Virus record (IMG/VR): IMGVR_UViG_3300011113_000054
Coordinates: 1-30,292 of that record
Reading direction: 5' to 3' (one strand)
Length of the DNA stretch: 30,292 nt
Origin: a virus
Numbering within the stretch: the stretch's first letter is position 1; each line of letters starts with the position of its first letter. A program made the position numbers and the translations under genes. The notes below the pieces were generated by a model. That model ran no database searches. It saw only the letters and a program-made list of their open reading frames with translations, and was not told the origin of the DNA. Positions 1 to 30,292 of this stretch are shown piece by piece.

Positions 1-185
1 TGTCTGCTACCCTAAAATGGACGCCAGAATCCGACACGCCAGAGACATGGACAAGCATCCCAGACACATCAGAGGTCTGGACTGCGGTTTCTGATGCATC
101 GACAAGCTGGGCCGCGCAGAGCGACACTCCCGAGACTTGGACTCCGATTTCTGAAAACTCCGAAACCTGGCAAATTGCCGCATGA
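1..185 (+). CDS. C-terminal end of a tail/virion protein with Trp-Thr repeats (5' truncated)
   Basis: This open frame enters from the left edge (codons start at position 3) and stops with TGA at 183-185. The 60 visible residues are built from loose repeats of 8-9 residues centred on a Trp, usually Trp-Thr. The unit SDTPETWT appears twice and imperfect copies lie between. Charged residues are mostly Asp/Glu. Such Trp/Thr/Ser/Asp repeats are seen at the ends of phage tail or fibre-linked proteins, and the next gene downstream is a tail fibre, so a tail role is inferred. The remainder of the gene, its length and any N-terminal domain lie outside the window. No catalytic motif is visible. Confidence 0.65.
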   Translation, partial: SATLKWTPESDTPETWTSIPDTSEVWTAVSDASTSWAAQSDTPETWTPISENSETWQIAA

Positions 186-193
186 GGTGAAAT

Positions 194-1879
194 ATGGCCG
201 ATACCACGACGACAAACCTTCTTTTGACCAAACCCGAGGTAGGTGCCTCAACGGACACCTGGGGCGGCAAGATCAACGCTGATCTGGACACCATCGACGC
301 GTTGTTTGATGCAGGTCCACTTCTCAAGGTGACAAGGGGCGGTACGGGTGTAGGAACCAGCACCGGCACGGGAAGCAATGTTTTGTCTAATAGTCCGACA
401 CTGGTGACGCCTGCTTTGGGCACTCCATCAGCCCTTGTTGGAACGAACATCACAGGCACCGCCGCCAACTTCAACATTAACGGCACTGTGGGGGCTACAA
501 CGCCATCGACAGTTGCGGCAACCACTCTGACGACCTCCAGCACCGTGACCCACAACGGCGGCACAGCCAACGGCGTGGCCTACCTCAACGGCAGCAAAGT
601 CCTGACCACGGGGAGTGCGCTGACGTTTGATGGGACGAATTTGGGCGTGGGTAAAACGGCTAGTGGGCAGGCTGGTTTTTCGATTGTTGACGTGGGTACT
701 GCCTCGACCTCCGGTCTTTTGGACTTGCGCCAAAGCGGCAACCTACAAACGCGAATCTACAACAGTTCAACAGATTCGGTTTGGTCTAATAACACCACAG
801 GTGGTTCTTCTATTTGGAGACTGACGGACGCAGGAAGCGGCGATGCCGAAAGAATGCGCCTGACCTCCACAGGTCTGAAAGTAGGTACGACTAGCGATTT
901 TTCAGGCGCAAAGGTTGTGACGGATGGCGGGGGCATTGGGATACTCAACAAAGGTTTGCTGCGCTCAAGCACAAACGGGGTTTTGCAAGTATCTGCCGAC
1001 CCAAACAATGCATACGCATCTTCTCAAATTAGTTTTGATGTTGATGGCAGTACGGTTGCCACCCTCGACTCCTCCGGCAGACTTGGCATTGGCGTTACCC
1101 CGAACACGCTTATAGATGCAGGCGGCACATCCAGCCCAATTATCCGGGCAATAAGTTCGTTGACAAACAATGCTGCTGCTCGGATGTTGAGTGACGGAGA
1201 CACCGTTTATTTCGGCAGTCAAAATTCTTCTACAAGTGGTGGGAATGTCCCTGTCGTTTTTCAGATCAGCGGCACCGAACGCGCCCGTATCACCAGCGGG
1301 GGGTACTTTAAGGCGAGTAATAACGGGACGTATACCGGAAGCACAGCGACATATCACGAGTCATACAACACGGCTTCCAATTACACGCACGTTTTTACCA
1401 ACACAAATGCGTCACCTGTTGGTGCGCTGTTTTTACACAGTACTGATTCAAACGGAACAGCAAATGAGTTCTGGTATTGTCAAGGTACAAGTACTCAGCG
1501 CGCCGCATTACGCTCCAATGGCGGTCTTGCCAACTACAGCGGCAACAACGTCAACCTGTCTGACCGCCGCGAGAAGACCAACTTCGCTCCTGCCAAGTCA
1601 TACCTCGACACCATCTGCGCTATCCCTGTGCAGACCTTCAACTACATCGACCAGTCTGAAAATGACCCCGGCCTAACGCTTGGTGTGGTGGCGCAGGACG
1701 TTCAAGCAGTTGCGCCTGAGTTAGTGATGGAAAGCAACTGGGGCACAGAAGACAACCCCAAGATGCGCCTGAGCATCTATCAGACCGATCTGCAATATGC
1801 GCTGATGAAGGCTTTGCAGGAGTTGAAATCAGAACTTGACTCGGTGAAGGCCGAGCTTGCCACCCTTAAAGGAGCGTAA
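194..1879 (+). CDS. Tail fibre/spike protein with C-terminal S74 intramolecular chaperone domain
   Basis: This 561-residue protein is probably a host-binding tail fibre that trims itself after trimerisation. The N-terminal ~110 residues carry the Gly/Thr-rich repeats common in fibre shafts ([14 protein letters not shown], then [13 protein letters not shown]), followed by a long Ser/Thr/Asn/Gly-rich region typical of beta-helical shafts. The last ~105 residues match the peptidase S74 (endosialidase-type chaperone) family. LSDRREK at residues 455-461 gives the expected Ser456/Lys461 pair spaced five apart, then LGVVAQDVQ and a final helical segment ([19 protein letters not shown]). In this family the chaperone is cut off just before the Ser. 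The start is ATG 194 with GAGGTG at 184-189, a few bases after the upstream stop. The receptor specificity cannot be read from the sequence. Confidence 0.88.
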
Positions 1880-1882
1880 ATC

Positions 1883-2173
1883 ATGACCACCACTTGGACA
1901 ATCTCTCAGCTAGACCGCCGCACCTCTGACGGCTTTGTCACTACCGCGCACTGGACTGCCACTGCTGTGGACGGCGACTACAGCGCAAGCATCTATTCAA
2001 CCTGCTCATGGTCAGAAGGCCAGCCGACAACGCCCTACGCATCCCTGACTCAAGATCAGGTGCTTGGGTGGTGCTGGACATCTGGCGTGGACAAAGCAGC
2101 CACCGAGGCCGCGCTGGCCGCAAGCATTGCCTCGCAGAAGAATCCTGTGAGCGCAGCAGGAGTGCCCTGGTGA
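1883..2173 (+). CDS. Small conserved phage protein downstream of tail fibre
   Basis: This 96-residue protein lies three bases after the fibre stop and has a good GGAG site at 1871-1874. It starts MTTTWTISQLDRRTSDGFV and continues with alternating aromatic and hydroxyl residues (HWTATAVDGDY), which suggests a compact beta-rich fold. The C-terminal half is helical and Ala-rich (KAATEAALAASIASQKNP). Proteins of this look and size are frequently found next to tail fibre genes in environmental phages. I believe they belong to a domain-of-unknown-function family but cannot name it with certainty. A role as a fibre accessory or virion protein is inferred from position only. It overlaps the next gene by one base (TGATG). 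Confidence 0.72.
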   Translation: MTTTWTISQLDRRTSDGFVTTAHWTATAVDGDYSASIYSTCSWSEGQPTTPYASLTQDQVLGWCWTSGVDKAATEAALAASIASQKNPVSAAGVPW

Positions 2174-2352
2174 TGTCTACTGTTGACGCGACTGATGCAC
2201 GCCTATCTACGCATGAAGAGGTATGCGCGATCAGGTATGAGCAGATCAATGCCAGGCTCAAGCGCATTGAGGGCATCCTCATGAAGACGGCTGGCGTTAT
2301 GCTGGTGAGCATGGCCGGGACTATCTTTGCGGCGATCTGGATTGCAAAATGA
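2173..2352 (+). CDS. Small single-pass membrane protein, possibly XhlA-like lysis accessory
   Basis: This 59-residue protein starts at ATG 2173, which overlaps the preceding TGA; the frame stays open upstream to 2008 but the TGATG coupling supports the shorter start. The first ~35 residues are a charged helix (THEEVCAIRYEQINARLKRI) and the last ~22 form one hydrophobic span ending in a Lys (VMLVSMAGTIFAAIWIAK). A soluble helix followed by a C-terminal membrane anchor resembles haemolysin XhlA-type proteins, which work with holins at the inner membrane. The context (five genes upstream of an endolysin) agrees, but the family call is an inference from architecture, not from a diagnostic motif. 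Confidence 0.65.
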   Translation: MSTVDATDARLSTHEEVCAIRYEQINARLKRIEGILMKTAGVMLVSMAGTIFAAIWIAK

Positions 2353-2510
2353 TTGAGCAGGCCGCTGCCGAGCCTATAGAGATTGCACCGAGTCTCTTGC
2401 AGCAGACGCAGCAGCCGCCAGAGAAGAAGTACGAATGCGTGAGGTGGGCCTGGACGGGTGACGTTTACGACAGGAAAGTGTTTTGTCTTGAGTGGCGTGA
2501 AAAGAAATGA
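2349..2510 (+). CDS. Small hypothetical protein in the lysis block
   Basis: This is a 53-residue ORF coupled at both ends: its ATG overlaps the previous stop (ATGA, 2349-2352) and its TGA overlaps the next start (2507-2510). The N-terminal half is Gln/Pro/Glu-rich. The C-terminal half is a compact aromatic stretch with two Cys (YECVRWAWTGDVYDRKVFCL). There is no signal peptide or membrane span. The two Cys 16 residues apart and several Trp/Tyr suggest a small folded domain. I do not recognise the family. Its reality is supported by the exact tiling between two genes without a spare base. Confidence 0.6.
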   Translation: MIEQAAAEPIEIAPSLLQQTQQPPEKKYECVRWAWTGDVYDRKVFCLEWREKK

Positions 2511-2974
2511 TCGATCCAGTAACCGCTCTTGCTGCCATCTCCTCGGCAGTTCAGCTTGTCAAGAAAGTCTCAAAGACCGTTGACGATGTGGCCTCGCTCG
2601 GGCCGGTGTTGGGTAAGTATTTCGACGCTAAAGAGCAGGCCATCGAGGTGGTCAAACAGGCCAAGGCTGGCGGATTCAAGGGATCATCACTGGGCAAAGC
2701 GCTTGAGCTAGAGATGGCGCTGGAGTCGGCAAGGGAGTTTGAAGAGCAGATCAAGATGCTCTTCTTCCAGAGCAACAAGATGGACGTCTGGGCCAGAATC
2801 ACGGCCAGGGCAAAGCAGATGGACATTGATGCCGCCCACGAAGCGCGGCGCAAGAAGGAAGCTGCCCAGAGGCGGCAGACAGAGATTGAAGAGGTCATCG
2901 CCATCCTGATCGGGTTGGCGGTTGGCGGCTTTGCTATTGCAGTGACCATCTGGGCGGTGGTGAAGGCGACATGA
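2507..2974 (+). CDS. Conserved phage protein with C-terminal membrane span
   Basis: This 155-residue protein starts MIDPVTALAAISSAVQLVKK, the kind of opening seen in a family of podovirus proteins encoded beside lysis genes. Residues 10-60 are amphipathic helices, 65-125 are strongly charged helices that may form a coiled coil, and residues 129-151 form one hydrophobic membrane span (AILIGLAVGGFAIAVTIWAV). It is translationally coupled on both sides by ATGA overlaps. The function is unknown. A membrane-bound partner of the holin or a component of the virion are both possible, and position favours the first. Confidence 0.72.
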   Translation: MIDPVTALAAISSAVQLVKKVSKTVDDVASLGPVLGKYFDAKEQAIEVVKQAKAGGFKGSSLGKALELEMALESAREFEEQIKMLFFQSNKMDVWARITARAKQMDIDAAHEARRKKEAAQRRQTEIEEVIAILIGLAVGGFAIAVTIWAVVKAT

Positions 2975-3585
2975 CAGACAAGCTGAACGCGAACACAACC
3001 CTAGACAAGATTCTTGGGTATGTTGACTCGCCGTTCAAGCTGTTTGCTGTGATCCTGATGGCCGTCATCGCCTTCGCGGGTTATGCGCTCTACGAGAGTC
3101 AGGAGTTCATTCGTGACGCCTACAAGGAGTCAAAGAAGCTGCCAGAGATACGAACAGACAGGGCAGAAGACGCTGCAACGATGCTATTTAAGCAAACAGG
3201 CGCCACGGTGGTGGCGATCTTCAAGGTCAACCCGCTGTTTAACTCTCGCACCTTGTATCGCGCCTTCACGAAAGAAGGCAGAGACAAAAGCATAGACGAC
3301 ATTGATGTTGGCCTGTTTACTCACAACGCTGCGAACAACGCCGATGTGGTGAAGTTGATGACCAACGAGATCCCCTGCGGTGAGTACCGCTACGCTCAGT
3401 CAGAGATTGGTCTTTGGTATTTGGAGAAGGGTGTTACTTTCACCTGCCGGGTGAGTGTGCCGCCAGACTCATATCGGTTTGTTGGTCAGGTTACTGTGGG
3501 CTGGGCCGAGCCACCCAAGAACCTCGAGCAGACCAAGTTCATGCTGGAGATCGCCAGCGCCATGCTGACAAAAAGAGGAGGCTGA
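2971..3585 (+). CDS. Membrane-anchored protein with a predicted extracytoplasmic domain
   Basis: This 204-residue protein has one N-terminal membrane span at about residues 22-41 (FKLFAVILMAVIAFAGYALY) and a long soluble part after it. With no cleavable signal, the soluble part would lie either in the periplasm (N-in) or in the cytoplasm. It contains alternating strands and helices (ATVVAIFKVNPLF, then VTFTCRVSVPP) and two Cys near residues 136 and 158, so a GAF/PAS-like sensor fold is conceivable but unproven. It overlaps the preceding gene by ATGA and is followed after three bases by the holin gene. A role in timing or sensing for lysis, for example as an antiholin, is speculation based on location. 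Confidence 0.65.
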   Translation: MTDKLNANTTLDKILGYVDSPFKLFAVILMAVIAFAGYALYESQEFIRDAYKESKKLPEIRTDRAEDAATMLFKQTGATVVAIFKVNPLFNSRTLYRAFTKEGRDKSIDDIDVGLFTHNAANNADVVKLMTNEIPCGEYRYAQSEIGLWYLEKGVTFTCRVSVPPDSYRFVGQVTVGWAEPPKNLEQTKFMLEIASAMLTKRGG

Positions 3586-3588
3586 GAT

Positions 3589-4083
3589 ATGGAGTGGCTG
3601 AAACAAATTGCACCGACGATTGCTACCGCGATGGGAGGCCCACTGGCTGGCATGGCGGTATCTGCGATCTCCAAGGCCATTGGAGTCGATGAGGGCAAGG
3701 TCGGTGACCTGATTGCAAACAACAAGCTCACGGCTGACCAGATCGCGCAGGTAAAACTCGCAGAGATTGAGTTGGCGAAGCAGGCGCAGGAACTTGGTCT
3801 GAACTTCGAGAAGCTCTCTGTTGAGGATCGCAAGAGCGCGAGGGAGATGCAGGCGACTACCCGCTCGATGATGCCGCCGATCCTGGCTGCTGCCGTGACG
3901 ATTGGATTCTTTGGCATCATGGTGATGATGTTCTTTAACCAGATCGATAGCAACAACCCTGCGATCCTGATGATGCTTGGATCTCTTGGCACTGCATGGA
4001 CAGGCATCATTGCTTACTACTTTGGATCGTCTGCTGGCTCGCAGGCTAAGACGGATCTGCTTTCTAAATCAGTGGGGAAATAA
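3589..4083 (+). CDS. Holin of the GTA/3TM type
   Basis: This 164-residue protein is predicted to form or regulate the inner-membrane hole that releases the endolysin. The N-terminal 30 residues are Gly/Ala-rich and weakly hydrophobic (ATAMGGPLAGMAVSAISKA). Residues 45-90 are a charged helix ending VEDRKSAREMQA. Two strong spans follow at about 97-116 and 125-146, and the protein ends with WTGIIAYYFGSSAGSQAKTD (residues 137-156). The DR-SAR motif and the YYFGSSAGSxxK ending are typical of the phage/GTA 3TM holin family. The endolysin follows one base later. GAGGCTGAG before ATG 3589 provides the ribosome site. Confidence 0.82.
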   Translation: MEWLKQIAPTIATAMGGPLAGMAVSAISKAIGVDEGKVGDLIANNKLTADQIAQVKLAEIELAKQAQELGLNFEKLSVEDRKSAREMQATTRSMMPPILAAAVTIGFFGIMVMMFFNQIDSNNPAILMMLGSLGTAWTGIIAYYFGSSAGSQAKTDLLSKSVGK

Positions 4084-4084
4084 C

Positions 4085-4594
4085 ATGAAAGAAAATTGGC
4101 AAGAAGCACTCAAGCACATCCTCAAGTGGGAGGGAGGCTACGTCAATCATCCTGCTGATCCTGGCGGTATGACCAATCTTGGTGTGACAAAAAGAGTCTG
4201 GGAGGATTGGAGTGGAAAACCTGCTACCGAAGCCGACATGCGAGCGCTCACCATTGAGATGGTTTCTCCGCTGTACAAGCAGCGTTACTGGGACGCTGTT
4301 CGCGGGGATGACCTTCCTTCTGGTGTTGATCTGTGCGTGTTTGATTGTGCCGTCAATGCTGGCGTTGGTCGGGCTAGTAAATTTCTACAGCAAGCTGTTG
4401 GAGTAACAGCAGACGGCAAGATCGGCCCAGCAACAATGGCTGCGGTTGCGAGCAAGGAACCCGTTGCAATCATCGCGGACTTCTGTCATCTGCGCGAGGC
4501 CCACTACAAGAGTCTTTCAACCTTCGCCACATTTGGCAAGGGCTGGATGCGGCGTCTTGATGGCATTGAGGCTGAGAGCAAACACTTGGCATAG
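4085..4594 (+). CDS. Endolysin: GH108 N-acetylmuramidase with peptidoglycan-binding C-terminus
   Basis: This 169-residue lysozyme-like endolysin is predicted to cleave the glycan strands of peptidoglycan. The N-terminal domain has the family signature [20 protein letters not shown]; the Glu of EGGY (residue 16) is the expected catalytic acid. The middle region has the conserved YKQRYWDAV and [18 protein letters not shown] segments. The C-terminal part ([15 protein letters not shown]) matches the PG_binding_3 domain usually paired with GH108. No signal peptide or SAR segment is visible, so release depends on the adjacent holin. The frame extends upstream to 3977, but ATG 4085 lies directly after the holin stop and gives the standard N-terminus. 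Confidence 0.93.
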
Positions 4595-4596
4595 GC

Positions 4597-5481
4597 ATGG
4601 CGACAAACCTCAATCAGCAGATACAGACGCCGGCGCCTCCGAGTATCGGATCGGCGCCGACTCTGTATGACAGAGCCTATCTCGATCAGAGCAACGGATC
4701 GATGAGGACATTCTTTATTAAGCTGATTAACGCGCTGGCGACGGTTTTCGGGCCGCGTGGCGGCAAGTATCTGAATACTCCTTACGGCGCCTTCCAAGAC
4801 GACACAGACCAGACTGACGGATCAACCGCAGTTGCGTACTATTTTCGATACAACACAACAGACTACTCAAACGGCATCAGCGTTTCATCGCGCACCGCAT
4901 CGTTCACTGCATCAATCGCCACCACGGTAATGACGGTTTCGGCAGTCTCTGCCGGCGCGATCTATCCGTCAATGCAGATTAGCGGCACTGGCGTAACGGC
5001 TGGCACTAGGATCGTCGCGCAGTTAACGGGTACTGCTGGCGGCACTGGCACATATACAGTATCCACATCGCAGACCGTGATCTCTACCGCGATGACGGGC
5101 GATCTTCCGTCGAAGGTTGTCGTGGCTCAAGATGGCTTGTACAACATCCAATTTAGTGCGCAGTTCATCAACACGACAAACGATGTGCAGGACATAAATA
5201 TCTGGTTTCGCAAGAACGGAACTGATGTAACGGCATCAAATAGTCAATTTGGCATTAAGGCTCGAAAATCAACTGGATCGGCCAGCCGATTGATTGCCGC
5301 GATGAACTTCTATCTTGAGCTTGCAAAAGACGACTACTTTGAGATGATGTGGAGGGTGTCGGATTCTGGTGTGTCGATGGAGCAGTTCCCAGCAGTCACG
5401 GCGAGCGGATCAACTCCAGCGATCCCTTCGACTCCATCCATAATTCTGACTGTGACTTTTGTCTCTAACAGATCGGCATGA
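4597..5481 (+). CDS. Virion structural protein with TNF/C1q-like beta-sandwich and an inserted Gly/Thr module
   Basis: This 294-residue protein is probably on the virion surface or in the tail. Residues 1-60 hold a conserved helical start that includes FGPRGGKY. Residues 65-97 and 170-290 together look like one jelly-roll-type domain: [17 protein letters not shown], then [29 protein letters not shown] and [17 protein letters not shown]. Between them, residues ~98-168 form a separate repeat-like module ([34 protein letters not shown]), a unit seen in many unrelated phage structural proteins. The start ATG 4597 lies two bases after the endolysin stop without an obvious ribosome site, so re-initiation is likely. 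The function is inferred from fold-like patterns and context. Confidence 0.7.
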
Positions 5482-5485
5482 AATC

Positions 5486-6967
5486 ATGGCCTACATTCCT
5501 CTGAAGATCCCGCCTGGCGTCTACCGTAACGGCACCGAGTATCAGTCTGCTGGTAGGTATTTTGACGCCTCCCTTGTTCGTTGGTACGAGGGAACTATGC
5601 GACCTGTCGGCGGGTGGCGCAAGCGCAGCAACTCGCAGATGACAGGCAAATGCAGAGGCTTTATCAACTGGCGGGATAACTCTGGGGATCGCTGGATTGG
5701 AGCGGGTACGCATTCAAAGCTGTACGCGATGAATGAGGGCGGCACCCTCAAGGACATTACCCCAACAGGCTTTACGGCTGGCAATGCCGATGCCATTGTC
5801 AAGATCGGTTACGGATACAGCACTTATGGCTCATACTCCTACGGAGTTGCGAGGCCAGATCTGACCAACATCACGCCGGCCACGACTTGGACCCTGGACA
5901 CATGGGGCGAGTACCTAGTTGGTTGCTCCAATGCCGACGGCAAGCTCTACGAGTGGCAGCTTGGCTTTTCCACTCCGACTCTGGCCGCAGCCATTACGAA
6001 TGCGCCGACCAGCAACGAGGCTTTGCTTGTCACATCAGAGCGGTTTTTGTTCGCGCTGGGCGCTGGCGGCAACCCTCGCAAGGTGCAGTGGTGCGATCAG
6101 GAAAACAACACCGTCTGGACGCCTACCGCGACGAATCAGGCCGGTGACTTTGAGTTGGCGACGGTTGGAAATCTCAAGTGCGGAAAGCGCGTCAAAGGCA
6201 TCAGCATCCTCTTCACTGATGTCGATGTCCATACAGCGACCTATATTGGTTTGCCTTATGTGTACAGCTTTGAGAAGGTTGGATCTGCCTGTGGCGTAAT
6301 TTCTTCGCAGTCAGTCGCGGCCATTGAGACTGCCGCGATCTGGATGTCAACTTCCGGGTTCTGGATTTATGACGGATATGTCAAGCCTTTGCCGTGCGAT
6401 GTCTCGGATTTTGTCTTCCAAGATCTTAATGTCTCGCAGGCGAGCAAGATCTACGCTGTGAATAACTCCAAGTATGGCGAGATCTGGTGGTTCTACCCGT
6501 CAAGCCAATCCACTGAGAACGATTCCTATGTCGTGTACAACTACCGTGAAGGCCATTGGTCGATTGGCGATCTGGCTCGGACGGCGGGGACGGATCGAGG
6601 AGTCTTTACCAACCCGCTGATGGTATCAAGCGACGGGTACATCTACGAGCATGAGGTTGGGTATGCCTACGACTCTGCGACGCCTTTTGCCGAGTCTGGC
6701 CCGATTGAGTTGGGCAATGGCGATCAGACGATGTCGGTCTTGCAATTGGTGCCTGACGAGCAGACACTGGGAGAAGTGCAGGTGTCCTTTAAGGTCAGGA
6801 ATTACCCGACATCGACTGAGACGACATTCGGTCCGTACACCGCGAGCCAGCCAACCGATGTGCGTTTTTCTGGACGCCAGGTCAAGGTCCGATACACCGG
6901 GGCGGTGCTTGAAGATTGGCGTGTAGGTGTGCCGCGAATGGAAGCTGTGGCGGCAGGAAAACGGTGA
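5486..6967 (+). CDS. Head-closure/virion stabilisation protein, P22 gp10-like
   Basis: This 493-residue protein starts MAYIPLKIPPGVYRNGTEYQ and continues GRYFDASLVRWYEGTMRPVGGW, a signature I associate with head-closure or stabilisation proteins of P22-like podoviruses (P22 gp10, a beta-propeller below the portal). The body is rich in short beta-like repeats with Gly-Asp turns and Trp/Tyr (LYEWQLGFSTPTL; WIYDGYVKPLPCDVSDFVFQ; GEIWWFYPSSQSTEND), as expected for a propeller, and it ends in a separate beta domain (VQVSFKVRNYPTS). I chose ATG 5486 over the TTG at 5459 because the conserved N-terminus begins there and it follows the previous stop by four bases. The gp10 equivalence is a medium-strength inference. 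Confidence 0.72.
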   Translation: MAYIPLKIPPGVYRNGTEYQSAGRYFDASLVRWYEGTMRPVGGWRKRSNSQMTGKCRGFINWRDNSGDRWIGAGTHSKLYAMNEGGTLKDITPTGFTAGNADAIVKIGYGYSTYGSYSYGVARPDLTNITPATTWTLDTWGEYLVGCSNADGKLYEWQLGFSTPTLAAAITNAPTSNEALLVTSERFLFALGAGGNPRKVQWCDQENNTVWTPTATNQAGDFELATVGNLKCGKRVKGISILFTDVDVHTATYIGLPYVYSFEKVGSACGVISSQSVAAIETAAIWMSTSGFWIYDGYVKPLPCDVSDFVFQDLNVSQASKIYAVNNSKYGEIWWFYPSSQSTENDSYVVYNYREGHWSIGDLARTAGTDRGVFTNPLMVSSDGYIYEHEVGYAYDSATPFAESGPIELGNGDQTMSVLQLVPDEQTLGEVQVSFKVRNYPTSTETTFGPYTASQPTDVRFSGRQVKVRYTGAVLEDWRVGVPRMEAVAAGKR

Positions 6968-7004
6968 TGGCGCGTAAAATTGTCAGTACGAAAGAAGGCT
7001 GAAG

Positions 7005-8201
7005 ATGGCGACAAGACTACCCTATTACGTTAGCGAAGGCGACATCTATAGCAGGATCATGGGCCAGCAGGCAGCGCCGAGCGCAATGGCTGATTACTAC
7101 GCAGGATTTGCTGGTGGCTATGACCCTGGCCTGTATCAGCGTCGCAGAAATCAGGCTGCTGCGAATGCAGCGGCTGGAGCAGGATCAGGTCTTCTTGATA
7201 CTGGCGGTGGCGGTGGTGATCTTGACGCCTCTGGTGGGGTATCTGGGAACCCTGCTGATGCCATTGCACTAGGTCTGGCGTTGTCTGCTTATGGTGGCCT
7301 GCTTGGTGGGTTTGCGCCTGGTGGCTTTTTGGCTGGCTTGGCTGGCAAAGGTCTTACATCGTCTGGAATAACTGCTCTTGGCGAATTGGAGGCTAAAGCA
7401 GCACAGATAGCAAACGATCAGGCCGCGATGGATGCTCTGGCAGGACTGTCAAATGCTGCTGTTGGAGAGGCAGAGGCGCAGGCCATTGCTGATGCGATAG
7501 CAAATGAATCTGGTCTTGCCGTAGCGGCTGACGCTGCTGCTGCCGCTGCACAGGCGCAGGCAATGGCTGATGTACAGGCGCAAGAGCAAGCTATGGCGCA
7601 AGCAGAGGCAATGGCACAAGCACAAGCCCAAGCAGAGGCAATGGCACAAGCTGAAGCTATGGCTCAAGCCCAAGCAGAGGCAATGGCACAAGCTCAAGCC
7701 CAAGCAGAGGCTATGGCACAAGCCCAAGCTATGGCACAAGCTCAAGCCGCAGCAGATGCGCAAGCCGCCGCTGATGCACAGGCTGCTGCTGATGCCGCTG
7801 CCGCCGCAGATGTTGCCGCGATGGGTGATGTCGGAATGGGTGCCGATAGTGGTGCCGTTAATGGTGGAGAAAGTGGCGTAAGCGCAGGCGGCGAAGCAGA
7901 TGGAGGTGGCGCTCAATCTGGTGGCGGTTCAGACGGTGGCTTTGGTGGCGGTGGAGATTCTGGCGGTGGCTTTGGTGGCGGTGGAGAAGGCGGTGGAGAT
8001 GGTGGTGGTTGGGCTGATGGCGGCATGGTGACTGCTAATGGGTTGCTTATGGATGACACTTTGCCTGGACCAGATGAAGGATATGGCGCCTTGCAGGTCG
8101 GCGAGTACGTCATCAATAAATCGACCACGAAGAAACTTGGCCAGAAAAAGCTGCAAGCCTTGAACGAAGGCCGAGCCAGTATCAAAATGCGTAGGAAATA
8201 A
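7005..8201 (+). CDS. Low-complexity Ala/Gln/Met and Gly-rich virion-type protein
   Basis: This 398-residue protein has four zones. Residues 1-55 are folded (LPYYVSEGDIYSRIMG). Residues 80-180 are Gly/Ala-rich and weakly hydrophobic. Residues 183-268 are a repeat of Ala-Gln, Ala-Glu-Ala-Met and Ala-Asp units. Residues 295-340 are almost entirely Gly with Asp/Ser. The C-terminal ~55 residues return to a folded domain (LPGPDEGYGALQVGEYVINK, then a Lys-rich helix), an ending shared by many phage proteins near ejection genes. GAAGG at 6995-6999 and ATG 7005 set the start. The long Ala/Gln helix could line or cross a channel, but no function can be assigned. It is followed by three further Ala/Gln-rich proteins. 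Confidence 0.75.
   Translation: MATRLPYYVSEGDIYSRIMGQQAAPSAMADYYAGFAGGYDPGLYQRRRNQAAANAAAGAGSGLLDTGGGGGDLDASGGVSGNPADAIALGLALSAYGGLLGGFAPGGFLAGLAGKGLTSSGITALGELEAKAAQIANDQAAMDALAGLSNAAVGEAEAQAIADAIANESGLAVAADAAAAAAQAQAMADVQAQEQAMAQAEAMAQAQAQAEAMAQAEAMAQAQAEAMAQAQAQAEAMAQAQAMAQAQAAADAQAAADAQAAADAAAAADVAAMGDVGMGADSGAVNGGESGVSAGGEADGGGAQSGGGSDGGFGGGGDSGGGFGGGGEGGGDGGGWADGGMVTANGLLMDDTLPGPDEGYGALQVGEYVINKSTTKKLGQKKLQALNEGRASIKMRRK
7558..7806 (+). repeat. Intragenic tandem repeat encoding AQ/AEAM units
   Basis: Within the preceding gene the DNA repeats units of 6, 12 and 30 bases built from CAAGC(C/A)(C/G)A and AGAGGCAATG-type words. A near-identical stretch around ATGGCACAAG recurs about every 24-36 bases between 7590 and 7740, and GCTGATGC-type units follow to 7806. 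Synonymous third-base differences (GCA/GCC/GCT) are scattered through the copies, so the array is old enough to have drifted or is being selected at protein level. Copy number is a likely site of length variation between related phages. Confidence 0.8.
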
Positions 8202-8212
8202 GGAGTAGGAAA

Positions 8213-8986
8213 ATGGCACTATTGGATTTTTTGTTTGGTGGCGGCAATAACACGCAAACAGTTCGACAAGAAATAGACCCCGCGATCCGCGAAGCCTATC
8301 TTGCAAATCTGGAGCAGGCCAGAGGCGTTGCGGCAGCGCTGCCTGCTCGGCAATTCGCTGGCTTTACTCCACTGTACGAGGCTGGCGAGCGGCAACTTAC
8401 AAACCTCGGATTGACTCCGTTCATGCCAGAGGAGATCGCCGCCTTTCAGAATCCTTATGAGCAGCAGGTGGTGCAGCAAAGCCTGCGAGACATTGAGGAG
8501 CAGCGCCAGATGGCCCAAGCGCAAGAGGCGCAACGCGCCACGGCGGCTCGGGCCTTTGGCGGGAGCCGGCAGGGCGTGGCGCAGTCGCTCACCAACGAGG
8601 CCGCGTTGCAGCAAGCCGCTCGCACTAGCGCACTGCTGCGCCAGCAAGGCTTTGGACAGGCGGCGCAACTGGCGCAGCAGGCTCGGCAGATTGGCCGCCA
8701 GGGGGCGATGGATGTGATCGGGTTGGGCGGTGCCCGTCAGCAGTTGCAGCAGCAGCAGATGGATGCTCTGCGCAACATTGGCCTCGAGCGCCTCGGCATC
8801 TCGCAGGGTGCATTGAGCGGCCAGCTTCCAAACCTCGGGATGACGCAAACATCTCCTTTGTACCGCAACACCGGGTCTAGCATCCTTGGCGGTGCATTGG
8901 CTGGATCGCAGATCGGAAAAGGAATCGAAGGCGTGGGTGCTGGATGGGGCGCAGGCATTGGCGGTTTGCTGGGCCTGCTTGGCTAA
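8213..8986 (+). CDS. Putative internal virion / DNA-ejection protein (small)
   Basis: This 257-residue protein begins MALLDFLFGGGN and has a Gln/Ala/Arg-rich helical middle: NPYEQQVVQQSLRDIEEQRQ, then ARAFGGSRQGVAQSLTNEAA and ALLRQQGFGQAAQLAQQA. It finishes with a Gly-rich, glycine-zipper-like tail (residues ~226-256: LGGALAGSQIGKGIEGVGAG and beyond). The FGGSRQG segment and glycine-zipper tail are features I associate with phage ejection or internal core proteins, analogous to P22 gp7/gp20. Glycine zippers favour membrane insertion, which suits a channel role on infection. AAGGAG precedes ATG 8213. It is the first of a run of three long proteins of similar composition. Confidence 0.7.
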   Translation: MALLDFLFGGGNNTQTVRQEIDPAIREAYLANLEQARGVAAALPARQFAGFTPLYEAGERQLTNLGLTPFMPEEIAAFQNPYEQQVVQQSLRDIEEQRQMAQAQEAQRATAARAFGGSRQGVAQSLTNEAALQQAARTSALLRQQGFGQAAQLAQQARQIGRQGAMDVIGLGGARQQLQQQQMDALRNIGLERLGISQGALSGQLPNLGMTQTSPLYRNTGSSILGGALAGSQIGKGIEGVGAGWGAGIGGLLGLLG

Positions 8987-8995
8987 GGAGTTGAT

Positions 8996-11152
8996 ATGGC
9001 AACGGCATTTGATTATTCGTTCAATGAACCAATTCTGGAAGGTTTGCCAGATGATGTTCAGAACTCAATTCGCAGAATACTTCAAGAAGCCGCGCAGGTA
9101 CGCGCTGACACGACGGACCCACTAAGCTCAAGAGCAGCCAGCCAGCGCAGCCAGGCTGAACTGCTTGAAAATCAGGCCGCTAGGATTTTGATGGCGAACA
9201 GGCCAGATCTAAAAAACATCACCGGCGGGGAAGATAAAGATGCTATTGCGCAACGAAAATTCAACAATCCGTTTTACTATGCTTTAGATGAAAATCAAAA
9301 GGCGGCAGTTGATAAAGAATTTGAAGCTGCAAGTGAAAAAGTGAGGCTTCCGCGAGCATTGCAAGGTCTTGGGATCAGGTACCCTGCCGCTGCACCTCAA
9401 GTCTTTAGTTCTGCCGAGGCGGCGCCTGAAGTCGCTCCTGTTGCCGCTCCTGTTGCTGAAGCGGTTAGCGCACCTGTCGTCGCACCAGCGCAAAGATCTG
9501 TGCAGCCTTCTATTGCAGGTCTGCTCGTTCCAGATGCTGCACCTGCTGCACCTGCCGCACCTGCCGCGAGGAGAAGTCAATCTATTGAAGGATTGCTCGG
9601 GTCGCTATTCGGCGGCAATGAGCTTGAAGACCTGATGACACCGCAGCAACGCGCTGCAATCAATCAGCGCGGGTTGCTCGCGGCAGCAGCGGCGTTGCTG
9701 CAAGCAGGTGGCCCATCAACTCGCAGAGTCAGCCTGGGCCAAGCGCTTGGGTCTGCGCTCGAGGCAGGGCAAACGGGCGCAGAGAGGGCGCAGCAGTCTG
9801 CCTTGACGCAGATGCTGACGCGGCAGAAGCTCGAGGAGGCCAAGCGTTCGCGGGATTTGCAGGCAAACATCGCTAAGTTGTTAACGGGTGGATCTGCTCC
9901 TGCCTCTGCTGGTGGAGAGATTACGGCTGGCGAGGCGCTGGCTGCTCCAGGCATGGCCGCAGGGCCGACTGTTGCTCGGGCCGCGATGATTGGTAAACCT
10001 CGGCCAGCAGCGCCAGCGATGAGCGAAAACGAACTCAAGGCGAGTCAGTACCGCCAGATTGCTGATGTGTATGCGGCAAGTGGCAAAGGTGAAGATGCAA
10101 AGCGTTTCATGGACATTGCTGAGAATCTTGCGCCGACTCGCCAGGAAGTTGTTGGAGAACCAATTCAGACGGCAACGGGATGGATTCAACGCACCAAAAC
10201 TGGAGGCTTTATCCCACTTCCTAAAGATTTTGAGCCAGCCGTTAAGGTTAAGCCGATTGGCGAGCCTTTGATTGTGACGGACAAGAATTCTGGCAATCAA
10301 ATTTTGGTGCAGCGTTACGATGACAGCACCATCAAGCCGCTGGAAGGATTTGGTCCAAAACGTGATCTTGTACTGGAAACGGTAGATGGCCGCGTAGTTG
10401 CAATTGACAAAGCTACTGTGGCACCTGGCACAACATTCGGCACTGGCATATCGCCTGTTGATCAAGCAAGACTTGACATTGAAAAGCAGCGCCTTGATAT
10501 GGAGCGCCGCCGACTTGGTATTAGCGAAGCAGAGTTCGCCCGTAATGCTTATGAGCGCGTCGATACTGCTCAAGGCATTGTGTACGTTCCAAAACGCCCT
10601 GGCGCTCCAATCATCCCGATTACTGACGCCACCGGCAAGCCACTCATGGGTGTTAGTGGAGGCAAAGCTACAGAGGGAGAACTCAACGCAGCAGGGTTTG
10701 CGCTGAGAATGGAAAGAGCAGGAGGAATTATTTCCACATTGCCAGAATCTGCTCGAGCAGGTATTGCCTCTAGTGCTGTTGGAACAATTCCATTTGTTGG
10801 TGGAGTAGGTCAAAGAATTGTGCAATCACCTGAGCAGCAACAATATAAACAAGCGGCAGATGATTGGATTCGTGCCAAGCTCCGTAAGGAATCTGGCGCA
10901 GTTATTGGGAAAGATGAGATGGATCAGGAATACATCACTTATTTCCCTCAAGTTGGAGACTCTGCGGCAGTTGTCGCTCAAAAAGCCGAAGCGCGTAGAG
11001 TGGCAACAGAGGCGATGCGTACATCAGCAGGGCGTGCATATCAACCGTATACGCCACCTCCACCGTCAGCAGCGCCGAAAGAGGGCGACACTTCTAAAGA
11101 TAAAAATGGCAGAAACATTGTCTTCCGTAACAATCGATGGGAGTACAAATAA
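8996..11152 (+). CDS. Putative internal virion / DNA-ejection protein (large)
   Basis: This is a 718-residue protein. The N-terminal ~110 residues are helical and charged (SRAASQRSQAELLENQAARI). Around residues 135-191 lies an Ala/Pro/Val linker (APEVAPVAAPVAEAVSAP), then a helical region with LLAAAAALLQAGGPSTRRVS. A beta-rich segment with TGWIQRTKTGGFIPLP follows, then charged coiled-coil-like DIEKQRLDMERRRLGI. The C-terminal region has the motif DWIRAKLRKESGAVIGKDEM followed by YFPQVGDSAAVVAQKA, which recurs in many phage structural proteins near ejection genes. The position between two other ejection-type proteins supports the call. AAGGAG at 8985-8990 precedes ATG 8996. There is no transglycosylase or protease motif that I can see. 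Confidence 0.7.
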   Translation: MATAFDYSFNEPILEGLPDDVQNSIRRILQEAAQVRADTTDPLSSRAASQRSQAELLENQAARILMANRPDLKNITGGEDKDAIAQRKFNNPFYYALDENQKAAVDKEFEAASEKVRLPRALQGLGIRYPAAAPQVFSSAEAAPEVAPVAAPVAEAVSAPVVAPAQRSVQPSIAGLLVPDAAPAAPAAPAARRSQSIEGLLGSLFGGNELEDLMTPQQRAAINQRGLLAAAAALLQAGGPSTRRVSLGQALGSALEAGQTGAERAQQSALTQMLTRQKLEEAKRSRDLQANIAKLLTGGSAPASAGGEITAGEALAAPGMAAGPTVARAAMIGKPRPAAPAMSENELKASQYRQIADVYAASGKGEDAKRFMDIAENLAPTRQEVVGEPIQTATGWIQRTKTGGFIPLPKDFEPAVKVKPIGEPLIVTDKNSGNQILVQRYDDSTIKPLEGFGPKRDLVLETVDGRVVAIDKATVAPGTTFGTGISPVDQARLDIEKQRLDMERRRLGISEAEFARNAYERVDTAQGIVYVPKRPGAPIIPITDATGKPLMGVSGGKATEGELNAAGFALRMERAGGIISTLPESARAGIASSAVGTIPFVGGVGQRIVQSPEQQQYKQAADDWIRAKLRKESGAVIGKDEMDQEYITYFPQVGDSAAVVAQKAEARRVATEAMRTSAGRAYQPYTPPPPSAAPKEGDTSKDKNGRNIVFRNNRWEYK

Positions 11153-13152
11153 TGGCAACATCTTTGCGCTCAGGCATGGCGGTTCCGATGGATGACTTGC
11201 CAGAGAATTTGCGCGATGCGGCATCAGGTCAGCCTGTCCCACTAAGTGCATTGCCTGCCGATTTAGTCCAGGCGCTTGAATCTGCCCTTAATCTTTCCAT
11301 GGTAGGGGACAAGCAATCGATTCCTATTGGTGATACGTTGCTGCGCCAGCTTGGCCTTACCGCTAGAGCGGTTGGCCCTGTAGCCATAGGCGCTCTTGGC
11401 GGTGGTGCTGTGGCTGGGCCTCCTGGAGCGGCAGTAGGCGCTCTCGGTGTTGGACTTGGCACCATGATTGGAGATCCTTTAATCACGCTATTTAATCGTG
11501 CCGCTGGAACTAATATCAGCACACCAAGTCAAGCAATTGAAGGCGCGATGACTAGGATGGGGCTGCCTGAGCCAGCGACACCTACTGAGCGCGTCATGCA
11601 AGATGTGGTCAGGGCTGGAACATCAGCAGCCGGCTCTGCTCGCGGTGCTGGCGTGATTTCTGAGAACATCTTACGCGGTGCAGGGATGCAGGGTGTGCCT
11701 GTTATGGGGCCTGCTGCTCCAATCTCTGCGCAGGTTATGCAAGCATTGTCGCGGTATCCGTCTCAACAAGTTGTAGGCGCAAGCATGGCCGGCGGCGCTG
11801 GTGGTGCCTTGAGGGAGTCAGAGGCAAGCCCTCTTGCGCAGATTGGCGGCGCAATGGCTGCTGGCATGATGGCGCCAGGCGGTCCTCGATTGCCTTTAAC
11901 TGCTCGCGCACTTGAGGCGCCTGGAGCGATGATTAAACCTTTCACAGAGACGGGCCGCGAGATCATCGTCGGCAATGTGCTGAACCGTCTTGCAACGACA
12001 CCGCAAGCCACAGCAGCACGCCTTGCTGCCGCAGAGCCGCTAGTTCCTGGTGTCAGGCCAACGACTGCTGCTGCCGCTCAAGATCCAGGTCTTGCCGCCG
12101 CCGAGACTGCCATTAGGGCATTGGATCAGTCAGGCGCTTTCCCGTCTCAGTTGTCTGCAAACCAGCAGGCGATCCTTGAGGCTTATCGGCGTCTGTCTGG
12201 CCGGCCTGGATCAATTGAGAGGGCAGAAGCAAAGCGTACAGAGATCACTGCTCCAATGCGTCAGCAAGCATTTGAGTCCGTTACGGTACGCCCAGAGACT
12301 TTCCAATCTGGCATTGCATTGACCGTTGACAGAGCTATCGAAAACATCAGGAATAGTCCTGCTGGAGTTCGCCAAGACGTTGAAACAGCAATGAATTGGG
12401 CTACATCGCGGATTGCCAAGGCTCGCACCCCAATGGAGTTGTACGAAGTCCGAAAGGACTTGTCAGCGGCAATGCAAGGCAAATACAACCAAGATGTTCC
12501 GAGCTTGCGTCTTGCAAAAGGTCAATTGTCTGATGTTGTGCGCGAGGTTGATGCAGTCATTGAAGCATCTGCGCCGGGGTTCAGGGCATACATGGACAAA
12601 TTCTCTAGGATGTCTCAGCCCATTGACCAGATGCGCATACTGCAAGACATTGAGCGCAGAGCAACTACTGGTCAGCCTAACCTGATGACGGGAGAGCCGG
12701 TCATCGCAGCAGGATCTCTGCGACGACAACTGGCAACGCGATCAGCAGAGATCGGCGCTGAGTTGTCTCCAGCAGCGCAGCGCAAGCTGGATAACATCGT
12801 AGATGAAATCAATCGCGGCATGGCGGCTACTGCGCCAGGAGTTAAGCCACCGGGATCTGATACCTTCAAAAACATGAGCATGGGCAATCTGATCGGTCGC
12901 GTATTCAGCGAATCGCTGGCGACCGATACGACACTGCGCACCATGACTAGGCCGCTTGACTTCCTTTATCGGCTGCCAGATCAGCAGATCCAGCAATTGC
13001 TTGTTGAGGCGATGCTTGATCCCAAACTTGCGGCATTGATGATGACTAAAGCCAGCACGATGCGCGTTGAACCTTTGGCAAGATCTCTGAGACAAAAGGC
13101 AGAGCAACTAGGATTCGGTACTGCAATTGGCGCTACAGGAGCAGCACAGTAA
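11152..13152 (+). CDS. Putative internal virion / DNA-ejection protein with hydrophobic glycine-rich segment
   Basis: This 666-residue protein starts at ATG 11152, sharing one base with the upstream TAA; the frame is open back to 11137. Residues ~77-107 are a long Gly/Ala/Val hydrophobic stretch (VAIGALGGGAVAGPPGAAVG) that could insert in a membrane, and there are further Gly/Ala-rich segments near 200-245. The rest is helical and charged: TAMNWATSRIAKARTPMELY, then LRLAKGQLSDVVREVDAVIE and FRAYMDKFSRMSQPIDQMRI. The helical half looks like the rod-forming part of an ejection protein. No enzyme motif was found. It is third in the ejection run and abuts the ADP-ribosyltransferase gene directly. 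Confidence 0.68.
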   Translation: MATSLRSGMAVPMDDLPENLRDAASGQPVPLSALPADLVQALESALNLSMVGDKQSIPIGDTLLRQLGLTARAVGPVAIGALGGGAVAGPPGAAVGALGVGLGTMIGDPLITLFNRAAGTNISTPSQAIEGAMTRMGLPEPATPTERVMQDVVRAGTSAAGSARGAGVISENILRGAGMQGVPVMGPAAPISAQVMQALSRYPSQQVVGASMAGGAGGALRESEASPLAQIGGAMAAGMMAPGGPRLPLTARALEAPGAMIKPFTETGREIIVGNVLNRLATTPQATAARLAAAEPLVPGVRPTTAAAAQDPGLAAAETAIRALDQSGAFPSQLSANQQAILEAYRRLSGRPGSIERAEAKRTEITAPMRQQAFESVTVRPETFQSGIALTVDRAIENIRNSPAGVRQDVETAMNWATSRIAKARTPMELYEVRKDLSAAMQGKYNQDVPSLRLAKGQLSDVVREVDAVIEASAPGFRAYMDKFSRMSQPIDQMRILQDIERRATTGQPNLMTGEPVIAAGSLRRQLATRSAEIGAELSPAAQRKLDNIVDEINRGMAATAPGVKPPGSDTFKNMSMGNLIGRVFSESLATDTTLRTMTRPLDFLYRLPDQQIQQLLVEAMLDPKLAALMMTKASTMRVEPLARSLRQKAEQLGFGTAIGATGAAQ

Positions 13153-14220
13153 ATGGCCGACTACATACGCCCCACACCCCGCAACCCGATCCTTGGTCTG
13201 CTGGCCGACGCCTTAACGGGTGGCGTCGAATGGATGCGCGACCGGCGCCAGACTCAGCAGATGCAAGGACTCGGTGGCCTGCTTGCTGAAACCGGCATCC
13301 CAGCCACGATGGAGCGCCTGTCTTATGGCGAGCCTCTGACCAAGGGCAAAGGCATGACGACCCGCCTGCGCCCGGAGGCAGAGGCGGCTCTGATGACTCT
13401 GGGCCCGGAAGCTGTGCCGATTGGCCGGGGGGCGGCGGCGGCAGTGAAGGCCACGAAGGGGTTGCCGGTGGGGGCCGCGACTGTGTATCACGGTTCGCCA
13501 TATCGCTTCCAGCGATTCGACCCCACGAAGATCGGATCAGGTGAAGGTGCGCAGTCTTACGGGTATGGGCACTATGTGGCTGAGTCGCCTGCTGTTGCCA
13601 AAGGCTATCAGGAGACTCTTTCCTATAAAGCATTTGACCTATCTCCAGAGGCTGAAAAAAGAGGACTGAATCTTTCCGCTGGTGCGCGTGGTGAGTTTAT
13701 GAGGCAAGTTAGAACTGACGCTCCTCCTGAAGTCTTAGCAAAAAGATTGCAGAACGCCAATATTTCGGCAAGAAGTTTGCCCCAGGAAAAATTGGCCGAT
13801 CTTTTTAAGGCATACAAAGAGCAAGGCGGTGGCGCCCTCTACACCATCGACCTGCCTGATCCCGCGATTGCAAGGATGCTGGATTGGGATAAGCCGCTGA
13901 GTGAGCAATACAGTATCGCTGAGAGAATGAAGAATGCTCTAACGGGGCCAGGATCGCCGCTATCGCCAGTAAGAAGGTTTGAGGCAAAAGACTGGCTCAC
14001 AGATCCAGTGAGAATGCGCAATCTCTCTCCACAAAGTTTTGCTGATCTAAAAGACCCTCAAATTGTTGAGCAGTTGCGTCAAGCAGGCATCCCCGGCATC
14101 CGCTACCTCGACCAAGGCTCTCGCGGCGCAGGTCAAGGAACCAGCAACTTCGTTGTGTTCCCTGGCGAGGAAGACCTGCTGCGCATCCTTAGCGTTGATG
14201 GCGGTCTTCTCGGACGCTAA
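13153..14220 (+). CDS. Predicted ADP-ribosyltransferase of the phage/polyvalent-protein type
   Basis: This 355-residue protein has an N-terminal ~105-residue helical region and a C-terminal ART-like domain. The domain opens VYHGSPYRFQRFDPTKIGSG; His113-Gly-Ser is the expected NAD-binding His motif. GYGHYVAES follows with Tyr141, and the end has GIPGIRYLDQGSRGAGQGTS followed by NFVVF and acidic residues at 339-341. This arrangement matches ART domains found in phage and polyvalent proteins. The catalytic third residue is not certain. The reaction would be transfer of ADP-ribose from NAD to an unknown host target. The gene abuts the third ejection gene, so the protein may travel in the virion and be injected. 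Its stop overlaps the convergent resolvase gene by four bases. Confidence 0.78.
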   Translation: MADYIRPTPRNPILGLLADALTGGVEWMRDRRQTQQMQGLGGLLAETGIPATMERLSYGEPLTKGKGMTTRLRPEAEAALMTLGPEAVPIGRGAAAAVKATKGLPVGAATVYHGSPYRFQRFDPTKIGSGEGAQSYGYGHYVAESPAVAKGYQETLSYKAFDLSPEAEKRGLNLSAGARGEFMRQVRTDAPPEVLAKRLQNANISARSLPQEKLADLFKAYKEQGGGALYTIDLPDPAIARMLDWDKPLSEQYSIAERMKNALTGPGSPLSPVRRFEAKDWLTDPVRMRNLSPQSFADLKDPQIVEQLRQAGIPGIRYLDQGSRGAGQGTSNFVVFPGEEDLLRILSVDGGLLGR

Positions 14221-14684
14221 CGCTGCCTCGCCCCATAAGCCGCGATCAGCGCGGCATCTGAACGCCCATCATCCTTGACGCGAGCGAACTGGGCAGCGTG
14301 CGCCGGGAAAAGCTGGGCGGCGCGGTAGCGCGAACCATCCTTGCCCTGCGGTACATCGAGCGCCTTCTGCCAGGTTCTCGGCGATATCGTCGTGGTGGGA
14401 ATGTCCAGCGCCGCCAGGATTCCCAGCACCACACCGAGGCTCTGCCCCATTGAGAACATCGAGGTCACGCCTTGGCCTGGCATCGCATTGAGGCGCTCGA
14501 GGTACGCGCTCGCGGGTGCAGCCTGCCTGATAAGGCGTGCGAGTTCTGCGGCGTTGACCATGCGCTTATTCTTGCCGTTACGCTCCATGCTGAAGGTCGG
14601 CATATCGTGGACATCGATCAGGCGATCTCCCTCGACCACCGCGATGGCGCCATTGAGGCCGATGTCGATGCCCAGGGTTCTCAC
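14217..14684 (-). CDS. RuvC-like Holliday-junction resolvase
   Basis: This 155-residue protein is a predicted RNase H-fold endonuclease that resolves branched DNA during recombination and before packaging. The acidic residues expected for two-metal catalysis are present: Asp7 in LGIDIGLNGAI, Glu63 in AYLERLNAMPGQG, and Asp138/139 with Asp143 in VKDDGRSDAALIAAYG. The central SMGQSLGVVLGILAAL helix and the TWQKALDVPQGKDGSRYRA segment are typical of phage RuvC-type proteins. Length fits the family. Its start overlaps the HTH gene stop (ATGA, 14681-14684), so the two form a leftward operon. The 3' end overlaps the ART gene end on the other strand. Confidence 0.88.
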   Translation of the reverse strand: MRTLGIDIGLNGAIAVVEGDRLIDVHDMPTFSMERNGKNKRMVNAAELARLIRQAAPASAYLERLNAMPGQGVTSMFSMGQSLGVVLGILAALDIPTTTISPRTWQKALDVPQGKDGSRYRAAQLFPAHAAQFARVKDDGRSDAALIAAYGARQR

Positions 14685-14923
14685 GCCTGCTCGGCCTTTT
14701 CCAGCGTCTGTGAGAGCGTTTTGATGCGAGCAGCTACCAGTGCCTCGGTTGCCTGCTCCAGACGCCTGACGGCGCTGTAAAGCGGCTCCGTGACGCCATT
14801 GGCCCAGCGGCTGACCTGCGACTGATCGATCTCCGCGACGCGGCAGACGTCGCTCATCTTGAAGCCGGCAGCGGCAGCTTTGGCCTTGATGTCAGAAAGT
14901 GCTTGCTGGGCGAGGGTATTCAT
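14681..14923 (-). CDS. Small HTH DNA-binding regulator (Cro/CI-like)
   Basis: This 80-residue protein has a helix-turn-helix in residues ~20-50 (FKMSDVCRVAEIDQSQVSRW, then ANGVTEP), where SQVSRW is the typical recognition-helix ending of XRE/Cro-type proteins. The C-terminal half is a charged helix that could dimerise. It lacks the protease-like domain of full CI repressors, so it is more like Cro or a small repressor. The promoter is so close that the mRNA would begin at or near the ATG. It sits beside divergent early genes with a palindrome over its own -35 box, which suggests autoregulation and control of the early/late choice. Confidence 0.78.
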   Translation of the reverse strand: MNTLAQQALSDIKAKAAAAGFKMSDVCRVAEIDQSQVSRWANGVTEPLYSAVRRLEQATEALVAARIKTLSQTLEKAEQA

Positions 14924-14930
14924 GCCTAGA

Positions 14931-14960
14931 ATTGTAAGGCCAGCATGACTTATCAGTCAA
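14931..14960 (-). promoter_or_regulatory. Leftward promoter of the HTH-resolvase operon, predicted leaderless
   Basis: Read on the minus strand, TTGACT (14955-14960) and TACAAT (14931-14936) are separated by 18 bp, close to the sigma-70 consensus. The ATG begins only seven bases beyond the -10 box, so transcription would start at or next to the start codon and no ribosome site can precede it. Leaderless mRNA is known for the lambda cI repressor transcribed from PRM, so the arrangement suits a regulator. This is a prediction from consensus match only. Confidence 0.68.
14946..14959. promoter_or_regulatory. Candidate operator palindrome over the leftward -35 box
   Basis: TGACT-TATC-AGTCA is an inverted repeat with perfect 5-bp arms and a 4-bp spacer. 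Its right arm coincides with the -35 element of the leftward promoter. The size is typical for a dimeric HTH protein, and the adjacent gene encodes one. I see no second clear copy by the rightward promoter, so only autorepression is suggested. Confidence 0.5.
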
Positions 14961-14975
14961 ATGGCAGGGCAAAAA

Positions 14976-15066
14976 GGGGGCGAGGTACAACCCCGCCCCG
15001 AAGCATGGCAACTGCGGGGAGACGCCGCAGCTAAGGCGTGAGAAACTCAAAAACCCGCGCCTCACG
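14976..15066. repeat. Cluster of three hairpin-forming inverted repeats between divergent promoters
   Basis: There are three inverted repeats in 91 bp: GGGGCG (14977-14982) with CGCCCC (14994-14999); CTGCGG (15012-15017) with CCGCAG (15025-15030); and CGTGAG (15037-15042) with CTCACG (15061-15066). They lie behind both -35 boxes, so neither predicted promoter transcribes them. They may be protein-binding sites, a small RNA, or a DNA structure element. No ORF of note is present here and the rest of the 246-bp gap shows only the two promoters. Confidence 0.5.
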
Positions 15067-15109
15067 GTTGATTATCCTGCTCGGAATAGTTGAGTAAAGT
15101 GTAGGGGAG

Positions 15110-15137
15110 TTGACGAGATTAGCAAATCATGTATGAT
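15110..15137 (+). promoter_or_regulatory. Rightward early promoter
   Basis: TTGACG (15110-15115) and TATGAT (15132-15137) are separated by 16 bp, each one base from sigma-70 consensus. The first gene starts at 15170, leaving a leader of roughly 25 bases with GGGAGA at 15158-15163. All genes from here to the terminator at 18791-18818 run the same way with little or no spacing, so this is probably the main early promoter. Confidence 0.7.
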
Positions 15138-15169
15138 GCAGTCATCAGCAACCAAACGGGAGAAACGAC

Positions 15170-15445
15170 ATGACCACAAAGACCCTTACAAAAACACAAC
15201 AGCAAGTGCTGGAAGCAATGCTTGCTCGGAAAGCACGCGGCGAGTCCATCATTCCTGCCCTTGACGCAAAAGCCTTGGGTGGTCTCACTCAGCGCGAAAA
15301 GAACGAAAAGATTGGCATTTATCCAGACGGCGAGTGGTTTGGCGGTCGTGTCGTCAAAGGTGCAGGCATTCGCACCTTGTACGCTCTGCTCAACCTCGGC
15401 CTAGTTCGATGCGATGAAGGCATCTGGATTGCCACCGTCGCGTAA
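15170..15445 (+). CDS. First early-operon gene, hypothetical protein
   Basis: This is a 91-residue basic protein. The N-terminal third is helical (TKTQQQVLEAMLARKARGES), then comes a Gly-rich middle (IGIYPDGEWFGGRVVKGAGI) and a helical/beta end with LYALLNLGLVRCDEGIWIAT. The end pattern, a helix followed by a short beta hairpin, resembles the wing of a winged-helix fold, as in proteins where TLxxLxxxGLV precedes a wing, but no family was recognised. It is the first gene after the strong rightward promoter and has a clear GGGAGA site, so it should be made earliest and strongly; an anti-host or regulatory role is an inference from place. Confidence 0.72.
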   Translation: MTTKTLTKTQQQVLEAMLARKARGESIIPALDAKALGGLTQREKNEKIGIYPDGEWFGGRVVKGAGIRTLYALLNLGLVRCDEGIWIATVA

Positions 15446-15474
15446 GCCTAGCTTCACCACCAAGGAGACCCACC

Positions 15475-15648
15475 ATGAACACCACCCGCCGCCACCCGCG
15501 CACACTTGAACAGGCCTTCGGCCCCTACGAGCGAGGCCACATCTACGAGGAGGTTGAGCCTCTGCCGCTGTGCGATAAGGTGATCCTCGCAATCAGCGGC
15601 AGCATCGCCGTTGGTCTGCTGACCTGTATGCTCTTTGGAGTCATCTGA
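15475..15648 (+). CDS. Small membrane protein in the early operon
   Basis: This 57-residue protein starts at ATG 15475 with AAGGAG (15461-15466) upstream. The first 35 residues are soluble and charged (RTLEQAFGPYERGHIYEEVE). Residues ~36-57 form one hydrophobic C-terminal span (VILAISGSIAVGLLTCMLFG). A tail-anchored topology is predicted, with the N-terminus in the cytoplasm. The stop overlaps the next start (TGATG). I recognise no family. Early phage membrane proteins of this size often alter host membrane functions or exclude other phages, but nothing here shows which. Confidence 0.65.
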   Translation: MNTTRRHPRTLEQAFGPYERGHIYEEVEPLPLCDKVILAISGSIAVGLLTCMLFGVI

Positions 15649-15857
15649 TGGTGCAGCAGCAACTCAAGGAGATCGTCGAGCAGATCGCCACCGAGATGGC
15701 CCCGCGCTCCAGCGCGCTCGGTGTCCTCACCTCGGCAGACCTGCGCTCCATCATTGAGCGTGCGGCAGAGCAGGGGGCCATTGCTGGCTGGCTCTGTGGT
15801 ATGCGCACCGCGAGCAACATCGTCAAGCAGCAGCAGGAGGCATTGAGCCATGACTGA
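15648..15857 (+). CDS. Small hypothetical early protein
   Basis: This 69-residue, mostly helical protein has LKEIVEQIATEMAPRS followed by ADLRSIIERAAEQGAIAGWL and a final charged helix. There are no membrane spans and no metal-binding pattern; a single Cys lies in the GWLCGMR segment. It is coupled to the previous gene by TGATG and overlaps the next by eight bases, which supports true coding. I do not recognise it. A small helical bundle acting through protein contact is the only structural suggestion. Confidence 0.62.
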   Translation: MVQQQLKEIVEQIATEMAPRSSALGVLTSADLRSIIERAAEQGAIAGWLCGMRTASNIVKQQQEALSHD

Positions 15858-16119
15858 CCGAGAGATTATGGAGCAGGCACTGGAGGCGTTGCAAGCTGTC
15901 AAGGAAGCGCCGAGCAAGGACGAAATACAGAGAGCATGGATCGTTTCTGATCTGCTGCGAAGAAGGCTGGCGCAGCCAGAGCAGGAGCCGGTATTGCTCA
16001 ACAATGGGAGGCTGACGCAGTATGCGGACGGGCGCATCGGCGTGGGTACTCCTGCCGAGCAGGAGCTTGTCATCGACTGCCCTCGGTGCGGCCATTGCTT
16101 CCCACAGCGCAAGGAGTAA
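15850..16119 (+). CDS. Small hypothetical early protein with C-terminal CxxC pair
   Basis: This 89-residue protein has an N-terminal helix (DREIMEQALEALQAVKEAPS), a central section with a Gly-rich turn, and a C-terminal DCPRCGHCFPQRKE. The three Cys plus His near the end resemble half of a zinc ribbon; a full four-ligand site would need either CxxC with His/Cys or dimerisation. The N-terminal EALEALE-type helix is a common opening in small phage proteins. It overlaps the upstream gene by eight bases. No function can be assigned. Confidence 0.65.
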   Translation: MTDREIMEQALEALQAVKEAPSKDEIQRAWIVSDLLRRRLAQPEQEPVLLNNGRLTQYADGRIGVGTPAEQELVIDCPRCGHCFPQRKE

Positions 16120-16121
16120 GC

Positions 16122-16355
16122 ATGACCAAAGATGACATTACCCGCATGGCGCGGGAGGCTGGGATTAGGAATGATTGCGACGGGATTTGGTGCGATGCAG
16201 ATCAGTTAAAGCGCTTCGCCGCCCTTGTCGCTGCTGATGAGCGCGAAGCCTGCGCCGCAATGCTCGACGAGAACGCCATGGCCTGCGAGAACCCCATTTA
16301 CCGCAGCCTGCTGCAAGCAAATGCGCAGGCCATACGCGAGATGGGCCAGCCGTGA
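16122..16355 (+). CDS. Conserved small phage protein of the MTKDDITRMAREAG type
   Basis: This 77-residue protein begins MTKDDITRMAREAGI and continues QLKRFAALVAADEREACAAM, a pattern seen in many small proteins of proteobacterial phages and prophages (a short helix, a variable part, then FAxLVAAxEREACA and a closing IRxxG helix). The function of that group is unknown to me. ATG 16122 follows AAGGAG at 16111-16116 and lies two bases after the previous stop, so it is chosen over the upstream open frame at 16086. It overlaps the next gene by GTGA. Confidence 0.75.
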   Translation: MTKDDITRMAREAGIRNDCDGIWCDADQLKRFAALVAADEREACAAMLDENAMACENPIYRSLLQANAQAIREMGQP

Positions 16356-16540
16356 AGCTCATAGACTACGCCAGCCTGGTGGTGATGGTCATCATCAGCG
16401 CATCAGTCATGATCGGGGCGATGTGGCTATCGGCTCAGATGCCGCGAGAACCCAGAGATCACCTTTGCTCGGTGGCTGAGATCAGCCCAGACATCACCAT
16501 AAAGGAGCGCGAAAGATGCCGGCAGCTAAGGGCAAAGTGA
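16352..16540 (+). CDS. Small N-terminally anchored membrane protein
   Basis: This 62-residue protein starts with GTG 16352, which overlaps the previous TGA. Residues ~5-28 are a single membrane span (YASLVVMVIISASVMIGAMW). The remaining 34 residues are charged, hold two Cys (HLCSVAEIS and ERCRQL) and end in a basic helix. The soluble part could lie outside the membrane, where the two Cys could pair. No family was recognised. The last 25 bases overlap the start of the next gene. Confidence 0.6.
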   Translation: MKLIDYASLVVMVIISASVMIGAMWLSAQMPREPRDHLCSVAEISPDITIKERERCRQLRAK

Positions 16541-16791
16541 ACGCCAACCGCATTAAGGATGTGCGGACCCTGCTACGCGCAGCACCCGACGGGTTGACTG
16601 TGCAGGAGATCATGGCGCTGCTGCCGCGAGTCGATGAGACGCATCTCTCGCGCATTCTGCGCTCAATGCCAGACTCATACATTGACCGCTGGGTCAGCAT
16701 CACAGGCGCCAGATGGCATCGAGCAGTCTGGGCGGTGGTGATACCTCCAGAAGATTGCCCACGGCCACACAGAAAGAATGACTATGACTGA
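16516..16791 (+). CDS. Predicted winged-helix DNA-binding protein
   Basis: This 91-residue basic protein has a pattern typical of a winged-helix domain: helix 1 (NANRIKDVRTLLRAAPDG), helix 2 (TVQEIMALL), recognition helix (DETHLSRILRSM) and a beta wing with Trp (YIDRWVSI, then RWHRAVWAVVI). A short Pro/His-rich tail follows. AAAGGAG at 16500-16506 precedes ATG 16516. It overlaps the previous gene by 25 bases. It may regulate middle gene expression or bind host DNA. The fold is inferred from pattern, not from a family match. Confidence 0.68.
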   Translation: MPAAKGKVNANRIKDVRTLLRAAPDGLTVQEIMALLPRVDETHLSRILRSMPDSYIDRWVSITGARWHRAVWAVVIPPEDCPRPHRKNDYD

Positions 16792-17017
16792 TATACCACT
16801 GCAAGAAAACGAGCGCAGCATCCTGCGCGAACACATCATCTTCCTCGGCACGCAACTCGAGGCCGAGAGAAAAAGCAACCAGAAAAAAGCTGAATTTCTC
16901 AAACGCCTTCAGGACAGAGAAGACCTCGGGTGGGCCGTGAGCGATGAGGTGCGGTCACTCGCGTATCAGCTACTCATCGACGACGCATTCAGGAGCCGGG
17001 AGATCAGCAATGCTTGA
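16778..17017 (+). CDS. Small helical hypothetical protein
   Basis: This 79-residue charged protein is almost wholly helical: SILREHIIFLGTQLEAERKS, then KKAEFLKRLQDREDLGWAVS. ATG 16778 and ATG 16784 are both possible starts and neither has a strong ribosome site; translation is probably coupled to the upstream gene, which it overlaps by 14 bases. A coiled coil is likely at residues 10-48. It overlaps the nuclease gene by eight bases. I do not recognise the family. Confidence 0.6.
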   Translation: MTMTDIPLQENERSILREHIIFLGTQLEAERKSNQKKAEFLKRLQDREDLGWAVSDEVRSLAYQLLIDDAFRSREISNA

Positions 17018-18119
17018 ACTGCGCCCCTCTGCCGCCTCACGCTGGATCGCGTGCCCTGCCAGCGCACTCCTGTCCAAGGACATACCGCCAACTCCATCAG
17101 GAGATGCGGCGCAAGCTGGCACTGCCATTCACGCGCTCGCGGAGGAGTGCTATCAGTTTGATCTTGACCCATTTGAATCTGAAGGCGACACGGTGGAAGG
17201 AGTCAAGCTCGCAAAGTGGCACTGCGAGATGGCCGCGAGCCATGTCGAGGCGATCAAGGATCTGGAGCGCTTTGCTGGCCGTGGAAACGTCAGAGTCGAG
17301 GAGCAGGTCAGCTACTGCGAGAGCGAGGCCGTCAGGCTCAGGGGCACCGCAGACGCCATCGGCATCGCCAAGCACAGAGGCACCATCGTCATCCTCGACC
17401 TCAAGACAGGCGCCCAATATGTCGATGAGGACTCGGATCAGCTAAAGATCTACGCGCTGGGAGCCATCAAGAAGTTCAACCTCAACATCAACGAGGTCGA
17501 GCTACAGATCAACCAACCGCGCACTGGTGGTCTTCGCATCCACTCAATGACGGTGGAAGAACTCAGGCAGTGGGAGCAGTCTACGCTGATCCCGGCCATC
17601 ATTGCCGCAACAGACCCAGCCACGCAGCCTAAGCCATCAGAGAAGGCGTGCCAGTACTGCCCCGCGAAGCTGACCTGCCCAGCGCAGGCCGCTGCTTTTG
17701 AGCTTGTGGCGCAGCAGGAGCCGGCCATCACCACCATGAGCAAGGACGAGATCAAGCAGGTCATGGTGCGCCTGTCAGATCAGCAGGTAAGCGATCTGCT
17801 TGACCGCGCACCCATCGTCGAGGCATTCGTGGACGCACTTCGCAAGCACGCCAAAGAACGCATGGAGCAAGGCGGCATCCTGCCAGGCTGGCAACTCGCA
17901 CCCAAGGGCGCTACGCGCAAGTGGGTCAGCGAGGAGTCGGCAAAGCAAGCACTTACTGAGGCAGGTGTGCCTGTGGATAAGCTGTACACAACTGATTTCA
18001 TTTCGCCAGCAGATGCGGAAAAGCTGCTGGATAAAGAGCAGAGGGAGATCCTTGAAGGGCTGACCAAGAAGGAAAGCTCGGGGACCACCATTGCAAGGGA
18101 CGCAAGCCTGCGTCAATAA
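17010..18119 (+). CDS. Cas4/RecB-type Fe-S nuclease, DUF2800-like
   Basis: This 369-residue protein is a predicted PD-(D/E)XK exonuclease for phage recombination or end processing. His41 (GTAIHALAE), Asp115 (RGTADAIG), Asp130 and Lys132 (VILDLKTG) and Gln144 (DQLKIYAL) match the RecB/Cas4 active-site series. Four Cys that could hold a 4Fe-4S cluster are Cys15 (WIACPAS) and Cys214/217/223 (CQYCPAKLTC), the split arrangement known from Cas4 and AddB. The extra ~140 C-terminal residues are typical of DUF2800 proteins. ATG 17010 is used because the conserved N-terminus (SAASRWIACPAS) begins shortly after it; the frame is open back to 16944. It is followed by an SSB-like gene, a common pairing. 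Confidence 0.85.
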   Translation: MLELRPSAASRWIACPASALLSKDIPPTPSGDAAQAGTAIHALAEECYQFDLDPFESEGDTVEGVKLAKWHCEMAASHVEAIKDLERFAGRGNVRVEEQVSYCESEAVRLRGTADAIGIAKHRGTIVILDLKTGAQYVDEDSDQLKIYALGAIKKFNLNINEVELQINQPRTGGLRIHSMTVEELRQWEQSTLIPAIIAATDPATQPKPSEKACQYCPAKLTCPAQAAAFELVAQQEPAITTMSKDEIKQVMVRLSDQQVSDLLDRAPIVEAFVDALRKHAKERMEQGGILPGWQLAPKGATRKWVSEESAKQALTEAGVPVDKLYTTDFISPADAEKLLDKEQREILEGLTKKESSGTTIARDASLRQ

Positions 18120-18164
18120 TGCCCGTCCTGGGCGAACCTTAACCTCAAGAAAGCGAAACGCAAA

Positions 18165-18773
18165 ATGCTAAATCTATCTTCAGGCGGTGGCAGCGGAAAC
18201 TACATCCGATTTAGCCCCGCAGCAAACGCATGGACAAACTCCAGTGGGGAGGAGATCCAACTCAAGAAGGTCGTCTTTGACCTCGACAATGTGCAAACAG
18301 GGTGGCTCCTGCTGGGCGTCGGTGTGCGCGAATGGCAACCCGATGCAAGCGTCGGCAAGAAAGGTGCGCAACCATCACCAGATCACAAGCGTGGTTTCTC
18401 CGTGAAGTTCTATAACAAGCAACTAGGAACCTGCGAGTGGTCATCTAACGGTGTCGGGCCAAACATGGGCCTTGAAGCCTTGTACCTCAAGTGCATGGAC
18501 GAGCGCAAAGCGCTGCCGCTTAATCAGTCATTGCTGCCCGTTGTCGAGTACAAGGGATCAAAGATGGAGAAGATCGGTAAGGGCACAACCCGCATCCCGG
18601 CCTTCGAGGTGGTCGATTGGATCGCTCGGCCAGCAGGGATGGACGCTGATGGCGGAGTCGAGGAGGAGTATGTTGCTCCAGCACCAGCACCAGCACCAGC
18701 ACCAGCACCCGCCCGTGCGCCTGCGGCGAAGACGCCAGCGCAGGCGGCGGTGGATGATGATGAGATGTTCTAA
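18165..18773 (+). CDS. Predicted single-stranded DNA-binding protein with acidic tail
   Basis: This 202-residue protein has a ~160-residue beta-rich core (TGWLLLGVGVREWQPD, then RGFSVKFYNKQLGTCEWSSN and GPNMGLEALYLKCMDERKA). An Ala/Pro linker of (AP)n type follows, then an acidic end DDDEMF. A core domain, flexible linker and acidic C-terminal tip ending in an aromatic residue is the architecture of SSB proteins, where the tip recruits replication partners. The core is not the classical E. coli SSB OB-fold sequence but belongs to a group I have seen in phages next to DUF2800 nucleases. The last gene before the terminator. SSB activity is inferred. Confidence 0.75.
   Translation: MLNLSSGGGSGNYIRFSPAANAWTNSSGEEIQLKKVVFDLDNVQTGWLLLGVGVREWQPDASVGKKGAQPSPDHKRGFSVKFYNKQLGTCEWSSNGVGPNMGLEALYLKCMDERKALPLNQSLLPVVEYKGSKMEKIGKGTTRIPAFEVVDWIARPAGMDADGGVEEEYVAPAPAPAPAPAPARAPAAKTPAQAAVDDDEMF
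18677..18718 (+). repeat. Hexanucleotide repeat (CCAGCA)n encoding Ala-Pro linker
   Basis: About six imperfect copies of CCAGCA/CCCGCC encode the (Ala-Pro)n linker between the core and acidic tail of the SSB-like protein. Such repeats change length easily by slippage, so linker length may vary among relatives. Confidence 0.75.
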
Positions 18774-18790
18774 GCAGTAGCAACAGAAGG

Positions 18791-18818
18791 AACCGGGGCC
18801 GCGTGTCCCGGTTTTTTT
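18791..18818 (+). terminator. Rho-independent terminator after the SSB-like gene
   Basis: AACCGGG (18791-18797) pairs with CCCGGTT (18807-18813) around a 9-base loop and runs into seven T residues (18812-18818). It lies 18 bases past the stop of the SSB-like gene and 28 bases before the methyltransferase start. It closes the early operon, so downstream genes need read-through or antitermination; I see no strong new promoter in the 28-base gap. Confidence 0.88.
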
Positions 18819-18845
18819 GACTCTCAATAAATTGAAAGCGAGCAA

Positions 18846-19568
18846 ATGAATGAGTTGGCTCTTTTCGCAGGCGCTGGTGGAGGAATACTCGGAGGGAAAC
18901 TGCTCGGATGGAGAACGGTCTGCGCAGTCGAGTGGGAACCCTACGCAGCTAGCGTACTTGTCGCCCGACAGAATGACGGACTTCTCCCGCCTTTCCCGAT
19001 TTGGGATGACGTTCAAACCTTTGACGGAAGACCGTGGCGAGGAATTGTTGACGTCGTATCTGGCGGCTTTCCGTGCCAAGACATCAGCGTTGCAGGCAAA
19101 GGCGCAGGAATTGACGGAGAACGATCAGGAATGTGGAGCCACATGGCGCGGATCGTTGGCGAGGTTCGACCCCGTTACGTCTTCGTGGAGAACAGCCCAG
19201 CCCTCCTTACTCGAGGACTTTGGCGAGTCCTCGGTGATCTGGCCGCGCTCAGGTATGACTGCCGGTGGACAGTGCTGGGAGCTGCCGATGTGGGAGCGCC
19301 GCACCAAAGGGACAGGTTCTGGCTGGTGGCCCACGCCGCAAAGCAGCGACAACAGAAATCGAGGTACGCGCTCAACGCCAGCGATAGCAAGGCGCATTGC
19401 AGCTGGCAAGCAAGTCATGCTATCGATGGTAATGGATGGACCACTGAACCCGATGTTTGCGGAGTGGATCATGGGGTGGCCGCTAGGGTGGACAGACTTA
19501 AAGCCATTGGTAATGGACAAGTCCCACTGTGTGCCGCAACAGCATGGAAACTCTTAACAGAAAAATGA
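18846..19568 (+). CDS. C5-cytosine DNA methyltransferase (contains a second long ORF in +1 frame)
   Basis: This 240-residue enzyme is predicted to methylate cytosine in DNA, probably to protect phage DNA from host restriction. All key motifs are seen: motif I FAGAGGG (7-13) for AdoMet, motif IV GGFPCQDISVAGKG with catalytic Cys77, motif VI VENSPAL (Glu115), motif VIII HQRDRFWLVA, and motif X DRLKAIGNGQVP (216-227). The region between VIII and X that should recognise the target is only ~50 residues, so the target cannot be guessed. Length is short for the family but ends are intact. It starts at ATG 18846 with a weak GAAAGCGAG upstream. Positions 18850-19557 also encode another protein in the +1 frame. 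Confidence 0.9.
   Translation: MNELALFAGAGGGILGGKLLGWRTVCAVEWEPYAASVLVARQNDGLLPPFPIWDDVQTFDGRPWRGIVDVVSGGFPCQDISVAGKGAGIDGERSGMWSHMARIVGEVRPRYVFVENSPALLTRGLWRVLGDLAALRYDCRWTVLGAADVGAPHQRDRFWLVAHAAKQRQQKSRYALNASDSKAHCSWQASHAIDGNGWTTEPDVCGVDHGVAARVDRLKAIGNGQVPLCAATAWKLLTEK
18850..19557 (+). CDS. Nested +1-frame ORF inside the methyltransferase, with sequence like a widespread phage protein family
   Basis: This 235-residue ORF starts four bases after the methyltransferase ATG (ATGAATG) and ends 11 bases before its stop, so it is almost entirely nested. It does not look like a chance shadow. It opens MSWLFSQALVEEYSEGNCSD and has RFGMTFKPLTEDRGEELLTS, then GSLARFDPVTSSWRTAQPSL, IWPRSGMTAGGQCWELP (130-146), GTGSGWWPTP (154-163) and LNPMFAEWIMGWPLGWTDLK (199-218). 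I recall stand-alone phage and prophage proteins with SSWRTxQ, WPRSGM, WPTP and LNPxWVEWLMGWPxGWT in this order. The function is unknown. The two starts probably share one ribosome site. The family link is from memory and needs a search. Confidence 0.72.
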   Translation: MSWLFSQALVEEYSEGNCSDGERSAQSSGNPTQLAYLSPDRMTDFSRLSRFGMTFKPLTEDRGEELLTSYLAAFRAKTSALQAKAQELTENDQECGATWRGSLARFDPVTSSWRTAQPSLLEDFGESSVIWPRSGMTAGGQCWELPMWERRTKGTGSGWWPTPQSSDNRNRGTRSTPAIARRIAAGKQVMLSMVMDGPLNPMFAEWIMGWPLGWTDLKPLVMDKSHCVPQQHGNS

Positions 19569-19577
19569 AGGCTGCAA

Positions 19578-21656
19578 ATGCAAGCTGAAGAAATAGCCAA
19601 AACACTCGGCAACGCCAAGAAGGTCAACGGCCAATGGCTCGCCTCATGCCCAGTTACCGGCCACGGTCGGGGCAACGGCGACAAGAACCCGTCACTGTCA
19701 ATCAGCGATGGCACTGACGGTAAACCCTTGTTCCACTGCCACGGGGGCTGCGATCAGCAGACCGTGTTCTCCGTCATGCGTGATCGAGGTCTGCTGCCAG
19801 AGCTTGAGCATCGGCCTGAGCCTCTCTCACGCATCCAGCCGCCAGCAGTCAACCGCCAGCTTGAGCAGGAATGGACGTACACCGATGAGGAAGGCGTCGT
19901 CCTCTTCATTAAGCAGAGATATCGCACCACAGACTCCAAGGGCAAGGACTACAAGCTCATCAAGGTGGACGATGCAGGCAGAAGGCACGCGACGATGGGA
20001 GACGCCCGGATCGTGCCGTATCGCTTGCCTGAGCTTCTCGATGCCGTGAGTAAGGGAAGGTTTGTCTATCTCACGGAAGGCGAGAAGGCCGCAGACGCGA
20101 TCATCAGCCTGGGCAGCGTGGCGACTACTTCGCACGCTGGATCTGGGCACTGGCCCGAATCGATCACGCAATACTTCGCCGGCGCCAATGTCGTGATCCT
20201 GCCAGACAATGACGCGCCAGGCTGGAAGTACGCTAAGAGGGCGGCAGCCAAGATCCTGCCGATCGCAAAGTCAGTCAGGGTCATCGATCTGGGCGGCGAT
20301 GAACTGGGAGACGATGCCTACGAGTGGATCTACAAGCAAGGCAAGACGCGGCAGGACCTGGCCGATTTGGTCAAGCGCCAGGCGCCACTGACCAGCGAGG
20401 CAGAGGTCCAGATGCCGGAGCGCCTGCGGGAAAAGCCACCAGAGGCAGCGCCGCCAGAGTCAGCAGTCACCTCGGCAGCGCAGATCGCCACCAGAGAACC
20501 AGAGGTTTCCGAGTCCGGCTTGACGCTGAAGAGAACCCTCAGCCTCGAAGCCTTCGACGACATCACCGATGAGCCGGTCGAGTGGCTTATCGATAGGGTT
20601 ATCCCGAGGAAAGGTTTCGTGGCGCTGTACGGGCCTCCGGGTTCATTTAAGAGCTTCATCGCCTTGGATCTCGCGGTTGCGATCGCCCGATCTGCCCAGT
20701 GGTTCGGCCTCGAGGCAAAGACAACCGACAAGGGTGCCGTCATCTACATCGCAGGCGAAGGCCACGGCGGCATAGGGGCAAGGATCAAAGCCTGCCGCAT
20801 CCACCACCAGATTGAGGCAGGAACACCGATCTATTTCTTGCGTCATCAGATCAATCTCAGATCCAGCGAGGAAGACTTTTCGCGCCTGGTGTATGCCGTA
20901 AGGGAGTTGATCCTTGCGGTTGGCGTCAAGGTGGAATTGATAGTCATCGATACGCTGGCTCGCGCATTCGGCGGCGGCAACGAGAACTCGAGCGAGGATA
21001 TGGGTGCATTCATCACCTCCTGCGGACACCTCCAAGACGAGTTTAAGGCCGCGCTGATGGTCATCCATCACAGCGGAAAGGACGCCGCGAAGGGTCTGCG
21101 GGGTCACTCTTCGCTGCTCGGCGCAGTTGATACGGAGCTTGAACTGCTGCGCTTTGAGGATCAACCGCGCGGCGTTTTGACGGTCAGCAAGCAAAAGGAT
21201 GGCGAGGATGGGCTGCGCTTTGGCTTTGAAATGGTCGAGGTCGAGATCGATCAGGGCCGCGAGGGAAGCCTTAGTCTTGATGAACCGCGCAAGTCGCTGG
21301 CCGTCAGTCCGAGCGATGAGGTGCTGAAAAATAAGGCAGATGAGGCGAGGAAATCGAACCTCAATCGGTCTGGAAAGGGGCATAACCAGAGGCTGGCGAT
21401 TGACGCCTTGAAGGATGCCGTTAATGCTAAAGGTTTCCATTGGAAGGTGTCGGTGGGGACTAGAAAGGTGGTCAGGTTGGAGGATTGGAGGGCTGCTTTT
21501 GCTCAAAAATTAGGCACTGACGATGTGGGAGAGTCATCCTTTAAGAAGGCTTGGAGCAGGGTCAGGGACGCCGAGAAGCTGCCGTCATGGGTCTGCATAG
21601 AGGGTGAAAATGTCTGGATTGAGGATCAAAGCCGTGATAGAAGTGAGAATTTCTAG
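19578..21656 (+). CDS. Primase-helicase: zinc finger, Toprim and RepA-like helicase domains
   Basis: This 692-residue protein is the predicted replication primase and helicase. Residues 20-60 are a CHC2-like zinc finger (Cys24, His29, Cys54, Cys58 in LFHCHGGCDQ). Residues 160-240 are a Toprim domain with Glu168 in TEGEKAADAI and LPDNDAPG (Asp210/Asp212). After an Ala/Pro/Glu-rich linker (270-315) comes a RecA-fold helicase: Walker A GPPGSFKS (352-359), Walker B LIVIDTLARAF with Asp458, and VIHHSGKDAAKGLRGHSSLL (495-514). This is the AAA_25/RepA type. The C-terminal ~110 residues are basic and HTH-like and could bind the repeat array that begins right after the stop. The start at ATG 19578 is nine bases after the methyltransferase. 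Confidence 0.9.
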   Translation: MQAEEIAKTLGNAKKVNGQWLASCPVTGHGRGNGDKNPSLSISDGTDGKPLFHCHGGCDQQTVFSVMRDRGLLPELEHRPEPLSRIQPPAVNRQLEQEWTYTDEEGVVLFIKQRYRTTDSKGKDYKLIKVDDAGRRHATMGDARIVPYRLPELLDAVSKGRFVYLTEGEKAADAIISLGSVATTSHAGSGHWPESITQYFAGANVVILPDNDAPGWKYAKRAAAKILPIAKSVRVIDLGGDELGDDAYEWIYKQGKTRQDLADLVKRQAPLTSEAEVQMPERLREKPPEAAPPESAVTSAAQIATREPEVSESGLTLKRTLSLEAFDDITDEPVEWLIDRVIPRKGFVALYGPPGSFKSFIALDLAVAIARSAQWFGLEAKTTDKGAVIYIAGEGHGGIGARIKACRIHHQIEAGTPIYFLRHQINLRSSEEDFSRLVYAVRELILAVGVKVELIVIDTLARAFGGGNENSSEDMGAFITSCGHLQDEFKAALMVIHHSGKDAAKGLRGHSSLLGAVDTELELLRFEDQPRGVLTVSKQKDGEDGLRFGFEMVEVEIDQGREGSLSLDEPRKSLAVSPSDEVLKNKADEARKSNLNRSGKGHNQRLAIDALKDAVNAKGFHWKVSVGTRKVVRLEDWRAAFAQKLGTDDVGESSFKKAWSRVRDAEKLPSWVCIEGENVWIEDQSRDRSENF

Positions 21657-21815
21657 TTGGGGACAAATCGGGACAAATGGGGGACAAATGGGCGCGATTT
21701 GTCCCACGGAAAAAGAGGGGACAAATCGGCACAAGGGTATACCTGTGCCGATTTGTCCTGTCCCAAACCGATCTGTCTATATAAGTCAGTAGACACTAAC
21801 GTAGAGGATTAAAAT
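21657..21815. other. Candidate replication origin: GGGACAAAT iteron array
   Basis: This 159-bp non-coding gap holds at least six copies of (G)GGGACAAAT(C/G)GG. Forward copies are at 21659-21671, 21669-21680, 21680-21692 and 21717-21729; reverse copies are at 21695-21705 and 21748-21758. A weaker reverse copy lies at 21768-21777. The first three are packed head to tail at about 10-11 bp spacing, one helical turn. An AT-rich stretch with TATATAAG follows (21778-21785). Iterons next to a replication gene followed by AT-rich DNA are the usual form of an initiator-bound origin. No experimental support is available. A role as an operator region for the next gene is the alternative. Confidence 0.65.
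21719..21758. repeat. 15-bp perfect inverted repeat inside the iteron array
   Basis: GGACAAATCGGCACA (21719-21733) and TGTGCCGATTTGTCC (21744-21758) are exact reverse complements around a 10-base spacer. The spacer itself contains the palindrome GGTATACC (21736-21743). The arms contain one forward and one reverse iteron. A cruciform or a hairpin is possible. It is not followed by a T-run, so a terminator is unlikely. Confidence 0.85.
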
Positions 21816-22574
21816 ATGTCGGTGAAGAAGAGGGGAGCAGTCAGGAGGTCAGGGCAGATTCCGGTTGCGCTGGCGGTTCAATATCCAGAGACAGAGTTCT
21901 CGCGGTTGCAGCGTGCGAAGATCGTTGAGGTCGATCTCGCGCAGGTCGAGCATGAGCAGATTTGGGGTATCGGGAGGGTGATTACTTTAGTTCCTACTGA
22001 ATTTCGGGTGAAGTTTTACGCGCAGTCGGAGAGGATCTGGTCGGCGCAAGCCAGTCAGGATGCGGTCAAGTTCATCGCGGCCTGCGATGGGATGATCCGA
22101 GCCTTCAAGGCGATGAGCAACTGGGCGCAGGCCGAAGGCATCGAGCCGATCAACCAGGCCGGTCAGGTCAGGGCAATCGAAGCCGATACCGATCTGGGGA
22201 TCATGGTCATCGTCAAAGATGAGCGGGACGCGAATCAGTACCTGGCGATCCGAAAGGATGTGGTGCAGGTCTGGACGGTCAGCGAGGTCGCAGAACTGCT
22301 CAAGACCGGGATCGGTCAGGCAATGGCAGACCTGAAGGCGCAACTGCCAGTTCGCGGATTCGTTGCTGCGGTGCAGCAGGATTCGGCAGCGCATTCGGCA
22401 GATTCGGCAAAAGGATTCTGCAACAGCGCAGGCGAGGGCAAGAAGGCCGGTGGCGAAGCAGTGGGCCTCGGGGGGGCATCAGGGTTCGAGGATCTGGAAA
22501 ATGACATAGACCTTGATGAGCCACCCAAGTTCCCTAAAATGTTCAAACTGCCGAAGTCGGCGAAGGAGAAGTGA
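21816..22574 (+). CDS. Hypothetical protein downstream of the putative origin
   Basis: This is a 252-residue protein. The N-terminus is basic (MSVKKRGAVRRSGQ). Residues ~20-190 look like a mixed alpha/beta domain: PTEFRVKFYAQSERIW, DAVKFIAACDGMIRAFKAMS and GIMVIVKDERDANQYLAIRK. After residue ~195 it becomes Ser/Ala/Gly-rich and ends with an acidic patch (FEDLENDIDLDEPPK) followed by a Lys/Pro-rich tip. AGAGGA at 21802-21807 precedes ATG 21816. I recognise no family. Its place between origin and terminase suggests a role in DNA replication or late gene control, but this is context only. Confidence 0.68.
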   Translation: MSVKKRGAVRRSGQIPVALAVQYPETEFSRLQRAKIVEVDLAQVEHEQIWGIGRVITLVPTEFRVKFYAQSERIWSAQASQDAVKFIAACDGMIRAFKAMSNWAQAEGIEPINQAGQVRAIEADTDLGIMVIVKDERDANQYLAIRKDVVQVWTVSEVAELLKTGIGQAMADLKAQLPVRGFVAAVQQDSAAHSADSAKGFCNSAGEGKKAGGEAVGLGGASGFEDLENDIDLDEPPKFPKMFKLPKSAKEK

Positions 22575-22576
22575 CC

Positions 22577-22669
22577 ATGAAGGGCTTTATCGAGCGTTTG
22601 AGGCGATTTTGCAGCGACCTGAAGGGTAGGGTGCTCGGGGCGATGAAAAGGGCTAGGAGGGGCGATTGA
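22577..22669 (+). CDS. Tiny basic amphipathic peptide upstream of terminase
   Basis: This 30-residue ORF (MKGFIERLRRFCSDLKGRVL, then GAMKRARRGD) has 10 Arg/Lys and an amphipathic helical pattern. AAGGAGAAG at 22563-22571 sits before ATG 22577, and its stop overlaps the ATG of the small terminase gene (TGATG at 22667-22671). The good ribosome site and exact coupling favour real translation. It could act as a leader that couples translation to the terminase, or as a DNA/RNA-binding peptide. Confidence 0.45.
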   Translation: MKGFIERLRRFCSDLKGRVLGAMKRARRGD

Positions 22670-23115
22670 TGCCGGGAACGCCGAAGAAGTGGTCTGATGT
22701 GCAGGTTCTCAACAAGCTGCCAGAAGACATGATCCTCGCCATGTTCGAGGCCGGGAAATCGGTCGCGGACATTTGCATCGACCTCGGGGTCAGCAAACGC
22801 GCACTGGACATCTGGATCGAGGAAAACGAGTTAGAGCCTAGAATAACGCGCGCGCGCATGTACGCAGCCGATTTAATGGCCTGCGAGACGGTGAAGATCG
22901 CGGACGCGATCGACGAGGCGAACCCGGCGCGGCCTCTGCACCGCATTCGCACGCGCCAGTGGATGGCCGAGCGCTGGGATCGCAAGACGTATGGCACGCA
23001 AAACGGGCCTCAGATCACGCTGAACATCCAAGACCTGCGCCTGAACGCGCTGCGGCACGCCGAGGTGGTCGAGGACTTATCCACAGATGTGACGCCCAAG
23101 TTGTCCACAAATTGA
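22669..23115 (+). CDS. terS: Terminase small subunit
   Basis: This 148-residue protein is predicted to recognise the packaging site and regulate the large terminase. The N-terminal part has a helix-turn-helix (MILAMFEAGKSVADICIDLG, then VSKRALDIWIEE), and the middle is a charged helix ending RIRTRQWMAERWDRKTYGTQ, typical of small-terminase proteins that form oligomeric rings. ATG 22669 is preferred to TTG 22666 because it is coupled to the upstream stop and gives a standard N-terminus. The last codons contain a perfect DnaA box (23077-23085) and a near one overlaps the end (23101-23109). The large subunit follows after a 433-bp gap, an unusual distance. Confidence 0.8.
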   Translation: MPGTPKKWSDVQVLNKLPEDMILAMFEAGKSVADICIDLGVSKRALDIWIEENELEPRITRARMYAADLMACETVKIADAIDEANPARPLHRIRTRQWMAERWDRKTYGTQNGPQITLNIQDLRLNALRHAEVVEDLSTDVTPKLSTN

Positions 23116-23290
23116 CGTTTCGCGCATTGTGCTGCTCAATAAAGCAGCAAAACAGGGGTCTGGCGCACGTTACGACTTAACATAATGGATATCGTGCGTA
23201 ATGATTTTCGTAAGTCTCGCGTAAGTAATGAATGAAATCAACGACTTACGCGCAATCCACAGGACGCGCAGATGCGCGAAGTTATCCACA
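23077..23290 (+). promoter_or_regulatory. Cluster of DnaA boxes spanning the small terminase end and the following gap
   Basis: Four same-direction sites match the DnaA box: TTATCCACA at 23077-23085 and 23282-23290 are perfect, TTGTCCACA at 23101-23109 and CAATCCACA at 23253-23261 are near matches. Between them is an AT-rich stretch (23174-23250) with GACTTA/TAAGTC inverted units. This is the layout of a DnaA-dependent origin or a DnaA-regulated promoter. Two of the sites overlap coding sequence. The match to the E. coli consensus is exact, but host DnaA binding is an inference. Confidence 0.68.
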
Positions 23291-23548
23291 GCGCGGCGCT
23301 CGAGCGGCCAGGCCAGCGCGGGGCAGCCGCCTCGGCCAGCGGCCAGCGCGGCGACCCCCCCCCGGGCGGCGCGGCGGAGGGGGCGGCTGGCGGCGGCGCC
23401 CCACACCTACCGAATCCCGAAAATCTGCCCCATAATCCCGTCGTGGCGAAAGCTGCTGCCGGCTATCCCGTGCTAGCCGGGGCAGGCGATCCCGTAAAGC
23501 TGGCATCGGCGAGTACCCACCCCCCCCTATCCCCCATCACGTTAAACC
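23116..23548. other. 433-bp non-coding region between terminase subunits, packaging/origin candidate
   Basis: No convincing gene is present. From left to right: a 7-bp hairpin TGCTGCT/AGCAGCA (23130-23149); an AT-rich stretch with four GACTTA/TAAGTC elements (23174-23249), two of which form the perfect 9-bp inverted repeat CGCGTAAGT/ACTTACGCG (23218-23226, 23244-23252); two DnaA-like boxes; a very GC-rich block (23291-23400) with the direct repeat GGCCAGCGCGG at 23311 and 23341 and a run of nine C; four ATCCCG copies (23414, 23435, 23465, 23489); a 7-bp hairpin CCGGCTA/TAGCCGG (23459-23480); and a run of eight C near 23520. Cos or pac sites often lie by terminase genes. Small ORFs here have GC-driven composition and no ribosome sites. 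Confidence 0.65.
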
Positions 23549-24985
23549 GTGCCCGCCAAAAAAAATTTAGAAGTTCCGATTCACCAGAACCCGTTTGTCG
23601 AGTTCGTCAAACGGTATCGCAAGAACCCGGTTCTGTTTGTCAGGGAGGTGCTTAATACTGCGCCTGACCCGTGGCAGATAGAGTTTCTCAATCACATTGC
23701 GGCGAGCAATAGGAGGATCAGTGTTCGTAGCGGCCACGGTGTTGGCAAGTCAACTGCTGCCGCGTGGGCCATGCTGTGGTATCTGTTCCTGCGGTTCCCG
23801 GTGAAGATTGTCGTGACGGCACCGACGAGCAGCCAGCTTTACGATGCCTTGTTTGCGGAGGTCAAGAGGTGGGTAAAGGTGTTGCCGCAGGCGTTGCAGG
23901 ATCAGTTGGAGGTTAAGCAGGACAGGATTGAACTGAAGGACGCGAACAACGAGGGGTTTATATCGGCCAGGACAAGCAGAGCGGAGCAGCCCGAGGCGCT
24001 CCAAGGGGTGCATAGTGACAACGTGATGCTGGTGGCTGACGAGGCCAGTGGTATTCCTGAGCAGGTGTTTGAGGCTGCGGCTGGCTCGATGTCTGGGCAC
24101 AGCGCTGTGACGTTGCTGCTGGGCAACCCTGTGAGATCTAGCGGGTTCTTCTTTGACACGCACAACCGTCTCTCACAAGACTGGGTGACGATGAGGGTTA
24201 GCTGCGAGGACTCGCCTCGGGTGAGCGCTGCCTACATTGATGAGATGAAGGCGCGTTATGGTGAGGAGAGCAATGCGTACAGGATCAGGGTGCTAGGGGA
24301 ATTCCCGAGGAGCGATGATGACACGGTGATCCCGATGGAGTTGCTTGAGATGGCGATGGCGCGAGATGTTGCACCGAGCGCGCACGCGCCCATTGTGTGG
24401 GGATTGGATGTGGCGCGTTTTGGGAGTGACAGGAGCGCGTTGTGCAAGAGGCAGGGTAATGCGGTGCTGGAGCCAATAAAGACTTGGAAGAATTTGGATC
24501 TGATGCAACTCACGGGTGCCGTGGTGGCTGAGTATGAGGTTCTGATGCCGAGCCAGAGGCCAAGAGAGATCCTGGTGGACAGTATTGGGTTGGGCGCTGG
24601 CGTGGTGGATCGGTTGAGGGAGCTTAATCTGCCTGCTCGCGGGATCAATGTCGCGGAGTCCCCTGCGATGGGCACGACGTATAGGAACCTGAAGGCTGAA
24701 CTCTGGCACAAGGCCAAGGCGTGGCTTGAGGCGAGGGATTGCTGGATGCCCAAGGATGAGTTATTGGTGGCCGAGTTGGCGACGGTGAGGTACTCATTTA
24801 CCAGCAGCGGGAAGATACAGATTGAGGGCAAGGACGAGATCAGGAAGCGCGGCCTGGCATCGCCTGATCGCGCTGATGCGTTTTGCTTGACGTTTGCGGG
24901 TGACGCGGTGATCGGGGCTTATGGCTCGAGCGCGAGCAGCAAGTGGAGTCAACCTTTACGGCGAAATATTCCGCGTGTAGCATGA
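23549..24985 (+). CDS. terL: Terminase large subunit (ATPase-nuclease packaging motor)
   Basis: This 478-residue protein is the predicted DNA-packaging motor. The ATPase has Walker A GHGVGKST (62-69), Walker B VMLVADEA (Asp164/Glu165) and the coupling motif GNP (192-194). The nuclease, an RNase H-like fold, has Asp287 in GLDVARFGSDRS, Asp344 in ILVDSIGLGAG and Asp440/Asp443 in SPDRADAF. GTG 23549 is used as start because the conserved PIHQNPFVEFVKRYRKNPVL lies just behind it; no strong ribosome site is visible, so a weakly translated or upstream-initiated product is possible. It is the first of the head-gene cluster. The likely cutting mode (headful or cos) cannot be decided from this sequence. 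Confidence 0.93.
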   Translation: MPAKKNLEVPIHQNPFVEFVKRYRKNPVLFVREVLNTAPDPWQIEFLNHIAASNRRISVRSGHGVGKSTAAAWAMLWYLFLRFPVKIVVTAPTSSQLYDALFAEVKRWVKVLPQALQDQLEVKQDRIELKDANNEGFISARTSRAEQPEALQGVHSDNVMLVADEASGIPEQVFEAAAGSMSGHSAVTLLLGNPVRSSGFFFDTHNRLSQDWVTMRVSCEDSPRVSAAYIDEMKARYGEESNAYRIRVLGEFPRSDDDTVIPMELLEMAMARDVAPSAHAPIVWGLDVARFGSDRSALCKRQGNAVLEPIKTWKNLDLMQLTGAVVAEYEVLMPSQRPREILVDSIGLGAGVVDRLRELNLPARGINVAESPAMGTTYRNLKAELWHKAKAWLEARDCWMPKDELLVAELATVRYSFTSSGKIQIEGKDEIRKRGLASPDRADAFCLTFAGDAVIGAYGSSASSKWSQPLRRNIPRVA

Positions 24986-25006
24986 CGCAAATTAAGGAGT
25001 AACCCT

Positions 25007-25177
25007 ATGAAGATGACCAAGGCTGAGAAGAAGATTGGCAAGGTGTACAGCGAGTACAAATCGGGCAAGCTGCACAGCGGGTCTAAGAAGGGGCCGGTTG
25101 TGAAGAATCCGAAGCAGGCCATCGCCATTGCGTTATCCGAGGCCGGCAAGAGCAAACCAGCAAAGAGAGGCAAATGA
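25007..25177 (+). CDS. Small Lys-rich conserved phage protein (DUF6496-like)
   Basis: This 56-residue protein has a striking central motif: KIGKVYSEYKSGKLHSGSKK, then GPVVKNPKQAIAIALSEAGK. I associate this motif with a short phage protein family (DUF6496-like, from memory). It is very basic (about 16 Lys/Arg) and likely binds nucleic acid or packs within the head. AAGGAG (24994-24999) precedes ATG 25007, and its stop overlaps the next ATG (ATGA at 25174-25177). It is the first of three small Lys-rich proteins between terminase and portal. Confidence 0.78.
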   Translation: MKMTKAEKKIGKVYSEYKSGKLHSGSKKGPVVKNPKQAIAIALSEAGKSKPAKRGK

Positions 25178-25644
25178 TGGCTGAGATGGAAAAAGAGGGC
25201 ACCACCTGCCCGATGGCGACGCAGGATATTACGCTGAACCTGAAGAACCGTGGCAAGGCGATTGATGCGGCCAATTACGGTCCTGAGAACCCGAATTTGC
25301 CGAACACGGGTTACTGGCGTGAGATGGCGAGCCAGTGGGATGTAACGCCGAAAGAAGCGAAGATGTCGCGCTGCGGCAACTGCGCGGCTTTCAATCGTGA
25401 GCCGATGATGATCCAGTGCATCGCCAAGGGTTTAGGCCCGGAGGGTGATCCTTGGGCGACGATTGAGGCTGGCGATCTGGGGTACTGCGAGATCTTTGAC
25501 TTCAAGTGCGCCGCCTCGCGTACCTGCTCGGCGTGGGTCGCCAAGGAGGAGGGCGAGGACGAGGAGGGCGATGAGGAAGAGGGCGAGGAAGAGTACAAGG
25601 GTCAGGTTAATGCTCAGATGGAGGGTGAGGAATATGAAGACTAA
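25174..25644 (+). CDS. Cys-rich protein with acidic tail
   Basis: This 156-residue protein has a cluster of Cys at residues 67, 70, 82, 105, 112 and 118 (CGNC, then QCIAKG, GYCEIFDFKCAASRTC), suggesting a metal or Fe-S centre, similar in layout to small high-potential Fe-S or zinc domains. The C-terminal 35 residues are strongly acidic (EEGEDEEGDEEEGEEEYKGQ). It is translationally coupled to the gene before it. A virion or scaffolding-type role is possible given its location among head genes. I cannot name the family. ATG 25174 and ATG 25177 are both possible starts. Confidence 0.7.
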   Translation: MMAEMEKEGTTCPMATQDITLNLKNRGKAIDAANYGPENPNLPNTGYWREMASQWDVTPKEAKMSRCGNCAAFNREPMMIQCIAKGLGPEGDPWATIEAGDLGYCEIFDFKCAASRTCSAWVAKEEGEDEEGDEEEGEEEYKGQVNAQMEGEEYED

Positions 25645-25795
25645 GCCGGCAGGACTGTATGCAAACATTCACGCCAAGCGCGAGCGGATTAAGGCTGGCA
25701 GCGGCGAGAAGATGAGAAAGCCTGGCTCGCCCGGTGCGCCGACATCTAAATCTTTCAAGCTGGCCGCCAAGACGGCCAAGGGTGCGAAGAAGTAA
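25634..25795 (+). CDS. Small basic conserved phage protein (GLYANIHAKRERI motif)
   Basis: This 53-residue protein has the segment GLYANIHAKRERIKAGSGEK followed by MRKPGSPGAPTSKSFKLAAK, a motif that recurs as a stand-alone small protein in many phages, often near the portal or packaging genes. It is highly basic and without Cys. The frame is open upstream to 25445 but ATG 25634, with GAGGGTGAGG in front and inside the end of the previous gene, gives the standard N-terminus. The role is unknown, with nucleic-acid binding likely from charge. Confidence 0.78.
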   Translation: MKTKPAGLYANIHAKRERIKAGSGEKMRKPGSPGAPTSKSFKLAAKTAKGAKK

Positions 25796-26496
25796 TGAAT
25801 GCGGCGATTGCTGTTGCGAGCGTGAAGGGGCGGTGCCTGCCGGTGATGCTGGCAAGCTGCCGCGAGTACGCGCCGACGGCTAGGGTGTACTTGAGGACGC
25901 CTGTTGATGCTCCGCGCCGTGAGGTGTATAGACAACTGCGCGGCGTGCCCAGGAATTTCGGCGATGACTACAACGAGGTCATTGATGCGGTGTTTGCTGA
26001 TGGGCATGACTTTGCCATCGTGGCAAATGATGATGTGGTGCTGACCCCGACGAGCGTTGAGATGCTGGTTGAGGATTACAGGATGGTTGAGGATGAGTAT
26101 GGTGACCTGGTTGGCTGGGTCTGCTCGAGGTGCGACGCGGCCAGGCCGATGCAAAATGTTCGCAGCAACCCGTTTGACGAGTCGATGAATTACTTTCGTT
26201 TCCCGTGGGAGTCTTGCATTTTGCCGATGGATGTGATCTCGCCCATATTTGGGATCATCTCGCGTGATGCATGGCGACAGTCCAAGTTTCCACCACTGAA
26301 CTGGTACTCTGACGATGTTCATTGTCAGGATTTGGGTGCCAAGGGTTACAAGCATTTTCTCTCGAGGTCATATGTTCACCATGTCGGGTCTGACACGACG
26401 GGGATGGACGGCGAGAAGCTGACACTGGCATCTGTTCCTTGGATTCGGGAAAATAGGCCGCAGTATGCAAATCAATGGTTTGGGGTGGAGCAATGA
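25795..26496 (+). CDS. Glycosyltransferase-like protein (GT-A fold)
   Basis: This 233-residue protein resembles GT-A glycosyltransferases. The start IAVASVKGRCLPVMLASCRE looks like the first Rossmann strand-helix pair. FAIVANDDVVLTP holds NDD (78-80) at the place of the metal-binding DxD. Residues 170-203 (NWYSDDVHCQDLGAKGYKHF, then HHVGSDTTG) resemble the acceptor/catalytic region with a conserved His and Thr. It would transfer a sugar to DNA, capsid protein or a host polymer. The donor is unknown. Its start shares one base with the upstream stop (TAATG). Its position among head genes, not with DNA-modification genes, hints at virion decoration. No nucleotide-sugar pathway genes are near. 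Confidence 0.75.
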   Translation: MNAAIAVASVKGRCLPVMLASCREYAPTARVYLRTPVDAPRREVYRQLRGVPRNFGDDYNEVIDAVFADGHDFAIVANDDVVLTPTSVEMLVEDYRMVEDEYGDLVGWVCSRCDAARPMQNVRSNPFDESMNYFRFPWESCILPMDVISPIFGIISRDAWRQSKFPPLNWYSDDVHCQDLGAKGYKHFLSRSYVHHVGSDTTGMDGEKLTLASVPWIRENRPQYANQWFGVEQ

Positions 26497-26747
26497 CTAT
26501 TAAGCGTGGCTCAGAGACTTTTAGCGGGTACAACAAACCGAAGAAGACGCCGAGCCACCCGACCAAGAGTCATGCTGTGCTGGCAAAGTCTGGTGAGCAG
26601 GTCAAGCTCATTCGTTTCGGCCAGCAAGGTGTCAGTGGTTCACCTGACGGGTCAAAGCGCAACGAGGCATTTAAGGCGAGGCACGCGCAGAACATTGCCA
26701 AGGGCAAGATGTCTGCGGCTTACTGGGCAAATAAAGTGAAATGGTGA
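26493..26747 (+). CDS. Small basic conserved phage protein (KLIRFGQQGVSGSP motif)
   Basis: This 84-residue protein begins MTIKRGSETFSGYNKPKKTP and contains KLIRFGQQGVSGSPDGSKRN and FKARHAQNIAKGKMSAAYWA. I associate this motif with a conserved small phage family (DUF6321-like, from memory) encoded close to portal genes. The protein is basic without Cys. ATG 26493 overlaps the glycosyltransferase stop (ATGA), and the frame extends upstream to 26475, but coupling and the conserved start favour 26493. The role is unknown; position points to head assembly or packaging. Confidence 0.77.
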   Translation: MTIKRGSETFSGYNKPKKTPSHPTKSHAVLAKSGEQVKLIRFGQQGVSGSPDGSKRNEAFKARHAQNIAKGKMSAAYWANKVKW

Positions 26748-26751
26748 AATC

Positions 26752-28947
26752 ATGAACATGACCGATCTCCCCCTCAATGTTGACGTTGCGGCGCCCGAGC
26801 CGATGGACGATGCCGAGCTAGAGGCCATTGTCAATGGTGAGTTGCAGGACGCGGTGTCCTACATTGACTCGGATATCTCGCCTATACGCGCCAAGGGTAC
26901 TGAGTACTATCGCGGTGATCCGTTTGGCAATGAGGAGGACGGACGCTCGCAGGTTGTGGCGATGGAGGTGCGCGACACGGTTTCGGCCATGATGCCATCG
27001 CTGATGAAGGTGTTCTTCTCCAGCGAGAATGTGGTTGAGTTTGTACCTCGCGGCCCGGAGGACGAGGCCAATGCCCAGCAGGCTACGGACTACGCCAATC
27101 TGGTGTTTTCTGCTGACAACAATGGGTTTATGCAGTCCTACGCGATCTTCAAGGATGCGTTGGTCAGGAAGTGCGGGATTGCAAAGTACTGGTGGGAGGA
27201 GACTGAGGACGTCAGGATTGAGGACTACTCGGGTCTGGATGACCAAACTGTGCAGGTCTTGATGCAGGAGGATGCGCAGGTCACGATTGTGATGTCGTAT
27301 CCTGACCCTGCGATCTCGCAGGAGCAGTTGGCGATGGTGCAGCAGCAAGCTGCGATGGCCGGCGTCGAGGCGCCGCCCCCTCCGATGCTGCACGATGTGC
27401 AGATCAAGCGAATCAACCGTGATGGCCGCATTCGGATCATGGCGGTGCCGCCCGAGGAGTTAATTATTGATCGCCGCGCACGCTCTTTTGAGGATGCCGG
27501 GATCATTGCTCATCGTCAGATGCTGACGGTGGGCAAGTTGATCGAGATGGGTTACGACCTCGAGGAGATCGAGCCGAACCTGTCTTCGACCGATCTGGAG
27601 ACAAATGACGAGTATCTGGCGCGTCAGCCTTTGTCTACTGGTCTGGGCGCCAATGACTCCATGAACCCGATGCAGCGCAGCCTGCTCTACGTCGAGGCGT
27701 ATCTGCGAGTTGACTATGACGGTGACGGGTTGCCCGAGTTACGCAAGATCTGCTGCATGGGGTCTGGCTACAAGATGGTGCGAAACCTGCCGGCGTCATA
27801 TATTCCTTTTGTTGATTTCCCGTTTGACCCTGAGCCGCACACATCGCCCATTGAGGCGATGAGCGTGTTTGACATCACGCACGACATCCAGGAAATCAAG
27901 TCGCAGGTTTTGAGGAATACGCTGGATTCTCTGGCTCAGTCGATCCACCCCCGCACTGCGGTGGTCGAGGGGCAGGTCAACATTGACGATGTTCTGAACA
28001 ACGAGACGGGTGCTGTTATTCGGATGCGCGCGCCCGGGATGGTTCAGCCTCTGGCGCAGCCCTTCGTGGGCCAGGCTGGGTATTCGATGCTTGAGTACAT
28101 GGATCAGGTCAAGGAGGACCGCACTGGCATGAGCAAGGCCGCGATGGGATTGAATGCTGATGCCTTGCAGTCGAGTACCAAGGCGGCGGTGGCGGCGACG
28201 ATCAGCGCATCGCAGTCGCGGTTGGAGTTGACTGCGCGGATCATGGCCGAGGGCATGAAGAAGCTCTTTAAGGGCATCTTGTTCTTGCTGACGACGCATC
28301 AGGATAAGCCTCGCATGGTGCGGCTGCGAAATCAGTGGGTTGCGATTGATCCTCGGGCGTGGGATGCCTCGATGGATGTCGCGGTCAACATTGGCCTGGG
28401 CAACGGTGATACGAATGAGAGGTTGCAGGCTCTGATGATGATCTTGCAGAAGCAGGAGCAGATGATTGCTCAGTTTGGTTTTAGCAATCAGGTTGTGACG
28501 CCTGCGATGTATACGCGCACGCTGCAAAAGGTTGTCGAGTTGTCTGGGATGAAGGATGCGTCGCAGTATTTCCAGATGCTGCCGCCTGACTTTCAGGTGC
28601 CGCAGGCGCCGCCTAAGCCGACTCCAGAGGAGGTGCTGGCGCAGGTGCAAGCCGAATCGATCCAGGCAGATATTCAGAAGAAGGCGGCAGAGTTGGAGCT
28701 ACAGCGCCAGAAGATGATGCGTGACGATGATTTCCGTCGAGATCAGATGGCGCAGGACTACCTCTTGAAAAAATACGAGTTGGAATTAAAGTATGGCACC
28801 CAGATCAGCAACGCCGAGTTGGCGGCGGTGCAGAATCTGGACCGTGAGGCAATGCGTCAGCAGACTGCGATGGTGCAGTCTGCGATGCAGGCAGCGCAGG
28901 CACCTCAAATGCCTGTACCCATCAACCTTAATGGAATGGCTCAATGA
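26752..28947 (+). CDS. Portal protein, P22 gp1-like
   Basis: This 731-residue protein would form the dodecameric ring at the head vertex through which DNA is packaged and ejected. The N-terminal region carries SPIRAKGTEYYRGDPFGNEE, the middle AMMPSLMKVFFSSENVVEFV and IKRINRDGRIRIMAVPPEEL, then a clip/stem-type segment with SYIPFVDFPFDPEPH and GMSKAAMGLNADALQSSTKA. The C-terminal ~150 residues are Gln/Met-rich helices, as in the long barrel of P22 portal. Length agrees with P22 gp1 (about 725 residues). ATG 26752 is four bases past the previous stop; ATG 26758 is an alternative. It overlaps the next gene by four bases. Confidence 0.92.
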   Translation: MNMTDLPLNVDVAAPEPMDDAELEAIVNGELQDAVSYIDSDISPIRAKGTEYYRGDPFGNEEDGRSQVVAMEVRDTVSAMMPSLMKVFFSSENVVEFVPRGPEDEANAQQATDYANLVFSADNNGFMQSYAIFKDALVRKCGIAKYWWEETEDVRIEDYSGLDDQTVQVLMQEDAQVTIVMSYPDPAISQEQLAMVQQQAAMAGVEAPPPPMLHDVQIKRINRDGRIRIMAVPPEELIIDRRARSFEDAGIIAHRQMLTVGKLIEMGYDLEEIEPNLSSTDLETNDEYLARQPLSTGLGANDSMNPMQRSLLYVEAYLRVDYDGDGLPELRKICCMGSGYKMVRNLPASYIPFVDFPFDPEPHTSPIEAMSVFDITHDIQEIKSQVLRNTLDSLAQSIHPRTAVVEGQVNIDDVLNNETGAVIRMRAPGMVQPLAQPFVGQAGYSMLEYMDQVKEDRTGMSKAAMGLNADALQSSTKAAVAATISASQSRLELTARIMAEGMKKLFKGILFLLTTHQDKPRMVRLRNQWVAIDPRAWDASMDVAVNIGLGNGDTNERLQALMMILQKQEQMIAQFGFSNQVVTPAMYTRTLQKVVELSGMKDASQYFQMLPPDFQVPQAPPKPTPEEVLAQVQAESIQADIQKKAAELELQRQKMMRDDDFRRDQMAQDYLLKKYELELKYGTQISNAELAAVQNLDREAMRQQTAMVQSAMQAAQAPQMPVPINLNGMAQ

Positions 28948-29201
28948 GTGATGAAGAAGCGGTAAGGAAAGGAAGGAAGGCGCAGCAGGTACTGGAGGAC
29001 GAGACTTTGGTTGCTGCATTGACGAAGTTGGAGAACGATCAGCTTTGGGTGTTCAAGTCAACGCGAGCAGAGGAGACGGCAAAGCGCGAACAGTGCTGGG
29101 CGATGCTTAGGGCGATTGAGAATTTGAAGACTGAGCTTACAAAGGTGATCGATAACGGCAAGGTGGCGCAACGCGCCATTGAGCGTGTACAAAATAAGTA
29201 A
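28944..29201 (+). CDS. Small conserved helical protein between portal and scaffold
   Basis: This 85-residue charged helical protein has RKGRKAQQVLEDETLVAALT followed by AEETAKREQCWAMLRAIENL and TKVIDNGKVAQRAIERVQNK. It starts by ATGA overlap with the portal stop. Similar small proteins with the MSDEEAxRxGxxAQxxLxD opening are often encoded right after podovirus portals. It may be a head-assembly chaperone or connector-associated protein. The function is unknown. A single Cys and no membrane segment are present. Confidence 0.75.
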   Translation: MSDEEAVRKGRKAQQVLEDETLVAALTKLENDQLWVFKSTRAEETAKREQCWAMLRAIENLKTELTKVIDNGKVAQRAIERVQNK

Positions 29202-29214
29202 AGGAATTTGACCA

Positions 29215-30213
29215 ATGAATGCACCTACGCCACAGGCAAGTGCGCCATCTGGCCCCCTAAATATGGACCAAGCGGTCCAAGCACTCGCAGCAATACTGCC
29301 TCAAGAGGGACAACAGGACGGCGGCGAGACGCAAGAACTACCATCCGAGGAGGAGGTGGTTGCGGCATCTGATGATGAATCTGAAAGCGGTGCAGACGAG
29401 CTTTCTGATGAGTTGACAGATGAACAGTCGGAGTCGGAAGAAGACACCCAGGAGGAAGAGAAGCCCTCGACGTTCACCATCAAGGTTGATGGCAAGGATG
29501 TTGAGGTTACTTTGGACGAACTCCAGAAGGGCTATTCAAGGACTCAAGACTACACCCGAAAGACGCAGCAGGTCGCGGAGATGCGAAAGCAGACCGAGGC
29601 TCAATTGACTGCAATTCGGGCCGAGCGCGAGCAATATGCTCAATTGTTGGGCGCTTTAAGTGAGCAAGTGAAGGCGGCTGCTGAACCGCAGATCGATTGG
29701 GATCGTCTTTATCAAGAAGACCCCATCGAGTATGTGCGTCAGCGTGAGGTAATGCGAGAGAACCGGGAAAAGGCTGCGGCTATTCAGGCCGAACAGCAGC
29801 GGCTGGCCGAGATCTCGCAGCAAGAGCAGATGCAAAAGCTCCAGATCCATAAGGCGAAGGAGTCACAGGCGCTGCTCGAGGCGATCCCGACATGGAAAGA
29901 TCCTGCCAAGGCCAAGGCAGAAAAGGCCATGCTGATCGAGTTTGGTCAGAAGATGGGATTTACACCGCAAGAGCTTGGCAACATTTACGACCACCGGGTG
30001 GTTTTGGCGCTGCGTAAAGCGGCGCTCTATGACCAGATGCAGGCCAAGCGCCAGGGCATCAAGCCTGTGACCAACAACGGACCCAAACCTGCCAAGCCTG
30101 GTGCAGCGGGGAGGGTTTCACAGATGAGCGATGCAGTTCGCGCAAAACAGCGTCTTGCAAAAACCGGTCGCGTCGATGACGCGGCTTCCGCAATTGAACT
30201 TCTATTGAGGTGA
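29215..30213 (+). CDS. Scaffolding protein
   Basis: This 332-residue protein is a predicted internal scaffold for capsid assembly, analogous to P22 gp8. The first ~90 residues are strongly acidic (SEEEVVAASDDESESGADEL). Residues ~87-110 carry FTIKVDGKDVEVTLDELQKG, a short beta unit followed by YSRTQDYTRKTQQVAEMRKQ, a motif recurrent in podovirus scaffold genes. The middle is a long coiled coil rich in Gln/Glu/Lys, then a helical domain (MGFTPQELGNIYDHRVVLAL), then a basic C-terminus (KQRLAKTGRVDDAASAIELL), which in P22 binds the coat protein. AAAGGAA precedes ATG 29215. The capsid gene follows four bases after the stop. Confidence 0.88.
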   Translation: MNAPTPQASAPSGPLNMDQAVQALAAILPQEGQQDGGETQELPSEEEVVAASDDESESGADELSDELTDEQSESEEDTQEEEKPSTFTIKVDGKDVEVTLDELQKGYSRTQDYTRKTQQVAEMRKQTEAQLTAIRAEREQYAQLLGALSEQVKAAAEPQIDWDRLYQEDPIEYVRQREVMRENREKAAAIQAEQQRLAEISQQEQMQKLQIHKAKESQALLEAIPTWKDPAKAKAEKAMLIEFGQKMGFTPQELGNIYDHRVVLALRKAALYDQMQAKRQGIKPVTNNGPKPAKPGAAGRVSQMSDAVRAKQRLAKTGRVDDAASAIELLLR

Positions 30214-30217
30214 AAAA

Positions 30218-30292
30218 ATGGCTATCGTGACCAATACCTTTACGACCTACTCTGCAAAGGGTATTCGTGAAGATCTGAGCAATGTGATTACA
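30218..30292 (+). CDS. Major capsid protein, N-terminus only (3' truncated)
   Basis: Only the first 25 codons are in the window: MAIVTNTFTTYSAKGIREDL followed by SNVIT. The TTFTTYSAxGxREDLSxVI opening is typical of podovirus-type capsid proteins and the place after a scaffold gene is standard. GAGGTG (30207-30212) precedes ATG 30218. Everything beyond residue 25 is outside the window. Confidence 0.85.
   Translation, partial: MAIVTNTFTTYSAKGIREDLSNVIT

Follow-up and report, generated by a model that had tools for sequence, protein, structure and literature searches.

What are the short repeats for that crowd the gap behind the primase-helicase gene of this virus, and which protein reads them? 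The original prediction took the gap for a likely phage replication origin or a strong protein-binding switch region, and named the C-terminal part of the primase-helicase and an unknown 252-residue product as candidate binders. We consider that this 160-bp stretch very probably is a phage replication origin, for which the upstream primase-helicase would be its own, self-loading initiator with a C-terminal winged helix binding the iterons. The origin reading seems to be the best explanation, as arrays are kept in relatives and their unit co-varies with the C-terminal domain of the primase. What sequence supports directly is the array and its position, together with the hairpin, the co-variation, the mosaic edges and the match of residues to units.

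The repeat array and the gene before it

The following features were located in the window, i.e. the whole 30,292-bp stretch of DNA that was analysed:

19578..21656, + strand: primase-helicase gene, 692 aa (Pfam AAA_25, PHROG primase/helicase families)
21375..21629, + strand: predicted C-terminal winged-helix domain, codons 600-684, proposed iteron binder (AlphaFold2, co-variation)
21531..21563, + strand: predicted recognition helix SSFKKAWSRVR, codons 652-662
21543-21545 and 21546-21548, + strand: K656 and K657, the columns most tied to the unit
21660..21668, + strand: iteron 1, exact copy of GGGACAAAT
21670..21678, + strand: iteron 2, exact copy of GGGACAAAT
21681..21689, + strand: iteron 3, exact copy of GGGACAAAT
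21697..21705, - strand: iteron 4, exact inverted copy of GGGACAAAT (reads ATTTGTCCC)
21718..21726, + strand: iteron 5, exact copy of GGGACAAAT, left flank of the hairpin
21751..21758, - strand: iteron 6, inverted and shortened copy GGACAAAT (reads ATTTGTCC), right flank of the hairpin
21719..21758: inverted repeat, 15-bp arms around AGGGTATACC
21773..21815: AT-rich tract before the 252-aa gene, 67% AT, possible melting site
21816..22574, + strand: 252-aa gene without Pfam or PHROG family, flanking the cassette described below
22666-23115: terS, about 0.9 kb downstream of the array

The array spans 21660-21758, between the stop of the primase-helicase gene (21656) and the start of the 252-aa gene (21816). 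Its presence was predicted correctly and only the count of six or more repeats was slightly too high, since there are five exact copies of GGGACAAAT and one shortened copy, GGACAAAT; the one-turn spacing of three repeats is also found, with iterons 1-3 spaced 10 and 11 bp. Outside the array, GGACAAAT recurs only once in the window, at 12594. After dinucleotide shuffling, the window contained 0.8 copies of GGACAAAT in all, and the maximum for any 8-mer in 60 such shuffles was 4 copies per 160 bp, so the observed array is far above chance. The 15-bp palindrome is perfect as predicted, with arms GGACAAATCGGCACA and TGTGCCGATTTGTCC at 21719-21733 and 21744-21758 around a 10-nt centre AGGGTATACC; it is the only inverted repeat of this length in the window, and GGTATACC is offset by 1 bp from its axis. 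The AT-rich tract noted after the repeats exists in the window, but it is not a constant feature, because the equivalent segment is AT-rich in some relatives and not in all. The expected GC-skew minimum did not appear, as the skew across the whole window has no turn at the array. Elsewhere in the window, a C5 methylase ORF and a same-strand open frame of 235 aa (18846-19568 and 18850-19557) overlap almost completely, and low-complexity GCACAAGC 8-mer repeats occupy 7449-7916 inside a 398-aa ORF (7005-8201).

The gene upstream unites a primase-like part, a helicase and the predicted winged helix in one ORF. Its N-terminus is zinc-binding-like (C24, H29, H53-C54 and C58 invariant in 12 relatives) and its middle is Toprim-like (EGEK 167-170 and DND 210-212, likewise invariant in 12 relatives), while residues 323-503 form a helicase domain of the AAA_25 (RepA) type (PF13481, 139.5 bits against a cut-off of 27, E=1e-40). 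Profiles of PHROG primase/helicase families match as well. AAA_25 is the only helicase domain given by Pfam, with no DUF927 or Primase_Cterm/D5_N, and no RepA_N domain was matched in Pfam at E up to 0.01. The full-length structure model was poor (pLDDT 56) and was used for the domain layout only. For the C-terminus, AlphaFold2 gave the topology H-E-E-H-H-E-E in a moderate model, with domain blocks at pLDDT of about 67-89, and the VIA rows listed winged helices of CAP, MCM and cullin at Z 6-7, the usual background level. Since a Foldseek search of PDB with this domain model returned no significant match, the prediction that the C-terminal ~100 residues are a winged helix rests on the topology, these background-level VIA rows and the co-variation presented below. 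The C-terminal ~110 residues had been called basic, which is right only in a mild sense (22 K+R against 19 D+E in residues 580-692). In one domain search, all 38 of the 38 matches to the C-terminal domain lay inside primases and none in nucleases or other proteins there.

Repeat units and the winged-helix domain among relatives

Relatives of the primase, 53-94% identical, were collected from IMG/VR. Almost every relative that could be assessed has repeats directly behind its primase stop, several loci ending too early for an array to be judged; no such array follows the primase stop in L075 or the repA of the distant relative MW202711 (L083). Twelve unit classes occur: GGGACAAA, GGTCAAA, GGTCGAA, GTGACGAA, GTGTCAAA, GGTAACAAA, GGTTACAAA, CTTACAAA, GCGACAA, GGAGACAA, ATCAGAA and CGTTACGTTAC, as assigned by our own motif list, with several arrays mixing two units. 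Within an array, the direct and the inverted copies all switch unit in concert, as expected if a single factor reads all of them. The repeats had been predicted to be kept in relatives sharing the gene, and this is the case for the array, whose unit switches together with the C-terminal domain of the primase. In L021 and L022, the array lies about 110-140 bases further from the primase stop than in their nearest relatives, and the gap begins with a single isolated unit copy. A host search for relatives in bacterial genomes gave 59 pattern matches, none of which was confirmed.

Sharing of the unit followed the distance in residues 601-685 with a partial r of 0.51, controlled for the distance over residues 1-555 (92 distinct loci, 12 classes). 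This value was reached by none of 500 label permutations within clades, a procedure that leaves some relatedness, which the trees and independent pairs address in part. For the same 92 loci, the partial r was -0.02 for residues 1-280 and 0.03 for residues 311-555, and in a first run with fewer loci the windows gave 0.00 ± 0.05 over about residues 1-555 and 0.40-0.64 from residue 581 on. Consistently, the tree of residues 1-555 requires 38 changes of unit and the winged-helix tree 14, the minimum being 11. Among the parts tested, the unit thus co-varies with the winged-helix part only, an association that may be inflated by linkage because domain and array adjoin. Of the two candidate binders, sequence comparison therefore points to the C-terminal part of the primase-helicase and does not favour the 252-residue protein (partial r 0.06). 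This protein, terS, terL (-0.01) and the methylase (0.00) were all set aside as partners of the repeats, since none showed co-variation. It is in this light that a pac site read by the small terminase has to be judged. Such sites are often near terS, which here lies close downstream; terS and the unit show no co-variation (partial r 0.02, n=75), and we regard a pac site as scarcely probable at all.

The domain and the array change together within otherwise similar genes. L106 (unit GGAGACAA) and L101 (CTTACAAA) share 99.8% identity in residues 1-555 versus 51% in the winged helix, and the values for L068 (ATCAGAA) and L035 (GGTAACAAA) are 98.0% and 22%. Nucleotide profiles of three such pairs drop to ~40-60% identity between about -350 and +150 relative to the stop and are mostly at 75-100% outside this block. 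By these comparisons, the putative winged helix and its matching array are repeatedly exchanged among relatives as a cassette of roughly 500 bp. A swap of this kind would alter the origin specificity and leave the remainder of the replication gene, as well as its neighbours, in place.

Adjoining segments swapped as a block could also be pure hitch-hikers, the gap recombining by chance along with the 3' gene end and the protein not reading the repeats. The genes flanking the block on both sides, however, show no tracking of the unit, and all copies in an array change in concert. Moreover, the strongest columns are two neighbouring residues inside the predicted recognition helix (652-662), 657 (0.58) and 656 (0.42), the highest value among columns 1-555 being 0.33. 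Similar residues also accompany GGGACAAAT in further lineages that a DNA-only search recovered and recur in a second family (see below), and chance co-recombination is very unlikely to account for this.

The pair at 656-657 is KK with GGGACAAA (5/5), KT with GGTTACAAA (21/21), KM with GGTAACAAA (10/10), NT with CTTACAAA (5/5), DK with GGAGACAA (8/8), RA with GTGACGAA (8/8) and RS with GGTCAAA (11/12), and it is mixed in the remaining unit classes. K657 goes with GACAA-type units in the same direction in eight of nine independent pairs, none being opposed (p=0.008). Exceptions exist, for example, GGTCAAA and GGTCGAA both occur with RS, and LKKAWYR helices occur with non-G units. Two independent base-to-residue rules failed: residue 657 fits one (K-G, T-T and M-A before ACAA), and residue 656 is context-dependent. 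Together, residues 656 and 657 largely track which repeat is used, which suggests a partial recognition code.

The hairpin and arrays beside other AAA_25 genes

The inverted repeat of the window has counterparts in relatives. In clade A, the inner stems read TCACA, GCACA, TAGCA, GTGCA or TCAAA with the complement opposite and the AGGGTATACC-like core kept; four stem positions vary on both sides, and pairing is kept in all ten sequences, one stem pair occurring as G-T(U). The hairpin of clade B is CGAGAGTCTA..AGACTCG, and L134 keeps this type of apex (TCTATAAGA) on a stem of wholly different sequence. In L029, which has a clade A backbone, the hairpin core about 135 bp behind the primase stop is clade B-like, so the core may be exchangeable too. 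Stems of at least 8 bp downstream of the stop were found in 47/77, 49/52 and 36/40 distinct loci of three families, some of the counted stems being inverted iterons and not the central hairpin; in mononucleotide shuffles, they were found in 0-1 of 40. The pairing kept despite sequence change suggests that the structure matters, as a cruciform, single-stranded DNA or RNA, and a role of the hairpin in loading or priming is our guess. The two-sided changes, which affect four stem positions and include one G-T(U) pair, would also suit an element acting in the transcript as a terminator, a processing site or a leader. A DNA palindrome or cruciform yields the same pairing signal, however, while Rfam gives no match, the hairpin is not followed by a T run, and direct and inverted copies that track a winged helix point to duplex DNA. 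We thus think it highly improbable that the repeats and hairpin work as RNA.

When IMG/VR was scanned for two spaced copies of GGGACAAAT, using DNA only, at least 119 contigs were recovered. Among the matches listed, 96 loci had a candidate upstream ORF and 86 of them passed our distance and length filter; these 86 were grouped by similarity. Eleven groups among the matches listed are replication genes, namely the window's own and ten with an AAA_25 representative, with or without Prim-Pol, Toprim, PriCT or DnaB-N domains, and the other groups among them are not replication-gene-like. The motif KK[AR][WFL] is present in the last 95 residues in eight of the 11 lineages among the matches listed, and the other three have different C-termini. 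In L191, L239, L196, L213, L255, L170, L269, L159, L161 and L194, the array is directly downstream of an AAA_25 replication gene with differing primase partners (Prim-Pol, Toprim, PriCT, DnaB-N), often with a hairpin having TA in its apex, such as CCCTTTAGGG and TGTATACA.

In a second family, the relatives of L191, the residue equivalent to 656 tracks the outer base of the unit. K there goes with GGTCTAC in seven of eight cases and R with CGTCTAC in ten of ten (p=0.0003, ignoring relatedness). In the same family, K is accompanied by GGGACA in 13/18 cases, whereas N or T is accompanied by other bases in 14/14 (Fisher, p=3e-5, again ignoring relatedness), and all five K exceptions to GGGACA have the helix LKKAWYR.

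Since the inverted sites precede a gene in an intergenic gap, they could likewise make an operator, on which the primase-helicase or another repressor switches the downstream genes with no role in initiation, and iteron origins often double as operators. Nevertheless, the domain that the unit tracks is part of a helicase-primase, the recovery from DNA only leads to helicase genes of several lineages, iterons 1-3 follow immediately on the helicase gene, and the -10-like TATATAAG of the window is changed to TAGATAAG and CAGATAAG in close relatives. We therefore consider a mere operator unlikely, and autoregulation alongside the origin function possible.

The proposed origin and known systems

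In the mechanism that we propose for the replication origin, the winged helix (about residues 600-684) would bind the GGGACAAAT iterons in both orientations, several protomers collected on them would assemble the ring helicase, the DNA would probably melt at the hairpin or the adjoining AT-rich tract, and priming by the same polypeptide would follow helicase assembly. Sequence speaks for this protein as the reader of the repeats; that its reading of them sets off replication is inferred, as are the binding itself, helicase loading and the part of the hairpin. A wider reading is tentative, and we would sooner expect it to fail than to hold in full: the AAA_25 primase-helicases of many uncultured phages would be self-loading initiators, the iteron would be partly predictable from two recognition-helix residues, the origin would generally contain an iteron-flanked TA-apex hairpin for helicase loading or priming, and fast cassette swapping would reflect an arms race over origin specificity with origin-directed nucleases, satellites or competing phages.

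These results offer a sequence-only route to replication origins in many phages known from metagenomes alone, as well as a natural set of matched DNA-binding domains and sites for studying how winged helices read DNA, with 12 unit classes in one family and more in two others. SaPIs and PLEs are known to swap modules of initiator specificity, and our findings would add a large group of tailed phages to them; what selects for such swapping thereby becomes a question that can be tested. No description of AAA_25 phage proteins with this architecture was found in a search of the open-access literature.

IncQ plasmid RSF1010 has the RepA helicase, the iteron binder RepC and the primase RepB' with ssi hairpins. 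It resembles the present locus in the RepA-type ring helicase, the iterons and the hairpins near the origin, but RepC and RepB' are separate proteins, whereas here the helicase, the primase and the putative iteron-binding domain are one polypeptide and the hairpin is inside an inverted iteron pair. A link of our hairpin to priming, as for ssi, is only an analogy. The alpha protein of phage P4 combines primase, helicase and C-terminal origin-binding activities, three functions that are predicted in one protein here as well, although the primase and helicase families and the origin layout are different.

SCCmec Cch2 binds iterons downstream of its own gene via its C-terminal domain, and the same paper describes this for SaPI Rep too and presents both as proposed self-loading initiators, some with a primase fused or encoded nearby (PMC7581432). 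The array directly downstream of the helicase gene is a shared feature. Their helicases are DUF927 or Primase_Cterm/D5_N, whereas here we find AAA_25 (RepA type), a Toprim-like primase part, a tailed phage and a hairpin flanked by inverted iterons. RepA and origin pairs of PLEs swap as modules, with mutual specificity shown experimentally and swapping perhaps driven by an origin-directed nuclease (PMC8263062). Co-variation and swapping of the putative DNA-binding domain and origin are seen here too by sequence comparison. However, PLE is a satellite with an N-terminal RepA_N domain and semi-palindromic iterons of ~30 bp (PMC8263062), while our phages have a predicted C-terminal winged helix, units of 8-9 bp and 12 unit classes. 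Thus, the principle is already known from SaPI Rep, SCCmec Cch2 and PLE RepA, and what appears to be new is the protein family, the number of unit classes, the partial recognition code and the conserved hairpin.
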